Position numbers and translations under genes: made by a program
In this document: piece by piece, positions 1 through 64,000 of the stretch
How the letters are laid out: each line of letters begins with the position of its first letter
Numbering within the stretch: the stretch's first letter is position 1
Notes under the pieces: generated by a model
What the model was told of the DNA's origin: nothing
The model's database searches: none
Seen by the model: the letters and a program-made list of their open reading frames with translations, nothing else
DNA from: an uncultured Clostridia bacterium
GTDB lineage: Bacteria > Bacillota > Clostridia > Saccharofermentanales > Saccharofermentanaceae
Assembly: GCA_947303255.1 (NCBI GenBank)
Contig: CAMYXL010000003.1
Span: 21,351 to 85,350 of the forward strand
Direction: 5' to 3'
Length of the DNA stretch: 64,000 bases

Positions 1-534
1 ATAAGTTCTCTGGTGCGTTTTTACATCTCGGTCATGCGAGGTACGCCTCTCATGCTCCAGCTGCTCCTTGTCTATTTCGGACCATACTATCTTTTCAATA
101 TCAACTTAAGAAATCTTAAGCTTGGCCCAATCGATTACCGTAATATCGCAGCCGTTATCGGTTTTTCCTTAAACTACGCTGCATACTTCGGAGAGATCTT
201 CAGGTCCGGCATACAGTCCATGTCCAAGGGCCAATATGAAGCAGCCACAGTCCTTGGTTTCTCGAAAACACAGACCTACTTCAGGATCATCCTGCCGCAG
301 GTCGTTAAGCGAGTTCTTCCTGCAGTTACAAACGAGATCATAACGCTCGTAAAAGACACATCACTTGCGCAGGCTATCTCAGTAATAGAAATGTTTACTG
401 TTGCAAAGCAGATCTCCGCAGCTCAGGCATCTGTTATTCCGCTTTTCGTAGCGGGCGTATTCTACTACGTATTCAACGGCCTTGTTGAGATCGTTATGAA
501 CCGCATCGAAAAGAAAATGAATTACTATCAGTGA
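1..534 (+). CDS. Polar amino-acid ABC transporter permease (5' truncated)
   Basis: Membrane permease subunit of a polar amino-acid ABC importer (HisM/GlnP family). The frame is open to the left window edge, so the true start lies outside; the ORF-track start (GTG at 13) is only the first in-window start codon. Visible family signature: FYISVMRGTPLMLQ followed by a YFG-type helix, then the EAA cytoplasmic loop, seen as GQYEAATVLGFSKTQTYFRIILPQ, which docks on the ATPase. At least three hydrophobic helices remain. The ATPase gene follows after 12 bases, so this is one operon; the solute-binding protein is not in view and may be upstream. The substrate cannot be read from the sequence. Confidence 0.93.
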   Translation: MSSLVRFYISVMRGTPLMLQLLLVYFGPYYLFNINLRNLKLGPIDYRNIAAVIGFSLNYAAYFGEIFRSGIQSMSKGQYEAATVLGFSKTQTYFRIILPQVVKRVLPAVTNEIITLVKDTSLAQAISVIEMFTVAKQISAAQASVIPLFVAGVFYYVFNGLVEIVMNRIEKKMNYYQ

Positions 535-546
535 TCGGAGGAAAAT

Positions 547-1299
547 ATGAGCGTTCTTGAGATGAAAAACATACATAAATCCTTCGGTTCCCTTGAAGTT
601 CTTAAGGGTATAGATCTTACTGTCGAAAAAGGTGAGGTCGTTGCAGTAATAGGCCCTTCGGGCGGAGGTAAATCAACGCTCCTTCGTTGTGCCACGACAC
701 TTGAGACCATTGACAAAGGAGAGATCATCATAGGTGGTGATATCCTCGTTACGACCAAAGATGATAAGGCGGTTTACTGTGACAAGAAGATGCTCCAGGA
801 AGTAAGAAGCAAGTTCGGACTCGTGTTCCAGGGCTTTAATCTTTTCCCGCATTTTTCGGTCAGAAGAAACATCACTGAAGCACTTATTCATGTACACAAA
901 AAGAGCAAGGAAGATGCAGATCAGATCTGCGATCAGCTTCTTACTAAGATGGGAATGCTCGATAAGGCAGATTCTTATCCGTGCAACTTGTCAGGCGGAC
1001 AGCAGCAGAGAGTCGGAATCGCGAGAGCACTCGCGACGAACCCTGACATTATCTTTTTCGATGAGCCTACATCAGCATTGGATCCTGAACTTACGGCAGG
1101 CATTCTCAAGGTAATAAGGGATCTTGCTGAGGAGAAGATGACGATGGTCATCGTCACTCACGAGATGAGTTTTGCAAGAGACGTTGCAGACCGCATCATC
1201 TTCATGGACGGCGGCGTTATTGTTGAGCAGGGCCATGCGAAGGACATTATCAATAATCCGAAAAGCGAGAGGACCAAGTCTTTCCTTGCCGGTTATTGA
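547..1299 (+). CDS. Polar amino-acid ABC transporter ATP-binding protein (GlnQ-like)
   Basis: Cytoplasmic ATPase that powers the amino-acid importer encoded just upstream. At 250 aa it has the usual length for the GlnQ/HisP family. Walker [10 protein letters not shown] is at residues 36-44, the Q-loop is in [11 protein letters not shown], the signature is LSGGQQQR, Walker B is [14 protein letters not shown] and the H-loop is [10 protein letters not shown]. The start ATG is preceded by GGAGG at about 6 bases. Twelve bases separate it from the permease stop. Family assignment is secure; which amino acid is imported is not shown. Confidence 0.96.
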
Positions 1300-1352
1300 T
1301 TACATCATTGTAAGATTAACTGACAAATCGTAATGTAATCAAATAGTTTTTA
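1298..1352 (+). terminator. Possible weak terminator after the amino-acid transporter
   Basis: An inverted repeat GATTACAT ... ATGTAATC (1298-1305 and 1333-1340) overlaps the stop codon of the ATPase gene and is followed by a T-rich run (AGTTTTTAT). The loop is long and AT-rich, so it may equally be an operator for the next gene. Confidence 0.35.
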
Positions 1353-1407
1353 TCTTCCTTTAATCGTAATATGTATCTGTGAGAAAACTGATACGGGGAG
1401 AACATAT

Positions 1408-3726
1408 ATGAAATCAAGAAAACTGGTATCCATGATGTTGGTCGTGTTTGTCATGGCGGGAACTTTTATGCTGTTCTCGGGATGCAACAAAAACAATAAA
1501 CCGCGTGAGACCAATGTCACCATCAAAGGAGACGATCCGTGGTATTCTGCGGTGTTTTTCAAACCTGACGAGATCATAGATCCTTACACTGAGATCCTTA
1601 ACGGAACAAGTTTCCCGTTTGTTGTCGGAGATAATCTTTTGATAGCAAAGACCGGATCTTATTACAATGAGGATTCAGGTACATACGGAAACGGACAGAA
1701 GTTCGGACTTTTCACTATGGACGGAGATCTGATCTGCGATAACATCATGACCCGTGAGTCGGATTTTGGTCTTGTGACGATTCTCGGAGCTTTCCCTGAC
1801 GGAGATAACGTTAAGATACTTTTCACAGGACAATCTAAGGACCTTGGAACAGTTGCTCTTTATTCGATGGCCTGGGATACCGCAGCTAATACTTTCAGCG
1901 AGCCTGTTGCTCAGGATATCGGACTTGATGCAGGTTCTTATATTTCCAATCACTTCATGTATGGTGATTATCTCGTCATCGAAGAGATGGATTATGACGA
2001 CTTTAGCGAGAGCATCACTTTCCTTAAGAACAGTGATGTTATCGGAATATGTGATCTCTCCGAGACGGAATACCAAGGTTTTATGACCAGCGCAGTATAT
2101 ATGAAGAACGGTAACCTGATCCTTGAAGGAAGAGGCGGAATACTCTCATCAGGAGATACCAATTATTCCGGTGATACATTAAGACTTACTTTCGATCCGA
2201 ATAACGGTAATCTGATAAACGGTGAAGAAGCAGGTACAATAGCTACTCATAACGAGATCATCGGTTTTGACGGAAGAGCCTACAGTGCTAAATCAGACGG
2301 AATCTATGCAGGTGATGAGTTATATATCTCATATGCTGACTGTGATGTGAACATGAACAACATGAGCATGGTATCGCTTCTTTCCGTAGATCCTGATAGG
2401 GTAGTTATCTCAGGATATGAGATCAACATCCTCATGAGCACAGTCGAAGTAAGACTTGTAGTTCTCGAGAAGGCAGGAAGAAATCCGAATGCTGGTAAGA
2501 CGGTCATTAATGCAGTCTCACCGATTCCTCTTAGTACTGAACTCATGGAAGGCGTTCTAAGATATAACAGAGCTGATCACGAGTACTTCATCAAGCCAAC
2601 CGTAAGAAGCCTATATGAAGTTGATCTTAACAATGAATCTGAAGTTAAAAAGTTCTATAACGATTTCGCGCTTGATATCATATCGAGCACCAGTCCTGAT
2701 ATCGTCTTCAATGCCAACATGCTCTCGGGGATGATGACGGACGAGTATTTCCTGGATCTTGCTAAAGACGTTGAACTTGATGACAGCAAGTTTTATTCCA
2801 ATATTTATGATATGTCCGCTGTTGACGGAAAATACTACATGGTTCCGATAAGTTTTTCTCTAAGCGGTATTCTTGTTGAGAAAGAAAATCTAAGTGAAGG
2901 ACAGAGAGGATTTACTTTTGATGAGTATGTAAAATTCGTAAGTGATTCCTGTAACGGAGTAGATCCGATGGCAGCGCATATCTCCAGAAACGAGTATTTC
3001 ATGTCATGTTATCAGGCCATGGGTGATTTCTGGATAGAGGACGGAAAGGCTGACTTTGATAATGAAGCTTTCAGGGATCTTATGAAATATATAAAGGAAA
3101 ATGTTCCTCCGACCGTATTTGAAGATTCGATGAACAGATATGTCGAGATATATTACCTGGACGGCAGTGCGCAGAATAGTCCTACAAAATGCAAGTATCT
3201 CAATAGCGTTTCATACGACGGATATGAGTATCAGGCCAGAGGTTTTAAGGATCCTGTGTTCTGCGGTCTTCCGTCAGTTGACAGAAAGGGACCTTCTGCA
3301 TCCATAATTTCTTCCGTATCAGTCACTGCGAATACGGGCGTTAAGAAGGGGTGCATCGAGTTTATAGAAACTCTTATCGATACCGAGGTTCAGCTGAACT
3401 GTGAATACTTCTGCATCAACAAGGAAGCACAGGGCATGCTGCTGAGCGATAAGTATCAGGAGGAACTTAAGCAGTACGAAGATACGCTCGCTAAGTTTCA
3501 ATTTGAAGCGCAGGCCCGCAAGGAAGGATACTATGCTCCTGATGAGAAAACACAGGCACAGCTTTTAGACATCATCGAGAACATCGGTTCGGTAACCGCA
3601 GTCGATGAAGCGGTCTACGACATCCTAAGCGAGGAGGTCAGGACCTATTTTGACGGGGATAAAGATATCGATGCCGTAATAGATACGATCAATAACAGAG
3701 TTCAGACATATCTGAACGAGAAATAA
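1408..3726 (+). CDS. Large lipoprotein with solute-binding-protein-like C-terminal half (paralog 1 of 3)
   Basis: Predicted surface lipoprotein of 772 aa. The start ATG follows GGGGAG. A signal peptide ends in the lipobox FSGC near residue 27. The N-terminal half (about 40-370) is rich in short strands and aromatic residues and is not a family I recognise. The C-terminal half looks like a family-1 extracellular solute-binding protein: a SPDIVFNANML motif, a VPISFSLSGILVEKE segment, TFDEYVKFVSD and a late CIEFIETLIDTEVQLN helix. Two full-length paralogs follow, sharing DDPWY after the lipobox, YISYADCD, and RNPNAGK before the binding domain. No permease is adjacent, so it may be a sensor or stand-alone binder rather than an importer subunit. 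Function unknown. Confidence 0.85.
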   Translation: MKSRKLVSMMLVVFVMAGTFMLFSGCNKNNKPRETNVTIKGDDPWYSAVFFKPDEIIDPYTEILNGTSFPFVVGDNLLIAKTGSYYNEDSGTYGNGQKFGLFTMDGDLICDNIMTRESDFGLVTILGAFPDGDNVKILFTGQSKDLGTVALYSMAWDTAANTFSEPVAQDIGLDAGSYISNHFMYGDYLVIEEMDYDDFSESITFLKNSDVIGICDLSETEYQGFMTSAVYMKNGNLILEGRGGILSSGDTNYSGDTLRLTFDPNNGNLINGEEAGTIATHNEIIGFDGRAYSAKSDGIYAGDELYISYADCDVNMNNMSMVSLLSVDPDRVVISGYEINILMSTVEVRLVVLEKAGRNPNAGKTVINAVSPIPLSTELMEGVLRYNRADHEYFIKPTVRSLYEVDLNNESEVKKFYNDFALDIISSTSPDIVFNANMLSGMMTDEYFLDLAKDVELDDSKFYSNIYDMSAVDGKYYMVPISFSLSGILVEKENLSEGQRGFTFDEYVKFVSDSCNGVDPMAAHISRNEYFMSCYQAMGDFWIEDGKADFDNEAFRDLMKYIKENVPPTVFEDSMNRYVEIYYLDGSAQNSPTKCKYLNSVSYDGYEYQARGFKDPVFCGLPSVDRKGPSASIISSVSVTANTGVKKGCIEFIETLIDTEVQLNCEYFCINKEAQGMLLSDKYQEELKQYEDTLAKFQFEAQARKEGYYAPDEKTQAQLLDIIENIGSVTAVDEAVYDILSEEVRTYFDGDKDIDAVIDTINNRVQTYLNEK

Positions 3727-3735
3727 CATAGGAAA

Positions 3736-3770
3736 AGCCGGCTGCATCACATACGATGCAGTTGGTTTTT
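3736..3770 (+). terminator. Rho-independent terminator
   Basis: Stem CCGGCTGCATC / GATGCAGTTGG (G-U pairs on one side) with a 6-base loop, followed directly by five T. It lies 10 bases after the stop of the first large lipoprotein. Confidence 0.85.
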
Positions 3771-3836
3771 CGTTCTTGAGTAATGCTCGAAAACTATGTA
3801 TAGTGTGAAGTGAGAATAAGAGAAATGAGAATACAA

Positions 3837-6128
3837 ATGAACTTCAGAAAAATAGTTTCAGTAATCCTGATATCATCCGTTGTGTTTGGAATGACTCTCG
3901 CTTTTTCGGCGTGCAAGAAAAACAACAAACCCAGAGAGGGCAACTATATAATCCAGGAAGACGATCCGTGGTATACGGGACGGTCTTTCAATCCGTCTGA
4001 TTACACTAATTCTAAAGGAGCTTCATACAATCTTGAAGATAGTATTTTCTCAGTTGGAAATGATCTGCTTGTAGCAAGTTCAGGGTTTACATATGATGAA
4101 GGCGGACTGATGAAAGATAATGAGATGTTCATGCTTTTCGATTCCTACGGTGATCCATTGATCGAGAATACAATGTGCGTCGGTAATGAATACAGCAGTG
4201 CCAGGTATATCTGTGCATTTCGTGAAGATGATAACATCGATATCTACTTCAGTATGGAAGACTATGATTTGATAAAAGATGTCATTTACAAAGTTACATG
4301 GGATGTTAACAGTAACTCATTAAGTGAGCCTGTTGAGGAGTACGGAGATTTTAAAGAGAATAGCTATTTCTACAGTTCATATTCATCGGATAACTATTTT
4401 GCTGTTGTTGAGATGGGATATGATGATATGATTCAGAGATTATTTGTATACAACAGAGAAGACAATGTTGGAGTTATAGATCTGAGTGAGATGGATATGG
4501 GAAACTCATGGCTCCGTGGTATCCGTGAAGAAGACGGCATCCTGGTTCTCAACTGTACGAGATATGTGTCAGATATCACGGATACATATTCGACAGAGAT
4601 CATTTTTGATGTTCAGACGGGAACCGTTACAGACGTCAAAGAAGCTGGTTCTTCATATTCCAAGCAAAGTGTAAGAGGTTTTGACGGCAGATTATATAGC
4701 GCAAAGAATGATGGAATATATGTAGAAGATGAACTTTATATCTCATATGCAGATTGCGATTACAATCTGAGTTCTTTTATGGATGTAACCGTCCTGTCCG
4801 TTGAGGAGGACCGCGTCGTGCTGTCCGGATATGAAGTCGATCAGTATAACGTCAGTTTTGGAAAAGAAGTAGTCTTCCTTGAAAAGCAGAAGAGAAATCC
4901 GAATGCCGGAAAGATGGTCATAAATGCGCTTTCTCCGTCACTTCTGAGTTATGGGCTGACAGAAGGGATCATAAGATTCAACAGAGGAGACAGTAAGTAC
5001 TTCATAAGACCTGAGATCATGAATATACGTGATGTAAATATCGCTTCTGAAACGGAGATCAAAGAGTATTATAAAAAGTTCACGGAAGCGATCCGATCTG
5101 ACAATGGTCCGGATATAGTCTTTAATGCTGGTGAGTTATCAGGTGTTTTGACTGATGAGATGTTCCTTGATCTGAGCGAAGACATTGATTTGGATGAGGA
5201 GAAATACTACACGAATATATATGACCTTACAGCTTCCGGTGATAAGCATTTTGTTATTCCGTTGGAATATGGAATAAGCGGCCTTTTGATCGAGGGTAAA
5301 AATATTGATCAGGGGAAGAAGGGCTTTACTTTTGAAGAATATTCAAAGTTTGTAAGTGAAGTTTGTGATAATACGGATCCGCTGTCACTTAACACATCAA
5401 GAGTATACTATTTTCTTTCGATGTTCGATGCTATGGGTGATTATTGGATCAAGGACAAAACCGTAGATTTTGGAAACGATTCATTTAATGCTCTTCTTCA
5501 GTATGTGAAGGATGTGCCGGAGGATGTTTTCGCGAACAACATATCTTATTATGGGGATCACTATAGTGTCGGTTCTCCTACGAATAAGATCGCACTCATG
5601 TGTAAGTATGTCGAATGTATAGGATCATCAGATTATGCAACTGCTGCCTCTAAATTTTTGGAGCCTGTACTGTGCGGACTTCCATCTTTGGACGGAACAG
5701 GACCTGTGGCTTATCTCGAGTCTAGTGCATCGGTCACTTCCAATACCGGAGTAAAGGAAGGATGCATTGATTTTATAAGAACGCTTCTAAGTACGGAGAT
5801 CCAGCTTAACTGCGAAGGATTCTGCATGAATAAAGAGGCTCAGGGTATGCTGATGAGTGATAAGTATAAATCAGAACTGTCGGAGTTCTCGGGTAATATT
5901 GCCAAGTTCCAGGCTGAAGCTCATGAAAAGGGATACTATGAACCTGATGCGAAGAAAATGGAATGTGTAGAAGATGCGATCGAGAGTGTAAGCTGCGTAA
6001 CTAACTATAATTATGTTGTGCTTGTTGTCGTCAACAACTATGTTACCGGGTATCTGCTCGGATATAATGATGATGATGAAGGTATTGTTGACTCGATAAA
6101 CAACAAAGTACAATCACTTATTGGTTGA
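3837..6128 (+). CDS. Large lipoprotein with solute-binding-protein-like C-terminal half (paralog 2 of 3)
   Basis: Second member of the tandem trio. I chose ATG 3837 (MNFRKIVSVIL) because it gives a compact signal peptide matching the paralogs; the track start is a GTG at 3810 and another ATG lies at 3825. The ribosome binding site is weak in every case. Lipobox FSAC, then KKNNKPRE, as in paralog 1. It shares DDPWY, YISYADCD, RNPNAGKMVINALSP, GPDIVFNAGEL, FTFEEYSKFVSE and CIDFIRTLLSTEIQLN with its neighbours. The protein ends in a short degenerate tail rather than the TYLNEK-type end of paralog 1. Likely anchored outside the membrane; ligand unknown. Recent tandem duplication is the simplest origin. 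Confidence 0.83.
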   Translation: MNFRKIVSVILISSVVFGMTLAFSACKKNNKPREGNYIIQEDDPWYTGRSFNPSDYTNSKGASYNLEDSIFSVGNDLLVASSGFTYDEGGLMKDNEMFMLFDSYGDPLIENTMCVGNEYSSARYICAFREDDNIDIYFSMEDYDLIKDVIYKVTWDVNSNSLSEPVEEYGDFKENSYFYSSYSSDNYFAVVEMGYDDMIQRLFVYNREDNVGVIDLSEMDMGNSWLRGIREEDGILVLNCTRYVSDITDTYSTEIIFDVQTGTVTDVKEAGSSYSKQSVRGFDGRLYSAKNDGIYVEDELYISYADCDYNLSSFMDVTVLSVEEDRVVLSGYEVDQYNVSFGKEVVFLEKQKRNPNAGKMVINALSPSLLSYGLTEGIIRFNRGDSKYFIRPEIMNIRDVNIASETEIKEYYKKFTEAIRSDNGPDIVFNAGELSGVLTDEMFLDLSEDIDLDEEKYYTNIYDLTASGDKHFVIPLEYGISGLLIEGKNIDQGKKGFTFEEYSKFVSEVCDNTDPLSLNTSRVYYFLSMFDAMGDYWIKDKTVDFGNDSFNALLQYVKDVPEDVFANNISYYGDHYSVGSPTNKIALMCKYVECIGSSDYATAASKFLEPVLCGLPSLDGTGPVAYLESSASVTSNTGVKEGCIDFIRTLLSTEIQLNCEGFCMNKEAQGMLMSDKYKSELSEFSGNIAKFQAEAHEKGYYEPDAKKMECVEDAIESVSCVTNYNYVVLVVVNNYVTGYLLGYNDDDEGIVDSINNKVQSLIG

Positions 6129-6156
6129 TAGTAAAGGAAAAAGGGGAACAGGATAC

Positions 6157-8472
6157 ATGTATTTCAGAAGAGTAGCGGCAACGATACTGTTATCGTCAAT
6201 GCTTACGGGAATGGCATTGAGTTTTTCTTCGTGTAAAAAGAAAAAGAATAACGAGCCGCGTTCGTCCAACGTGATCATCAAAGAAGATGACCCATGGTAC
6301 AAGGCGGATATTTATAATCCGTGCGATTTCTTGGATCCGTATAATGAGATCGAAAGCTTTGACTACTATACAGCTGTTTTTGGAGATAAACTGTTTGTTG
6401 CAAAATCAGGCGGTATAGATTATGGCGACGATACTTATAGTTACTATAACAGGATGTTTGGTCTTTTTGATCTGGAAGGAAATCTTATCTGCCAAAATGA
6501 GTACAGTTTTGATCTTTCGATCGTGGATCAGATATTTTTGGGAGTTACTGCTGAAGGTGATGACTTTAAGATTCCTCTTTTAACGCACTCATCCGCTAAA
6601 GAAGGTTATGTATTGAACTACATAACTTGGGACACAGACAGTAATACGCTTAGTGAGCCTGTACCGACAGATCTGATAGTACCGGGAGATGATCTTTTTC
6701 AGGCAGTTCAGTCAGACAATATTCTGGTAACCAGCTCCAACGTTTATGGTGAAGATTATTATACTTCCAGCATGACTATAGATGTTTTCGAGGATTCGAA
6801 ACATATAGGCAGTTTGAATCTTTCAGAGACTGAGTGCGAGGCAATGTATTTGGACTATATCTATGATACAGGCGACTCGATCGTTATTGAAGGTGAGAGT
6901 TGGGAAACCTATGCTTACTATTCGGGTGAGCGAGTAAGGATCACATTCGATAAAGCATCACGCTCTTTTGGAGATTTCAGCAGTTACTATTCTGATGGTG
7001 TGACTAATGAAATCGAGGGCTTTGACGGAAGGCGTTACATGCCAAAATCCGACGGGATCTATTGCGGAGACGAACTATATCTCTCGTATGTGGAATGCGA
7101 TGCTAATCTTTTGAATATGTATGACGTGACGCTTTTAAGCGTTGAAGAAGACAGGGTTATCCTTGCAGGAAAAGATTTGATGGAAAATTTCACCTTGGGA
7201 CTTAGGATCATTACTCTTGAGAAGCAAAGCAGAAATCCGAATGCAGGCAAGATGCTCATCAATGCCCTGGCCGTTACCGAACTTAAAAATGATCAGTATG
7301 AGGCTATCCTTCGATATAACAGAGCTGACAATAAATACTTCATAAAGCCTGTTGTAAGATCAGTAACCGAGCTCGATCTTTTCACATCTGAACAGCTTCA
7401 GCAATACTATGATTCCGTTTCTCAGGAGATCAAGTCTGAGACCGGCCCTGATCTGGTATTTAATTCGTATGTGCTGTCTGCTTTCATGAACGACGATTAC
7501 TTCCTGGATATGAGTGAAGATATCGAAATGAAATACGACGAATATTACTCCGAGATCTATGACTTTACTGCCACAGGCGACAAACATTATATTATCCTGT
7601 CGGGCTTTCTCATTAACGGTGTCATGATTCCAAAAGATTATATGGATAAAGAAGGTTTCACGTTTGATAAGTACAGAGAGTTTGTTACTTCATCCTGTGA
7701 GGATAACGATCCTATCTCTTATTCTTATACTCGAAAAAGATATCTGGAGCTCCTATTAAACTCGATGGGCAGTTCCTGGATCAAAGACGGAAAGGCTGAC
7801 TTTAATACAGAGGAATTCCGTTCGATGTTAACCTTTGTAAAAGAATTTGTTCCTGCTACCGATTTCGAAAATGATCAGGGATATTTCACGGAGTTCCTGT
7901 ATCCGTATCCGTATGAGAGAAGGACCCCTTCATACACTTTTATATCAGGAGGATATTTCGGAACTTATACATCGGCATTGGTCAATGATTCGAATCTGAA
8001 ACTTTGCGGAATTCCTTCGTATGACGGAGCAGGTCCTGATGCACAGATCATATCTTCTGTATCCGTTTGTGCCAATACGGGAGTTAAGGATGCCTGCATC
8101 GATTTCACAAAATATCTTCTGAGTACTGAAGTCCAGCTTAATAATGAATACATCTCAGTTAATAGAAAAGCGATGAGTATGCTCCAAAGTAACAACTACC
8201 AAAACGATGCCAAGGAGTTTAAGGATAATCTCGCTAAGTTCCAGTCAGAAGCTTTAGACAGAAACGACAATCTATATGATCCGTTAGAGAGAACCCAGAA
8301 CCAGCTCGACTCGCTTACTGACGATTTTGAAAGAGCAGATGTCTACGATATGACAGTTGTCTACATTATTCTCGAAGAGTCCCGCGGCTATCTTGACGGA
8401 GAAAAAGACCTCGATACTGTCATCTCTTCCATTAACACAAAAGTTCAATCTTATCTGGACAGTTTGGGATAA
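6157..8472 (+). CDS. Large lipoprotein with solute-binding-protein-like C-terminal half (paralog 3 of 3)
   Basis: Third member of the trio, about 771 aa. The track begins at TTG 6121, but ATG 6157 (MYFRRVAATILL) has an AAGGGG site at a sensible distance and gives a normal signal peptide ending in FSSC. It starts 28 bases after the stop of paralog 2 with no terminator between, so the two are probably co-transcribed. The N-terminal half diverges most from the others; the C-terminal binding-protein-like half keeps GPDLVFNSYVLS, FTFDKYREFVTS and CIDFTKYLLSTEVQLN. The same DDPWY and RNPNAGK landmarks are present. Function and ligand are unknown. Confidence 0.84.
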   Translation: MYFRRVAATILLSSMLTGMALSFSSCKKKKNNEPRSSNVIIKEDDPWYKADIYNPCDFLDPYNEIESFDYYTAVFGDKLFVAKSGGIDYGDDTYSYYNRMFGLFDLEGNLICQNEYSFDLSIVDQIFLGVTAEGDDFKIPLLTHSSAKEGYVLNYITWDTDSNTLSEPVPTDLIVPGDDLFQAVQSDNILVTSSNVYGEDYYTSSMTIDVFEDSKHIGSLNLSETECEAMYLDYIYDTGDSIVIEGESWETYAYYSGERVRITFDKASRSFGDFSSYYSDGVTNEIEGFDGRRYMPKSDGIYCGDELYLSYVECDANLLNMYDVTLLSVEEDRVILAGKDLMENFTLGLRIITLEKQSRNPNAGKMLINALAVTELKNDQYEAILRYNRADNKYFIKPVVRSVTELDLFTSEQLQQYYDSVSQEIKSETGPDLVFNSYVLSAFMNDDYFLDMSEDIEMKYDEYYSEIYDFTATGDKHYIILSGFLINGVMIPKDYMDKEGFTFDKYREFVTSSCEDNDPISYSYTRKRYLELLLNSMGSSWIKDGKADFNTEEFRSMLTFVKEFVPATDFENDQGYFTEFLYPYPYERRTPSYTFISGGYFGTYTSALVNDSNLKLCGIPSYDGAGPDAQIISSVSVCANTGVKDACIDFTKYLLSTEVQLNNEYISVNRKAMSMLQSNNYQNDAKEFKDNLAKFQSEALDRNDNLYDPLERTQNQLDSLTDDFERADVYDMTVVYIILEESRGYLDGEKDLDTVISSINTKVQSYLDSLG

Positions 8473-8576
8473 CCCGTGCCTTAAAATTGCCGATAGTTTT
8501 AGGACATGATCTTAATTCTTTGTGTAAAATATGTTTGATGAATATTTAGGAAGATATTTTTCGAAGGAGAAATGAA

Positions 8577-9527
8577 ATGAAGGATTTAAGAAAAGTATTG
8601 GCCGTTATCATTGCGGCTGCAATGGTGTTTGGCATAGCTTCTTGCGCTCAGCCGCTTGACGATCAAAAGGCAAACAAGAGATCCGAGACCGAAGAGGATG
8701 AAGGCGAAGACGAGGTAACAGAGGAGTCCGAAGAATCGGAAGAGACTGAGAAGTCCGAGATATCCGATGAAACTGAGCCTTCGGAAGAGACTGAGGAAAC
8801 AGAAGAGTCTTCCGTAGAAGAGACCTTTGTTGATGATGTAGATGATGCGAGACTTTTAGGCGGTATCTCGGGTGTAGATGTTTTGAACGCGGATGAGTTT
8901 AACGAGAACTATAGCGATCCCGATTATATGAGTAAGGGATTTCTTGTTTATGCCGAGGGAGATGAGATCAACAATGTTCTGATGATAGTAACGTCGCTTA
9001 GTGACGACACTTCCCCTTATAGTGATAACTGTATCTCATTAACGAGCTTTGAACGTAACGTCTGGGATGATGAATCGAGTCTTTACGAGAAGGTGGTTGT
9101 TTTCGAGTATGAGGATGAGGACAGCGCATCCAAAGTCTTTCAGGCTATGGTCGGCATTGCTCCTGATCTTAGTGTGAGCAAGCTGAGCGAAGAAGAATAC
9201 GGAAAAGACGGATCGACAGGACATCTGGTAGTTCACTTTGACAGGGATGAAACTGTTGAGGCCATGTTGGAGTTCTGGGGTGATCTTGCAAACGAAGAAG
9301 TCACATCTGCGATAGAAGGATTGAACGAAGCGGATAACGTTATCTCTTTCTATCAGGTCGGTAATAAAGCGTTCTTGGTTCAGTTCTCCAGTCATGGGGC
9401 ATGTGGCAGTTCCGTCGTTCTTGATTATCTTGCCGAGAGAGGATTAGGAAACCCGTTGGAGGTTGATAGTTCCGATGAAGCGGTTGAGTGCTTCAAGAGT
9501 TTCATATTGGGCAGCGTGCTCATGTGA
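8577..9527 (+). CDS. Acidic-linker lipoprotein (paralog 1 of 3)
   Basis: A 316-aa predicted lipoprotein. The ATG follows AAGGAG. The signal peptide MKDLRKVLAVIIAAA ends in IASC near residue 23. A long low-complexity linker of E, S and T (roughly residues 35-85) would hold the folded C-terminal domain away from the membrane. The C-terminal domain is shared with the next two genes and contains VFEYEDEDSASKVFQAM, GHLVVHF and a FYQVGNKAFLVQFSS-type strand pair. I do not recognise the domain. A perfect 22-base palindromic terminator follows, so it is a separate transcription unit from paralog 2. Confidence 0.82.
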   Translation: MKDLRKVLAVIIAAAMVFGIASCAQPLDDQKANKRSETEEDEGEDEVTEESEESEETEKSEISDETEPSEETEETEESSVEETFVDDVDDARLLGGISGVDVLNADEFNENYSDPDYMSKGFLVYAEGDEINNVLMIVTSLSDDTSPYSDNCISLTSFERNVWDDESSLYEKVVVFEYEDEDSASKVFQAMVGIAPDLSVSKLSEEEYGKDGSTGHLVVHFDRDETVEAMLEFWGDLANEEVTSAIEGLNEADNVISFYQVGNKAFLVQFSSHGACGSSVVLDYLAERGLGNPLEVDSSDEAVECFKSFILGSVLM

Positions 9528-9548
9528 CAACAAAAAAAGATCATACTA

Positions 9549-9574
9549 AAGAGGCTTTCGAAAGCCTCTTATTT
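9549..9574 (+). terminator. Palindromic terminator (may be bidirectional)
   Basis: AAGAGGCTTTCGAAAGCCTCTT is a perfect 22-base palindrome (9549-9570) followed by ATTT and preceded by a run of A, so it could act on either strand. Confidence 0.75.
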
Positions 9575-9640
9575 GATAGAGTAACACTAAGGTTTAAGTG
9601 AGAAATGTACAGGACCTTATTGGAAAGAGAGGGAACACAA

Positions 9641-10606
9641 GTGAAAGATGCAAGAAGAGTTTTGGCTTTGATCATCGCTTTCGCGATGCTTTTCGGAATG
9701 GTTTCATGTTCATCATCTTCAAAGAGCAAAAAGAGTAAGTCTGACAAGAAGACCGAAAAGGAAGAAGATGAAGATGACGAGGATGTAACTGAGAAAACAG
9801 AGGATCAGGAGGAAACTGAGATATCTGAAGAGACCGAAGATACCGAAGAGTCAGAGACTTCCGAAGAAACTGAAGAGACGGAGGAAACCGAAGATTCTTC
9901 AGGTACGCCGGTTTTAAGTGTAAGTGAAGACTTCGATAGAATTAAGGAAATTACCGGTGCTGAAGAGATCAAGGTTGATTCATATTATTTCTCTTTGAAT
10001 AAAGAAGATGTGATCGTCGATGGCGTTATCGCTTATGCAGAAGGAGACGAGGTTAAGGATATACTTGATGATATGCTCTATCTGGGTGCATCCATAATCC
10101 CTGACGATGTTGCTGAAGAGATGAACTTGTACGAATGCGAGTCCGTGGTCAGCTATGTTAAGGAGATAAAAAATGAGATCGGAGGCAGTCATGAGAGTCT
10201 GTCGGTCTTCGAGTATGAGGATGAAGCGGCTGCAAATGCAGCATTTGAAACCTTTAAGACATCGGCGGTCGGTAATTTGTCTCTTAACGAAGATGAATAT
10301 ATGAATACGGGTTCTCAGGGATATCTTGTATTCAATCTCGGAACTGATACGTTGATGCAGATGCTTTTAGGCGAGATGACAGATGAGGAGATCGAAGAAT
10401 ATAAGGAACTCCTGGGAGACATGAGTTTTTTGAACGGATTTTACCAGAGCGGTAACAGGATTATCGAGATCGACTATATTACTGTTGCCGGCGAATTTGA
10501 ATATGAGTCTTTGTCTTTTATCCTGGAAGAGGGATTCAGTGATCCTTATCTCGTAGAGAATTCCGAGGCCTTGGTCGCGGCTTATGAAGAGGTTTTCGAA
10601 GAATAA
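9641..10606 (+). CDS. Acidic-linker lipoprotein (paralog 2 of 3)
   Basis: Lipoprotein of about 321 aa. The track starts at ATG 9605, but GTG 9641 (MKDARRVLALIIAFAM) aligns exactly with the start of paralog 1 and has AGAGGGA about 6 bases upstream, so I prefer it. Lipobox MVSC, then SSSSK. The linker is a striking run of EETEETE-type repeats (roughly residues 35-90). The C-terminal domain shares VFEYEDEAAANAAFETF, GYLVFNL and FYQSGNRIIEI with its neighbours. Outside the cell, anchored by lipid; function unknown. Confidence 0.82.
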   Translation: MKDARRVLALIIAFAMLFGMVSCSSSSKSKKSKSDKKTEKEEDEDDEDVTEKTEDQEETEISEETEDTEESETSEETEETEETEDSSGTPVLSVSEDFDRIKEITGAEEIKVDSYYFSLNKEDVIVDGVIAYAEGDEVKDILDDMLYLGASIIPDDVAEEMNLYECESVVSYVKEIKNEIGGSHESLSVFEYEDEAAANAAFETFKTSAVGNLSLNEDEYMNTGSQGYLVFNLGTDTLMQMLLGEMTDEEIEEYKELLGDMSFLNGFYQSGNRIIEIDYITVAGEFEYESLSFILEEGFSDPYLVENSEALVAAYEEVFEE

Positions 10607-10632
10607 GAAGACCTTTTGATCATGTGTTTTAA

Positions 10633-10667
10633 GTCAGCTGTTCCTTTTGGGGCAGCTGATTTTTTTC
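10633..10667 (+). terminator. Rho-independent terminator
   Basis: Stem TCAGCTGTTCC / GGGGCAGCTGA with G-U pairs, then seven T. It lies about 27 bases after the stop of the second acidic-linker lipoprotein. Confidence 0.85.
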
Positions 10668-10742
10668 GAAAACAAGTGCAAATGTCAGTTTTTTCTGATA
10701 AAGTGCATAGGGAAATACAAATCGTGTTTGGGGGAAACAAAT

Positions 10743-11738
10743 ATGAAGGGCCTGAGAAAATTGCTGGCAGTGTCGCTTGCAGTGGCAACAGTTATGTGTG
10801 CTGCTTCCTGTGATTCGGTAAAAGAAAAAGATAAGGACGAGCCTGAAACAGAAGTTTCACAAGAGGAAACTGAAGTATCTGAGGAAGTGAAAAATCCTGA
10901 GACCAGCATTTCTGAAGAAACGGAACCGAGTATCACGCCGGGTGGAAATACAGCCCGCAGACGTGTAGGTGTAGACGAGGATGACGACATGCTCCTGGAG
11001 ATTTCCGGAGGATATAAATTTACAGAGGACTGTACAGATTACATCCTAAATAAAGATGATCCTGAAATAGTCAGCAATGGAATGATCTGCAATGTGTCGG
11101 GCGATGAGGCCGCATTATTCGAAGAATATCTGGAAACTGAATTTTTGGCTCCTTTTAAAGAGGGAGACAGTAAGACCCTGCATATTGATGATTGCATATT
11201 ATTAACGGAGTTCCTCAGGATCCGGGAGACCCAATTCGATGAACCAAGCACATTGACCACGGATGATGACGGAAACATGAAGATTGTTACGGAATCTACT
11301 TATGACTTCTATCACGAAGAACTGGCAATTCTGTCGTACGAAGATGAGGAAACTGCTGCAGCTGCTTTTGAGGAATATGTTACTGTTAACTTCGGAAGTG
11401 TGGAGTTGAGCGAAGATGAGTACCAGTTTGACGGTACACAGGGTTATCTGGTAGCAAATTTCGATTTCAAGAATTACTTAAAGTATCTTTGGAATAAAGA
11501 GGCGACTGATGAAACTATCGAGGCATACAAAGCAGAGATCGGAGAGTTCATTTTTGTTGATGCGATCTATCTTAGCGAAAACAAGATCATAAAACTTCAG
11601 TATATGAACACTATAGGAAGCACGGATTATTGTACTGTGGAACTTTTAGAGAGCAAGGGCTTTGGTAATCCGTTTGAAGTAGTAAATTCAGAAGAGTTTT
11701 TGGAATATTATTCTGCCTACGGCATGAAATTGGTATAA
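10743..11738 (+). CDS. Acidic-linker lipoprotein (paralog 3 of 3)
   Basis: Lipoprotein of about 331 aa. The track start at 10647 lies inside the terminator of the previous gene; ATG 10743 (MKGLRKLLAVSLAVATV) has a GGGGG site and matches the paralogs. Lipobox AASC. The E/T/S linker is shorter than in paralogs 1 and 2. The C-terminal domain is the most divergent copy but keeps LSYEDEETAAAAFEEYV, GYLVANF and IYLSENKIIKLQY. The three genes look like successive tandem duplications, each with its own upstream region. Function unknown. Confidence 0.8.
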   Translation: MKGLRKLLAVSLAVATVMCAASCDSVKEKDKDEPETEVSQEETEVSEEVKNPETSISEETEPSITPGGNTARRRVGVDEDDDMLLEISGGYKFTEDCTDYILNKDDPEIVSNGMICNVSGDEAALFEEYLETEFLAPFKEGDSKTLHIDDCILLTEFLRIRETQFDEPSTLTTDDDGNMKIVTESTYDFYHEELAILSYEDEETAAAAFEEYVTVNFGSVELSEDEYQFDGTQGYLVANFDFKNYLKYLWNKEATDETIEAYKAEIGEFIFVDAIYLSENKIIKLQYMNTIGSTDYCTVELLESKGFGNPFEVVNSEEFLEYYSAYGMKLV

Positions 11739-11802
11739 AGTACTTCTGTTGATTTGACGGCTGACCAACGTTTTCGATAAGAAAATACTATGATTTTCTC
11801 CT

Positions 11803-11830
11803 TTGAATTATCAGGAACTGATATTATAAT
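11803..11830 (+). promoter_or_regulatory. Promoter of asnS-asnA with a palindrome in the spacer
   Basis: TTGAAT (11803-11808), a 16-base spacer and TATAAT (11825-11830) form a good sigma-A promoter. The spacer holds TATCAGGAACTGATA (11809-11823), a perfect 6+3+6 inverted repeat, which is a reasonable repressor site. No T-box motif is present in the leader. Confidence 0.6.
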
Positions 11831-11882
11831 TACTTGGTACTTATTGTTATAAGTAAAGTTCTATGCATGAAAGGAGATCATT

Positions 11883-13256
11883 ATGCAACACATTGACATC
11901 AAAGAAATATTTGGAAATCAGGAGTTGCTTAATAATAACGTGACCGTATGCGGTTGGGTTAGAACAGCAAGAGATTCCAAGAATGTTGCATTTATCGAAT
12001 TAAATGATGGAACAAGCTTGAAACACCTACAGATCGTAATTGAAAAGGATTCCGGCATCCAGCTCGAGCAGTGCCTCAAGCTCGGAACTGCCCTTAAGGT
12101 TGAAGGCAAGCTTGTTCCTTCAGCCAATAATATCGTCGAGATAAATGCATCAAGTATCGAGGTACTGGGAACAGCGCCTGCAGATTATCCGCTCCAGAAG
12201 AAGAGGCACACACTCGAGTTCTTAAGGACCATGCCTCATCTTCGTCTTCGTACGAATACCTTTAACGCAGTATTCAGAGTACGTTCCGTAATGGCAGCAG
12301 CCATCCACGAGTTCTTCCAGAGCAAGAACTTCGTATACGTTAACCCGCCGCTCATCACGGGCAGCGACTGCGAGGGAGCAGGTGAGATGTTCCAGGTAAC
12401 AACTATCGGTTACCAGGACGGCAAGTACGAGAGTGCAGAAGACTACTACGCTGACGACTTCTTCGGTAAGAAAGCAGGTCTTTCCGTTTCCGCACAGCTC
12501 GAAGGCGAGACAGCAGCTCTTGCAATGGGTAAGATCTACACATTCGGACCTTCCTTCAGAGCTGAGAACAGTAACACACCTAAGCACCTTGCAGAGTTCT
12601 GGCACGTTGAGCCTGAGGTGGCTTTCGCAGAACTTCCTGACGTTATCGCACTTGCAGAAGAGATGGTCAAGTTCGTTATCGGACGTGTTCTCGAGAAGTG
12701 CCCGCAGGAGATGCAGTTCTTCGACAAGTTCATGGAGAACGGTCTTATCGATCGTCTCACAAAGCTCATCAGCGAAGACTTCGGAACTATCACATACACA
12801 GAGGCTATCGAGCTTTTGAAGAAGGCAGATGTTGACTTCCAGTATCCTGTAGAGTGGGGCTGCGACCTCCAGACAGAGCACGAGAGATACATCTCCGAGA
12901 AGATCTTCAACAAGGCAGTATTCGTTACCAACTATCCTAAGGAGATCAAGTCCTTCTACATGAAGCAGAACGCTGACGGCAAGACAGTTGCAGCTGTTGA
13001 CCTTCTCGTTCCTGGCGTCGGTGAGATCATCGGAGGCTCCGAGCGTGAGGCTGACTACGACAAGCTCCTCGAGGCTATGAAGGTTCGTAACATGCCTTTG
13101 GATCCATATGCTGATTATCTCGACCTTCGTAAGTACGGTTCCGTTCCGCACGGCGGATTCGGTCTCGGCTTCGAGCGTCTGATCATGTACGTAACAGGTA
13201 TGGCAAACATCAGAGATGTAGTGCTCTACCCAAGAACAGTTAACAACATCCGATAA
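11883..13256 (+). CDS. asnS: Asparagine--tRNA ligase
   Basis: Cytoplasmic class II aminoacyl-tRNA synthetase that charges tRNA-Asn. At 457 aa it has normal bacterial AsnRS length. The N-terminal OB-fold anticodon-binding domain (about 1-100) holds VCGWVRTARDSKNVAFIELNDG. Class II motif 2 is FRAENSNTPKHLAEFWHVEPE; the asparagine-specific form differs from AspRS here. Motif 3 is GGFGLGFERLIMYVTG near the C-terminus. The ATG follows AAGGAG. The next gene, asnA, starts 17 bases after the stop, so asparagine synthesis and charging are co-expressed. Assignment is secure. Confidence 0.97.
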   Translation: MQHIDIKEIFGNQELLNNNVTVCGWVRTARDSKNVAFIELNDGTSLKHLQIVIEKDSGIQLEQCLKLGTALKVEGKLVPSANNIVEINASSIEVLGTAPADYPLQKKRHTLEFLRTMPHLRLRTNTFNAVFRVRSVMAAAIHEFFQSKNFVYVNPPLITGSDCEGAGEMFQVTTIGYQDGKYESAEDYYADDFFGKKAGLSVSAQLEGETAALAMGKIYTFGPSFRAENSNTPKHLAEFWHVEPEVAFAELPDVIALAEEMVKFVIGRVLEKCPQEMQFFDKFMENGLIDRLTKLISEDFGTITYTEAIELLKKADVDFQYPVEWGCDLQTEHERYISEKIFNKAVFVTNYPKEIKSFYMKQNADGKTVAAVDLLVPGVGEIIGGSEREADYDKLLEAMKVRNMPLDPYADYLDLRKYGSVPHGGFGLGFERLIMYVTGMANIRDVVLYPRTVNNIR

Positions 13257-13273
13257 TCTACGAGGTAATAAAT

Positions 13274-14284
13274 ATGTCCAGATCAGTAAACATTCCGGAG
13301 GGCTACAAGTCACATCTTTCCCTTCGCGAGACACAGCATGCTATAAAGCAGATCAAAGACACTTTCCAACAGTCCTTGTCATTTGCTCTCACACTCGACC
13401 GCGTAACTGCACCTTTGATCGTTCCTAAGGACAGCGGTATCAACGACGACCTTAACGGCGTTGAGCGTAAGGTTGAGTTCTCCATCAAGGAGATCGAGAC
13501 AAATGCAGAGGTCGTTCAGTCCCTTGCTAAGTGGAAGCGTATGGCTCTCTACCGTTACGGTTATAAGCCGGGCGAAGGCATCTACACAGACATGAACGCC
13601 ATCCGCCGCGATGACAACGTAGACAACATCCACTCAATCTTCGTAGATCAGTGGGACTGGGAAAAGGTCATCACAGCAGAAGACCGCAACATCGAGTTCC
13701 TCAAGGATACGGTCCGCAGCATCGTTAAGGCTATCGTCTACACTAAGCGTCAGGTTACGCTCCGTTATCCTCAGATCAACAATCCGATCAACGAGGACGT
13801 ATTCTTCATCACGACTCAGGAACTTCTCGACAAGTATCCTGACCTCGACACGAAGGCTCGTGAGGACGCTATCGTCAAAGAGCACGGCACAGTATTCATC
13901 ATGGGTATCGGCGCACCTCTTAGTAACGGCGAGCCGCACGACGGCAGAGCTCCTGACTACGATGACTGGTCCCTCAACGGCGACCTGATGGTATGGAACG
14001 AAGTCCTCGGACACGCCCTCGAGATCTCATCCATGGGTATCCGTGTTGACTCCAAGTCCCTCGCATCACAGCTCAAGGCAGCAAACGCAGAGGACCGCAT
14101 GAAGTTCGAGTTCCACAAGCTCATCGCAGAAGGCACGATGCCTCTCACGATCGGCGGCGGTATCGGTCAGTCACGTCTTTGCATGTTCCTTCTCGAAAAA
14201 GCCCACATCGGCGAAGTCCAGGCATCCGTTTGGACAGAAGACATGTACAAAGAGTTCGAGGCTAAGGGTATCACCCTCCTCTGA
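13274..14284 (+). CDS. asnA: Aspartate--ammonia ligase (asparagine synthetase A)
   Basis: Ammonia-dependent asparagine synthetase, making asparagine from aspartate, ammonia and ATP through a beta-aspartyl-AMP intermediate. It has 336 aa, as expected for AsnA, which shares the class II synthetase fold. Visible landmarks are LDRVTAPLIVPKDSGINDDLNG near the N-terminus, VDQWDWEKVI, and GGGIGQSRLCMFLL near the C-terminus, the motif-3-like segment. It is the second gene of an asnS-asnA operon and is followed by a strong terminator. Long antisense ORFs across both genes are shadows of codon bias. Confidence 0.97.
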   Translation: MSRSVNIPEGYKSHLSLRETQHAIKQIKDTFQQSLSFALTLDRVTAPLIVPKDSGINDDLNGVERKVEFSIKEIETNAEVVQSLAKWKRMALYRYGYKPGEGIYTDMNAIRRDDNVDNIHSIFVDQWDWEKVITAEDRNIEFLKDTVRSIVKAIVYTKRQVTLRYPQINNPINEDVFFITTQELLDKYPDLDTKAREDAIVKEHGTVFIMGIGAPLSNGEPHDGRAPDYDDWSLNGDLMVWNEVLGHALEISSMGIRVDSKSLASQLKAANAEDRMKFEFHKLIAEGTMPLTIGGGIGQSRLCMFLLEKAHIGEVQASVWTEDMYKEFEAKGITLL

Positions 14285-14308
14285 TCATCACCTAACTTAA
14301 TACTTAAG

Positions 14309-14341
14309 ACCGATTTCCCATTCCGGGAAGTCGGTTTTTTA
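14309..14341 (+). terminator. Rho-independent terminator of asnS-asnA
   Basis: Stem CCGATTTCCC / GGGAAGTCGG, five-base loop, then a run of T. Confidence 0.9.
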
Positions 14342-14353
14342 TTGCCACCTTTA

Positions 14354-14457
14354 AAATTCCCGTTATTTGTACCGTCCTATGGAACGGTACAAATGACGGT
14401 AAAAACGCGGAAATTCCCGTAAAATGTACCGTTCCTATAGCGGTACAAATGACGGGT
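14354..14457. repeat. Two tandem copies of a palindromic element
   Basis: Two copies of a roughly 46-base unit (from 14354 and 14411), each itself an inverted repeat. Copy 1 pairs CCGTTATTTGTACCGT with ACGGTACAAATGACGG; copy 2 pairs CCCGTAAAATGTACCG with CGGTACAAATGACGGG. Both carry a TCCTAT loop. They sit between the asnA terminator and the esterase promoter. Directly after come short direct repeats of TTTGTCGA (14460-14487). They resemble small REP-like hairpin repeats, or a paired operator. Confidence 0.75.
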
Positions 14458-14516
14458 TGTTTTGTCGATTTTGTCGATAATTGTCGCTTGTATTGTTATT
14501 TAATAAACAATATAAA

Positions 14517-14545
14517 TTGACATTTATACTTCTAAATTTTATACT
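14517..14545 (+). promoter_or_regulatory. Promoter of the first esterase/DUF4214 gene
   Basis: TTGACA (14517-14522), 17-base spacer, TATACT (14540-14545). The second esterase gene has the same arrangement (16742-16770), so the pair of promoters is conserved. Confidence 0.7.
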
Positions 14546-14557
14546 ACATATGTTTCT

Positions 14558-14671
14558 GAGCATTTTGAGTTTGTATGTTCGGGAGCAGGGAGATATGAGA
14601 AAACTGGGCGGCTAGTGTTCCCGGTATTTTTCACAGTTAAAAATTTCATATTAGAGTTTTGGGAGAATCTT
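14558..14671 (+). promoter_or_regulatory. Hairpin-bearing leader, single copy, before the first esterase gene
   Basis: The 5' leader carries CATTTTGAGTTTGTATG, then TGAGAAAACT, then a hairpin ACTGGG / CCCGGT (14603-14608 and 14620-14625) and GTATTTTTCAC. The same order of elements recurs twice in the leader of the second esterase gene with different but pairing stem bases. It could be a cis-acting RNA element; I do not recognise it as a known riboswitch. Confidence 0.45.
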
Positions 14672-16675
14672 ATGAGGAAGAGATTATTAAGATTCCTTTC
14701 TGCTGTTATCGCTGTTGTTATCACAACGGCGTCTTTTGTATTCGCGCAAGATGCAGAAGCTGCATTCAGCTATACGTATGACGGAACAGTAAAGGATTAT
14801 ACGATCGAGAAAACTTATAACTACGGAAAATATTTCGAACCTTCGGAAGACGGCAAATATCAGGTCCTTATCTATGTGCACGGCTCAGGTGAAACCGGCG
14901 GATGCGGCCAGGGCAATATGCCTACGGGTCTTCTGAATCTGATGAACAAATGGATATTTAATGGTTACTGCGAACCTTTTGTTGTAATATGTCCAAGGAT
15001 CGAACAGATAAAGGAAAAGAAATGGGGCATCACTGATTTCGGAGAGTTTGTTACCGACGGTTATCTCGAGAAACTCGTCGAGGAGATCAAGGCAGGAAAT
15101 ATCTCTTCCAAGGTGGATACCAGTAAGCCGATCGCCATTGCAGGTTATTCAATGGGCGGTGCAGTGGCTTTGTGTGCAGGAGCCAAGTTTTCCGATACCT
15201 TCTACAACGTCGGATCTATCAGCCCGTCATGGTGCTGTTATAACGGAAGTGCGCAGTCATATCTCAATTCTTCTTCGGAACTTGTTTTCAATCAGGATCC
15301 GGAAGGACATTATATTATGACCTACGGTAAGGGCGAGGAAGAACAGTTCGCTAAGAATGTTGAGAGATATAAAGGTTATATAGAAGGAAACAAAGAAAAC
15401 AGGGACGGCCTATTCAAGTTTTGTGCTTATGACTCAAGTTACGGAGGACACGGATGGAAAGTCTTCATGAGAGGCACTTTCGAGTTCCTCTTCTATATGA
15501 GAAATGACTGTCTGCCGACTACCGAGATGATCGACACAGCATGTAACGGAGCAAATACAGGATTATATGGTATTGCCTACATAAAAGGAACTCCTGTTCC
15601 GGGTAACACACTTACCGCATATACTTCGGCAAGTAATGCCAGTAATTTCAATTACCAGTGGCTCCGTAATAACGAGCCGATCAGCGGCGCTACATCAAAG
15701 ACCTATACCCTTAGCAGTGCAGATGCAGGAGCGAAGATAAGATGCAAGCTTACCGATAAAGATGGCGTTTACAAAGGTTATTTCTTTACCGAAAAAGTTG
15801 AGGTAAGTGCTCCGAGTGCGGTACCTACTATAACTACCAGCCCGACTGTTACAACAAAACCTACCGGCGGAGCTTCTTCGGGAAGCGGTAATGCTCCGAC
15901 ACCGGGCGGAAGCAGAGGTGCATCATCCAAGGAGGATATCTCCAAGTTTGTAGATAATATCTATACCAGTGTTCTCGGCCGAGATGCCGAACCGGAAGGT
16001 GCCGAGTTCTGGTTTAACGAGTTGTGGAACTTCAAATGTTCCGGTGACGAAGTAGCATTGGGATTCATTAACAGTAAAGAATTCAGAGACCGTAATCTCT
16101 CTGATGAGGATTATGTGAAGGTTTTATATAAGGCTTTCTTCGACCGTGATCCTGATGACAGCGGCATGAAGTTCTGGCTCGACTCACTGTCTAATGGAAC
16201 TCTTGACCGTAAGGCAGTCGCCAATAATTTCGTATACTCACAGGAGTGGGCTGACACCTGTGCCACATACGGCATAAGATGCGGTGGAAGCATCAAAGCC
16301 AAGGTTAATATCACTCCTTCAGATTCGACATATGCATTCGTAGAGAGAATGTATGTAACTGCTCTCGGAAGAGCATCTGATGAGGGCGGTAAAGAGTTCT
16401 GGGCTAATGAACTTTCCAACTACAGATGCACGGGTGAGGAGTTGGGCGTACAGTTCTTCCTGAGTAAAGAGATGGAGGATCTCAATATCTCGGACGAAGA
16501 GTTCGTTGACCGTCTTTATAAGACGTTTATGGACCGTGATGCTGAGCCTGACGGCAAGACATTCTGGCTTAAGAGCCTGGCGGACGGAGCTTCAAGAAAA
16601 TCCGTTGTCCTGGGCTTTACGAGAAGCGAAGAATTTGTCGGCAGATGTATAACAGAAAGAATACTTCCTTATTGA
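14672..16675 (+). CDS. Secreted esterase-like protein with Ig-like and two DUF4214 domains
   Basis: Exported protein of about 667 aa. ATG 14672 follows GGGAG and gives a clean signal peptide (MRKRLLRFLSAVIAVVI ... FAQDAEA); the track start at 14615 is too early. Domains in order: an alpha/beta-hydrolase of the PHB-depolymerase/esterase type (about 30-285) with oxyanion loop YVHGSGETGG, nucleophile elbow AGYSMGG and a likely catalytic His in YGGHGWKVF; an Ig-like module (about 310-390, NYQWLRNNEPISGATS); a Thr/Pro/Gly/Ser linker; two DUF4214 domains (about 430-545 and 550-660, with YTSVLGRDAE and YVTALGRASD). No LPXTG anchor is seen, so DUF4214 may hold it at the surface. Probably deacylates polysaccharide; substrate unproven. 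Confidence 0.85.
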   Translation: MRKRLLRFLSAVIAVVITTASFVFAQDAEAAFSYTYDGTVKDYTIEKTYNYGKYFEPSEDGKYQVLIYVHGSGETGGCGQGNMPTGLLNLMNKWIFNGYCEPFVVICPRIEQIKEKKWGITDFGEFVTDGYLEKLVEEIKAGNISSKVDTSKPIAIAGYSMGGAVALCAGAKFSDTFYNVGSISPSWCCYNGSAQSYLNSSSELVFNQDPEGHYIMTYGKGEEEQFAKNVERYKGYIEGNKENRDGLFKFCAYDSSYGGHGWKVFMRGTFEFLFYMRNDCLPTTEMIDTACNGANTGLYGIAYIKGTPVPGNTLTAYTSASNASNFNYQWLRNNEPISGATSKTYTLSSADAGAKIRCKLTDKDGVYKGYFFTEKVEVSAPSAVPTITTSPTVTTKPTGGASSGSGNAPTPGGSRGASSKEDISKFVDNIYTSVLGRDAEPEGAEFWFNELWNFKCSGDEVALGFINSKEFRDRNLSDEDYVKVLYKAFFDRDPDDSGMKFWLDSLSNGTLDRKAVANNFVYSQEWADTCATYGIRCGGSIKAKVNITPSDSTYAFVERMYVTALGRASDEGGKEFWANELSNYRCTGEELGVQFFLSKEMEDLNISDEEFVDRLYKTFMDRDAEPDGKTFWLKSLADGASRKSVVLGFTRSEEFVGRCITERILPY

Positions 16676-16699
16676 TAATAGCCTTTATCATTTTTAAAG

Positions 16700-16730
16700 T
16701 CGTCGCATCAAAAATGCGGCGATTTTTTTA
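16700..16730 (+). terminator. Rho-independent terminator
   Basis: Stem TCGTCGCAT / ATGCGGCGA followed by seven T, 25 bases after the first esterase gene. Confidence 0.88.
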
Positions 16731-16741
16731 TTCAAACAGAA

Positions 16742-16770
16742 TTGACATTTAAAGATGTAAAAACTATACT
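16742..16770 (+). promoter_or_regulatory. Promoter of the second esterase/DUF4214 gene
   Basis: TTGACA (16742-16747), 17-base spacer, TATACT (16765-16770). The transcript would carry a leader of about 220 bases. Confidence 0.7.
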
Positions 16771-16784
16771 ACAAACGTCGACAA

Positions 16785-16999
16785 TCATTTACGAGTTTGG
16801 GTGGTTGGAGACGGGAAGAAATGAGAAACTGAGTAACTAGAGTTATTTAGTATTTTTCACTGTACAATTTTATATTGTGAACGTTTCCGGACATTTTGAG
16901 TTTGTATGACCGGGCGTACTTCTGAGAAACTAAGTGACACGGGTTATTTGGTTTGTTATCAAGTTACAATTTTATAGTTAGTATTTGGGAGACTTTTTT
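16785..16999 (+). promoter_or_regulatory. Hairpin-bearing leader, two tandem copies, before the second esterase gene
   Basis: Copy a: TGAGAAACT with stem ACTGAGTAA / TTATTTAGT (16828-16836, 16843-16851) and GTATTTTTCACTGTACAATTT. Copy b: CATTTTGAGTTTGTATGACCGGG, TGAGAAACT, stem ACTAAGTGAC / GTTATTTGGT (16929-16938, 16943-16952), then GTTACAATTTTATA. Stem bases differ between copies yet still pair, using G-U on one side, which hints at a folded RNA. See also the single copy before the first esterase gene. Confidence 0.5.
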
Positions 17000-19900
17000 A
17001 TGAAAGGAAGACTATTGAGAATTCTGTCTGCCGTTGTTGTTGTACCTATAATCGCGACTTCTATGATTTTCGCGAATGATGTAAAGGCAGCACCGAAGAC
17101 TTATAACGGTACGATCACACCTTACACGCGCGAAACTCATAATGTTGTAAACAAAGGCAAATACTTTGAACCTGCAGCTGACGGTAAGTATCAAGCAATG
17201 ATCTATTTCCATGGTGCATCAGATCAAGTCAATGGTACAGATTTGGCAAATCTGCCGGAAAGATTGATGAACGACATGAACAAGTGGATCAATATGGGAT
17301 ATTGCGACCCTATGGTAGTAATAACTCCTTCGATCTTTAACTCAGCTGCATGGGGAATCGAAGATTTTAAAAGCTTTGTAAAAGATGGAAATTTAGAATC
17401 ATTGATCAAAGAAATCCAGTCAGGCGAGGGCTTAGGTAAAAAGGTAGATACTAGTAAGCCTATCATCGTAGCCGGATATTCTATGGGTGCTTCAGCAGCC
17501 CTTTATACAGGTACTTTGTTTAGGAATGGTGATCCTAATGGTGATGGAATTGCTGATGTTGCTCCAATTTACAATGTTGGCGCATTCAGTCCATCCTACT
17601 GCTACTACTCTGAGGAGTCACCCAGTTGGATTAAAGATCCATCAGATTGTATCTTCTCGACAAGGACAGACGGACACTTTTTGTTAACCGGTGGTGCAGG
17701 TGAAAATTCTTACTTCAATACCTGCTATAACACAGATAAGCGTGTTTTAGAAAAGAATGGTACTCTATTTAAATTTCACAAATACAATTCCGAATGGGGT
17801 CCGCACGGATGGGCTTGCGTATTTGAACTTGGTACTTTTGAATATCTGTATTACCTGAAATTCAATGAACTTCCGTCTGAAGAGATCATGACAAATGCAG
17901 TCTGGGGTGAGGTAACAATCTCAGGAACGACGACTGTCGGAAGCACACTGACAGCATCATTAAACACATATTACGATGTCGGAGCGAGCTATCGCGGTTA
18001 TCAGTGGTATCGAGAGAACACTTCGACGGGAGCTTTTACCGCTATTTCCGGTGCGACTTCAAGTACTTATACTCTGACTTCTGCTGATGCAGGTTGTAAG
18101 GTCAGATGCAAGATCTGGGATACCAGAGAACCAAAAACACCGCAAGGAAGCGGCAAGTGGGGTTATTCATACCGTACCACAGCTACGATCTCTTCAGGCC
18201 AGCAGCAGCCGCAGGCTATCAAAGGAACGGTAACATTATCCGCTGATTATTACCGTTACGGTTATAAAGTCAGAGCTACTGTATCAGGCAGTAATGCAAC
18301 AAACCTCAAGTATCAGTGGAAGAGAGGCGACTCTGTTATAAGCGGTGCAACCTCTTATGAGTATGTACTCACAGAGAGCGATATCGGTAAGCAGATAAGC
18401 TGCATAGTAACAGATAAGGACGGTAAGTACACAGGCAGCATCAGCAGTTCAAAGACAGCTACCATAGGTAAGGCATTTGGTCCTAATCCGCCGAGCGGTG
18501 TTTCCGCAGTTAACTGTTCCTCCAAGGGAGCAAAAGACGGAAAGATCACAGGCGTATCTGACAAGATGGAATATGCAGTCCAGACAAATGGTAACCCTGG
18601 TACATTTAATAGTATTTCAGGAACAACAGTCACAGGACTTGCTGCAGGAACATACTACGTCAGATATAAGGCTACATCCACGGCAGATGCGGGCGGAATG
18701 GCAGAAGTTTATATCAAAGAGAACAGTGCTCAGGCGATCAAGGGAACGGTAACATTGTCTGCTGATCATTACCGTTACGGTTATGAGATCAGTGCCACTG
18801 TATCAGGAAATAATGCAACAAACCTCAGTTATCAGTGGAAGAGAGGCGACTCAAATATCAGTGGCGCCACAGGCAATAAGTACAAACTTACTGAGAGTGA
18901 TATCGGTAAGCAGATCAGCTGTGTAGTAACTGATAAGGATGGTAAGTACACAGGCAGCATTAGCAGTTCAAAGACAGCTACTATAGGTAAGGCATTTGGT
19001 CCTAACCCACCGAGTGGTGTTTCCGCAGTTAACTGTTCTTCTAAGGGAGCAAAAGACGGAAAGATCACAGGCGTATCTGACAAGATGGAATATGCAGTCC
19101 AGACAAATGGTAACCCTGGTACATTCAAGAGTATTTCCGGTACTTCGGTTACGGGACTTGCAGCCGGAACATACTATGTAAGATATAAGACTACTTCAAC
19201 GGCAGATGCAGGTGGAATGGCTGAAGTTTACATCAAAGACGGTGCTGCTCAGTCGATCAATGGAACGGTAACATTATCCGCTGACCACTACCGTTACGGT
19301 TATAAGGTAAGTGCAGCTGTATCAGGCAGTAATGCAACAAACCTCAAGTATCAGTGGAAGAGAGGCGACTCAGTTATCTCTGGTGCAACCTCTTATGAGT
19401 ATGTGCTCACAGAGAGTGATATCGGTAAGCAGATCAGCTGTGTTGTAACTGATAAAGATGGTAAGTACACAGGCAGCATCAGCAGCTCAAAGACAACTAC
19501 TATAGGTAAGGCTTTCGGTGCTAAAGCTCCTACAGGTCTTGCAGGTATTAACTGTTCCTCTAATGGCGCTAAGGACGGAAAGATCTTGAATGTGTCAGAT
19601 AAGATGGAATACACAGTTCTTACTAACGGTAAGCCGGGTACATATACGAGTATTTCCGGATCTTCGATCACAGGACTTGCTGCGGGAACTTACTATATCA
19701 GATATAAGGAGACTTCCACAGCTGATGCCGGTGCTAATGCCGAGATAACTATCAATGTAAAGGCTTCAAATGTAACAACTACACCAACAGTAACAGCAGC
19801 ACCTACTACAACTGCTACTGATACTGCAGTACAGACAGTTACAACTGCTCCTACAGCAACAACAACTACCGCTACGAGTACATCACCTAATGACCAGATC

Positions 19901-20647
19901 TCTGCTTTCGTAGATCGTCTCTATTTGAGCGTTCTCGGAAGAGAGGCTGATGAAGAAGGTGCTAAATATTGGACAAACGAGCTCGTTTCATTCAGGATGT
20001 CGGGTGCACAGGTTGCAGAGAAGTTTGTTCTCAGCCCTGAGTTCCTTGGTTCCGTTGAAAATGATACTCAGTTCGTAACTGTTCTTTACAAGGCATTCTT
20101 CAATCGTGATCCTGACGATGACGGACTTGCTTATTGGACAAAAGCACTTAGTGACAAGACAATGACAAGAGAAGAAGTAGAAAGAAACTTCGTATATTCT
20201 CAGGAGTGGGCAGATACATGTGCTGAATACGGAATCCTTTCCGGAAGCACAGTTAAGCCTTCCAAATCCATTGATCCGACTGAAGCAACTCTTGCTTTCG
20301 TTGAGAGAATGTACACTAAGGCAATGAATCGTGAATCTGATCCTGAAGGTAAGGCATATTGGGCTAATAGACTTGCTAACTACGAGTGTACAGGTGAGAC
20401 TATCGGTCTCGAGTTCTTTACCAGCGCAGAGATGAAGAGCTATAACCTTGATAACGAAGAATTCGTAAAGAGACTTTATAGCACATTCATGGATCGTGAT
20501 GCTGATTCAACAGGTCTTTCATTCTGGATAAATGAACTTGAGAACGGCGCTGATCGTGCAGAGGTCGTAAAGGGATTTGCAAAGAGCGCTGAGTTTGAGC
20601 AGAGATGTATCGAAGCAAGGATCCTTCCTTGCGAGGGTTTATTCTAA
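17000..20647 (+). CDS. Large secreted esterase-like protein with repeated Ig-like modules and two DUF4214 domains
   Basis: Paralog of the preceding esterase, about 1215 aa. ATG 17000 (MKGRLLRILSAVVV) after TTGGGAG gives the signal peptide; the track start at 16985 is a TTG inside the binding site. Hydrolase domain (about 30-300): IYFHGASDQ, nucleophile elbow AGYSMGAS and a likely catalytic His in WGPHGWACVF. Next comes one Ig-like module (about 315-400), then three near-identical 173-residue modules, each holding YQWKRGDS and an AAGTYYVRYK-type second half. A Thr-rich linker leads to two DUF4214 domains (LSVLGREADEEG, YTKAMNRESDPEG). Compared with its neighbour it has grown by module duplication. 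Probably acts on extracellular polysaccharide esters; the repeats act as a stalk or bind carbohydrate. Confidence 0.85.
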   Translation: MKGRLLRILSAVVVVPIIATSMIFANDVKAAPKTYNGTITPYTRETHNVVNKGKYFEPAADGKYQAMIYFHGASDQVNGTDLANLPERLMNDMNKWINMGYCDPMVVITPSIFNSAAWGIEDFKSFVKDGNLESLIKEIQSGEGLGKKVDTSKPIIVAGYSMGASAALYTGTLFRNGDPNGDGIADVAPIYNVGAFSPSYCYYSEESPSWIKDPSDCIFSTRTDGHFLLTGGAGENSYFNTCYNTDKRVLEKNGTLFKFHKYNSEWGPHGWACVFELGTFEYLYYLKFNELPSEEIMTNAVWGEVTISGTTTVGSTLTASLNTYYDVGASYRGYQWYRENTSTGAFTAISGATSSTYTLTSADAGCKVRCKIWDTREPKTPQGSGKWGYSYRTTATISSGQQQPQAIKGTVTLSADYYRYGYKVRATVSGSNATNLKYQWKRGDSVISGATSYEYVLTESDIGKQISCIVTDKDGKYTGSISSSKTATIGKAFGPNPPSGVSAVNCSSKGAKDGKITGVSDKMEYAVQTNGNPGTFNSISGTTVTGLAAGTYYVRYKATSTADAGGMAEVYIKENSAQAIKGTVTLSADHYRYGYEISATVSGNNATNLSYQWKRGDSNISGATGNKYKLTESDIGKQISCVVTDKDGKYTGSISSSKTATIGKAFGPNPPSGVSAVNCSSKGAKDGKITGVSDKMEYAVQTNGNPGTFKSISGTSVTGLAAGTYYVRYKTTSTADAGGMAEVYIKDGAAQSINGTVTLSADHYRYGYKVSAAVSGSNATNLKYQWKRGDSVISGATSYEYVLTESDIGKQISCVVTDKDGKYTGSISSSKTTTIGKAFGAKAPTGLAGINCSSNGAKDGKILNVSDKMEYTVLTNGKPGTYTSISGSSITGLAAGTYYIRYKETSTADAGANAEITINVKASNVTTTPTVTAAPTTTATDTAVQTVTTAPTATTTTATSTSPNDQISAFVDRLYLSVLGREADEEGAKYWTNELVSFRMSGAQVAEKFVLSPEFLGSVENDTQFVTVLYKAFFNRDPDDDGLAYWTKALSDKTMTREEVERNFVYSQEWADTCAEYGILSGSTVKPSKSIDPTEATLAFVERMYTKAMNRESDPEGKAYWANRLANYECTGETIGLEFFTSAEMKSYNLDNEEFVKRLYSTFMDRDADSTGLSFWINELENGADRAEVVKGFAKSAEFEQRCIEARILPCEGLF
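18212..19768 (+). repeat. Three tandem 519-bp in-frame repeats
   Basis: Units start at 18212, 18731 and 19250, exactly 519 bases (173 codons) apart, each opening with CAG-CNATCAANGGAACGG-type sequence and TACCGTTACGGTTAT. Units 1 and 2 are nearly identical over long stretches; unit 3 diverges in its last third. Such a block is prone to copy-number change and to short-read assembly collapse. Confidence 0.95.
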
Positions 20648-20678
20648 TTAGATAATCCGGATAACTCCATTACGTGTT

Positions 20679-20720
20679 GACCCTTGAAGTTTGAGACAAA
20701 CTTCGGGGGTCTCTCTTTTT
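20679..20720 (+). terminator. Rho-independent terminator
   Basis: Long stem GACCCTTGAAGTTTG / CAAACTTCGGGGGTC with an AGA loop, followed by a T-rich tract. Confidence 0.9.
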
Positions 20721-20743
20721 GGTAAATGTTTTCGAGCAAAATG

Positions 20744-20766
20744 AAAGGAGAGCCGAAGCCCTCCTT
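20744..20766 (-). terminator. Terminator of the minus-strand lipoprotein gene
   Basis: On the minus strand AGGAGGGC-TTCG-GCTCTCCT forms a UUCG-capped hairpin followed by TTCATTTT, 30 bases after the stop of the gene ending at 20796. Confidence 0.65.
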
Positions 20767-20795
20767 CCTGCGAAAACAGATGTGAAGTGATCTAA

Positions 20796-22061
20796 TTAAA
20801 GCCATGGTTCCTTCCAGTCAAGAACGAGTTCCATGATTCCCTCGTAGAAGATATCTTCTACAAAGTACTTGTAGTGATATTCATATGTCTCAGAGATATC
20901 AAGTCTGATGAGGTTGCCGTCTGCATCTTCAACGTCAAGATATGTGTTTCCGTCTGTCTCGATCGGGGAAACGAATGTGTTGTAAGGAACAACTGCTGTC
21001 TCGTCTGTGACCTTGCCATTTACGATGATGTTGCCTTCGAGTTCCTTCCAGAAGGAAAGCTTATATGTAATTGTTCTGTCGAATGTGCGGATATCGTTCA
21101 AAGCTACAGGCATTCCGTCGTCGCCTACTTTGTATTCTCTGGAAGCGCGCATGATTCCCATACCGCCGCACTCAAAACCGTCCATTACTTCTGTTGTCAT
21201 GATCTTAGGGAAGCTTACACTCTTAGCTACACCAACAAGAGTGATTTCGTTTTCGCCGATCTTGTAAACGTTAGTGTCGTGCATATCGCAGCCGACTGTG
21301 TCACAGATCCAGATGTACTTTGTGCCGTTACGGTCTACGAGGTAGCTGTTAGCGAGGACTACGCCCAACTCGTCGCAATATGTGATAGGCAGATCGAATA
21401 TAATTCCGTTATATGAGATCTGGACTATCTTGTCACCCGGAGTAAGTTCGAAATAACCGAGCTCGCAGTCGAGGTACCAACCATCTCTGTCGTCCTTGAA
21501 GAAATCGAAAGGCTTAACGTAGTTCTTCTTTGTATCAGCCTTGAGTGCTGCGAATGCATCTACCGGTGTCTGTGTAGGAGCAGCTGTAACTTCTGCTGTA
21601 GGAGCTGTTGTAACGACTGCTGATGGAGTAGTTGCCTGAGTACCTGCGACAGTTGTCTCAACTGCTGTTGTTTCTGCGACAGCTGGCTCAGTCGGCTTTG
21701 TTTTATTTCCGAAAAGGTTTTCTGTTGTAGTCGGCTCGACTGTGAAATATGTCTTGTCCTTGTTGTCGATCTCTACAACACCCTTTGATGTTTCTTCGAT
21801 CTGTACAGACTTTTCTTCTGCTACCATTCCCTCAGTAGGAACTGTTGCTGTGTCTGCTGTTGCTGCTGTGTCACCGGCGGAAGCAGCCTGTGTCTGGATT
21901 GTGACTCCGTTGGCGGAGATGTTTGACTTCTCTGCTGCTGCGATGATGCGGTCTACTGTGTTTCCCTGATCCTTTACTTCAATAGTACAGCCTGTTGCTG
22001 CAAATGCGATTGATGCTGTAAGTACAACAGATGCTGCTTTGATGATCTTGTTAGCTTTCAT
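20796..22061 (-). CDS. BlaI-box-controlled lipoprotein (paralog 1 of 3)
   Basis: Predicted lipoprotein of 421 aa. ATG at 22061 (MKANKIIKAASVVLTASIAF) follows GGAGG; the track start at 22148 lies in the operator. Lipobox AATGC, then TIEVKDQGNTVDRI, a motif shared with paralog 2. A Thr/Ala/Val-rich linker (about 60-195) leads to a C-terminal domain of roughly 220 residues shared with the next two genes: DLPITY, NVYKIGENEITLV, VNGKVTDETA and DGNTYLDVEDADGNLIRLD. I do not know this domain. The promoter has two TTCTAC-N4-GTAGAA operators, so it should answer to the BlaI/BlaR-like pair nearby. Confidence 0.85.
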   Translation of the reverse strand: MKANKIIKAASVVLTASIAFAATGCTIEVKDQGNTVDRIIAAAEKSNISANGVTIQTQAASAGDTAATADTATVPTEGMVAEEKSVQIEETSKGVVEIDNKDKTYFTVEPTTTENLFGNKTKPTEPAVAETTAVETTVAGTQATTPSAVVTTAPTAEVTAAPTQTPVDAFAALKADTKKNYVKPFDFFKDDRDGWYLDCELGYFELTPGDKIVQISYNGIIFDLPITYCDELGVVLANSYLVDRNGTKYIWICDTVGCDMHDTNVYKIGENEITLVGVAKSVSFPKIMTTEVMDGFECGGMGIMRASREYKVGDDGMPVALNDIRTFDRTITYKLSFWKELEGNIIVNGKVTDETAVVPYNTFVSPIETDGNTYLDVEDADGNLIRLDISETYEYHYKYFVEDIFYEGIMELVLDWKEPWL

Positions 22062-22106
22062 TTTATTAATCCTCCATAGAAAACTATTTAATCTATAAGT
22101 TGTATT

Positions 22107-22124
22107 GCTTGTTCCGGAATAAGC
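22107..22124 (-). promoter_or_regulatory. Conserved 5'-UTR hairpin
   Basis: Minus-strand GCTTATTCCGGAACAAGC, an imperfect palindrome in the leader of lipoprotein 1, is identical in the leader of lipoprotein 2 (23444-23461), inside a longer conserved stretch. Confidence 0.5.
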
Positions 22125-22147
22125 ATCTTTATCTGACTTACAAGGCA

Positions 22148-22199
22148 ATTCTACAAGTGTAGAAAACGTTTGTCAATAGTTTTTTCTACATTTGTAGAA
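22148..22199 (-). promoter_or_regulatory. BlaI-type operator-promoter of lipoprotein 1
   Basis: On the minus strand: TTGACA (22171-22176), 17-base spacer, TAGAAT (22148-22153). Operator TTCTACACTTGTAGAA (22149-22164) overlaps the -10; a second operator TTCTACAAATGTAGAA (22184-22199) lies just upstream of the -35. The layout fits repression by a BlaI/MecI-family dimer. Confidence 0.85.
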
Positions 22200-22252
22200 A
22201 AAATATCGAAAAAGTTTTAAAACTACTTTGCGGCAGGCGTTTTTGAACATAG

Positions 22253-22278
22253 AAAAAGGGGAGACGATGCTCCCCTTA
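22253..22278 (-). terminator. Terminator of lipoprotein 2
   Basis: Minus-strand stem AAGGGGAG / CTCCCCTT followed by TTTTTC, about 28 bases after the stop at 22306. Confidence 0.85.
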
Positions 22279-22305
22279 AGGTGAAATTGGATTGTGTATG
22301 AACGA

Positions 22306-23400
22306 TTAAAATTCGTAGCTTGGAATCCTGTCATCGATGCGGGCATCGATAGCATGTGCGATGTAGAACGAATCATTCTTATCGCGTGCATCAAAGATGG
22401 ATGTCCAGTCGAGGCGGATAAGTACGCCTGCCTTTGTCTCGATATCCAGATATGTCATACCATCTGTTCCGATCAGACGGACATAGTCATCAGGAGAAAC
22501 GGATGCTGTGTCACTTGTCAATTGACTATTGACGATTATGTAACCTGAGACTTCATCAGTGAATGATACTACATTACGTACATCGTAGAACCACATATTG
22601 ACATCGACCAATACCGGCAAGCCTGTAGCTCCGACTCCGCAATAACCGCGGATATCAAAACCGTTTTCTTCTGATTCCATCAATGAAGCTTCGAAATGTG
22701 CCGGGTCATCCATGGTCTGTGAGAGTACGGAAAATCCGTCAGTGGAGTTTACATATGTGATATCGTTTCCGTCGATCTTATATACGTTAAGGTTATGGTA
22801 GAATCCTCTGTCTGTCTCAAGAGAAGATCCGACATAGATATATTCAAATCCGTATCTCTGAACATAGGTTACGCCATATGGCCAAACTTGCTTATTGTCC
22901 CATGTGATCGGAAGTTCAAAAGTCCTTCCGTTAAAGGTAATGATGATGTCGTCATCGCCCGGTTCTACCTTGAAATTTCCGTGCTTGCAGTCAAGAGTAT
23001 AGACCAGATTCGAATCGGGAACACGATCGAATTCGATGCATGTATCTTCCAAGATAATGGTCCTCTCTACCTCAGGAGTTGTCTCGGCAGATGTTTCCTC
23101 TGTGCTCTTCTTATCGTCGATCTCAATATCAGATGATGTTGTTTCTTCAGGATCTTTTGAATCGACATCTGACTCGCCGGTCGTCTCTGTTGTGTCTGTT
23201 GTTATAGGATCAAGAGTACTCTTCTGTTCCTCTTCACTTACTTGTGTATCTGCTGCTGTTGCTTCAGGAGCGTCACTTGTGAGTGCGTTAGCTACCCTGT
23301 CGACTGTGCCGTTCTGATCAGAGAACTCAACAGCGCATGCGGATGATGCCAGAGCGATTGATGCTACGAGAAGAAGTGATGCAATTTTTTTAGCTTTCAT
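22306..23400 (-). CDS. BlaI-box-controlled lipoprotein (paralog 2 of 3)
   Basis: Predicted lipoprotein of 364 aa. ATG at 23400 (MKAKKIASLLLVASIALA) follows GGAGGG; the track start at 23463 is upstream of the binding site. Lipobox ASSAC, then AVEFSDQNGTVDRV. A D/E/S/T-rich linker spans about 45-120. The C-terminal domain (YTLDCKHGNFKVEPGDDD ... FELPITW ... YVRLIGTDGMTYLDIETKAG) is very close to paralog 3 and more distant from paralog 1. It has its own promoter with two BlaI-type boxes and its own terminator, so the group is a regulon of separate units rather than one operon. Function unknown. Confidence 0.85.
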   Translation of the reverse strand: MKAKKIASLLLVASIALASSACAVEFSDQNGTVDRVANALTSDAPEATAADTQVSEEEQKSTLDPITTDTTETTGESDVDSKDPEETTSSDIEIDDKKSTEETSAETTPEVERTIILEDTCIEFDRVPDSNLVYTLDCKHGNFKVEPGDDDIIITFNGRTFELPITWDNKQVWPYGVTYVQRYGFEYIYVGSSLETDRGFYHNLNVYKIDGNDITYVNSTDGFSVLSQTMDDPAHFEASLMESEENGFDIRGYCGVGATGLPVLVDVNMWFYDVRNVVSFTDEVSGYIIVNSQLTSDTASVSPDDYVRLIGTDGMTYLDIETKAGVLIRLDWTSIFDARDKNDSFYIAHAIDARIDDRIPSYEF

Positions 23401-23484
23401 TTTATTACCCTCCAAAGTAAAAGTTGATCTTTTATAAGTTATTGCTTGTTCCGGAATAAGCATCTTGTTCTGACTTACAAGGCA

Positions 23485-23536
23485 ATTCTACAATCGTAGA
23501 ATTAGTTTGTCAACACTTTTTTCTACATTTGTAGAA
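23485..23536 (-). promoter_or_regulatory. BlaI-type operator-promoter of lipoprotein 2
   Basis: Minus strand: TTGACA (23508-23513), 17-base spacer, TAGAAT (23485-23490). Operator TTCTACGATTGTAGAA (23486-23501) overlaps the -10 and TTCTACAAATGTAGAA (23521-23536) lies upstream of the -35; this upstream box is identical to that of lipoprotein 1. Confidence 0.85.
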
Positions 23537-23587
23537 AATATTATCGAAAAAGTTTTGAAGCTCCTTTGCGGCAGGCGTTTTCGAGCA

Positions 23588-23614
23588 TAAAAAAAGGGAG
23601 CTTTGAAGCTCCCC
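23588..23614 (-). terminator. Terminator of lipoprotein 3
   Basis: Minus-strand stem GGGAGCTTC-AAAGCTCCC followed by a run of seven T, about 27 bases after the stop at 23641. Confidence 0.88.
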
Positions 23615-23640
23615 GGGTGAACTAATTTGTGTGTGAACGA

Positions 23641-24984
23641 TTAAAAATCGTAGCATGGGATCCTGTCATCGATATTGGCATCGATTGCATGTGCGACGTA
23701 GAACTGATCACTATAATCGCATGCCTGGAAGATTGATGTCCAGTCGAGGCGGATTCGTACGCCTGCCTTTGTTTCGATATCCAGATATGTCATACCATCT
23801 GTTCCGACCAGACGGACATATTCATCAGGAGAAACAGATATAATGTCTACTGTTACTGACTCGTCGATAACTAGGTGACCGGATACTTTTTCAGGGAACG
23901 ATACTGCATCACAGACATCGAAGAACCACTGATCATCATCCATCAATACAGGTATTCCGTCAGGGCCTACCTCATATAATCCGCGGAGATCAAAACCATT
24001 TTCCTCTGATTCCTTCAACGAAGCTTCGAAACATTTAGGGTCACTCATGTTCTGTGAGAGAACGGATAATCCGTCTGTAGAAGCTATATAGGTGACCTCG
24101 TTTCCGGTGATCTTATATATGTTGAGGTTATGGTAGAATCCTCTGGTCGTCTGGAGAGAACTTCCGATATAGATATACTCATTTCCGTCTATCTGAACAT
24201 AGACCGGGCTATATGGCCAAACACCCAAGTTGGAACTCCATGTTATAGGCAGTTCAAAGGTGTTGCCATTGAAAGTGATAAGGATGTCGTTATTTCCCGG
24301 TTCTACCTTGAAATTTCCGTGCTTGCAGTCAAGAGTATAGGTCTGATTCTGACCCGAAACTTGCTCGAATACGATGCATGTATTTTCTTTGATAAGAGGT
24401 CTTTGTACCTCAGGGGTGGCAGTTGGTTTAACCGTCGGAGTTGCCGTAGGAGTTGCCTTCGGAGTGGAAGTAACTTTTGGCGTAGGGGTAGGTGTAGCGG
24501 TTACAGTACTTTTGCTCTCGGATGATTTCGGTTCATCTGCATTGCTGTTTCCTGAACTTGTCTCGGCTTCAGTACTGTTGGTACCACTATTAACCTGACC
24601 ATTATTATCCGGCATATTAGGCTTGTTCGGAGTAACAGTTACATAGATAACACCTGAGTTTCCGGAAGAACCCGAAGTGCCTGAATTACCAGTTCCGGAA
24701 TTCTGTCCTATATCTTCATTACCTGTGATGTCGTTTAAGCTCTCGTTGCTTTCGACAGTGTTACCGCCGATATCAGTATTTGTATTACTATCTGACGGAT
24801 CTACAGAAATTTCTGTTCCCTGATCCTGATCATTGGAACCCGCCTGCATTTCTGTTAACATTCCTGTGACTGACTCGAGTGTTTCATCTGTACCAGAGAA
24901 TTCAACTGTACAGGCAGTAGTCATAACAGCTATCGATGCAGAAAGGAATACCGAGGCGAGCTTCGCCATCTTATTTGACTTCAT
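23641..24984 (-). CDS. Lipoprotein of the BlaI/BlaR locus (paralog 3 of 3)
   Basis: Predicted lipoprotein of 447 aa starting at ATG 24984 behind GGAGGG. Signal peptide MKSNKMAKLASVFLSASIAV, lipobox MTTAC. A very long N/S/G/T/P linker (about 45-205, with VTATPTPTPKVTSTPKATP near its end) precedes a C-terminal domain nearly identical to paralog 2 (TLDCKHGNFKVEPG, ELPITW, YVRLVGTDGMTYLDIETKAG). It begins 132 bases downstream of the BlaR-like gene with no terminator between, so read-through from the regulator operon is possible. It also has its own promoter of the same design but with a different palindrome. Function unknown. Confidence 0.85.
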   Translation of the reverse strand: MKSNKMAKLASVFLSASIAVMTTACTVEFSGTDETLESVTGMLTEMQAGSNDQDQGTEISVDPSDSNTNTDIGGNTVESNESLNDITGNEDIGQNSGTGNSGTSGSSGNSGVIYVTVTPNKPNMPDNNGQVNSGTNSTEAETSSGNSNADEPKSSESKSTVTATPTPTPKVTSTPKATPTATPTVKPTATPEVQRPLIKENTCIVFEQVSGQNQTYTLDCKHGNFKVEPGNNDILITFNGNTFELPITWSSNLGVWPYSPVYVQIDGNEYIYIGSSLQTTRGFYHNLNIYKITGNEVTYIASTDGLSVLSQNMSDPKCFEASLKESEENGFDLRGLYEVGPDGIPVLMDDDQWFFDVCDAVSFPEKVSGHLVIDESVTVDIISVSPDEYVRLVGTDGMTYLDIETKAGVRIRLDWTSIFQACDYSDQFYVAHAIDANIDDRIPCYDF

Positions 24985-25052
24985 TACTAACCCTCCGATA
25001 AAGTACCTATCTCTTTTTATTTTCCCCCGAAAAAAGCAGAACGCCTATAGGA

Positions 25053-25081
25053 ATTCTATGCGCGCGCATTATAAATGTCAA
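25053..25081 (-). promoter_or_regulatory. Promoter of lipoprotein 3 with a non-BlaI palindrome
   Basis: Minus strand: TTGACA (25076-25081), 17-base spacer, TAGAAT (25053-25058), as at the other three promoters of the locus. The position of the BlaI box is taken by ATGCGCGCGCAT (25058-25069), a perfect 12-base palindrome. Confidence 0.65.
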
Positions 25082-25116
25082 CATTGTCAAATGTGGAAGG
25101 GTAGGTGTCCCGGGAT

Positions 25117-26673
25117 TTACTGCTCAACGATGCAGCCGATGTGATCCTTGTAGCAGGAAGCGGCATCAAGCATATCATCAGGCACGTCCATCAGATAGAA
25201 TGTGTCATCGGATTCTTTGTAGAACATGGCGACGTAAGGCTCATCAACGATCCTGCCGTCATCGGTCGGGCCTGTTCCCGAAGGCTCACCCGGGAGCCAG
25301 TGAGAAGAACTAACCTCCTCGCCGGAAAGCCAGTAGAACTTTCCGTCATCTCCTCTAGCAGCTCCGACATAGAAAATATAATCGGTAACGCCGTACTCTT
25401 TTATCAGCGAAGTGATCTTATCCCAGTCTTCTTCAGAATCGATGGATGCAAGATCGCAATTTAATTCTCTGGCGGCATTCTGTGATTCATTCCATGTTCC
25501 GTCAGAAGTGAAGAGCTGGAAAACAGGTTCCGATTCTTCTGTAGTTGTTTCTGTAGGTTCAGCAGATTCTGTGGTTACATCTACGAAACGGCTCTCGTCA
25601 TCGTCCAGATTCTTTCTTTTGGACGGTTCTGTTTCTTCGGTTTCTTCGGCAACAGTCTTCTTTTTGGAAGAAGCTTTAGTCTTCTTGCCGTTGAAATCAT
25701 ATGAAGCCGTGGAAAGAAGAAATACGACAGCCAGTGCGAATATGAGTACTATGACCTGAAGGACCTTGGAGATCTTTCTGCCGGTAAGGAGATTCTTGAC
25801 GCGAAGCTTAGCTTCCATTCCGCCTAAGCTGAATCCGCTGAATGCGGTATTCTGCATGAACGTGGTGCTCTTGTGAGTTCCGGATGCGTGAAGGACGATG
25901 GACATGCAGTATTCCTTTACAAGTTCCGCATCAAAGGAACTTGTGGTCTCTTCATCTACTCTCATTTCCATATCTGCGCAAAGCATAACATATGCGAGCC
26001 ATACCAGTGGATTGAACCAGTGGATGCAGAGAATGAAATAGCAGATGAGCTTGGTAAGACCGTCCTTGTTCTTTATGTGGGTCCACTCGTGATTGAGGAT
26101 GTATTCTCTCTCGTCTTCATTCATCATTACCGGGACGAATATCTTAGGCGACAGGAATCCGATAACGAACGGTGACTCGATCTCAGTCATGAAATACTTT
26201 CCGTCGTACGAACGTGAACACCATCTTGCTTTTGAATAGAAATTAAAATATCTGACAAAGAAGAAAACGAAAAGACCCAATGCTACGCTCAGCCAGACGG
26301 AAGCAATGACACCCTTGACCGATACGGTAGGAGTTGCCTTGTTTGCCACCTTGACGGTTACGTTGGACTGAACGATCCTCTTGATGCTGTGGTCTTCATT
26401 GAGGGATTTCTTTTCCGTTGACACGGATCCGGTCTGATCGTCGACTTCCTCGACGGCTGCTTCGTTTCTCGTAAAGATCTGACCAATATTAAGAACGCTG
26501 GCAGGCGTGCTCAGGTTAAAAGGAATTATGAGTCTTATCGCTACTGCGAGCCAGAATAATATAAGTATCTTCTTTGGGAATCGCCTGAAGACGAGACGAA
26601 GCAGAAGGACCGCCAATATCGCGATTCCTCCTGATATGCTCATCTCGAAGATCTTTAAGAAAACGTCGCCCAT
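25117..26673 (-). CDS. BlaR1-like M56 metallopeptidase receptor with a C-type-lectin-like sensor domain
   Basis: Membrane signalling protease of about 518 aa. ATG 26673 lies 8 bases after the repressor stop; the track start at 26703 is inside that gene. Order: N-terminal helices (about 12-30 and 36-52), a further helix at 121-140, the M56 zinc-protease domain with HEWTH (195-199) and downstream DMEMRVDEE, and a last helix (about 303-321). An acidic Thr-rich stalk leads to an extracellular domain (about 384-516) of C-type-lectin type: WNESQNAARELNCDLASIDS, FYWLSGEEV, WLPGEPSG and CYKDHIGCIVE. In classical BlaR1/MecR1 this position holds a penicillin-binding sensor, here absent. By analogy, ligand binding outside would activate the protease and inactivate the repressor encoded just upstream. 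A sugar or cell-wall ligand is inference. Confidence 0.88.
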   Translation of the reverse strand: MGDVFLKIFEMSISGGIAILAVLLLRLVFRRFPKKILILFWLAVAIRLIIPFNLSTPASVLNIGQIFTRNEAAVEEVDDQTGSVSTEKKSLNEDHSIKRIVQSNVTVKVANKATPTVSVKGVIASVWLSVALGLFVFFFVRYFNFYSKARWCSRSYDGKYFMTEIESPFVIGFLSPKIFVPVMMNEDEREYILNHEWTHIKNKDGLTKLICYFILCIHWFNPLVWLAYVMLCADMEMRVDEETTSSFDAELVKEYCMSIVLHASGTHKSTTFMQNTAFSGFSLGGMEAKLRVKNLLTGRKISKVLQVIVLIFALAVVFLLSTASYDFNGKKTKASSKKKTVAEETEETEPSKRKNLDDDESRFVDVTTESAEPTETTTEESEPVFQLFTSDGTWNESQNAARELNCDLASIDSEEDWDKITSLIKEYGVTDYIFYVGAARGDDGKFYWLSGEEVSSSHWLPGEPSGTGPTDDGRIVDEPYVAMFYKESDDTFYLMDVPDDMLDAASCYKDHIGCIVEQ

Positions 26674-26680
26674 AAGAATT

Positions 26681-27049
26681 TTACTTTTCCGTATGCTTTG
26701 CAATCATATCCATAAGCTTGGCGGCATCATCCTTGCTCAGACTCTTGTTGCCGTTGCCAAGGAAGGAGTTAACGAAGTTCGGGAGAGAACCTTGGAAATT
26801 CTTGGTAACCATCTCCTCGCTCTGCTGCTGTTGTACTTCTTCACGTCTTACCAGATATGTGATGATAGACTTGTTGTTGGCGATAAAACCTTTATCGCTC
26901 AGTCTTTTTATCATTGTATATACGGTTGTTTTCTTCCATCCGTGGATCTGCTCACAGATATCGGAAAGCTCACCTGATGATATAGGAGAATGATCCCATA
27001 TCTGTTCCATAAGTTTGAATTCGCTCTCGCCGATAGAATTGTCTTTCAT
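26681..27049 (-). CDS. BlaI/MecI-family transcriptional repressor
   Basis: Winged-helix repressor of 122 aa, the usual family length. GESEFKLMEQIWDHSPISSGELSDI and GWKKTTVYTMIKRLSDKGFI form the DNA-binding domain; the C-terminal part (about 75-122) would dimerise and carry the cleavage region. Start ATG 27049, preceded by GAGGAGA. Its own promoter has a perfect TTCTAC-N4-GTAGAA box over the -10, so it should be autoregulated. It forms an operon with the BlaR1-like protease directly downstream. Matching operators stand before two lipoprotein genes in the same block. No beta-lactamase or penicillin-binding protein gene is in view. Confidence 0.93.
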   Translation of the reverse strand: MKDNSIGESEFKLMEQIWDHSPISSGELSDICEQIHGWKKTTVYTMIKRLSDKGFIANNKSIITYLVRREEVQQQQSEEMVTKNFQGSLPNFVNSFLGNGNKSLSKDDAAKLMDMIAKHTEK

Positions 27050-27079
27050 TCCTGGTCTCCTCTCATATATTTTTTCTTA

Positions 27080-27108
27080 ATTCTACACGCGTAGAATGGT
27101 TGTGTCAA
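27080..27108 (-). promoter_or_regulatory. BlaI-type operator-promoter of the regulator operon
   Basis: Minus strand: TTGACA (27103-27108), 17-base spacer, TAGAAT (27080-27085). Operator TTCTACGCGTGTAGAA (27081-27096) is a perfect inverted repeat over the -10. Only one box is present here, against two at the lipoprotein promoters. Confidence 0.87.
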
Positions 27109-27134
27109 TATAAAAATCGGAAACAACATAAAAA

Positions 27135-27160
27135 CACCGCAAGGGGTTGCTTGCGGCGTT
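27135..27160. other. Hairpin in the divergent intergenic region
   Basis: CCGCAAG-GGGTTG-CTTGCGG (27137-27156) is flanked by GTTTTT on the minus strand and CGTTTTG on the plus strand. It may insulate the regulator promoter. Apart from the promoter at 27080-27108 I see no gene in 27050-27402. Confidence 0.5.
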
Positions 27161-27402
27161 TTGACAAAGGGTGTAGCCGGACTTGGGGGTCTGGCTGGTT
27201 TTCATCATATCTTCCTGAGGTTTGTGATTTGATGATACCTTTTTTCGAAAACGTGTTCTATCGATTTACATTACAAGACGGGTGTCTAATCTTACGATAT
27301 TGAAATGTAGAAACAAGATAGTGTTTTCGAGATGCAACAAAAAAAGATAGATGATCGTTTATATAGTGAAGTAAGGGACATAAAATCATAGGAGGTGTTA
27401 CC

Positions 27403-28542
27403 ATGAAACGTAGGTTTATGGCCACTTTGTTGGCCGCATTTTTCGCATTGACGATTTTCGCAGGATGTTCCAAGTCATCAGGATCTTCCACCCGCGTTCG
27501 AAGCGAGGCAGCTAATGGAGATCAAGGTGAATACGTCTATGCAATGGAATCCGGAGAGGCTGTTTATGAGGCGGCAAACGGGGATATCGACCTGGATTAT
27601 TCCATGGAAGGCGACGGCGGAAGTGTCGATCTTTCCAACTCCGGAACCAAGGCAGATATCTCCAAGGAGATGCTCGTCTACAGATGCAATATCACCATAG
27701 ACACGCTGGATTTTGAAGGGGCAGTATCCACGCTCAAACAGAAGGTGAAAGAGTACAGGGGACTTATCGAATACGAGTTTCAGTCTGACGGAGTCGGAGC
27801 ATCCGGACAGTATGTCGTAAATGAAGAAGATAAGGACTACACATATTCAGCTACGATCAGGATCCCGTCCGAATATTATGATTCATTCACATCATCTGCA
27901 GAAGGACTCGGAATCTTAAGATCCAAGAATTCATCCGTTGATAACGTAACGACAGTATACGGAACACTCAAGTCCGAACTCGAGATCTATGAAGCAGACT
28001 ACGCACGTTATCTCGAGAAATACGAAGAGACAGAAGACGATGCGATCGCTCTTTCCATCGAGAAGGAACTTCGTACACTGGCGTTGACCATCGCAGACAT
28101 CAAGACTCAGATGAGCACCATCGAAGGCGATGTCGCTTATTCATATATCACGATCTCCATCCACAAGGTTTGCGAAGAAGAGATAGTAGTAGAACCTGAA
28201 CCGGAACCGGTAGATGACAGCTTCTCAGCAAGGTTCAAGGAAACGGCAAAAGAGTCATGGGAATCTTTCCTCGAATTCGTTCAGGGCATCATACTTTTCC
28301 TCGTAAGATCATGGTGGGTATTGCTCATTATTGGTATAATAGTACTTGTAATAGTGTTCAGTATTAAGAGAGCCAACAAGAAAAGACGCATAAGAAACGA
28401 GCGTTACGTGGCTGAGAGAGAAGAACGTGAAAGACAGAGAAAAGCTTTGATAGAAGCTGAAAAACAGAAGAAAGTGGAAGGGGAAACAAAGGCTCAGGAC
28501 GATAAGCCAAAGGAGGAGGCTTCTGATCCTGACAAAGTTTAA
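27403..28542 (+). CDS. DUF4349 lipoprotein with C-terminal membrane helix
   Basis: Membrane protein of 379 aa behind an AGGAGG site. The signal peptide ends in a lipobox FAGC near residue 23. The DUF4349 domain spans about 85-285, with CNITIDTLDFEGAVSTLKQKV, a YSATIRIPSEYYDSF strand segment, a heptad-rich stretch LKSELEIYEADYARYLEKY that suggests coiled coil, and AYSYITISIHKV. One strong membrane helix follows (about 308-330, SWWVLLIIGIIVLVIVF) and then a basic/acidic cytoplasmic tail of about 45 residues rich in R, E and K. The family is common in Firmicutes and has no settled function. The next gene follows after 9 bases. Confidence 0.9.
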   Translation: MKRRFMATLLAAFFALTIFAGCSKSSGSSTRVRSEAANGDQGEYVYAMESGEAVYEAANGDIDLDYSMEGDGGSVDLSNSGTKADISKEMLVYRCNITIDTLDFEGAVSTLKQKVKEYRGLIEYEFQSDGVGASGQYVVNEEDKDYTYSATIRIPSEYYDSFTSSAEGLGILRSKNSSVDNVTTVYGTLKSELEIYEADYARYLEKYEETEDDAIALSIEKELRTLALTIADIKTQMSTIEGDVAYSYITISIHKVCEEEIVVEPEPEPVDDSFSARFKETAKESWESFLEFVQGIILFLVRSWWVLLIIGIIVLVIVFSIKRANKKRRIRNERYVAEREERERQRKALIEAEKQKKVEGETKAQDDKPKEEASDPDKV

Positions 28543-28551
28543 CGGCAAACA

Positions 28552-29085
28552 ATGAAAACGGGTAAGATCTTGTGCGCGCTCATCGTAGCGGCAACATTAT
28601 TCTCCATATCGGCATGTAACGGTAATGCCGAGGTCAGTGGGACTAATAATTCGGAGAATACAACCAAAAAAACAGAAGAAACAGTAATTTCAGAAGAAAC
28701 AACAGGCAAGGCAACAGATATAGAAGTTGAAGCAACTTCGGAATCCGGTGAAGGCACAACCGAGGAAACGATAGTTGAGCCGGTACCAACAAGTTCACAG
28801 GCTGAGGCCGTCAGTGACGAAGACGAATACGAGAACAGTCCGATGGACATCGAATATGTCAAGAACAAGATGGTCATAGTCCCTGTAGAAGGAACCGAGT
28901 ATGAGGACATTGAAGAGCTCGGTGAGAAATACGGATTCTATATAGTCGAACAGAACTTTGACAGTTATTACGTAAAGACCAATGACCCCCTGTCTTATGA
29001 TGAACTTAATGAACTGTCACAGAAGATCGACGCAGAAGACATAGTTGAAGGCTGTTATCTGGAGTTTAAAGCTACATTTGGTTGA
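28552..29085 (+). CDS. Small lipoprotein, unknown
   Basis: Lipoprotein of 177 aa, second gene of the DUF4349 operon. Signal peptide MKTGKILCALIVAATLFS, lipobox SISAC. Residues 25-90 are a low-complexity T/E/S linker. The C-terminal part, about 80 residues, has YEDIEELGEKYGFYIVEQN and SYDELNELSQKIDAEDIVEG, alternating strand and helix, which looks like a small alpha/beta fold. I do not recognise a family. The ribosome binding site is weak, so translation may be coupled to the upstream gene. Confidence 0.78.
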   Translation: MKTGKILCALIVAATLFSISACNGNAEVSGTNNSENTTKKTEETVISEETTGKATDIEVEATSESGEGTTEETIVEPVPTSSQAEAVSDEDEYENSPMDIEYVKNKMVIVPVEGTEYEDIEELGEKYGFYIVEQNFDSYYVKTNDPLSYDELNELSQKIDAEDIVEGCYLEFKATFG

Positions 29086-29101
29086 TTGTTAAGATCTTAC
29101 G

Positions 29102-29139
29102 GCGGGCTGTCTCAGGTATTCTGAGACGGCCCGTATTTT
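29102..29139 (+). terminator. Rho-independent terminator
   Basis: Stem CGGGCTGTCTCAG / CTGAGACGGCCCG, GTATT loop, then ATTTTT. Confidence 0.92.
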
Positions 29140-29252
29140 TGTCCCGAAATGACAAGCACGGTATTCGGAAAAAGCAAGTAAAATTCTTTGATTTTTATTA
29201 GTCAATATGCCAACAAAATCCTTCTTTAATAATAGAGGGGTATCAATTATCA

Positions 29253-29289
29253 TTAACTTGAAGTAATATGTAATTTAGAATGATTACAA
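29253..29289 (+). promoter_or_regulatory. Promoter with PerR-like box before the flavodiiron gene
   Basis: TTAACT (29253-29258), 17-base spacer, TAGAAT (29276-29281). TTAGAATGATTACAA (29275-29289) matches the PerR consensus TTATAATNATTATAA at 13 of 15 positions counting N, and overlaps the -10. PerR control of flavodiiron genes is established in Clostridium acetobutylicum. Confidence 0.6.
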
Positions 29290-29304
29290 TTTAGGAGGAT
29301 CACC

Positions 29305-31161
29305 ATGCATTGTTGTAAGAACATAACACCTGACCTTATCTGGGTAGGCGCTAATGACAGACGTTTGGCAATGTTTGAAGGCGTATACTCTGTACCAGAC
29401 GGAGTTTCATATAACTCATACGTTCTTCTTGATGAGAAGACGGTTGTTTTCGATACCGTAGACAAGGCTGTCTCCAGGATCTTTTTCGAAAACGTTGAGC
29501 ACGCATTGAACGGAAGGAAACTCGACTACCTCGTAGTCCACCACATGGAGCCTGACCATTCGGCTACCATGCAGGAACTGGTGATCCGATATCCTGACGT
29601 AAAGATCGTTTGTAACGACAAGATCAAGAACATGATAAAGCAGTTCTTTGAGTTCGATATCGACTCGAGAGCAGTCGTTGTTAAAGAGGGCGACACTTTG
29701 TCCCTCGGCAAGCACGAACTCACATTCGTTATGGCACCGATGGTCCACTGGCCTGAGGTCATGATGAGCTATGAAAAGACTGATAAGATCTTGTTCTCTG
29801 CAGATGCTTTCGGTTCATTCGGCGCACTTAACGGTGCTATCTTTGCCGACTTCGTAGACTTCGAGAAGGATTATCTGAACGAAGCCAGAAGATACTACAC
29901 GAACATCGTCGGCAAGTACGGACCTCAGGTTCAGGCCGTTCTTAAGAAGGCATCCACTCTCGACATCAAGATGATCTGCCCTCTCCACGGTTTCGTATGG
30001 AGAAAGCACCTTTCCGACTTCATCGAGAAGTATGATCTGTGGAGTTCTTATACTCCTGAGATCAAGGGTGTCATGGTTGTCTATGCATCCGTTTACGGCA
30101 ACACAGAGAACACCGCTGAGATAATCGCCAGCAAGATCTCCGATAAGGGTATCCCGGTTACGATGTTCGACGTATCCGTTAAGCCTGCATCCGATATCGT
30201 ATCTGCTGCATTTAAATACAGCCACATCGTATTTGCATCCACCACATATAACGCAGGTATTTTTGTATCAATGGAGGCCTGCATCTCCGATATCGTTGCT
30301 CATAATCTCCAGAAGCGTAAGATCGCTATCGTTGAGAACGGCTCCTGGGCTCCTACATCAGGTAAGCTCATGAGAGAGGAATTAAGTAAGCTCAAGAACT
30401 GCGAGATCATCGAGCAGGGCGTTACCATCAAGTCCTCCCTTAAGGAAGACAACATGGCATCCGTTGATGCTCTCGTTGATGCACTTACATCTGACATTGA
30501 GGTCGCTTCAAAAGAGGAAAAGGCTCCGGTTGAGGTTCCGACTGCTTCTGTTGATGACAAGGCATTCAACAAGATCTCCTATGGTCTTTATGTTCTCACG
30601 ACTAAGTGGGGAACATTTGATAACGGCTGTATCATCAACACCGTAACACAGATCACTTCCCAGCCTGGAAGGATCTCCATCGCGGTCAACAAGAACAACC
30701 TTTCCAATCAGATCATTAAAGAGACAGGAATATTCAATGTTTCTGTATTGACTGAAGATGCCAACTTCGATATCTTCAAGAAGTTTGGTTTTGTATCCGG
30801 CAGGGAAGCTGATAAGTTTACCGCCGAAGAGAAGAACTACAGAACAGATAACGGTCTTACATATTTTGCCAAGGCTACAAATGCCGTTATCTCAGCTAAG
30901 GTAGTCGATACTTTGGAATATGAGACACATACGGTTTTCGTTGCCGAGGTTACGGAAGCAAAGGTGCTATCTGATGTAAGATCAGTAACGTACCAGTACT
31001 ACTTCGATCATATCAAGCCAAAGCCTGGCAACTATGAGGAGAAGAAAAAGGGCTGGGTATGTAAGATCTGCGGATACGTCTATGAAGGCGATGAGCTTCC
31101 TGAGGATTACGAATGTCCTTTGTGCAAGCACGGACCTGCCGATTTTGAGAGAATAGAATAA
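29305..31161 (+). CDS. Flavodiiron protein fused to flavin-reductase-like and rubredoxin domains
   Basis: Cytoplasmic oxygen or nitric-oxide reductase of 618 aa, larger than the roughly 400-aa core family. The N-terminal metallo-beta-lactamase-like diiron domain (1-250) has H80-x-E82-x-D84-H85 (HHMEPDHS) and later ligands in MVHWPEV, SADAFGSFG and CPLHGFVW. A flavodoxin domain follows (about 255-390, VVYASVYGNTENTAE). Next is a flavin-reductase-like domain (about 415-575, LYVLTTKWGTFDNGCIINTVTQ), and a C-terminal rubredoxin (about 583-618) with CKICGYVYEG and CPLCKHG. The fusion places electron delivery and reduction on one chain. Start ATG behind TAGGAGG. It protects anaerobes from oxygen; pflB, an oxygen-sensitive radical enzyme, follows 36 bases later. 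Confidence 0.93.
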   Translation: MHCCKNITPDLIWVGANDRRLAMFEGVYSVPDGVSYNSYVLLDEKTVVFDTVDKAVSRIFFENVEHALNGRKLDYLVVHHMEPDHSATMQELVIRYPDVKIVCNDKIKNMIKQFFEFDIDSRAVVVKEGDTLSLGKHELTFVMAPMVHWPEVMMSYEKTDKILFSADAFGSFGALNGAIFADFVDFEKDYLNEARRYYTNIVGKYGPQVQAVLKKASTLDIKMICPLHGFVWRKHLSDFIEKYDLWSSYTPEIKGVMVVYASVYGNTENTAEIIASKISDKGIPVTMFDVSVKPASDIVSAAFKYSHIVFASTTYNAGIFVSMEACISDIVAHNLQKRKIAIVENGSWAPTSGKLMREELSKLKNCEIIEQGVTIKSSLKEDNMASVDALVDALTSDIEVASKEEKAPVEVPTASVDDKAFNKISYGLYVLTTKWGTFDNGCIINTVTQITSQPGRISIAVNKNNLSNQIIKETGIFNVSVLTEDANFDIFKKFGFVSGREADKFTAEEKNYRTDNGLTYFAKATNAVISAKVVDTLEYETHTVFVAEVTEAKVLSDVRSVTYQYYFDHIKPKPGNYEEKKKGWVCKICGYVYEGDELPEDYECPLCKHGPADFERIE

Positions 31162-31197
31162 AAAACAATATAAAGTGTGTAGAAAGAGGATTTAGAG

Positions 31198-33414
31198 ATG
31201 AAGGAATTTGCAGAAGGTAAATGGAGTAATCACATTAACGTTCGTGATTTCATTGTGCGTAACTATACGCCATATGACGGAGACGAGAGCTTCCTCGCGT
31301 CACCTACGGAGCGAACGCTCAAGATCTGGGACAAGCTTTCCAAACTCATGGACCAGGAGCGTGAAAAGGGCGGAGTTCTTGATGTTGATACCAAGACAAT
31401 CTCCGACATCGATGCATATGCACCGGGTTATATCGACAAGGACAACGAGATAATCGTTGGTCTTCAGACAGATGCTCCTTTGAAGCGTGCGGTAATGCCT
31501 TTCGGAGGCATGAGAATGGTCAAGAATTCTCTCGACGCATATAACTATGAGATGGATCCTAGGATCGAGGATATCTTCAGGTACAGAAAGACACATAACG
31601 ACGGTGTTTTCGATGTATATACTCCTGCAATGAGAGCAGCCCGCAAGAGCGGAATCATCACGGGACTTCCTGATGCATACGGCAGAGGACGTATCATCGG
31701 TGACTACAGACGTATCGCACTTTATGGTGTTGATAAGCTCATCGAAGAGAAGATGAACACCAAGGATGACTTCGACCATCCTTACATGAGCGATGATTAT
31801 ATCAGACAAAGAGAAGAGCACGCTGAGCAGATCAAGGCTCTCGGCAAACTCAAGAAACTCGGTGAATCCTACGGATTTGATATCTCCAAGCCTGCTACAG
31901 ATACTAAGGAAGCTTTCCAGTGGGTATACTTCGGTTACCTCGCAGCAGTTAAGGAACAGAACGGTGCTGCTATGTCTCTCGGACGTGTAAGCACATTCCT
32001 TGATATCTACGCACAGCGCGACCTTGAAGAAGGCCGTTATACAGAATCCGAGATCCAGGAGATCGTTGATGACTTTATCATGAAGCTCCGTATCATCAGA
32101 TTCCTTCGTACACCTGCTTATGACGAACTGTTCTCCGGTGATCCTAACTGGGTAACAGAGTCCATCGGCGGTATCGGTGCTGACGGCCGTCACATGGTTA
32201 CGAAGATGAGCTACAGATTCCTTCACACACTCACTAACTTGGGTCCTGCACCTGAGCCTAACATGACAGTCCTTTGGAGCACACACCTTCCTGAGAACTT
32301 CAAGAAGTACTGCGCTATGATGTCCATCAAGACATGCTCCATCCAGTACGAGTCAGACAGGATCATGAGAAAGAGATTCGGTGATGATTACGGTATCGCT
32401 TGCTGCGTATCCGCTATGGTCATCGGTAAGCAGATGCAGTACTTCGGTGCTCGTGCTAACCTTGCAAAGGCACTTCTTTATGCAATCAACGGCGGCCGTG
32501 ATGAGAAGAGCGGACTTCAGATCGGACCTGAGCTTCTCGCTTGCCGCGGTACATATCTCGACTATGAGGATGTTATGCGTAAGTACGACGTTATCCTTGA
32601 CTGGCTTGCTGCTTTGTACGTTAATACTCTTAACGTCATTCACTACATGCACGACAAGTACTGCTACGAGAAGATCCAGATGGCTTTGCACGATGATGAT
32701 ATCGACAGAACGATGGCATGCGGTATCGCTGGTCTTTCTGTTGTTGCTGACTCGCTTTCTGCTATCAAGTACGCTAAGGTTAAGCCTGTACGTAACGAAG
32801 AGAACCTTGTTATCGACTACATCGTTGAGGGCGACTTCCCTAAGTTCGGTAACAACGATCCTCGTGTAGATGATCTCGCAGTTGATATTACAAGAAGATT
32901 CATCAATAAGCTTAAGAAAGTTCCTTCATACCGTAATGCACGTCACACAATGTCGATCCTCACGATCACATCCAACGTTGTTTACGGCAAGAAGACAGGA
33001 TCTACTCCTGACGGACGTAAGGCAGGCGAGCCGTTCGCACCTGGTGCTAACCCGATGCACGGAAGAGACGTTAACGGTTCCATCGCTTCCATGCTTTCCG
33101 TAAGTAAGCTTCCTTATGAGTACGCAGAAGACGGAATCTCCTACACATTCTCCATCGTTCCGACAGCTCTCGGCATCGATGAGGAATCCAGAGAAGAGAA
33201 CCTCTACGGACTTCTTGATAACTACATCCTTGAAGAGGGACATCACATCAATGTCAACGTTCTCAACAGAGAGACATTGATCGATGCCATGGACCATCCT
33301 GAAAAGTATCCGCAACTCACGATCCGCGTTTCCGGTTATGCCGTAAACTTCATCAAGCTCACGAGAGAACAGCAGGAAGAGGTCATCTCCAGAACATTCC
33401 ATACAAAGATCTGA
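31198..33414 (+). CDS. pflB: Formate acetyltransferase (pyruvate formate-lyase)
   Basis: Glycyl-radical enzyme of 738 aa converting pyruvate and CoA to acetyl-CoA and formate in anaerobic fermentation. The catalytic cysteine pair is in GIACCVSAM and the glycyl-radical loop is RVSGYAVNF near the C-terminus. The N-terminal PFL domain has the [16 protein letters not shown]-type opening. Start ATG behind AAAGAGGA. The activating-enzyme gene begins 1 base after the stop, the standard pflB-pflA order, but that gene is damaged. Strong codon bias, visible as long antisense open frames, suggests high expression. Confidence 0.97.
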
Positions 33415-33415
33415 T

Positions 33416-34086
33416 ATGCAGACGGGAATAGTACATTCGATCGAGACTTTCGGGACCCTTGACGGTCCCGGAACTCGTTATGTGCTCTTTTTAAAAGGCT
33501 GCCCTCTGCGTTGCATCTTCTGCCACAACCCTGATACCTGGAAGATGGAAGGCGGCATGGAGAAGACCACAGGGGAGATAGTAGAGGATGTCCTTCGCAC
33601 ACAAAGTTTCTACAAAAAAGGCGGCGTCACCATCTCAGGCGGCGAGCCGATGCTCCAGCATGACTTCGTCAAGGAACTCCTTTCTCTTTTTCGCGAAAAC
33701 AATATCCACACGGCACTTGATACCGCAGGTTCCATAGAGATCGAGAAGTCAGCTGAACTTATCGATCTTGCTGATATGCTCCTTTTGGACATGAAGGCTC
33801 CGACGGCTGATCTTTTCGAGACCATAACAGGTTCTCCTATGAAGAACTCACTGGATACTCTCGATTACTGCGAGAAAACCAATAAGCACTCGGTAAACTT
33901 CTGGCGGATTATAAGTGCATTGAATATGTGGATCTTCTTCCGTTTCATAAGCTTGGCGAATACAAATGGAAGGAACTCGACATACCTTATAAGCTCTACG
34001 ATGTAAGCGAACCTGAGCCTTCGATAATGGAAAAACATATCGAGATACTGGGCAGATACGGGCTCAAAGCAAGGTATAACCACTGA
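33416..34086 (+). pseudogene. pflA: Pyruvate formate-lyase activating enzyme, internal deletion and frameshift
   Basis: Radical-SAM enzyme that would install the glycyl radical on PflB. The N-terminal part is normal: GTLDGPGTRYVLFLKGCPL, the CX3CX2C iron-sulfur motif (C29, C33, C36) and GGVTISGGEPMLQ. After DTLDYCEKTNK the reading frame loses the expected WIRxVLVPG...D segment and shifts: the frame closes at 34006 after an unrelated tail. The proper C-terminus continues in another frame (CIEYVDLLPFHKLGEYKW ... GRYGLKARYNH) to the TGA at 34084-34086. Roughly 20-25 codons are missing, not a multiple of three. It is a real lesion or an assembly error. If real, another activase must serve PflB. 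Confidence 0.85.
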
Positions 34087-34303
34087 TTTACAATTCGTTT
34101 ATACATTGATAACACAATTCATCTTTGAACCGCTTATAATCAAGTTACATAAGAAATCAAACGGAAAGAGGTGGTACCAATGGTAAGCGAATCAGAACTT
34201 TTTAAGTCAGATTTGGTATCCGGGTCCAGCCTCCTACCGGAACCTTAAGAAAGGTTTATTGAGTTCTCCTGTATAAGTAAACAAAACAACAAACAAAACA
34301 CTA

Positions 34304-34334
34304 ACCGCCTTGAAGTATCGGGGCGGTTTTTCTT
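34304..34334 (+). terminator. Rho-independent terminator of the short transcript
   Basis: ACCGCC ... GGGGCGGT stem followed by TTTTTC. Confidence 0.75.
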
Positions 34335-34439
34335 TGGGGGAATAATTGTGCAGGGTGTATCAATCAAGATCAATAATAAACTTTCAAAATGAACGATTTG
34401 CTTCTTGCAAATCGCTTTGGATGTTGTATTATTGTATTG

Positions 34440-34455
34440 GTTAGCACGTACTAAC
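34440..34455 (+). promoter_or_regulatory. DtxR/IdeR-like operator 1 before feoA
   Basis: GTTAGCACGTACTAAC: inverted repeat GTTAG-N6-CTAAC, resembling the iron-dependent DtxR/IdeR half-sites. One of four copies around the feo genes. Confidence 0.65.
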
Positions 34456-34474
34456 ATATATTTTTTGTTTAAAG

Positions 34475-34490
34475 GTTAGCGTCTACTAAC
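34475..34490 (+). promoter_or_regulatory. DtxR/IdeR-like operator 2 before feoA
   Basis: GTTAGCGTCTACTAAC, 35 bases downstream of operator 1 and just before the ribosome binding site. Confidence 0.65.
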
Positions 34491-34501
34491 TAAAGGAGTG
34501 A

Positions 34502-34717
34502 ATGATGATGCCGCTTTGTTTTGCTAACATAGGTGAGGAGAACATTATCAAAAAAGTCGGAGGCAGCCCCGAGCTCAAGAAACACCTGGAAGATCTGGGT
34601 TTTGTAGTCGGAGGCAGTGTCGTAGTGGTCAATACTCTTCAGGGAAATGTGATCGTGAATGTTAAGGAATCACGAGTTGCCATAAGCGAAGAGATGGCCA
34701 GAAAAATAATGATTTAA
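34502..34717 (+). CDS. feoA: FeoA family ferrous iron transport protein (first copy)
   Basis: Small cytoplasmic SH3-like protein of 71 aa that works with FeoB. Sequence landmarks: IIKKVGGSPELKKHLEDLGF and GGSVVVVNTLQGNVIVNVKESRVAISEEMA, typical FeoA. Three ATG codons occur in a row at the start; AAGGAG precedes them, so the exact start could be any of them. A second FeoA-type gene follows 10 bases later. Two GTTAG-N6-CTAAC operators upstream predict repression by an iron-loaded DtxR-type regulator. Confidence 0.9.
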   Translation: MMMPLCFANIGEENIIKKVGGSPELKKHLEDLGFVVGGSVVVVNTLQGNVIVNVKESRVAISEEMARKIMI

Positions 34718-34727
34718 GGAGAGTTGG

Positions 34728-34949
34728 ATGATGACACTTAAGCAGGTAAAGGTCGGTAAGACTGTTAAGGTCGTAAAGATCCAGGGAACGGGTCCGGTCA
34801 AAAGAAGGATCATGGACATGGGTATCACAAAAGGCGTAGAGATCTTTGTCCGTAAGGTTGCGCCTCTCGGAGATCCTATTGAGATCAACGTAAGAGGTTA
34901 TGAATTGTCACTTCGTAAGGCTGATGCCGAGATGGTCGAAGTAGAGTAA
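34728..34949 (+). CDS. FeoA family ferrous iron transport protein (second copy)
   Basis: A 73-aa FeoA-type protein of a different subgroup from the first copy: LKQVKVGKTVKVVKIQGTGPVKRRIMDMGIT, VRKVAPLGDPIEINVRGYELSLRKADAEMV. The KRRIMDMG turn is the standard FeoA signature. Start ATG behind AAGGAGAG. Paired FeoA genes before feoB are frequent in Clostridia. Two more iron-type operators lie between this gene and feoB, so feoB may also have its own promoter. Confidence 0.92.
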   Translation: MMTLKQVKVGKTVKVVKIQGTGPVKRRIMDMGITKGVEIFVRKVAPLGDPIEINVRGYELSLRKADAEMVEVE

Positions 34950-34968
34950 GTTTTTTATTTGAGCATAA

Positions 34969-34984
34969 GTTAGCGCAAACTAAC
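34969..34984 (+). promoter_or_regulatory. DtxR/IdeR-like operator 3 before feoB
   Basis: GTTAGCGCAAACTAAC, same GTTAG-N6-CTAAC layout as the two operators before feoA. Confidence 0.6.
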
Positions 34985-35002
34985 CAAAGACTATATATAT
35001 CG

Positions 35003-35018
35003 GTTAGGTAATGCTAAT
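35003..35018 (+). promoter_or_regulatory. DtxR/IdeR-like operator 4 before feoB
   Basis: GTTAGGTAATGCTAAT, a slightly weaker copy; 34 bases from operator 3, close to the 35-base spacing seen before feoA. Confidence 0.55.
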
Positions 35019-35036
35019 TAAGAAAGGTGGATTGTT

Positions 35037-37508
35037 ATGGATCTCAGAATTGCCTTAGCAGGTAATCCGAACAGCGGTAAGACTACATTGTTTAACGCAC
35101 TCACCGGCTCCAATCAGTTTGTAGGTAACTGGCCTGGAGTAACGGTTGAAAAGAAGGAAGGTAAACTTAAAAAGCACGATGGTGTTGTTATCACAGACCT
35201 TCCGGGTATCTATTCACTTTCTCCATATACATTGGAGGAAGTAGTTGCAAGAAATTATCTTATTAAGGAAAGACCTAATGCGATATTAAATATCGTAGAC
35301 GGTACCAACCTTGAACGAAACCTTTATCTCACAACACAACTGACAGAACTTGGTATTCCTGTCGTTATCGCCATTAACATGATGGATGTAGTTAAGAAGA
35401 ACGGCGACAAGATCGACATGAAGGAACTGTCCAGACAGTTCGGTTGTAAGGTAGTCGAGATATCAGCTCTTAAGGGTACAGGCATTATGGAAGCAGCTGA
35501 AGCTGCTATCGAAGCTGCCAATAACACAAAGACTATTCCTACACATTCGTTCTCGGGACCGGTTGAACATGCCATCGCTCATATCGAGGAGGCAGCAGTT
35601 CATGACCTTCCTGAAGAACAGCAGAGATGGTATGCGATCAAGATCTTCGAGAGAGACGATAAGGTCTTGGAGCAGTTAAGTATCCCTGTTGATAAGATGG
35701 CTCACATCGAATCGGATATCAAAGCTGCGGAGCAGGAACTTGATGACGATTCGGAATCCATCATCACAAACGAGAGATATATCTTTATTGCTAATGCAAT
35801 GAAGTCCTCATATAAGAAAAAGAGTGCAGGCAAGATGACCGCATCAGACAAGATCGACAGGATCGTAACGAACCGTTGGCTCGGTCTTCCGATCTTTGCA
35901 CTCATAATGATCGTAGTCTACTACGTTTCCATGGTAACAGTCGGTGCTGCTGCAACAGACTGGGTTAACGACGGCGTATTCGGAGACGGTTTCCACCTCT
36001 TCGGCATCGGTACATCCAAGTACGAAGAAGCAGCCGAAGAATACGGTGACACTAATGCAATCATGGCTTCCATCGTCGATGAGTACGGTGACGATTCTAT
36101 GGCTGAAGCGCTCGACAGTGAAGACGGCTTAAGCGATGATCAGATCGCAGCACTTAAGGCAGCTGTTCCTGCTGATGCAGCTTTAACTTATGAACTTGAA
36201 AATGAAGAGACCTTGGAAGTAACCGAAGAGGAAGCTTCCTATGAAGATATCACTGCTTCTCTTGATAAATATGGCAGCGAGCCTGATCCTTCCGAATACG
36301 GAGTATGGGTTCCTAGTATTCCTGCATTAATTGAGAGCCTTCTTGATAAGGCAGGCTGTGCTGACTGGCTCAAGGGTCTTATCCTTAACGGTATCGTAGC
36401 AGGTGTCGGCGCAGTATTGGGCTTTGTTCCGCAGATGCTCGTATTGTTCTTCTTCCTGGCATTCCTTGAGTCCTGCGGATACATGGCTCGAATCGCATTC
36501 GTCCTCGACCGTATCTTCAGAAAGTTCGGTCTTTCAGGTAAATCATTTATCCCAATGCTCGTCGGTACAGGTTGCGGTATCCCTGGCATCATGGCCTCCC
36601 GTACCATCGAAAACGAGCGCGATCGAAGAATGACCATAATGACAACAACCTTCATCCCATGTGGTGCCAAGGTTCCGTTCATTGCCATGATCGCAGGTGC
36701 GATCTTCGGCGGATCAGCATTTCAGAAATCAGTCGTATCCGTATCCGCATATTTCGTTGGTATGGCTGCGATCATTGTCTCAGGTATCATCCTCAAAAAG
36801 ACAAAGAGGTTCGCGGGTGAGCCTGCTCCGTTTGTTATGGAGCTTCCTGCTTACCACTTGCCGACACTCAGCAACATCCTCCGTTCAACATGGGAGCGTG
36901 GCTGGTCCTTCATCAAGAAGGCAGGAACGGTTATCCTTCTTTCAACTATCTTCATATGGTTCACGACATACTTTGGTGTTGTTGACGGTTCAATAAAGAT
37001 GCTCGAGGAAGATCAGCTTGATATGTCATTCCTCGCCAACATCGGTTCTGTTCTTGCTTGGGTATTTAAGCCTCTTGGCTGGGGCAACTGGCAGGCAACA
37101 GTCGCTTCCATTACGGGACTTGTTGCTAAGGAAAACATCGTAGGTACGATGGGAATCCTCTACGGCGGCGGAGACAAGACAGTCTATCAGACACTTGCAA
37201 GCGTATTTACCGGTGTAACGGGATACTCCTTCCTCGTATTTAATCTCCTCTGCGCTCCTTGCTTTGCAGCTATCGGCGCCATCAAGAGAGAGATGAACAA
37301 CTGGAAATGGACAACATTTGCTGTTGCTTATGAGTGCGGATTTGCTTATGTGATCGCGTTCCTCGTAACACAGATCGGAAATGTATTCTTCGGAAGTGTA
37401 AATGTCGTAGGACTTATCATTGCAATAGCTCTTGTTGGTCTTATGGGATATCTCCTCTTCCGTCCTTATAAGGAAGCAGAAAAGCTCAGTGTATCTGTAA
37501 AGGTTTGA
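35037..37508 (+). CDS. feoB: Ferrous iron transporter FeoB
   Basis: Membrane iron(II) transporter of 823 aa with a cytoplasmic G domain. G1 is GNPNSGKT (9-16), the G2 region VGNWPGVTVEKKEG, G3 DLPGIYSLSPYT and G4 INMMD. After the helical domain come the membrane helices with two Gate regions, LESCGYMARIAFVLDR and TGCGIPGIMASRTIE ... PCGAKVPF. Odd feature: between the first and second membrane segments (about residues 305-430) there is an acidic insert rich in E, D and A, far longer than the usual loop and predicted to face outward. Start behind AAGGTGG. Upstream operators indicate iron repression. Confidence 0.96.
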   Translation: MDLRIALAGNPNSGKTTLFNALTGSNQFVGNWPGVTVEKKEGKLKKHDGVVITDLPGIYSLSPYTLEEVVARNYLIKERPNAILNIVDGTNLERNLYLTTQLTELGIPVVIAINMMDVVKKNGDKIDMKELSRQFGCKVVEISALKGTGIMEAAEAAIEAANNTKTIPTHSFSGPVEHAIAHIEEAAVHDLPEEQQRWYAIKIFERDDKVLEQLSIPVDKMAHIESDIKAAEQELDDDSESIITNERYIFIANAMKSSYKKKSAGKMTASDKIDRIVTNRWLGLPIFALIMIVVYYVSMVTVGAAATDWVNDGVFGDGFHLFGIGTSKYEEAAEEYGDTNAIMASIVDEYGDDSMAEALDSEDGLSDDQIAALKAAVPADAALTYELENEETLEVTEEEASYEDITASLDKYGSEPDPSEYGVWVPSIPALIESLLDKAGCADWLKGLILNGIVAGVGAVLGFVPQMLVLFFFLAFLESCGYMARIAFVLDRIFRKFGLSGKSFIPMLVGTGCGIPGIMASRTIENERDRRMTIMTTTFIPCGAKVPFIAMIAGAIFGGSAFQKSVVSVSAYFVGMAAIIVSGIILKKTKRFAGEPAPFVMELPAYHLPTLSNILRSTWERGWSFIKKAGTVILLSTIFIWFTTYFGVVDGSIKMLEEDQLDMSFLANIGSVLAWVFKPLGWGNWQATVASITGLVAKENIVGTMGILYGGGDKTVYQTLASVFTGVTGYSFLVFNLLCAPCFAAIGAIKREMNNWKWTTFAVAYECGFAYVIAFLVTQIGNVFFGSVNVVGLIIAIALVGLMGYLLFRPYKEAEKLSVSVKV

Positions 37509-37512
37509 TATT

Positions 37513-37695
37513 ATGATCGGTTTTTTGAAAGATAACATTGGCACGATAGTGACAGGACTTGTAGTTCTGGGTGTGGTCATCCTTATAGTGGTGAACATGA
37601 GGAAAGACAAGAAGAAAAACAAGAGTTCCTGCGGTTGTAACTGTGCAGGCTGTGCCATGGCGGGAGCGTGCCACAGCACTAAGAAAGACAACTAA
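37513..37695 (+). CDS. FeoB-associated Cys-rich membrane protein
   Basis: A 60-aa protein starting 4 bases after the feoB stop. One membrane helix (about 9-28, IGTIVTGLVVLGVVILIVV), then a basic stretch and a cysteine cluster CGCNCAGCAMAGAC. This matches the small FeoB-associated Cys-rich proteins found after feoB in Firmicutes. A role in handling iron or an iron-sulfur cluster near FeoB is presumed, not shown. Confidence 0.9.
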   Translation: MIGFLKDNIGTIVTGLVVLGVVILIVVNMRKDKKKNKSSCGCNCAGCAMAGACHSTKKDN

Positions 37696-37732
37696 CCTAT
37701 GACCTCCTGATAGATGTTATTCACTCGCAAAG

Positions 37733-37767
37733 AGACTGTTCGATCTGAAAGATCGGGCAGTCTTTTT
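37733..37767 (+). terminator. Rho-independent terminator of the feo operon
   Basis: Stem AGACTGTTCGATCT / AGATCGGGCAGTCT followed by five T. Confidence 0.9.
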
Positions 37768-37825
37768 CGAAAAGGAGAAAAAAATAAAAAAATAGAGCGA
37801 AACGTTTCGAGAAAAACAAAATATT

Positions 37826-37947
37826 TGATATACAAAGACAAGAAAATGTTATCTAATATAGGTGTCACATTACGGTGGACGTAAGAAAGAAATAATACTT
37901 TGGGCAAATGTTATGTGAGCTGCACTCCTTAGGGGTGCAGTTTTTTT
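37826..37947 (+). ncRNA. Candidate small structured RNA
   Basis: Between the feo terminator and the next gene stands TTGATA (37826) and a T/A-rich -10-like region, then CACAT, a hairpin TTACG-GTGGA-CGTAA, an ATGTG that can pair with CACAT, and a terminator hairpin CTGCACTCC / GGGGTGCAG with seven T (37920-37947). No open frame of note. The compact promoter-structure-terminator layout suggests a small RNA; I cannot assign a family. Confidence 0.4.
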
Positions 37948-37983
37948 GTGTTATAATGAAGGTCTCTAAGGAGGTAAGGGACT

Positions 37984-38157
37984 ATGAAAAAATCGAAAGT
38001 AATACTTGCCAGCGGTGCTATCTTCTGTGTAGCTCTTAATCTGACGGCATGCGTTTACGGCGCACCTCCTGATTATAATGAGACCAGCACCCAGGCTACG
38101 GAAGTACAGGAGACAAACGAAGAAACAGAGGAATCTGTCGAATCAGAAGAATCTTAA
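37984..38157 (+). CDS. Very small lipoprotein
   Basis: A 57-aa frame not in the ORF track, behind a perfect AAGGAGG. Signal peptide MKKSKVILASGAIFCVALN, lipobox LTAC. The mature part is only about 35 residues, starting with VYGAPPDYN and ending in an acidic E/T/S tail (EETEESVESEES). The signal, the ribosome binding site and a TATAAT at 37951-37956 support a real gene. Acidic tails like this also occur in the linker lipoproteins at 8.6-11.7 kb. Function unknown; it lies 16 bases before the TSCPD gene and is probably co-transcribed with it. Confidence 0.75.
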   Translation: MKKSKVILASGAIFCVALNLTACVYGAPPDYNETSTQATEVQETNEETEESVESEES

Positions 38158-38173
38158 GTAACGGAGAAGGAAA

Positions 38174-38437
38174 ATGACACATCACGAATACAGAACAAAG
38201 TACACATGCTCACAGCTCATCGAATTTGATCTCGACGGAGATATCGTTCACAACATCAAATTCTACGGAGGATGCGACGGTAACCTTAAGGCTATCTCCA
38301 AGGCTGTTGAGGGATGGACTGTCGATAAGATCGAAGAGGTCTTCTCAGGTAATCTCTGCGGCATGAAGCCGACATCCTGTGCAGACCAGCTGGCTAAGGC
38401 TGTGCGTCAGGGATTGAACGAGGATCTGGCAGGCTGA
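38174..38437 (+). CDS. TSCPD-domain protein (TIGR03905 type)
   Basis: Small soluble protein of 87 aa. The C-terminal TSCPD signature is visible as GMKPTSCADQLAKAV, preceded by NIKFYGGCDGNLKAISKAVEG. The domain also occurs at the C-terminus of some ribonucleotide reductases, where it may bind nucleic acid or metal through cysteines; the stand-alone form has no established function. Start ATG behind GGAGAAGG. Confidence 0.9.
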   Translation: MTHHEYRTKYTCSQLIEFDLDGDIVHNIKFYGGCDGNLKAISKAVEGWTVDKIEEVFSGNLCGMKPTSCADQLAKAVRQGLNEDLAG

Positions 38438-38462
38438 TCGTGATTTTAATTCTCAAACAACT

Positions 38463-38500
38463 AAACGGGACTGTCCTTGTAAGAACAGTCCCGTTTGTTA
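38463..38500. terminator. Bidirectional terminator
   Basis: AAACGGGACTGT ... ACAGTCCCGTTT: a 12-base perfect outer stem with T-rich flanks on both strands, between two convergent genes. Confidence 0.85.
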
Positions 38501-38510
38501 TGCAAGATTA

Positions 38511-39581
38511 TTACTTCTTGATTATGACGAAATCATAGTTGCCAAGTCCGATAAATTGACAGTTCACTATGGTATATGTTGTTCCTGCGCTCAAATCCAC
38601 ATCGTGCCACGTATCAAATGTCTTGCCGGATCTGAAATTCTTGATCTCGTTGTCGTACTCGTCATATATATATGTGTCACATGTAATGGAATCACCATCA
38701 TTTGCAATCCTTATGGAATAAGTACCGTCTTCATCAGGAGTAAAAGTATAGTAGTTCGCCTGGTGTTCATACTCGAATGAATCGGAGACCGCGCCGAGTC
38801 CGGAAATCTCTACAGTTTCTTTTTGCTCGATGATCATAAGAGTTATGACCATTGGAATGGAACCGCTGTAGCACTGGATATGGTAATTGTTCTCACCAAT
38901 CAGGTCAACCGTTTTCTGTCCAACGAACCACGTGTGAAGGATCTCGTTACCGAGATCATCCGTGATGGTTACTGTAGGGCCGTGATTCTCATTGGATTTA
39001 AGTACCAGTTCATAACGTCCGTTTCTCGGAGCGGTATATTCAAAGGTTTCTGTTGCGCCGTTCTCCTGAAGATCAGCTTCAAAAGTAACCACATTGGCTT
39101 TATCTACAGTACATATAACATCATAAGTCGGATCAGTTTCTTCCGTTGAACTTTCAACTATGGTATTGGAATTATACTGACTGAAATCATAACCGGATCT
39201 GCTTATTGCAGTAAGTATAAAGAGCGTCGCGAAAATTGGTATCGCAACTGCGACAACGATTATCCAGATCCAAGCCTTGGACTTTCTTGGAGCCGCTGCT
39301 GCTCTTTGAGCTCTTATAGCTTCCTGCTGTCTTCTTCTGGCTTCAGCCTCAGCCTGCGCAGCAGCGATCTGTTCGCGCTCTGCTTCGTACTGGGCGATCT
39401 GCCTGCCTTTTTCAAACTCATATCCTGCAACCATGGCATTATCAGGATTCATACCCTGAGAAACCTGTTCCTGCTCCATAGCAAATGAACTTCCGCAGCA
39501 TTCACATGAGTAAGTTTTCTTGCCTTCATCTTCTGTCAGTTTCGCACCGCAGTTCGGGCAAGCCATATTTACGATCTTCAT
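38511..39581 (-). CDS. Zinc-ribbon membrane protein with extracytoplasmic beta domains
   Basis: A 356-aa membrane protein. I chose ATG 39581 (MKIVNMACPNCG) because AGGGG lies 7 bases upstream of it, against 1 base for the track start. The N-terminal zinc ribbon has two CxxC pairs (ACPNCGAKL, CECCGSSF). An Ala/Glu/Arg/Gln-rich helix (about 55-95) suggests coiled coil; one membrane helix lies at about 104-124. The extracytoplasmic part (about 140-356) seems to hold two similar beta modules, each with FEY followed by a YELVLKSNENHG- or YSIRIANDGDS-type strand, resembling pre-peptidase C-terminal folds. The N-terminus faces the cytoplasm. Function unknown; it may link a cytoplasmic partner to an outside ligand. 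Confidence 0.82.
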   Translation of the reverse strand: MKIVNMACPNCGAKLTEDEGKKTYSCECCGSSFAMEQEQVSQGMNPDNAMVAGYEFEKGRQIAQYEAEREQIAAAQAEAEARRRQQEAIRAQRAAAAPRKSKAWIWIIVVAVAIPIFATLFILTAISRSGYDFSQYNSNTIVESSTEETDPTYDVICTVDKANVVTFEADLQENGATETFEYTAPRNGRYELVLKSNENHGPTVTITDDLGNEILHTWFVGQKTVDLIGENNYHIQCYSGSIPMVITLMIIEQKETVEISGLGAVSDSFEYEHQANYYTFTPDEDGTYSIRIANDGDSITCDTYIYDEYDNEIKNFRSGKTFDTWHDVDLSAGTTYTIVNCQFIGLGNYDFVIIKK

Positions 39582-39772
39582 ATACATACCCCTGGATAAA
39601 CAAATCTGCCTAGATTATATAAAATATTTTGTCAGTGTCTAACTATAAAACTGGCTTCATCATGAACGATTTCGCATGTTCTTGTGGGATAAATTCAAGA
39701 CATTACGGAGAGTATACTTCGATCAGGATTCCGGAACAGAAGATTTGTAAAGTAAATGTTAACAGTCGAGCA

Positions 39773-39792
39773 ATGTACTAAAAATGGTACAT
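39773..39792. promoter_or_regulatory. Inverted repeat upstream of the FtsK-like gene
   Basis: ATGTAC-N8-GTACAT, about 68 bases before the start codon. A possible operator for the WYL regulator encoded downstream. No gene is seen in 39582-39859. Confidence 0.4.
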
Positions 39793-39859
39793 AACTTTGT
39801 GCTACCCTTGGGGCAGAAGAAACGAAAATCTATTGCATAAATGCAAGGAGGAAAAACAA

Positions 39860-41059
39860 ATGATGATGAGTTACGAAGGTCAAGAATTAATTGATCTGTT
39901 GGATGAGGGAGCTGCATACGGTGTGTATGTAAGCGATGAACAACTTAAGAGTAATGCCGATGCGCTTAACAAGGTTTTTAAGGATATGGAAATCGGAGCT
40001 AAGGTCATGAAATTTGTAGGAGGACCTGCTTTCTCCGAATACAGATTGAGCGTGAAGGATATCGCTTCGATAGAAAAGATAGAAGCCTTCGGGGAAGAGA
40101 TCCGCGAGAAGATGGGAGTCAGATCTTTCCGCATAGTAAGGGAAAGACGCTTCGGCTTAAGGATGAGAGAGGTCACGGTCGAGATGGCCAATAGCCAACT
40201 TACGGAGGTGAAGCTCAAGGACTTTTTCACCGATTTCAGATTCAGGTTATCGTCAATGATGATACCTCTGGGAGCAGGAACACACAGGCGTTATTCTGCT
40301 GACCTGGGTGATAACATCTTCGTGGGCGGCGATATTTATACAGAAGTAAACGGCTATATTGATGCGGTGATATTGTCCCTTCTGTGTACGCAGACTCCGA
40401 GAGATCTTAATCTGATCCTGATCGGTTCAAGTAGTAAGAGTTTTGAAGAATTGGAAGGTATTCCGCATGTAGACGGTTCCGTTGTCAGAGATGTGAGTGA
40501 TCTAAGAGGAGTTCTTAGAGACATCGACAGAAAGATCAACGACAGATACGAACTCTTCTACGGAAATAATACCAGGAGCTTTGTCGAGTATAACAGAGAA
40601 GCAAGATTCACGAGAAGAAGCGAGAGACTCCCGAGGATCGTTTGTGTGATAAGCGATATCGGAGATTACATACTTGATGAGGAAGACCGTAAAAAGCTAT
40701 GCCGCGTCATCCTGCGAGGAAAGAATGCGGGAGTCAATTTCCTCATTGCGACTACGGATCTTCTGGAATCGGATATTGCACAGGATATCAAGGATGTCAT
40801 TGATGCACGAGTAGCTTTTCAGGTAATAGGAGAACAAGAAAGCAGGACGATCCTGGATCTTGATCTGGCAACCGGTCTTCTCGGTGAGGGAGATCTTATC
40901 TACTCGACTCCTACCGATACGGAAAAAGTTCAAAGTCCGAGAGTTTCAGCAGAGGAATATAGAAGGGTAACGGAATACATAAGACAGAATCAGAGTGAGC
41001 TTTATGCGGAGAGAAGACCGATCAGACACTCCCGTGAACTGCCTGATTCAGACGAGTAA
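39860..41059 (+). CDS. FtsK/SpoIIIE-like core protein lacking Walker A and B residues
   Basis: A 399-aa soluble protein; ATG 39860 follows AAGGAGG, and the track start at 39797 adds a spurious 21 residues. It follows FtsK alpha and beta domains end to end: GAKVMKFVGGPAFSEYRLSV matches the alpha strand, and ILSLLCTQTPRDLNLILIG, EGIPHVDGSVVRDVSDLRGVL, AGVNFLIATTD, ESRTILDLDLATGLLGEGD match the RecA-like motor. The membrane and gamma domains are absent. The Walker A segment GxTGSGKS is replaced by GGDIYTEVNG (about 156-165), with no Lys or Ser, and Walker B (normally DExAD) reads SDIGD. ATP hydrolysis is therefore unlikely. It may be a structural or regulatory relative of FtsK. The WYL regulator follows 15 bases later. 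Confidence 0.82.
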   Translation: MMMSYEGQELIDLLDEGAAYGVYVSDEQLKSNADALNKVFKDMEIGAKVMKFVGGPAFSEYRLSVKDIASIEKIEAFGEEIREKMGVRSFRIVRERRFGLRMREVTVEMANSQLTEVKLKDFFTDFRFRLSSMMIPLGAGTHRRYSADLGDNIFVGGDIYTEVNGYIDAVILSLLCTQTPRDLNLILIGSSSKSFEELEGIPHVDGSVVRDVSDLRGVLRDIDRKINDRYELFYGNNTRSFVEYNREARFTRRSERLPRIVCVISDIGDYILDEEDRKKLCRVILRGKNAGVNFLIATTDLLESDIAQDIKDVIDARVAFQVIGEQESRTILDLDLATGLLGEGDLIYSTPTDTEKVQSPRVSAEEYRRVTEYIRQNQSELYAERRPIRHSRELPDSDE

Positions 41060-41074
41060 AAAGAGGGGATAATT

Positions 41075-42079
41075 ATGGCAGGTATTGAACCCAAAATGCT
41101 TTCTATGTTGAGGATATACGATATTCTCGTCAAGTACAGTGACGAGAATCATCCGATGACCCAGGCTGATATAATCGAGAAACTGGAATCGGATTTTGGT
41201 ATCTCTCTTGATCGTAAAGCTGTCGCAAGAAAGCTCTCTGCTCTTAAAGAGATCGGACATGAAATACCGCAGACACGTAAGGGATGCTATCTTAAACAGA
41301 GGGTCTTCGAAGATTCGGAACTTCACTTCCTGATCGATATGGTACGTGGCAATACGATAATCAGTCCGAGACATGCGAGCGATCTTATCGAGAAATTGAG
41401 CAGCCTGAGCAATGCTTATTTCAAGCCGCGTATCAGTGTGGTGCCGGAGGATATAGGTGCAGCTAAGAAGGGTGATAACCCGGCTCTGTTTCTGAATGTA
41501 GATCTTATATACGAAGCAATCTCTGCGGGGAAACAGATCAAGTATGACTATAACCTCTATGGAAACGATAAAAAACTACGTAAATCTTCGGAACAGATCG
41601 TAAGTCCGTATCAGCTTTTTTTCCATATGCAGGGATACTATCTTATGGCTTATTCCGAGGCTAAGGAGCATATCTCTTTTCACAGGATCGAACGCATTAC
41701 AAATATTGAGATCATCGATAAGGCAATTACACCGATCACCAAGATAAAAGGCTATGAAAAAGGCCTCCCGCAGAATTTCTATACTGCGGCAAGACCTTAT
41801 ATGTTCTCAGATAAACCGGAGAGGATCGAACTTCTGATCAATGATGATAAATATCCGATCAACCAGCTTGTCGAGTGGTTCGGAAAAGATATCTCGATAA
41901 AAAAGAGCGATGAACATCCGGGTCATTATGAGGTGAGCCTCATAGCAAGTCCGAAGGCCATGAAACTCTGGGCACTGCAGTACGCAGACCATGTCGTTAT
42001 CAAGAATCCTCCGGAACTGGCTGATAGTGTTTTGGAGTCACTGAACTATGCTATCGACCACTACGAAGACGAGTATTAA
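41075..42079 (+). CDS. WYL-domain transcriptional regulator
   Basis: A 334-aa regulator. An N-terminal winged helix (about 1-75: DILVKYSDENHPMTQADIIEKL, LDRKAVARKLSALKEIGHEI) precedes the WYL domain (about 140-225) with SPYQLFFHMQGYYLMAYSEA and FHRIERITNIEII, then a C-terminal WCX-like part (about 255-330). WYL proteins sense ligands, often nucleic acid or nucleotides, and many control phage-defence or DNA-damage genes; that role is not shown here. Co-transcribed with the FtsK-like gene. The stop overlaps by 3-4 bases the stop of the convergent ABC exporter gene. Confidence 0.9.
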   Translation: MAGIEPKMLSMLRIYDILVKYSDENHPMTQADIIEKLESDFGISLDRKAVARKLSALKEIGHEIPQTRKGCYLKQRVFEDSELHFLIDMVRGNTIISPRHASDLIEKLSSLSNAYFKPRISVVPEDIGAAKKGDNPALFLNVDLIYEAISAGKQIKYDYNLYGNDKKLRKSSEQIVSPYQLFFHMQGYYLMAYSEAKEHISFHRIERITNIEIIDKAITPITKIKGYEKGLPQNFYTAARPYMFSDKPERIELLINDDKYPINQLVEWFGKDISIKKSDEHPGHYEVSLIASPKAMKLWALQYADHVVIKNPPELADSVLESLNYAIDHYEDEY

Positions 42080-43911
42080 ACTTCGATATATGCGCCGGCC
42101 TGTGCTTTCCACATGTCGGCGTATTTGCCGTTCATGGCAAGAAGCTGTTCGTGATTGCCTTCTTCTACGATCCTTCCGTTCTCCAACATGAAGATGTGAT
42201 CGGCAATCCTTGTTGTCGACAGACGGTGTGATATGAAGATTACCGTCTTATCTCCCGTAGCACCAAGCATCGCATGGTTGAGCTGATACTCGGCGATAGG
42301 ATCGAGGGCGGACGAAGGTTCGTCTAAGATCATGAGTCCCGCATCTTTGTAGAAGACTCGTGAGATCGCGAGTTTTTGGGACTCACCGCCTGAGAGGTTC
42401 AGACCTTCTTCGTCGAACTCAGTTGTCAGCATCGTATCAAGACCTGAGGACAGGTTGATTGCTCTGTCGTAAAGACCGCTGTCACGAAGTGAAGATATGA
42501 TCTTATCTTCGTTCGCGTTTTCGAGAGGAGCAAGGACGACATTTTCCCTCACGCTTCCGGCGAAGATGTTGAAGTCCTGGAAGACTGCACCGATGGAATC
42601 GCGGTAGGATTCGAGATCGTAGTTTCTGATGTTTTCGCCGTCTGCCTTGATAGTACCTGAGGTAGGATCGTAAAGACGCATGAGGAGCTTAACGAGTGTA
42701 GTCTTTCCTGCACCGTTATAACCGACGAGAGCGATCTTGCGGCCCGGCTTGATGAAAAGACTAATGTCATTAATGACACTCGGAGTGTCAGCCTTGTAAG
42801 AGAATGATACGTTCTCGAGATCGATCCTCTTTGCGTCCTTAGTTGCGATCTTGTCACCTTCGGAAACGATCTTTGGCTCCGTACCTAGGAAGTCGCGGAT
42901 CTTCTGGATATAAAGGCTCGTCTCGCATGAAGCAGGGTAAGTTTCCGTGAAGACATTCATGCTGCTTCTTAACCTTCCGAAAGAGTTATAAAGGATCGCG
43001 AGGGTACTTATCGAGATGTTCTTCGTTACGACTACCATGAGGATCAGGTAGGTGATATACAAAGTGTCACAGATGAAGAAGTTTGAGATGTGACGTCTCA
43101 GGAATTCGAGTATGAAACGTTTACGAGAATGCTTCTTATCTACGGCTACGATCTCCTCAGAGGCCTTGTCGAATCTGTCGTACATGATGCCTGCGACTTC
43201 AGGGTTCATACGAAGTTCCTTGGCGTAATCGTTGAGGTAGAAGATACGCTCGATATATGTGCGCTTACGCTCGGACGGATTTCTCTCGATCCTTGCTTTG
43301 TAATTGACCTTGATGAACATCTGGTTAAAGACGTAGCTCATGATAAACGAGGCAATAACAAATAATATCGACGGCTTGTCCTTGACGATGAAGTAGACAC
43401 CGTTTGATATGAAAGCCGTAAGACCGCTTAAGACATTGATGATGATGCCTTCGAGCTTATCAATCTGGTTATCGACCTCAGACAGAGCGAGTACCTGTGA
43501 GTTGTAGAACTCTGGATCGTCATAGCAAGCGAGATCGACCTTGGAAGCTTTCTCGTAGAGCATGATCTTGATCTTTTCTTTGACCTTCGGACTCTCTTTT
43601 GCCATGATGTAGTCGCCTGAGAAAACAGTGAAGAGCATTCCGATGGTGATCGCGACTGCGAGTATCAGTATAACCGCACAAACGCGCTCGAACGGGTAGC
43701 CCTTCTCTGCTGCTTCGAGTACATAACCTATTCCTACCGTATGTTCGAAAAAGATGGACAACTGTCCTCTTATAGCATCGAATGCAGGTATGATGACAAA
43801 AGCAGGTGATGCTTTGAACATCAGCTTCAAAAGAAACAGGTTATTTTTCAAAACAACAGAGGCCGGTTGTTTTGGCTTCTTGTTGTTAGGTTCTTTCTGA
43901 CCTTTGCTCAT
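42076..43911 (-). CDS. ABC exporter, fused permease-ATPase (second subunit)
   Basis: Half-transporter of 611 aa: N-terminal membrane domain with about six helices (1-330), C-terminal ATPase (about 365-605). Walker A is GYNGAGKTT, signature LSGGESQK, Walker B LMILDEPSSALDP and H-loop ISHRLSTTRIAD, all intact. Its start overlaps the stop of the partner gene upstream by 4 bases (ATGA type), so the two are translationally coupled and probably form a heterodimer. Substrate unknown; no peptide precursor or peptidase domain is visible. Confidence 0.92.
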   Translation of the reverse strand: MSKGQKEPNNKKPKQPASVVLKNNLFLLKLMFKASPAFVIIPAFDAIRGQLSIFFEHTVGIGYVLEAAEKGYPFERVCAVILILAVAITIGMLFTVFSGDYIMAKESPKVKEKIKIMLYEKASKVDLACYDDPEFYNSQVLALSEVDNQIDKLEGIIINVLSGLTAFISNGVYFIVKDKPSILFVIASFIMSYVFNQMFIKVNYKARIERNPSERKRTYIERIFYLNDYAKELRMNPEVAGIMYDRFDKASEEIVAVDKKHSRKRFILEFLRRHISNFFICDTLYITYLILMVVVTKNISISTLAILYNSFGRLRSSMNVFTETYPASCETSLYIQKIRDFLGTEPKIVSEGDKIATKDAKRIDLENVSFSYKADTPSVINDISLFIKPGRKIALVGYNGAGKTTLVKLLMRLYDPTSGTIKADGENIRNYDLESYRDSIGAVFQDFNIFAGSVRENVVLAPLENANEDKIISSLRDSGLYDRAINLSSGLDTMLTTEFDEEGLNLSGGESQKLAISRVFYKDAGLMILDEPSSALDPIAEYQLNHAMLGATGDKTVIFISHRLSTTRIADHIFMLENGRIVEEGNHEQLLAMNGKYADMWKAQAGAYIEV

Positions 43912-45743
43912 AAGATCACCTCCTCTTCGTTTTCTATGGCAAGGTAGTTCATCGCCTGGCGCTTATACATCTCGCAGTAGCTGCCTCCGAGAGCGATGAG
44001 TTCCTTGTGTGTGCCTTCCTCGATAAGACGGCCGCCCTCGAGCATGAGGACGCGGTCGCAGTTCTTGACTGAGGACAGGCGGTGGGAGATAAAGAGCATG
44101 GTGTGGTCTTTACCTTCCTTCATGATGTTCTTGAAAAGTTCGAATTCCGCGATAGGATCGAGAGCGCTTGAAGGCTCGTCGAAGATCTTGACAGGCGATG
44201 GCTTCGCGAAGGTTCTCGCTGCTGCCAGTTTCTGATTCTGACCGCCTGAGAGAACGACGCCGTCTTCGTCAAATTCCTTCGTCATCATGGAATCGATGCC
44301 GTTAGGAAGTGATTCGATCTTGTCCAGTATTCCTGTCTTTTTAAGACTGGCTCTTACGACTTCGTCTTCGTTCTCAACGTGTCTTCCCATCATGACATTC
44401 TCTCGGACTGTCATGCCGAAGATCTTGAAATCCTGGAATGTAGTAGCGAACAATTCACGGTAAGCGCGAAGCTCATATTCGCGGATGTTGATGCCGTTTA
44501 ACAGAATCTCTCCTGATGTCGGATCGTACAATCTCAGAAGCAGTTTGATGATGGTAGTCTTACCCGCGCCGTTATGACCTACGAGTGCAATTGCCTCATC
44601 TTTGTTGATCTTGAAAGACAGATCCTTGATGGTCTCTTCATCCTTATATGAGAAGCATACGTTCTTAAATTCGAGAGTCTCAAACTTCTCAGGAACGATA
44701 CCCTTCTGATCTTCAGGGATCTTTTCTTCGTACTCCAAAAATCCGCGGAGGTTATTGATGAAAAGACCGTTCTTGATTAGCTTTGTTATATCTTCGAAAA
44801 GTCTTATGAGGATCCACGTGGCGGCAACCATAAGGCTAGTCATGATAGTCAGTTGCGCAAGTGAGATAGTTCCTGCAACCTGCTTTTTATAGAATGCATA
44901 TATGAGCACGCCTTCGAACATAACGGTGAAGGTGAACGTGATCCTTAATACGTTAAGGCTCATGTTCGGGAATGCGAACTTAACAGCAACCTTTACGTTT
45001 TCTGCAGTTGCTTCACCGTAGCGGCGCTTCAGGATCTCGAAGACTTTGCTGAGCCTTATCTCCTTTGCTCCGTCCGGCAGATACATCATTCTGTTGACGT
45101 AGTTTAATACCTTGTTGTTCGGTGCCTGCTCGCGGTATCTTTTAAGCTCATATTTGCTCTTAAGATTTCCGAAAACAAAGTTACCGATGATAGGTGAGAT
45201 GATGAACAATACCGACCACTTATCGATGTCGAACATCAGCTTAAATACGCAGATGGAAGCAGCGGTTCCTATGATGGCTCCGCTGAAGCTTTTGACGATC
45301 TCCATTACCTTGTCGGAGGAACCGTCGATAGCCATGGTGTACTTGTTATAAAAATCCGGATCTTCGTAGCAGCGAAGCTCAACATTTCTTGCCTTCGCGA
45401 AGATCTTCTTATAGATCCCGTTATGAAGTTTTGTGCCTTCAATAACGAATGTGACCTGCTGCGTGTAATAGTCGTAGACCTTCAGTACGAGCAAGATCGC
45501 AGCGCTTATTCCGATGAATGTGAGAAACGTCCTGAGACCTTCTCCTCTGTCCAAAGCTTCTATGACGATCCTAAGAAAAAAACCGTCAAAAAACACCCAT
45601 TCGGCATAGCCGATGAACATGCTGAAGAATGCACCGAATATTGCCGGTTTGCTGAATGATCCTGCCAACTTGACCGCATAAGCATCATTCTTCAGAGTTT
45701 GCCATAAGGACAGCTTTTCTTTTTTCTTTTTGCTTTTCCCCAT
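43908..45743 (-). CDS. ABC exporter, fused permease-ATPase (first subunit)
   Basis: First gene of the exporter pair, also 611 aa. Membrane domain (about 1-335) followed by an ATPase with Walker A GHNGAGKTT, signature LSGGQNQK, Walker B VKIFDEPSSALDP and H-loop ISHRLSSVKNCD. Both subunits keep the catalytic Glu after Walker B, so neither site looks degenerate, unlike many heterodimeric exporters. The track ATG at 45743 gives a lysine-rich N-terminus (MGKSKKKKEK). It may export lipid, drug or peptide; the neighbourhood gives no hint. Confidence 0.92.
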   Translation of the reverse strand: MGKSKKKKEKLSLWQTLKNDAYAVKLAGSFSKPAIFGAFFSMFIGYAEWVFFDGFFLRIVIEALDRGEGLRTFLTFIGISAAILLVLKVYDYYTQQVTFVIEGTKLHNGIYKKIFAKARNVELRCYEDPDFYNKYTMAIDGSSDKVMEIVKSFSGAIIGTAASICVFKLMFDIDKWSVLFIISPIIGNFVFGNLKSKYELKRYREQAPNNKVLNYVNRMMYLPDGAKEIRLSKVFEILKRRYGEATAENVKVAVKFAFPNMSLNVLRITFTFTVMFEGVLIYAFYKKQVAGTISLAQLTIMTSLMVAATWILIRLFEDITKLIKNGLFINNLRGFLEYEEKIPEDQKGIVPEKFETLEFKNVCFSYKDEETIKDLSFKINKDEAIALVGHNGAGKTTIIKLLLRLYDPTSGEILLNGINIREYELRAYRELFATTFQDFKIFGMTVRENVMMGRHVENEDEVVRASLKKTGILDKIESLPNGIDSMMTKEFDEDGVVLSGGQNQKLAAARTFAKPSPVKIFDEPSSALDPIAEFELFKNIMKEGKDHTMLFISHRLSSVKNCDRVLMLEGGRLIEEGTHKELIALGGSYCEMYKRQAMNYLAIENEEEVIL

Positions 45744-45929
45744 ACTTCATTAAGCTTCCTTTTTTCGAAAAATATGGAAGGTATTATACGCTTTATTCTT
45801 TGTGCATGAAAGTATGAATTATTTTATTTTAAGAATTGCAAAAATTGTGCGATTAGTCGATAGCCTTTGCTTTGACCTCATGTTCATCCTTTGGTATCAT
45901 CATAATACCTGCAAAGGGAGGAAGATATA

Positions 45930-46601
45930 ATGACAAAAGCCGTAATATTCGATTTTTACGAGACCTTGGTCACGTGCAACAAGGCTAAGCTTTATTTCGG
46001 CGAGCACATCGCAAAGGACATGAAGATAGAAGAATCAGCTTTCCGTGAAATATGGGATGCAACTGATGCTGCCAGAACATTGGGCAAGGTTACATTCGAA
46101 GAAGTCATCCTTGATATCATGAAGGAAAACGATATCTATAGTGACAAACTCTACGCCAAGATAATGAAGAAGAGAAAAGAGAGTAAGTTTGATAATATCC
46201 GTCACTATGACAAAGAGACTATCAACCTATTTGATACTCTTCGTTCTCTCAACATCAAGATAGGTATCATCACCAACTGTTATAGCGAAGAAGTCAACGC
46301 CATCAAAGAATGTGTTCTCACTCATTATGCGGATGCAGTTCTCCTGTCATGTGAAGCCGGCATCAAGAAACCTGAGCCTGAGATCTACCACAGAATGACA
46401 GTCGCATTGAGTGTTCCTGCCAATGAATGCATCTATGTCGGTGACGGCGGTTCGAATGAACTTTATGGTGCCCGTGATGTTGGTATGCTGCCTGTTCAGG
46501 CGACATGGTTCCTGAAGTACGATAAGCGAAGAAAACGAACGATGGATCCTGAGTTTAATCACATATCACATCCGATGGGATTATTGAGCTATCTTACATA
46601 A
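45930..46601 (+). CDS. HAD-superfamily hydrolase
   Basis: A 223-aa soluble phosphatase-like protein. Motif I is IFDFYETL with the nucleophile Asp in DFYET, motif II IGIITNCY, motif III the Lys in GIKKPEPEIY and motif IV VGDGGSNEL. The helical cap between motifs I and II (about 20-85) places it in subfamily I. DFYET rather than DLDGT is common among HAD proteins acting on small phosphorylated metabolites or haloacids. Start behind GGGAGG. It stands alone with its own terminator. Substrate unknown. Confidence 0.9.
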   Translation: MTKAVIFDFYETLVTCNKAKLYFGEHIAKDMKIEESAFREIWDATDAARTLGKVTFEEVILDIMKENDIYSDKLYAKIMKKRKESKFDNIRHYDKETINLFDTLRSLNIKIGIITNCYSEEVNAIKECVLTHYADAVLLSCEAGIKKPEPEIYHRMTVALSVPANECIYVGDGGSNELYGARDVGMLPVQATWFLKYDKRRKRTMDPEFNHISHPMGLLSYLT

Positions 46602-46628
46602 CAAAATAAAAAGTCTCAGTTTAAATCT

Positions 46629-46671
46629 TGCCTTCTGCTCGGACTATTGTCCGACAGAGGGCATTTTTTTG
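46629..46671 (+). terminator. Rho-independent terminator
   Basis: Stem TGCCTTCTGCTCGGAC / GTCCGACAGAGGGCA with a TATT loop, then seven T. Confidence 0.88.
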
Positions 46672-47449
46672 TTAGTAAAAACTTACTTTTTCAATAGATT
46701 CCTTAATGTCTGAAAACGAACAAACATAAATTTACATTGATGAATAGTAATAATGTCATAAAAAGAACAATTTTCTCTGATAAGAAAATAACACAAATTT
46801 GCCATAAAATAGTGAGGTGATATTGTGTTATAGTTAAATTGATCAGATAGATCGCAAAAAACTGGAATTCGGGAATGACAAAAAACTTAAGATTATGATT
46901 TCGTCATTTTTGTTAAAAATTGGATGAATAAATAGTCATTTTGTCGAAATAATATACAGTCACTAAAATGCATTGAATAATCAAAATGGGATGGGTATAA
47001 TAGCGAATACAGCGCGTTTTCTGGCGATGAATGAAGAGTTAAAAGTTTGTAAAACTAGTTTCATTCTATAAATATATTAATAATATATGCAAATATAATA
47101 AAGCTCTAATACGGGCAATGTCAGATTTGCACTATGTCAATATAATGAAAAGAAATGCGTGAGAGAGTGATTAAATAAAGGGAGATGGTATTTTTGTTGC
47201 GTGATTGCTCAAAAATACTGTGAATTTGTCGTATGAGATTATTTATTTAATTAATATTTAATTAATTATAGTGATCAAATCCATAGGTGATTTAGTCGTT
47301 TTCAGTGACAAAAAAAGAGATCTTTTTGAGTTTTCCTGCTGATGTTCGGGAAATCTAAAAGTAAGTGTGTGTTTGGGTTGTTTGGGTAATGAAAAATGAG
47401 AGCCTGCCGTTAAATCGGTAATTCTTGAAGTTGCAAGAGGATACTTGGA
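46672..47449. other. AT-rich intergenic region before the biosynthetic block
   Basis: Nearly 780 bases with no open frame I would call. It holds runs such as TTTAATTAATATTTAATTAATT (a direct repeat of TTTAATTAAT, about 47236-47262) and a perfect 9-base hairpin GTATTTTTG / CAAAAATAC (47188-47218) without a T run. It is the base-composition boundary between the GC-richer genes to the left and the AT-rich block to the right. The promoter of the block probably lies here, but I cannot point to it. Confidence 0.5.
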
Positions 47450-47602
47450 ATGAAAAACAAGGTTGTAGTTATTACTGGAGCAAGCAGAGGCATTGGAAAA
47501 AGTGCTGCTATCGTTACTGCAGGAAGAAATTCTCGAGAGTTGTTAGATATAGACTCACAACTTAAACTTCGTGATGAAAATTTGGATGCTGGAATGAGAT
47601 AA
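47450..47602 (+). pseudogene. Short-chain dehydrogenase remnant
   Basis: A 50-codon frame not in the ORF track. It opens with MKNKVVVITGASRGIGKSAA, the Rossmann NAD(P)-binding signature TGxxxGIG of short-chain dehydrogenases, then jumps to TAGRNSRELLDIDSQLK, which normally lies about ten residues further on, and stops after a short unrelated tail. A family member needs about 240 residues. An AGAGGA site precedes the ATG. The stop lies 2 bases before the start of the adenylation gene, so the remnant may still serve for translational coupling. Confidence 0.75.
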
Positions 47603-47604
47603 AT

Positions 47605-49122
47605 ATGAGCAACTTTTTAAGAAAATTGAGAATAAATGCAGAGCAGTATAGTGACCGAGAAGCAATAGTATTTGGCACACAGAGAATCACATATAAGGAA
47701 CTCGAAGAAGAAACTGATAAACTTGCGGCTGTCTTGAGTAAAAGATTGTCAGGAAAACAGGTCCCTGTGATCATATATCATACCCGTGGTATTGAGTTTA
47801 TTAAGATGATATTGGCAGTTATAAAGTGTGACTGCTTTTATATTCCGCTTGAGGAGATTTATCCTGTTGACAGAGTGAGAACGATTTATCGTGATATAAA
47901 CGCTGAAGTCGTTATTTCTGATTTGTTGGATTCAGATCCCGACATGAAGATATTTAATCCGAAGACCGATTCTATAGATGAAGACGGAAACTGGAAAAAA
48001 GAGGAAACAGAGCGTAAAGATCAGGACATTATCTATGTAATGTATACGTCCGGAACAACAGGAATGCCTAAAGGTATTGCCATTAAAGATGAAAATGTAG
48101 ATAACCTGATCAATACATTCGGTAGTGTTTTATACAGTCGTTTTGAAGAAAACATTAATGTCGGATTGATAGCACCATTTAGCTTTGATACGTCGGTTAA
48201 ACAGATCTATTGTGCTTTGTATTATGCAAAGACCCTGGTTATTGCTGATAACACGGTAAGGAATTTTGGAAGAAAGATACATGATTTCCATAACAAGCAC
48301 GCTTTAACAATATGTGATGCGACACCATCTCATCTCAAACTCATGCTTATCCAAAAGTCAAAGCATCCTTCAAAACTTCCGTATCTGTTTATTGGTGGAG
48401 AGAATTTACAGTGGAGCATTTTGAAAGAGTACAAAGAGCATATAAATAGAGATTGCACATTTGTGAATCTCTATGGACCAACGGAATGCTGTGTTGATGT
48501 TTCATACAACATCATAGAAGATATTACTCATGATCACGGAAGTGTTCCGATCGGGAAAGAATTTGATAACACTACGTTGGTTATTAAGGATGAGAATGGA
48601 CAAGCCGTTACGAACGATGGGATAGGAGAACTGATAGTTTACGGAAAGCAAGTAGGCTATGGGTATGTAGGAAACAATAGATCAGACGGATACATTTTTA
48701 ATGATGATGGAATAGCAATAGGGTATAGGACCGGAGATCTGGCTATGTATGACGACGATCACAACATAGTTATTCTTTCTCGAAAAGACAGACAGGTCAA
48801 AATTAATGGATACAGAATAGAACTTGGTGAAATTGAAAGCAGGATTAAAGAGTATTGCAGAACACAATGTCACGTTTCTTTCTTTAAAACAGAGAAAAAA
48901 TCAGGATTAGTTGCATTTGTAGTCAGCGGATCGGATGAATGGAATAAGAATGAATTGAGTGATCATCTGATCAAATATCTAATGCCATACATGATTCCTA
49001 AGGAATACATTTTTTTGGATTCAATTCCATTAAACATAAACGGGAAAGTCGATGAGAAAAAACTGCGTGATTTTTACGATGCAGAGAAAAATGGATCGGT
49101 AAGCGTAGCAGTTAATGCATGA
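47605..49122 (+). CDS. Stand-alone amino-acid-type adenylation enzyme
   Basis: AMP-binding enzyme of 505 aa, like a single NRPS adenylation domain or DltA. Core motifs: YTSGTTGMPKG (147-157), FSFDTSVKQIY with the Asp that binds an amino group in amino-acid-activating members, NLYGPTECCVDVS, YRTGDLAMYDDD, KINGYRIELGEIE and the catalytic Lys region NINGKVDEKKL near the C-terminus. It probably activates an amino acid and loads it on the carrier protein encoded three genes later. No ribosome binding site of its own is clear; it starts 2 bases after the dehydrogenase remnant. Substrate not deducible by eye. Confidence 0.9.
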   Translation: MSNFLRKLRINAEQYSDREAIVFGTQRITYKELEEETDKLAAVLSKRLSGKQVPVIIYHTRGIEFIKMILAVIKCDCFYIPLEEIYPVDRVRTIYRDINAEVVISDLLDSDPDMKIFNPKTDSIDEDGNWKKEETERKDQDIIYVMYTSGTTGMPKGIAIKDENVDNLINTFGSVLYSRFEENINVGLIAPFSFDTSVKQIYCALYYAKTLVIADNTVRNFGRKIHDFHNKHALTICDATPSHLKLMLIQKSKHPSKLPYLFIGGENLQWSILKEYKEHINRDCTFVNLYGPTECCVDVSYNIIEDITHDHGSVPIGKEFDNTTLVIKDENGQAVTNDGIGELIVYGKQVGYGYVGNNRSDGYIFNDDGIAIGYRTGDLAMYDDDHNIVILSRKDRQVKINGYRIELGEIESRIKEYCRTQCHVSFFKTEKKSGLVAFVVSGSDEWNKNELSDHLIKYLMPYMIPKEYIFLDSIPLNINGKVDEKKLRDFYDAEKNGSVSVAVNA

Positions 49123-50488
49123 TATTGATCCCCAAATAAAAAGAAAGCTGATAAGGATAAAAATGGAAGAAGAGAATTTTAACAAATCCAAGGACAAGAT
49201 TATGAGGATACTTAGAAATGCCTCTAAAGCAAAGTACTACAATAAATGCTTTGCTGATCTGAATTTAGATCTGTCCAAGGACATAACTTATGACGATTTT
49301 AAAAAGCTTCCGATAATGGACAAGAATAGTTACAATGCCAACAAGTTTGATCTTGTAACGCTTGATATGGATGGGTTTGACCTGAATTACTACAATTCAT
49401 TGACGAAGGGAAATGAGAAACAGGAATATCTGAAGCGATTCAAGTTGAGATACATGACAACTAGCGGATCGACAGGGCAGCCGTTGGAGGTCTTGAAAGG
49501 CTATAACGATGAATACATGGATTATTTCACCTTGAACTATTACAGAAAAAAACTGACAAAATACAATTTCAAGGGTGTATTCGTGTGGGTATGGCCAGAA
49601 AATCCAATCATGAGACGTTTCTTAAATGGTGATAGTTCAGATGTTGAAGGAAAGAAGTACAGATCTGAAAACAGATACGGATATAAATATCACATGCATG
49701 AGCACTCGGATGAAAACTTCATGGATTTGTATGATTTTCTGATTGAGAAGAAATGCGAATGGATCACTTCATCTCCATCAGTTTTATACAAACTGGCTTG
49801 CTTTATCCAGGAGAAACAACTCGAACACATTAAATTTGAGTACGTAGAGTGCCATAGCGAAAAGATGTACGAGTGGCAGGAAGAAAAGATAGAAGAAGTA
49901 TTCAGTTGTAAACCTGTCAGCATATACAGTTCCAATGAGATCCAGTTCATGGCCGGTATGTGTGAAAACAAACACCTTCACATGTTTAGCAAGGGATGCT
50001 TTATAGAGTTTCTGGACAACAACGGTATTAAAGAGGTGTGTGTAACCTCGTTGAATTACTTTGATGTTCCTATCATACGATACAAGCTTGGAGATTGTGG
50101 TGACTGGGTTTACGGAGAAACTTGTGATTCTTCACTGGGTAAGCTTCCGTGTTTTACGTTGAACGGTACAAGAGTAAATGACTTGCTGAAGACTAAGAAC
50201 GGAACAATAATGGAGCCTTTTGTAATCACCGATTCTGTTCATTTGATGTGTAACAAATTCGGATTGGACATAAAACAACACAAGATTAAACAGATGAGCC
50301 CGGATTTATTTGCGTTTTATTTCTCTAAGAAAGAAGTAGATTGCGCCAATGAGGAATACAAGAACTATTTGAAGGAGTATCTCACTGCACTTTTGGGATA
50401 TGACGCAAACGTTGAACTCAATGAGATTGAGGATGTGGAAGAGCTAAAGGACGGAAGAAAGTTCAAATATTTTGAACGATGCTTTTAA
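49115..50488 (+). CDS. PaaK/CapK-like adenylate-forming enzyme
   Basis: A 457-aa protein of the phenylacetate-CoA ligase/CapK group. The phosphate loop is YMTTSGSTGQPLEV, a YSSNEIQFMAG segment matches the adenine-binding motif and IIRYKLGDCGDWVYG the hinge-side motif. Such proteins activate carboxylic acids as adenylates; in capsule and natural-product clusters they often form amides or thioesters. Its start overlaps the upstream stop by 8 bases; ATG 49163 with AAGGA upstream is an alternative. Two different adenylate-forming enzymes side by side imply two acyl substrates, or activation followed by transfer. Confidence 0.85.
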   Translation: MHDIDPQIKRKLIRIKMEEENFNKSKDKIMRILRNASKAKYYNKCFADLNLDLSKDITYDDFKKLPIMDKNSYNANKFDLVTLDMDGFDLNYYNSLTKGNEKQEYLKRFKLRYMTTSGSTGQPLEVLKGYNDEYMDYFTLNYYRKKLTKYNFKGVFVWVWPENPIMRRFLNGDSSDVEGKKYRSENRYGYKYHMHEHSDENFMDLYDFLIEKKCEWITSSPSVLYKLACFIQEKQLEHIKFEYVECHSEKMYEWQEEKIEEVFSCKPVSIYSSNEIQFMAGMCENKHLHMFSKGCFIEFLDNNGIKEVCVTSLNYFDVPIIRYKLGDCGDWVYGETCDSSLGKLPCFTLNGTRVNDLLKTKNGTIMEPFVITDSVHLMCNKFGLDIKQHKIKQMSPDLFAFYFSKKEVDCANEEYKNYLKEYLTALLGYDANVELNEIEDVEELKDGRKFKYFERCF

Positions 50489-50520
50489 ACAGAAAACAGT
50501 AGAAATACGAGGGAGAAAAA

Positions 50521-51543
50521 ATGGATATTAGTATGGCGAATATTAAGCTGGATCTTAGTGAGAACATTTTCGGTTTTTCTGATGTTATTCGAGAAACGCT
50601 GAAGAAAGAAATACAGCTGATAAATCTTTATCCGGATACAAAATGTACTGAGCTTACTGAGGCGATTTCAAAATACTTTGGAGTTGCACCTGGACAGATA
50701 TCCATCGGAAATGGATTGGATGAGATCATCCTGTCTGTGGCGATATCTAAAAAGTACAAGTCAGTTTTGATACCGGAACACTGCTTTATGGGATATTTTT
50801 ATTCGTCCGAAATAGCAGGATCGGAGATTCATCTATTGCAGTTGGAAAACTACAAAGTTCCTTTGAAAAAAATATATAGTGAGTTGGATAACATAAATGC
50901 GATCTATTTATGTAATCCTCAGAATCCGTTTGGTACGGTTCTGAAATATGACGAGATAGAAGATCTGATCAGAAGATGTGAAGAGAAAAACGTTGATTTG
51001 ATCCTTGATGAAGCATATATGGATTTTGCTGAGGGAGATGGTGTTTCTTCTGCATTGAAATTGATAAACAAGTATAAAAACCTTTACGTTTTGAGGACCT
51101 TTTCCAAAGCATATTCTTTGGCGGGACTTCGTTGCGGCTTTTTAGTATCGGCAGAAGAGAATATAGCAGATTTGGCGGAAGTAAAAAAAGCATTGCCTTT
51201 TAATGTAAACAGATTGGCTCAGAAAGCTGCTTGCTGTGCTTTAAGTGATGATTCTTGGGTGAAAAAGAATGTCGAAACATGTAGGCATAACAGAGATCTG
51301 TTTATGAAAAAATTGAAAGCCAACGATATTTTCTTCGTAGAGAGTAAAACAAATTTCGTAACGATATACATAGAAAATGCAGACGAAGTATGTCAGAGCC
51401 TATGTTCCGATTATCACATAATGGTAAAAAATCTGCGCTCTATGGGATTGGAAAACTACCTTCGTATCGGCATAGGTACAGAAGAGCAAATGGATCATGT
51501 AATAAGTGTTATTTCAGGAATCAGAAACAAAGGAGAAAAATAA
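50521..51543 (+). CDS. HisC-like PLP-dependent aminotransferase
   Basis: A 340-aa fold-type I aminotransferase closest in look to histidinol-phosphate aminotransferase: LSENIFGFSDVIRE, CNPQNPFGTVL, LDEAYMDFAEG, and the PLP lysine in RTFSKAYSLAGLRCGF. No other histidine-pathway gene is nearby except the HisD-like gene further down, so it probably transaminates a pathway intermediate of this block. The stop codon overlaps the next start by one base (TAATG), which couples it to the carrier protein. Start ATG behind GAGGGAG. Confidence 0.88.
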   Translation: MDISMANIKLDLSENIFGFSDVIRETLKKEIQLINLYPDTKCTELTEAISKYFGVAPGQISIGNGLDEIILSVAISKKYKSVLIPEHCFMGYFYSSEIAGSEIHLLQLENYKVPLKKIYSELDNINAIYLCNPQNPFGTVLKYDEIEDLIRRCEEKNVDLILDEAYMDFAEGDGVSSALKLINKYKNLYVLRTFSKAYSLAGLRCGFLVSAEENIADLAEVKKALPFNVNRLAQKAACCALSDDSWVKKNVETCRHNRDLFMKKLKANDIFFVESKTNFVTIYIENADEVCQSLCSDYHIMVKNLRSMGLENYLRIGIGTEEQMDHVISVISGIRNKGEK

Positions 51544-51824
51544 TGAACAGAAAAGAAATAGTTGAGAAAACTATAGAAGTAATAAGATCTGCAATTATTG
51601 AAACAGGTGAAGAAACAGATTATGTGAATTCTCTTGTGATTAACGAAGAAACCGATATCTTCAAGGATTTAGGAATGGACTCCATTCAGGTTATGACGGT
51701 TATTACTGATCTTGAAGATATATATGATATGGAGTTTGCCGATGAAGATATGGATATGGATTATCTGCTTATTGTGAGTAATCTGGTTGACTCTGTTGAA
51801 AGAGGAATCCTTAAAAGTGCCTAA
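51543..51824 (+). CDS. Acyl/peptidyl carrier protein
   Basis: A 93-aa carrier protein. The track reports a longer frame from 51390; the real start is ATG 51543, overlapping the aminotransferase stop. The phosphopantetheine attachment serine is S47 in FKDLGMDSIQVM, the standard DS motif, followed by LEDIYDMEFADEDMDM. It is small, acidic and helical. It should carry an aminoacyl or acyl thioester made by one of the adenylating enzymes upstream. No phosphopantetheinyl transferase is in the block. Confidence 0.92.
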   Translation: MNRKEIVEKTIEVIRSAIIETGEETDYVNSLVINEETDIFKDLGMDSIQVMTVITDLEDIYDMEFADEDMDMDYLLIVSNLVDSVERGILKSA

Positions 51825-51841
51825 GGGGAAATGATCAGAAT

Positions 51842-53527
51842 ATGAGCGAGAAAAAGTGTTCAGAGTATATTGTTGACGAATTAAAAAAGAACGGGATTCA
51901 TACGGTATTTGGTGTTCCCGGAGTTAATGTCCTGCCGTTGTTTGACAGGATCGAACGTGATGCTTCGATGCATATGATTACAACTAAGACGGAATTGGCA
52001 TGTTCATACATGGCAGACGGATATGCCCGTGTAAAGGATATGGGGTGTTTTATCTCCACTACAGGCCCTGGTATCGCCAGTGCAGTCAATGGATTGATTT
52101 CAAGTTACTATGATTCGATTCCTGTAATTGCACTGTCAGCTCAGGTTAATATCTCGGAATACGGAAAATACGGTATCCAGGAAATGACAGGGTACGGTAG
52201 AACTCCGGATGTGCTGAGTATGATGAAACATATTACCAAGGATTGTCATCGTATATTGTCAGCTGATGAGGTAGTCCCTAAGCTTGAACAAGGCATTAAG
52301 ATCTCTAAGTCTGACAGAAAGGGTCCGGTATATTTCGAAATTGACGAAGAAATCCTTAGAGAAGATTTTAAAGTGAATTCACAGGATATTACTGATTCGG
52401 GAAAAAGCAATCCTGATAAAACAGGTGCAACAGACAGTGGAACTGTCATGGATGAAGTTGAAAATCTGCTTGATCAAGGAGAGAGAATAGTCCTGATCAT
52501 CGGAAATGGAGCCAAAGAAGCAGATATTTCTGATATTGAAGTTGTAGCTGATAAATTCGGAATGGGAATAGTCGCCACTTATTTGGCAAAAGGAAAGATA
52601 GATAATCGCAAGGATAATTATCTGGGAGTTATGGGATGCTATGGAAATCGTATCGCGAATTCCAGTATTGAAAACGCAGACGTAATCCTTGTTGTCGGAG
52701 CCACATTGAACTATCTTTCTACAGCCGGTTGGACAAATGGAATGGAAAATAAGAAGATCATTCGAGTCGACCTGGATGAAGAGGAACTTAACAGGAATTA
52801 TAAAGCCGAAATAAAGGTAAAAATGGATGCCAAGAAATTCTTTTCCTTGCTTTCGAAAAGAGTTTCAGGAAGAGAAGATAAACCGTTTTACAGCGACGAT
52901 TCTGCGCTTCAGGATTATGACTTGGAGAAAGATAAGGACTATTCATTTTCTCCATATAAAGCAATTCAGGTAATAAATCAGTATCTGGATGAAAACTCCA
53001 TTGTAGTAGCAGATGTTGGTCAAAACTCATATTGGGCTGAGCGTTATATTTCAGTAAACGGAAATAACAATTTTATCGTTAACGGCGGAAATGGATCCAT
53101 GGGACACGGAGTTGCAGCTTCGGTTGGTGTCCGTTGCGCTCAAAAGGAAACTAATCCGCAAGGAAAAGTGTTCTGTATATGCGGAGACGGTGGATTTATG
53201 ATGATGGGAAATGAATTGAGTACCGCATCCAAGAACGACATAGATGTTATTTGGATCTTGTTTAACAACGGTTCTTTGGGAACGCAAGAGGCGTGGTGTA
53301 AAGGACATGAATATGTTGTTGATTGCAGTTGCTCCGGTGTGGATTTCGTAAAGTACGCTAACTCACAGGGTGTTGACGGTTATAAAGTCGATAGTGTTGA
53401 AGAATTGGAAAACGCCCTGTCACTGGCTGTGACAAGTGGCAGATCAACACTGATAGATGTTCGGCTTTCTAAAGAAATAATACCCAAATCGTATTATGGC
53501 GCGAAAACAGTAGAAGCCAAAAGATAA
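51842..53527 (+). CDS. Thiamine-diphosphate-dependent enzyme, acetolactate-synthase-like
   Basis: A 561-aa ThDP enzyme of the IlvB family. The cofactor-activating glutamate is E51 in TTKTELACSYMADGYAR; the central domain (about 195-330) has IVLIIGNGAKEA; the ThDP-Mg site is GDGGFMMMGNELSTA ... NNGSLG near the C-terminus. Relatives join a decarboxylated keto acid to an acceptor, or simply decarboxylate. Lying next to a carrier protein, it may use a keto acid made by the aminotransferase or act on a carrier-bound acyl group; this is inference. No small regulatory subunit is present, so it is unlikely to be housekeeping IlvB. Confidence 0.9.
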   Translation: MSEKKCSEYIVDELKKNGIHTVFGVPGVNVLPLFDRIERDASMHMITTKTELACSYMADGYARVKDMGCFISTTGPGIASAVNGLISSYYDSIPVIALSAQVNISEYGKYGIQEMTGYGRTPDVLSMMKHITKDCHRILSADEVVPKLEQGIKISKSDRKGPVYFEIDEEILREDFKVNSQDITDSGKSNPDKTGATDSGTVMDEVENLLDQGERIVLIIGNGAKEADISDIEVVADKFGMGIVATYLAKGKIDNRKDNYLGVMGCYGNRIANSSIENADVILVVGATLNYLSTAGWTNGMENKKIIRVDLDEEELNRNYKAEIKVKMDAKKFFSLLSKRVSGREDKPFYSDDSALQDYDLEKDKDYSFSPYKAIQVINQYLDENSIVVADVGQNSYWAERYISVNGNNNFIVNGGNGSMGHGVAASVGVRCAQKETNPQGKVFCICGDGGFMMMGNELSTASKNDIDVIWILFNNGSLGTQEAWCKGHEYVVDCSCSGVDFVKYANSQGVDGYKVDSVEELENALSLAVTSGRSTLIDVRLSKEIIPKSYYGAKTVEAKR

Positions 53528-53575
53528 GAAGTGTTTCGGAATGAGAAATGTACAGTTGATATAACAAAAGGAACC

Positions 53576-54661
53576 ATGATGAATAGCGTTATCGAATTGA
53601 AAAGTGTTGATAAAGAGTTTAAAGTTCTGAACAGACATGAAGGCCTAAAAGGCAGTTTCAGAGATCTGTTTTCGCGCGATTATAAAATCGTAGAGGCGGT
53701 TAAAAACGTTTCTATGACTATTGAAGCCGGAACAATTGTCGGATACTTGGGACCTAATGGTGCAGGAAAATCAACAACGATAAAGATGATGACGGGAGTA
53801 CTGCAGCCAACACGAGGAGAGATTCTCGTAAACGGACGTGTTCCGTATAAAAACAGAACTTCTAATGCGCAAAATATAGGCGTTGTTTTTGGTCAGAGAT
53901 CTCAACTTTGGTGGTCACTTCCACTCATAGAATCATTCAAACTTTTGAAGGATATATACAAGATAAGCGACAAAGATTATAAAGATATGCTTGCTTTATA
54001 TGAGTCGCTTGTCGATATAAAAGAACTGTATTCAAAGCCTGTTCGACAAATGTCTCTTGGACAAAGGACACTAAGTGATATCCTGGCTGCTTTTCTTCAT
54101 AATCCTCCTATCGTTTTTCTTGATGAACCGACAATTGGTCTTGATGTGTCAATGAAGGCTAAGATTAGAGATCTGATCAAGGCGCTGAATAAAGAGAAAA
54201 ATACAACAGTCATCCTTACTACGCATGATATGGGTGATGTAGATGCACTCTGTGAAAGAATAATCATCATTGATAAAGGGACGATGCTTTATGATAACGA
54301 TATCGAACACTTGAGAAACTTTTTCGGTGCATATCGAACACTCAAGATAAGGACTAATAAAAACACTGAAGTCGTCTCCGAAGAAGAAGCAAATGAACAA
54401 TTGGAAATCATAAAAAGTAAAGTTGCTTCTAAGTTTCCCGATAATGATTTCATTTATGGAACAGAGGAAGGTTGGTATTCCATCTTATTAGATGACTCCA
54501 AGATTCATTTGATGAAAGTATTGTCATTTCTGCAAGAACAGATGACGATCTATGATGTGCGTCTTGAGGAGATATCGACAGAAAGTGTAATAAAGAAAAT
54601 ATATGAAGACTCCGAGAGAATGAAAAAACAGGAAAAGGCGGAAGTAAGTCATGAGAGTTAG
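53576..54661 (+). CDS. ABC-2 type exporter ATP-binding protein
   Basis: Cytoplasmic ATPase of about 361 aa for the two permeases downstream. ATG 53576 (or 53579) follows AAAAGGA; the track start at 53531 is upstream of the binding site. Walker A is GPNGAGKST, the Q-loop VVFGQRSQLWW, signature MSLGQR, Walker B IVFLDEPTIGLD and the H-loop LTTHDMGDVDAL. The GQRSQLWW segment and long C-terminal extension are typical of the ABC-2 family linked to DUF990-type permeases. Probably exports the product of the block. Confidence 0.92.
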   Translation: MMNSVIELKSVDKEFKVLNRHEGLKGSFRDLFSRDYKIVEAVKNVSMTIEAGTIVGYLGPNGAGKSTTIKMMTGVLQPTRGEILVNGRVPYKNRTSNAQNIGVVFGQRSQLWWSLPLIESFKLLKDIYKISDKDYKDMLALYESLVDIKELYSKPVRQMSLGQRTLSDILAAFLHNPPIVFLDEPTIGLDVSMKAKIRDLIKALNKEKNTTVILTTHDMGDVDALCERIIIIDKGTMLYDNDIEHLRNFFGAYRTLKIRTNKNTEVVSEEEANEQLEIIKSKVASKFPDNDFIYGTEEGWYSILLDDSKIHLMKVLSFLQEQMTIYDVRLEEISTESVIKKIYEDSERMKKQEKAEVSHES

Positions 54662-55454
54662 GGCTTGGTTTTCGCTGACAAGAGCTTCTATAATGGAGTT
54701 TTTACAGTTTAGGTTGAGTGCGTTAGTAATGTTTCTCGGAAACATTATCTATCTCATAGTGATCTATAATCTGTGGAAAGCAATATTTGCATCCGTTGAT
54801 AATGGTATTGTCAATGGAATGTCGTTTAATGATACGATGATCTACTTGGTGTTGGCGTCGGCTCAGTTTACCTTTATGGAAGCATATTTGGTATGGGAAA
54901 TGGGAAGATCAATTCAAAGTGGAAGAATCGTACTTGAGCTATTAAAACCGATCCCGATCGAGCAGTACAAATTGTTCGGAATTGAAGGCGGCAATATAGC
55001 AGCTTTTGTGGTAACTTTCATTCCTACGTTTATTATTGTTCAGGTAATAACAAAAGGTGCGATCCCGATGGGAATAAATCTTGTCTATTATCTTGTTGCA
55101 GCTACGCTTGGTATGCTCATAAATTTCTCGATTGATTTTCTGATAGGAACAGTCTGTTTGTATACCGAATCAACGTGGGGAATAAACATAATGAAACAGG
55201 TGGTTGTCCTGTTTTTGTCCGGAGCCGTTGTTCCGTTGGCTTTTTTTCCTGATAAACTCAGGGCATTGGCATTGTTTTTGCCGTTCCAAGCTATATATAA
55301 CACTCCGCTGACTTTCCTGACTTCCAATGAACTGACAACGATGAATTCAATAAAAATGCTTGGAGTACAAGCGATCTGGGTCGTCGTGCTATTTGTTTTG
55401 GCTAAGTTGTTCTGGCATTTATCGGAAAGAGTTATCACTGTAAACGGGGGCTAA
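54651..55454 (+). CDS. ABC-2 type exporter permease 1
   Basis: A 267-aa membrane protein with about six hydrophobic helices, starting inside the end of the ATPase gene (11-base overlap). Features such as WEMGRSIQSGRIVLELLKPIPIEQY match the ABC-2 permease family often called DUF990. Helices include FTFMEAYLVW, a FVVTFIPTFIIVQVI stretch and VVLFLSGAVVPLAFFP. It should pair with the second permease to form a heterodimeric channel. Confidence 0.88.
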   Translation: MRVRAWFSLTRASIMEFLQFRLSALVMFLGNIIYLIVIYNLWKAIFASVDNGIVNGMSFNDTMIYLVLASAQFTFMEAYLVWEMGRSIQSGRIVLELLKPIPIEQYKLFGIEGGNIAAFVVTFIPTFIIVQVITKGAIPMGINLVYYLVAATLGMLINFSIDFLIGTVCLYTESTWGINIMKQVVVLFLSGAVVPLAFFPDKLRALALFLPFQAIYNTPLTFLTSNELTTMNSIKMLGVQAIWVVVLFVLAKLFWHLSERVITVNGG

Positions 55455-55512
55455 ATGCGGATGAAACTTAGAATAAAATGCTGTTTCCTAATGATGAAGG
55501 AGAGAAATTGTA

Positions 55513-56310
55513 ATGAGTAAACTCGGGTTTTACTTGAGAATATACGGAAAGATAATAGTTCAGGATGTAAAGAGCAAGATGAGCTATCGTTCGGATTTCA
55601 TTATTTCGATTATCGGAATATTGCTGACCGACGCTTCGGAACTTCTTGCATTCTATATCACGTTTTTGAACTTCCCGAGTGTATGTGGATGGACATATCA
55701 TGAAATGCTGTTTTTGTATGGCTTTTCTCTGATAGCGCTTACACCTCTTCAATGTCTCTTTGATAACAACTGGAATCTGAGACATTATGTGTATGACGGA
55801 GATTTTATAAAGTACTGTTTTAGACCGATCAACATATTCTTTTATTTCATATCCGAAGACTTTGATACGAAGGGAATTGGCCAGTTTTTAGTCGGATTGG
55901 GAACGCTCATTTATGCTTGGAGAAAGCTTGGACTTTCGGTCAGCTTTATAAGTATAGCATTGCTTGTTGTTGCTTTGTTCTCAGCTTCGCTTTTCATGAT
56001 CGCGATTATGAATATTGCAGCGGCAACTTGCTTCTATCTGACGAATTCCGGATATGTTATTGGAACTATGAGTAAATTCAGAGATTATGCTAAATACCCG
56101 ATAACGATTTTTTCAACATTTTTCAGACTGATATTTACTTTCATCATACCCATAGCTTTTATTGCCTACTATCCCAGCTTGGTAGTATTACGACCGGAAA
56201 ATATACCTCTTCTTACGTGGTTTTCACCGGTTTATGGAATATTCTTTTTCTACATTTCATACAAGGTCTGGATGTTAGGAGCCAGCAAATACTCGGGTAC
56301 GGGATCGTAA
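55513..56310 (+). CDS. ABC-2 type exporter permease 2
   Basis: A 265-aa membrane protein of the same ABC-2/DUF990 type, with MSYRSDFIISIIGILL, LRHYVYDGDFIKYCFRPIN, and helices through residue 250. Start ATG behind GGAGAG, 58 bases after permease 1. The DGDFIKYCFRPIN stretch corresponds to SGRIVLELLKPI in permease 1, so the two are distant paralogs. Completes the exporter. Confidence 0.88.
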   Translation: MSKLGFYLRIYGKIIVQDVKSKMSYRSDFIISIIGILLTDASELLAFYITFLNFPSVCGWTYHEMLFLYGFSLIALTPLQCLFDNNWNLRHYVYDGDFIKYCFRPINIFFYFISEDFDTKGIGQFLVGLGTLIYAWRKLGLSVSFISIALLVVALFSASLFMIAIMNIAAATCFYLTNSGYVIGTMSKFRDYAKYPITIFSTFFRLIFTFIIPIAFIAYYPSLVVLRPENIPLLTWFSPVYGIFFFYISYKVWMLGASKYSGTGS

Positions 56311-56369
56311 AAAAATAATAAATGAAAAGCGATTCTTAGGAAAACTGCTTTACAGTAAAGGAGAAATAA

Positions 56370-58481
56370 ATGAACAGAGAAGAAGCTAGAAGAAGAGCCG
56401 AAGAGCTTGTTGAGCAAATGACCGTTGAGGAATTGGCTTCACAACTCAAGTTTGATTCGGAACCAATAGAGAGATTTGGTATTCCGGAGTATAACTGGTG
56501 GAACGAAGGTCTGCACGGTGTTGCTCGAGCAGGCGTAGCTACTGTATTTCCTCAGGCAATAGGTATGGGAGCAACATTTGATGATGACCTTCTTCAAGAG
56601 ATAGGCGATGCGATTTCTACAGAAGCCCGTGCAAAGTATAATATGCAGGTTGCCCACGATGATAGAGATTTATATAAAGGCATTACATTATGGGCACCAA
56701 ATCTAAATCTGTTTAGAGATCCGAGGTGGGGACGTGGACATGAGACGTATGGAGAAGATCCGTTCCTCATCGGAAAACTTGGAGTTAGATTTATTAAGGG
56801 GCTTCAGGGAGACAAAGAATATTTGAAAACTGCAGCGTGTGCAAAGCACTTTGCGGTTCATTCCGGTCCTGAAGCTGTAAGACGTCATTTCGATGCTAAG
56901 GTAACTCAAAAAGATCTGTGGGAAACATATCTTCCTCAGTTTGAGACTTGTGTTGTTGATGGAAAAGTAGAAGCTGTAATGGGCGCATATAACCGAACGA
57001 ATGGTGATCCTTGTTGTGCTCATCCGTATCTGATGAATGAAGTACTTAGAGGAAGATGGAAATTTGAAGGTCACTACCTGTCTGATTGCTGGGCTATAAG
57101 AGATTTTCATGAAGAACATAAGATTACTTCTCGTCCTGAGGAAAGTGTAAAACTTGCTCTTGAGAACGGATGTGATCTGAACTGCGGATGTACATACCAA
57201 AGAATACTTGATGCATATAAAGAAGGACTTATCGAAATCGATGTTCTTAAAAGATCTGCAACGCGTGTTTTAACCACCCGTTTTCTTTTGGGAATGTTTG
57301 ATAAGACTGAATTTGATGATATTCCTTTTGAAAAGGTTGAATGCAAAGAGCATCTTGAACTTGCATCTCGTGCTGCAAGGGAAAGTTTGGTACTGCTGAA
57401 AAATGATGGAATTCTTCCTCTCAAAAAAGATTCGATTAAGACCATAGGTGTTATTGGACCTAATGCTAATAGCCGTCTTTCACTGATTGGAAATTACTAT
57501 GGTACTTCTTCAAGATATATTACTGTTCTCGAAGGAATCCAAGATTATGTAGGAGATGAAGTCCGAGTTTTATATTCAGAAGGATGCCATTTGTTTGGTA
57601 AGAAGGTACAGCGTATGTGTAAGCCGGGAGACAGATATGCTGAGGTAGCTACGATAGCTCAAATGTCAGATGTTGTTGTACTTGTTCTAGGTTTGGATGA
57701 AACATTGGAAGGTGAAGAGGGTGATACTTGCAGTGAGTATAGTTCGGGAGACAAGATGTCACTTAAACTTCCGCCATCTCAGATCGAACTTCTTGAAAAG
57801 ATTGCTGAGACAGGCGTTCCTTTTGTTGTTTGTATGATGGCCGGAAGTGCTTTGGATCTCGGGTATGCTGATGAGAAAGCTAATGCGGTAATTCAGGCCT
57901 GGTATCCAGGAGCAAGGGGAGGAAGAGATATTGCTCAAATGATTTTTGGAGATTTTTCTCCTTCCGGTAAGCTTCCGGTTACTTTTTATAGAGATCTTGA
58001 TGGGTTCCCTGAGTTTGATGATTATTCGATGAAAGGCAGAACATACAGATATCATGAAAAAGAACCACTGTACCCTTTCGGATACGGACTGACATACGGA
58101 AAAGTTAATATTGTTAATGCAGAATTAGTTGAAAACAAGACTTTCTCGGAGGCTTCAAAAGACGGAGTCAGAATTAAAGTGAGCGTGACTAATGAATGCG
58201 ATCGTGATATTGAAGAAGTGATTCAGATTTATGCTCATGTAAATAATACGGATGATGAAGTTCTTAATAGTAAACTTTGTGGCTTTAAGAGAATTTCTAT
58301 TGGCAAAAAAAGCAGTAAGGATTTCTTGATCGATATATCGCACAAGACATTTGAGACTGTTAATGAAAATGGCGAAAGGGGTGTTACTGGAGATAGTGCT
58401 GATCTGTACATTGGGTTTGGTCAACCTGATGAAAGAACAGAGAAACTAACAGGGCAAAAAGCCCTTAAAATCAGCATTTGA
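56370..58481 (+). CDS. Glycoside hydrolase family 3 enzyme (beta-glucosidase or beta-xylosidase type)
   Basis: A 703-aa retaining glycosidase without signal peptide, so cytoplasmic. GH3 N-terminal barrel with WWNEGLHGVARAG and DPRWGRGHETYGEDPFL, and the nucleophile Asp at about 239 in HYLSDCWAIRDF. The C-terminal alpha/beta domain has GVIGPNANSRL and GGRDIAQMIFGDFSPSGKLPVTFY, then a fibronectin-III-like end (about 600-700). The WNE-LHGVAR pattern recalls beta-xylosidases. It lies 59 bases after the exporter, in line with the block; it may deglycosylate a pathway intermediate, or feed on plant sugar independently. Confidence 0.93.
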   Translation: MNREEARRRAEELVEQMTVEELASQLKFDSEPIERFGIPEYNWWNEGLHGVARAGVATVFPQAIGMGATFDDDLLQEIGDAISTEARAKYNMQVAHDDRDLYKGITLWAPNLNLFRDPRWGRGHETYGEDPFLIGKLGVRFIKGLQGDKEYLKTAACAKHFAVHSGPEAVRRHFDAKVTQKDLWETYLPQFETCVVDGKVEAVMGAYNRTNGDPCCAHPYLMNEVLRGRWKFEGHYLSDCWAIRDFHEEHKITSRPEESVKLALENGCDLNCGCTYQRILDAYKEGLIEIDVLKRSATRVLTTRFLLGMFDKTEFDDIPFEKVECKEHLELASRAARESLVLLKNDGILPLKKDSIKTIGVIGPNANSRLSLIGNYYGTSSRYITVLEGIQDYVGDEVRVLYSEGCHLFGKKVQRMCKPGDRYAEVATIAQMSDVVVLVLGLDETLEGEEGDTCSEYSSGDKMSLKLPPSQIELLEKIAETGVPFVVCMMAGSALDLGYADEKANAVIQAWYPGARGGRDIAQMIFGDFSPSGKLPVTFYRDLDGFPEFDDYSMKGRTYRYHEKEPLYPFGYGLTYGKVNIVNAELVENKTFSEASKDGVRIKVSVTNECDRDIEEVIQIYAHVNNTDDEVLNSKLCGFKRISIGKKSSKDFLIDISHKTFETVNENGERGVTGDSADLYIGFGQPDERTEKLTGQKALKISI

Positions 58482-58558
58482 ATAGACAACGAAATAGTGA
58501 TAAAATGACTAGGCTTTTTAAAAAAAATAATAATAATAATATATAAGGAGACACCAAT

Positions 58559-59845
58559 ATGGTTAGGATAAGCAAGTTTAGTTATGAGAACCCAAGGTTC
58601 AAAAATCTGACTAACAGAGGAAGCGGAATTCCTGAAAGTGTTGAGCAGGTTGTAAAGGGTGTAATTGCCGATATTCGTGAAAGAGGAGATGAGGCATTAC
58701 ACGAATACATGAAAAAGTTTGATGGTTCTGATATAGATGAAATCGGTTTGATGGTATCAGATGAAGAGTTTGAAATTGCAAAGAAAAGCGTTTCAGAGGA
58801 ATTCAAAAAATCTGTTAAGGAAGCATGTGATAACATAATCAAATTCCACAAGAAGCAGTTGAATCTGGGTTATGAAGAAACATATGATGACGGAGTAGTT
58901 CTTCAGAGAAAATATAAGCCAATAGAAAATGTTGCCGTAACAGTTCCATCAGCGAATGGCGCACTTATTTCTTCGTTGTATATGAATTTGATTCCGGCAG
59001 TTGTTGCAGGAGTTCCAAATATTTATGTATTGTCCAAACCTAGGAAGGACGGAACAATAGACGAACATCTTTTGTATGTAGCTGATTATCTCGGAGTAAG
59101 AAATTACTATAAGATCTGTGGCTCTCAGGGATTGGCAGCTGTAGCTATCGGAACTGAAACAGTAAAAAAAGTTGATGCAGTACTCGGACCTGGTAATAAC
59201 TATACACAGATGGCAAAGAAGTTGTTGTATGGTCAGGTTAAGATCGACTCATTAGCTGGTCCTTCAGAAATAGCTATTATTGCTGATGATAGTGCTAATG
59301 CAACATTTATTGCGGCAGATATGATGTCTCAGGCAGAGCACGGAACCGGATTTGAAGCCAGCACCACTTTCTGCCTTTCTGAAGAGAAAGCAAATGAGAT
59401 CAATGCTGAGATAGAAAGATTAACCAAAGAGAATAATTTGGTTGCTGCTACGGAGAGAACTTTTGAAAACTATGGAGATATTTTTGTAGTTGATGATATT
59501 GAAGATGCTATAAAGGCTGTTAATATGATCGCTCCGGAGCACGCTGAGGTAATCTGCAAATCCGCTGAAGAAGTTGCTGAAAAGATAGTTAATGCTGGAG
59601 CAGTATTTGTCGGAGCATATAGCACTGAGCCGGTAGGAGATTATTATTGCGGTTCAAATCACATTTTGCCAACATGTGGAACAGCAAGATTTTCTGCTGG
59701 AATGTCTGTTAACGAATTCTTGAGAGGTTACAGTGTAATCAAATATACAGAAGAAGCTCTCAAGAAAAATGCAGACAGTATTATCAAACTTGCAGAAACA
59801 GAAAAACTATATGCACATGCACTTGCTGTGAAGGTAAGAAAATAA
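58559..59845 (+). CDS. Histidinol-dehydrogenase family enzyme
   Basis: A 428-aa NAD-dependent, zinc-dependent dehydrogenase of the HisD family. Landmarks: PIENVAVTVPSANGALISS, ICGSQGLAAVAIGTETV, DAVLGPGNNYTQMAKK, the SLAGPSEIAIIAD strand, zinc ligands in SQAEHG and in GDYYCGSNHILPT, and YAHALAVKVR near the end. HisD turns an alcohol into a carboxylate in two steps. No other his gene is adjacent apart from the HisC-like gene 8 kb upstream in the same block, so a role in oxidising an amino alcohol or diol of the pathway is more likely than histidine synthesis. VPSANGA replaces the usual VPGGxA of housekeeping HisD, which supports a changed substrate. Confidence 0.88.
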   Translation: MVRISKFSYENPRFKNLTNRGSGIPESVEQVVKGVIADIRERGDEALHEYMKKFDGSDIDEIGLMVSDEEFEIAKKSVSEEFKKSVKEACDNIIKFHKKQLNLGYEETYDDGVVLQRKYKPIENVAVTVPSANGALISSLYMNLIPAVVAGVPNIYVLSKPRKDGTIDEHLLYVADYLGVRNYYKICGSQGLAAVAIGTETVKKVDAVLGPGNNYTQMAKKLLYGQVKIDSLAGPSEIAIIADDSANATFIAADMMSQAEHGTGFEASTTFCLSEEKANEINAEIERLTKENNLVAATERTFENYGDIFVVDDIEDAIKAVNMIAPEHAEVICKSAEEVAEKIVNAGAVFVGAYSTEPVGDYYCGSNHILPTCGTARFSAGMSVNEFLRGYSVIKYTEEALKKNADSIIKLAETEKLYAHALAVKVRK

Positions 59846-60297
59846 TCTAAAACTTCAAACAGAAGATGCTATTTGTTTTTCTTATCTGATATAGAAAGAC
59901 ATTCGGTTTTTTATGGATTCAAACGGCATAATAATGCCATCTATTAGGTCGTGCGAGTAGGTAGTAAGAGTAGAGAATAAGACAAAGCACAAAGTTGAAT
60001 TTATCCTGATTTATTATTGAAGCATGATCTAATGGCTATGGCATGTTATGCCGTTTTTTTGGCAAAAATCGCTGAAAACAGGCTTTTTTACTCCATTTTT
60101 GTACGAACAGATTAGCTTTTTGGTGGGCAAATTATCCATGAAAACCAATTGATCTTTATACGGATTTTGCAGATGCAAACAGATGAATAGTGTTTTTAAT
60201 CAACAGCATAAAGATATGCTGATTTAGCGTTTATTGGAAGATAAAATATAACCTGGTATTGTTTCGGGTTTTATCTGCGAAGAGCAGGAGGAAAAAG
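59846..60297. other. Intergenic region splitting the biosynthetic block
   Basis: About 450 bases without a credible gene. It holds a hairpin GGCAT-AATA-ATGCC (59925-59938), the terminator at 60036-60060, and AT-rich sequence that probably carries the promoter of the second sub-operon. Confidence 0.5.
60036..60060 (+). terminator. Rho-independent terminator after the HisD-like gene
   Basis: GGCAT-GTT-ATGCC followed by G and seven T. The short stem is perfect. Confidence 0.7.
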
Positions 60298-61233
60298 ATG
60301 ACTGAAAATAAATACACGATAAGTATTGGAGTGATAACACATACACCATACTTGAATAATTACAAGACTCTCATGGATGAGTTAGTTGCACAGATCAAGA
60401 ATTATAAGGATGTTGAAGTAGTCGCGTTAGTTCAAACTCCTTTGGAATTTGAGAAAAAGTATGAGGGAGAAAACATATCCGAATACATCACTTCAAACAC
60501 AATGAGTCCTTCCGAAGCCAGAAACTTCATTATCTCTCATACTAAAGGGGAATGGATCGCTTATATTGATGGTGACTGCGAAATTGGTGAGAGATATGTG
60601 GAAGCATTAAAGGATTCAGTATGCACAGTTTCCGAAGATGAAGCCGCAATTCAAGGAAGTGTATTGGCAAGTTCGGTTTCAAGATTTGGAAGATATGAAT
60701 ACATTTATGATGTTATTTCGCTATTGGAAATTGAATCAGATAAAGCCAAGAGCTTCTTTAAGACCAAGCTCAATGAGGAAAACCAACAATTGAAACATTA
60801 TTATGCGAAAAAGGAAATTGGCGAGGTAAGAAAACTTCAGGGCTTCAATTTTGCTATTAGTCGAAAGACTATTCAAGAAATAGGCGAGTTTAATGAAGAG
60901 ATTGAAACTGCAGAAGACAGAGACTATTCTTTGAGAATAATAGACAGCGGAAAGCGAATTAAATTTTCTCCTCTTATGGAAGTGTATCACGGATATAACA
61001 TGACTCTCAAAAGAATTCTTGTGAGAAAAAAATGGCATGCTATCGGTTGTGCTGAACTTCGAAAGAGAAATGATGAGATATATGACTCCAACATTCCTCA
61101 TCGAATCAAATATGCACTGATCATGTTTTGGAACTGCAAAAAGATTGATTTTCTTATTTACAGAATCAGTGCAGATATTGTTTTTTGGCATTATGTGAAA
61201 AAGTTGATGAAGGGAACGGGGTGTGCAGCATGA
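60298..61233 (+). CDS. Family 2 glycosyltransferase
   Basis: A 311-aa GT-A fold transferase. ATG 60298 follows AGGAGG; the track start at 60259 is upstream of the site. N-terminal TISIGVITHTPY, acidic metal site YIDGDCEIGE, a SPSEARNFIISHTKGEW helix and the C-terminal acceptor region with ETAEDRDYSLRIIDSG. No membrane helix beyond a weak C-terminal hydrophobic segment. It probably adds a sugar to the pathway product or to a surface glycan. Its stop overlaps the cupin start (ATGA). Confidence 0.88.
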   Translation: MTENKYTISIGVITHTPYLNNYKTLMDELVAQIKNYKDVEVVALVQTPLEFEKKYEGENISEYITSNTMSPSEARNFIISHTKGEWIAYIDGDCEIGERYVEALKDSVCTVSEDEAAIQGSVLASSVSRFGRYEYIYDVISLLEIESDKAKSFFKTKLNEENQQLKHYYAKKEIGEVRKLQGFNFAISRKTIQEIGEFNEEIETAEDRDYSLRIIDSGKRIKFSPLMEVYHGYNMTLKRILVRKKWHAIGCAELRKRNDEIYDSNIPHRIKYALIMFWNCKKIDFLIYRISADIVFWHYVKKLMKGTGCAA

Positions 61234-61565
61234 TAGGAGAAATTGAATTATTTAACGGACTCAGTATGGATCGTATAGGTTCATTTGAATCGATGAGCAT
61301 AGATATAATCTATATTCCGCCAAAGAATGTGGAACCATTGTGTTATCACGATGAGTGCGATGAATTTTTGTATGTCGTTGAAGGGGAACTGGACATCAAT
61401 ATTGGTGATGATATTAAGACCTGCAAAAGAGGTGAATATGTTTGTGTTCCCAAAGGAACGAAACATGGCAGTGTAAACACGACAGATGATACTGTTAAAT
61501 TAATGGCTATATGTTCGCCTTCATATAAAACTGAATATCATCATTGGTGTGATGCCGATAGGTAA
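61230..61565 (+). CDS. Small cupin protein
   Basis: A 111-aa single-domain cupin starting in the end of the glycosyltransferase gene (4-base overlap); the track start at 61185 is too early. The metal-site motifs are LCYHDECDEFLYVVEG, where His and Glu fit cupin motif 1, and GEYVCVPKGTKHGSVN for motif 2. Such proteins may be sugar isomerases, dioxygenases or simple binders. Coupled translation with the glycosyltransferase suggests a role on the same sugar. Confidence 0.87.
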   Translation: MIGEIELFNGLSMDRIGSFESMSIDIIYIPPKNVEPLCYHDECDEFLYVVEGELDINIGDDIKTCKRGEYVCVPKGTKHGSVNTTDDTVKLMAICSPSYKTEYHHWCDADR

Positions 61566-61692
61566 TCGATAGTCCCAGAAGATATTGCCGAATAATCCAT
61601 ACAAACCAGCTTATAAAGATGGGTAGGGGATGCTTTGGCTATAAACACGGAAATTTCGGAAAAATAACTCAGTTTAAGGAAAGGAGTTGTAT

Positions 61693-62595
61693 ATGAAAGG
61701 TTTAATTTTATCTTGTGGTTCCGGTAGCAGATTAGCTCCGTTTACCGAGAATACGTCTAAGGCCATGGTTCCATATATGAATCATAATGCATTGTATTAT
61801 CAATGCTTGATGTTTAAGAAGTGGGACATAACTGAAATAACGGTTTTCTATGATAAAGGCGATGAATCAGATTTTTATGACTCAGTAAAGGATCTGGATA
61901 TAAAGCTTGAAGCAGTTCACTTAAAGAAAGGTTGGGAGAATACCTGGAGAAAAGCTGCTGAATTGTTTTGTGACGATACTGTAGTTATAGTCAACTGCGA
62001 CATGATGTTGCCATATGATTATGAGAAAGTAATAAAAGAACACATTTCGGCTGGAAGTTCGCTTTCTTTGGCTTGTAGTGGAAGTGAGTACAATATGTAC
62101 GGGCAATTGGCTAAGTTATTGTTCATTCGAGAGAATGAAGATGGAGTATATTTCCATTCAGGTAATTACACTCCTGATACGACTGTAGTCAGAGAAGTCG
62201 GAATGAGTGTGGTTTCTGGAGAAGTTTTACGACTTGTAAATGAGATGAGATTTGATGGCGTTGATCCATGGATAGATAGTCTTATCCCATTAGTCCTTGA
62301 AAAGAAGATGAAAGTACAATGCGTTAGAGTTAATGCAACTTGTCAAGATATCGGAACATGGAGAGGCTTGCAGACTGCTTACCAACATCCGATTATTGAA
62401 CATATTGGAAAAATCAGCAAAGTTCTCAATAACCTGATAGAGGAAAATTCAATTGTTGAAAACGAAGCGGATCTGGATAATGTCATTGTCATGAAGAACT
62501 GCATCGTAAAAAAGGGCGTCAAACTTAAGAATGCAATAGTATTGCCGGGAAGTGTCATAGAGTACGCTGAAGATAAAAAGATAATATTCGTATAA
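61693..62595 (+). CDS. Sugar-phosphate nucleotidyltransferase-like protein
   Basis: A 300-aa NTP-transferase. ATG 61693 behind AAGGAG is preferred over TTG 61687. The N-terminal loop GLILSCGSGSRLAPFTENTSKAMVP is the standard nucleotide-binding signature, and VNCDMMLP holds the metal Asp. WIDSLIPLVLEKK and a short C-terminal hexapeptide-like end (NAIVLPGSVIEY) follow. It probably makes an NDP-activated sugar or alcohol for the glycosyltransferase two genes upstream. Cytidylyltransferases of the LicC type look similar, so the activated group is open. Confidence 0.85.
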   Translation: MKGLILSCGSGSRLAPFTENTSKAMVPYMNHNALYYQCLMFKKWDITEITVFYDKGDESDFYDSVKDLDIKLEAVHLKKGWENTWRKAAELFCDDTVVIVNCDMMLPYDYEKVIKEHISAGSSLSLACSGSEYNMYGQLAKLLFIRENEDGVYFHSGNYTPDTTVVREVGMSVVSGEVLRLVNEMRFDGVDPWIDSLIPLVLEKKMKVQCVRVNATCQDIGTWRGLQTAYQHPIIEHIGKISKVLNNLIEENSIVENEADLDNVIVMKNCIVKKGVKLKNAIVLPGSVIEYAEDKKIIFV

Positions 62596-62607
62596 AGGAG
62601 AAACCAT

Positions 62608-63498
62608 ATGATTAAACACCTGTATTTTTTTGATGACCTTACCTATCATATTGAGAGAATATGTAAGGAAAAGGAAATGGGAAATGATGAGATCGGAGAG
62701 ATCAAAAGAAACATTTGGAAGTATTTGAATGAAGCTTTTGGCGATCTGGATATGGCAAATCAGGACTATGTCTTGGTTAGCTGGGACCATGTCAGTGCAG
62801 AATTGGGAGACAGATTATTCCGTGCACAGAAGAAATATGATGTTATTATTTCACAGGGATGTAATGGTGATTATGCTATGCAATCTTTCAGTGAAATGTA
62901 TAAAAATAAATACGGATGTACAATTGCGGATGAATTAAGAAATGTAAGAACTGCTCGCTTCTTAACTGATGAGAATGATCCTTTCTACTCTGAATTTACT
63001 ATTGGAGTAAGTAAAGGAAGTTCATTGTTACAGCAGTGTAAGGACATAGTAGATGACTGTGTTACAAAAGAAGGAAAACTAAAGATAGCTGTTTTCGATG
63101 ATTGTATTCAGACCGGAAGATGTACAAAGTCTGTTGTTGATGATGTTGAGCAGCTGCTGGAAACTGCAAATATAGATTACGAACTTGATGTCTTCGGATT
63201 TATATTCTGTGAGGACACCATGAACAGGTTTAACAAAGAAGGATACTTTGTTGAAGCAGGTACAATGCTCAGAGGAAAGACTTATCCGGATGATTGGGAT
63301 CATGATATTTATTTCTTGAAAGACTTGTTCTTGAGCAGTGCTATTCGCTTCTCTAATGGCCATTCTGTGGCTTATTGTGATATTGATTGGTACTTGGAGA
63401 TCTTCCCGATGACTAAAGACTTAAAAAACAATAGTTTTATCAGACTGAGAGAATACCTGAGGTCTGTCAATTTGTTAGATGATCTGGAAGCTTTATAA
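62608..63498 (+). CDS. Phosphoribosyltransferase-fold protein, unknown
   Basis: A 296-aa soluble protein. The segment IAVFDDCIQTGRCTKSVVDDV matches the PRPP-binding loop (VDDxxxTG) of type I phosphoribosyltransferases, and DVFGFIFCED fits the strand after it. The N-terminal 100 residues (FFDDLTYHIERICKEKEMG, VLVSWDHVSAELG) are not a family I know. It starts 12 bases after the nucleotidyltransferase. It may transfer or remove a ribosyl phosphate, or use the fold for binding only. A strong terminator follows, closing the block. Confidence 0.7.
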   Translation: MIKHLYFFDDLTYHIERICKEKEMGNDEIGEIKRNIWKYLNEAFGDLDMANQDYVLVSWDHVSAELGDRLFRAQKKYDVIISQGCNGDYAMQSFSEMYKNKYGCTIADELRNVRTARFLTDENDPFYSEFTIGVSKGSSLLQQCKDIVDDCVTKEGKLKIAVFDDCIQTGRCTKSVVDDVEQLLETANIDYELDVFGFIFCEDTMNRFNKEGYFVEAGTMLRGKTYPDDWDHDIYFLKDLFLSSAIRFSNGHSVAYCDIDWYLEIFPMTKDLKNNSFIRLREYLRSVNLLDDLEAL

Positions 63499-63546
63499 GG
63501 TGCATGAAAAGCTCTCTATAAATTAAGATCTTTGTTAGTTATTTTC

Positions 63547-63579
63547 AAAAAGCAGTTCCTGCATCGGAACTGCTTTTTT
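63547..63579. terminator. Terminator between convergent genes
   Basis: AAAAAGCAGTTCC ... GGAACTGCTTTTTT, perfect stem with A and T flanks, able to act on both strands. Confidence 0.92.
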
Positions 63580-63586
63580 GAGATAA

Positions 63587-64000
63587 TTATTTCATTGTCC
63601 ATTCATTTATGAAACTGTTCAGTGCCTCTTCTTCATTTTCTTTTAATTCTCGGATATGGTTAATAATTCGATCTTTCAATTTGTCTGTTTTAACCATTTT
63701 ATACTTGATGGCTAATGTGAATATCAGTTTTGCCTTGGCGGTTATTTGATCAAAAGCATTCAGATCTACATTTACCAAATTGAATTCGTCACATATTTTC
63801 GTTATTCGTTCAGTGATGATGGTTTTATGTTCCCATAACAATCTAAAAGGTCTTATGTCCAAAACATCCTCAGAGGTTGTCAATTCTAATACCCTGATTA
63901 TTTCGTCATAGCAATGAATACCGTAAATGTATTCAGGAACAAACTTAGGTGTGTATGGTTTAACACTGATAGAATGATGATCTTCTGATAGAATTGATCT
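63587..64000 (-). CDS. Unknown protein, 5' end outside the window
   Basis: The track starts this frame at 63883 (TTG), but the frame is open to the right window edge, adding at least 39 codons (KPYTPKFVPEYIYGIHCYDE is visible). So at least 137 residues are present, ending SFINEWTMK. The C-terminal part is helical and charged (ERITKICDEFNLVNVDLNAFD, DRIINHIRELKENEEEALN). I do not recognise it. It is convergent with the biosynthetic block and separated from it by a shared terminator. Confidence 0.75.
   Translation of the reverse strand, partial: RSILSEDHHSISVKPYTPKFVPEYIYGIHCYDEIIRVLELTTSEDVLDIRPFRLLWEHKTIITERITKICDEFNLVNVDLNAFDQITAKAKLIFTLAIKYKMVKTDKLKDRIINHIRELKENEEEALNSFINEWTMK

Follow-up and report, generated by a model that had tools for sequence, protein, structure and literature searches.

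A free-standing FtsK core next to a WYL regulator

The window analyzed here, a 64,000-nucleotide stretch from an uncultured Clostridia bacterium of the Saccharofermentanaceae, carries a two-gene operon in which the first gene encodes an FtsK-like protein, here called pFtsK, and the second a WYL-domain transcription regulator (Table 1). The pFtsK gene starts with the ATG at 39860, behind a ribosome-binding site, AAGGAGG, at 39845-39851. Judged by its sequence, pFtsK is a homologue of the FtsK translocases and not a member of them. As a preliminary description of this DNA had proposed, FtsK alpha and beta domains run along its whole length: the alpha domain (Pfam, E 4.5e-8) is followed by an FtsK_SpoIIIE match on residues 167-329 (E 4.9e-12, above the Pfam cut-off), and in a PDB sequence search residues 13-374 align with the FtsK structures of E. 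coli and P. aeruginosa (E 2e-21, or E 4e-32 with a profile of the four pFtsK family members). The reading frame opens with the alpha domain and closes about 15 residues past the beta domain, and these limits bear out that the N-terminal membrane part and the gamma domain are absent. Structure prediction, which had been suggested as a check, gave a low-confidence model (mean pLDDT 64) for which FtsK motor chains fill the first 17 places among the PDB matches (TM up to 0.59), ahead of TcpA and EccC/EssC.

Table 1. Coordinates of the pFtsK-WYL operon, its candidate control sites, and the second group of Walker-less proteins (window positions unless a locus is named)
Feature	Position	Strand	Basis
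pFtsK, Walker-less FtsK alpha-beta core protein, 399 aa	39860..41059	+	Pfam cut-offs exceeded for FtsK_alpha and FtsK_SpoIIIE; PDB match to FtsK, E 2e-21; orthologous genes in three further genomes
FtsK alpha domain of pFtsK, residues 11-94	39890..40141	+	Pfam PF17854, E 4.5e-8
Erased P-loop of pFtsK, residues 156-164, GGDIYTEVN	40325..40351	+	Alignment columns 156-164
Arg239 of pFtsK, equivalent of trans-acting Arg548 of P. aeruginosa FtsK	40574..40576	+	Alignment; retained in 4/4 orthologues
Erased Walker B of pFtsK, residues 263-269, VISDIGD	40646..40666	+	Alignment
Lys288 of pFtsK, arginine-finger position (Arg620 of P. aeruginosa FtsK)	40721..40723	+	Alignment; K/K/K/R in 4 orthologues
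WYL-domain transcription regulator (winged HTH, WYL, WCX-like), second operon gene	41075..42079	+	Pfam WYL, E 1.4e-9; 15 bp past pFtsK
Inverted repeat ATGTAC-TAAAAATG-GTACAT-AAC, candidate WYL operator	39773..39795	+	Conserved upstream of 4/4 pFtsK-WYL operons
Palindrome TGTTAACA upstream of the operator	39757..39764	+	Upstream alignment; GTAAACA in one orthologue
Second Walker-less group, member in L068	5552-6964	+	
Second Walker-less group, member in L069	5387-6808	-	
Second Walker-less group, member in L072	5593-7368	+	
Second Walker-less group, member in L066	4747-5922	-	

The WYL regulator mentioned in the preliminary description is real: its WYL domain scores above the Pfam cut-off (E 1.4e-9) and its WCX match below it, while a low-confidence model (pLDDT 60) finds its best matches in PafBC, DriD, BrxR, and CapW; a PDB profile search with the WYL alignment gave no match. 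The proposed search for other Walker-less FtsK cores next to WYL genes turned up three further genomes among the 85 of the genus. An orthologous WYL gene, 90, 53, and 55% identical to the window's copy, lies 12-26 bp 3' of pFtsK in all four genomes. The operon is found in three surroundings, with FeoB and two ABC transporters in the window and G076, with an EAL-type protein, an esterase, and a glutathione peroxidase in G106, and with other genes in G088; since the pair is intact at all four loci, pFtsK and its WYL partner stay together as the neighbors change. No nuclease, Orc/Cdc6, or helicase component lies next to the operon at the four loci, and a promoter scan around it performed no better than on shuffled sequence. 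The two adjacent 611-residue ABC transporter genes (window 42076-45743, minus strand) probably form a heterodimeric exporter and adjoin the operon in the window and G076 only. In our reading of the WYL motif, R204 and R207 of the regulator correspond to R211 and R214 of PafB, the two arginines needed for ssDNA binding (PMC11804915); this R-x-x-R pair is R/R in the window and G076, M/H in G106, and K/H in G088.

Orthologues of pFtsK have a narrow distribution, being found in 4 of the 188 genomes of the order and 4 of the 85 of the genus, the window's included. The three others, all likewise Walker-less, are 86% (G076), 48% (G106), and 49% (G088) identical to it, and by their public names the relatives come from gut and rumen Clostridia assemblies, one of them from yak omasum. 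Scanning our contig collection with the single pFtsK sequence gave no match, and the pFtsK alignment recovered the same three relatives and one ordinary Bacteroidales FtsK. Spread by phages or plasmids was considered and rejected, as viral contigs held no relative; among the matches listed, phages and plasmids had solely ordinary FtsK proteins, at less than 30% identity to pFtsK. The gene is under purifying selection, weaker than that on neighboring genes: between the window and G076, dN is 0.08 and dS 0.34-0.41 (dN/dS 0.19-0.23), with substitutions mostly synonymous. Together with the four Walker-less orthologues, the fixed operon with the WYL gene, and the conserved upstream site, this supports the earlier view of a maintained pseudo-translocase rather than a decaying gene.

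Loss of the nucleotide site

Alignment confirms that both Walker motifs are lost, in pFtsK and in all of its orthologues. FtsK LIAGSTGSGKSVCLN has become FVGGDIYTEVNGYID in pFtsK, with E162 in place of the last glycine and V163 in place of the lysine, both invariant in the four orthologues; VVIIDEFADL has become VCVISDIGDY; and the phosphosensor TQ falls in a stretch that reads ATTDL. All other FtsK proteins of the order in our set retain GxTGxGK[ST] and DE, barring a few divergent paralogues and a second Walker-less group described below. We defined 152 conserved columns (at least 93% among 54 ordinary FtsK sequences, almost all of them from the order), of which 39 are retained in all four family members and 86 are lost in all four. 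The framework pieces that had been named as well kept do persist in part, with PH of EGIPHV, SR.ILD, and LLG.GD invariant in the four orthologues, but they stand against the 86 columns lost throughout the family. Those lost in all four include G, S, G, K, and S of the P-loop and D and E of Walker B, and Q and R of TQRP as well as P and K of DPK are also lost or replaced throughout.

Residue roles have been described for P. aeruginosa FtsK, where Arg548 acts in trans, Arg620 is the arginine finger, and His675 and Phe695 stack on the adenine (PMC9410874). We related pFtsK to it by a numbering offset of 245, fixed on Glu596 and consistent for Arg548, Arg620, Thr630, Gln631, Arg632, His675, and Phe695. 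The equivalents of His675 and Phe695 are replaced, so that, with the phosphosensor and DPK also gone, the evidence for lost nucleotide use reaches further than had been claimed. By this alignment, the elements that serve the protein's own nucleotide in cis have gone and two basic positions that act on a neighbor's nucleotide remain (Table 1), a suggestive pattern, two positions being too few for statistics. The position of Arg632, which grips DNA through loop II, is D/D/Y/G in the four orthologues, which argues against pFtsK clamping or gripping DNA through the usual loop. In all eight Walker-less proteins that we found, the last P-loop glycine is a glutamate and the lysine a hydrophobic residue; we conjecture that the glutamate is a built-in acidic stand-in for phosphate. 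In the model, helix alpha-1 begins at residue 160, within the former P-loop.

Origin and related paralogues

Trees in which the two Walker-less groups were placed separately, the WYL-linked one (group I) and the one with a gamma domain (group II), put each of them within the genus's own FtsK radiation, and both are therefore probably local derivatives of cellular FtsK. Both sit on very long branches, that of pFtsK at about 4-8 changes per column. A first tree joined groups I and II (96/95), with long branches flagged; once the active-site columns were removed, the join vanished, and a common origin of the two was neither favored nor rejected (AU p 0.49).

Group II was found in three other genomes of the genus (G001, with two members, G090, and G097). 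Its members have no WYL partner and retain the gamma domain, in two copies in L072, and their P-loops read GSDPIEIE, GANPREFQ, or GSDNGEIT. Ahead of the L072 member (931-5526) lie a Vsr-like nuclease, a GHKL-type ATPase, and two further genes, in what looks like a defence-type neighborhood. A possible half-way state of Walker loss is seen in another FtsK paralogue (L010 475-2178, minus strand; G029:C107), whose P-loop GAVGSGKQ keeps the lysine and has lost the Ser/Thr. Besides a full-length FtsK on contig C31, the window's genome encodes two additional soluble FtsK paralogues that have a gamma domain and intact Walker motifs (L063 4440-6005, G000:C98; L064 5800-7677, G000:C28), the latter overlapping the end of a UvrD-type helicase gene in an operon-like arrangement. 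In G082:C4 (L061 5549-7648), a different WYL regulator is divergent from a short, beta-only FtsK protein with intact Walker motifs, with a TIR-domain gene and a second WYL-like gene nearby.

A candidate operator and its second copy

The preliminary description did not include the inverted repeat ahead of pFtsK (Table 1) or its second, defence-linked site. Across the four operons the consensus is RTGTAC-NNAAAANN-GKACAY-AAC, placed 65 bp ahead of pFtsK in the window; the matches at these four operons follow by construction of the pattern. With at most one mismatch allowed, none of the 81 genomes in the genus without a pFtsK operon contains the pattern. Sites with two or three mismatches were about as frequent as those of a reversed control pattern and were not used; one such operator-like site with two mismatches (L123 5123-5145; G088:C88:6122-6144) lies 45 bp ahead of a gene resembling ADP-ribosylglycohydrolase genes and may have arisen by chance.

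The window's genome holds one further exact copy (G000:C26:2104-2126, minus strand), where 4e-4 would be expected by base composition. It has the same orientation relative to the gene starting at 1923 (minus strand), about 180 bp from the start codon. The product of this gene matches the PADLOC model PDC-M09A (5e-70), and the next gene, truncated where the contig stops, matches BnzB (6e-74), which makes this an operon of the Bunzi-like anti-phage type; an intact homologous PDC-M09A and BnzB pair is present in G017, and PDC-M09A occurs with PDC-M09B in G082. Within L122 1-2260, the site lies in a divergent intergenic region shared with a PcfJ-like gene, so the regulated target could be on either side. 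This defence-linked copy is found in one genome, and the other three pFtsK genomes have no PDC-M09A. WYL regulators of defence operons are known to bind such inverted repeats (PMC9122601). Since the pattern stands before the protein's own operon and the C26 defence operon and, at this stringency, in no genome of the genus that lacks the pFtsK operon, the WYL protein probably controls both in the window's genome.

Possible functions

The reading that we favor, tentatively, is that pFtsK is a domesticated FtsK paralogue, expressed under certain conditions, that may serve FtsK-type DNA motors as a decoy or as a subunit unable to hydrolyse ATP. In this view a chromosomal FtsK was duplicated in this genus of rumen Clostridia, and the copy would have lost its membrane part, gamma domain, and nucleotide site and kept the alpha-beta fold. 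The homology, the erased site, the purifying selection, the operon, the repeat, and its second copy can be read from the sequences; from there we infer a series of steps in which the WYL protein would act on the repeat at 39773-39795, so that pFtsK would be made only when the regulator allows it, from an operon that is probably autoregulated, and the same factor would probably also govern the PDC-M09A and BnzB operon in the window's genome. On infection or DNA stress, pFtsK would appear and enter or cap FtsK-type ring motors, neither binding nor hydrolysing ATP and offering its basic residues to the neighboring subunit. As a result, the DNA pump might be slowed, stalled, or located, the target being either the cell's FtsK or an invader's FtsK-like motor. 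A dead alpha-beta core with kept trans residues is the expected look of a non-hydrolysing ring subunit, hence this reading as a decoy or brake. The retained trans-acting basic positions also fit the earlier hypothesis that pFtsK acts as a poison or a scaffold for the FtsK hexamer, or binds to DNA but does not move along it. Against the decoy model count the loss of Arg632, the presence of the second site in a single genome, the distance of that site from its gene and its divergent PcfJ-like neighbor, and the narrow distribution; the long branch further means that the ring interfaces may have changed too. A more ambitious version, in which the operon is a WYL-controlled immune or checkpoint module that provides a catalytically dead FtsK subunit when needed, so as to poison or mark pumps of the FtsK type, under common control with the Bunzi-like operon, seems unlikely in this full form.

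Among the other functions that could be proposed, a role as co-regulator is a somewhat doubtful one, in which pFtsK acts as a sensor or anti-regulator by binding its WYL partner, whether free or on DNA, and the dead core is a protein- or DNA-binding platform that makes no contact with FtsK. The unbroken pairing of the two genes across four genomes and three surroundings speaks for it, as does the fact that both genes stand behind the same conserved site, and the loss of the whole motor site would cost nothing in such a role; yet BrxR, CapW, DriD, and PafBC act without a partner of this kind, and the conserved R239 would need another reason. We think it improbable that the operon is instead a DNA-stress checkpoint that works without mixed hexamers, in the manner of DriD and DidA, with the WYL protein sensing ssDNA and inducing pFtsK to block division or segregation through some other divisome or DNA contact. 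The WYL model does match PafBC and DriD best, and the WYL activator DriD induces a division inhibitor in Caulobacter (PMC6789036), but the M/H and K/H pairs of two orthologues replace the ssDNA-binding arginines, and the second operator site points to phage defence rather than repair.

Two further readings carry very little weight. That nucleotide binding persists through a rebuilt site, leaving pFtsK a motor or switch, has the kept fold as its only point and is very hard to reconcile with the GGDxxxEV P-loop, in which acidic and hydrophobic residues stand where GSGKS stood, with the replacement of the Walker B D and E, the sensor Q, and the His675 and Phe695 equivalents, or with a helix alpha-1 that starts inside the former P-loop of the model, as it does in the non-ATP-binding DUF domain of EccC5 (PMC11154593). 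A hidden nucleotide site was accordingly rejected, no set of residues having been found that could rebuild one. The long branch and narrow distribution could also be those of a neutral FtsK relic or an assembly or binning artefact, an idea that scarcely survives the data: the gene is present in four independent assemblies, dN/dS is about 0.2, and the operon and operator are conserved, with the same neighbors in the 86% identical relative. We rejected this reading on the strength of the assemblies, the dN/dS, and the conserved operon.

Comparison with known systems

Kinases and the type VII secretion ATPase provide well-studied cases of dead enzyme copies. In the limited set of literature that we searched, we found neither a dead FtsK motor that stands on its own nor a separate FtsK core lacking the Walker motifs and governed by a WYL regulator. 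Should pFtsK join FtsK rings, nature would have supplied a dominant-negative tool against the fastest DNA pump known, and the candidate operator offers a connection, open to direct testing, from a WYL regulator to a dead DNA motor and an anti-phage operon.

Among the closest known systems is the FtsK/SpoIIIE motor (PDB 2iuu, 6t8b), which shares alpha and beta domains throughout, gives the best sequence and fold match, and has the Arg548 position in common with pFtsK; unlike it, pFtsK is without the membrane part, the gamma domain, Walker A and B, the phosphosensor, the adenine-stacking residues, and the loop-II Arg632. The DUF, D2, and D3 domains of EccC/EssC from type VII secretion resemble pFtsK in having an FtsK-type P-loop fold with the cis elements erased and in being kept without ATP use, with helix alpha-1 extended into the P-loop (PMC11154593), as in the pFtsK model. 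Those dead domains, however, share a single membrane-bound polypeptide with other ATPase domains, whereas pFtsK is free-standing, predicted to be soluble, and paired with a WYL protein; as a single 399-residue protein it has no tandem ATPase domains of the type VII kind, and in the tree it branches among the FtsK proteins of its own genus. HerA/FtsK capture systems directed against invaders (DndH and relatives; PMC10853773) likewise use a cellular FtsK core with an alpha domain in a conflict-related setting. They have been described around translocating domains together with nucleases or Orc/Cdc6, and pFtsK has neither such neighbors nor a motor site. WYL regulators acting in defence and in DNA damage are already known, and the regulator itself is best compared with BrxR, CapW, PafBC, and DriD. 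In this case the partner is a pseudo-FtsK and not a known effector, and the ssDNA arginine pair is not conserved in the family. What the WYL protein has in common with these regulators is the winged HTH-WYL-WCX architecture, an inverted repeat before the regulated operon, and a second site at a defence operon, and in the window's genome alone candidate operators stand before both the regulator's own gene and a defence operon, the arrangement of the BrxR and CapW type.
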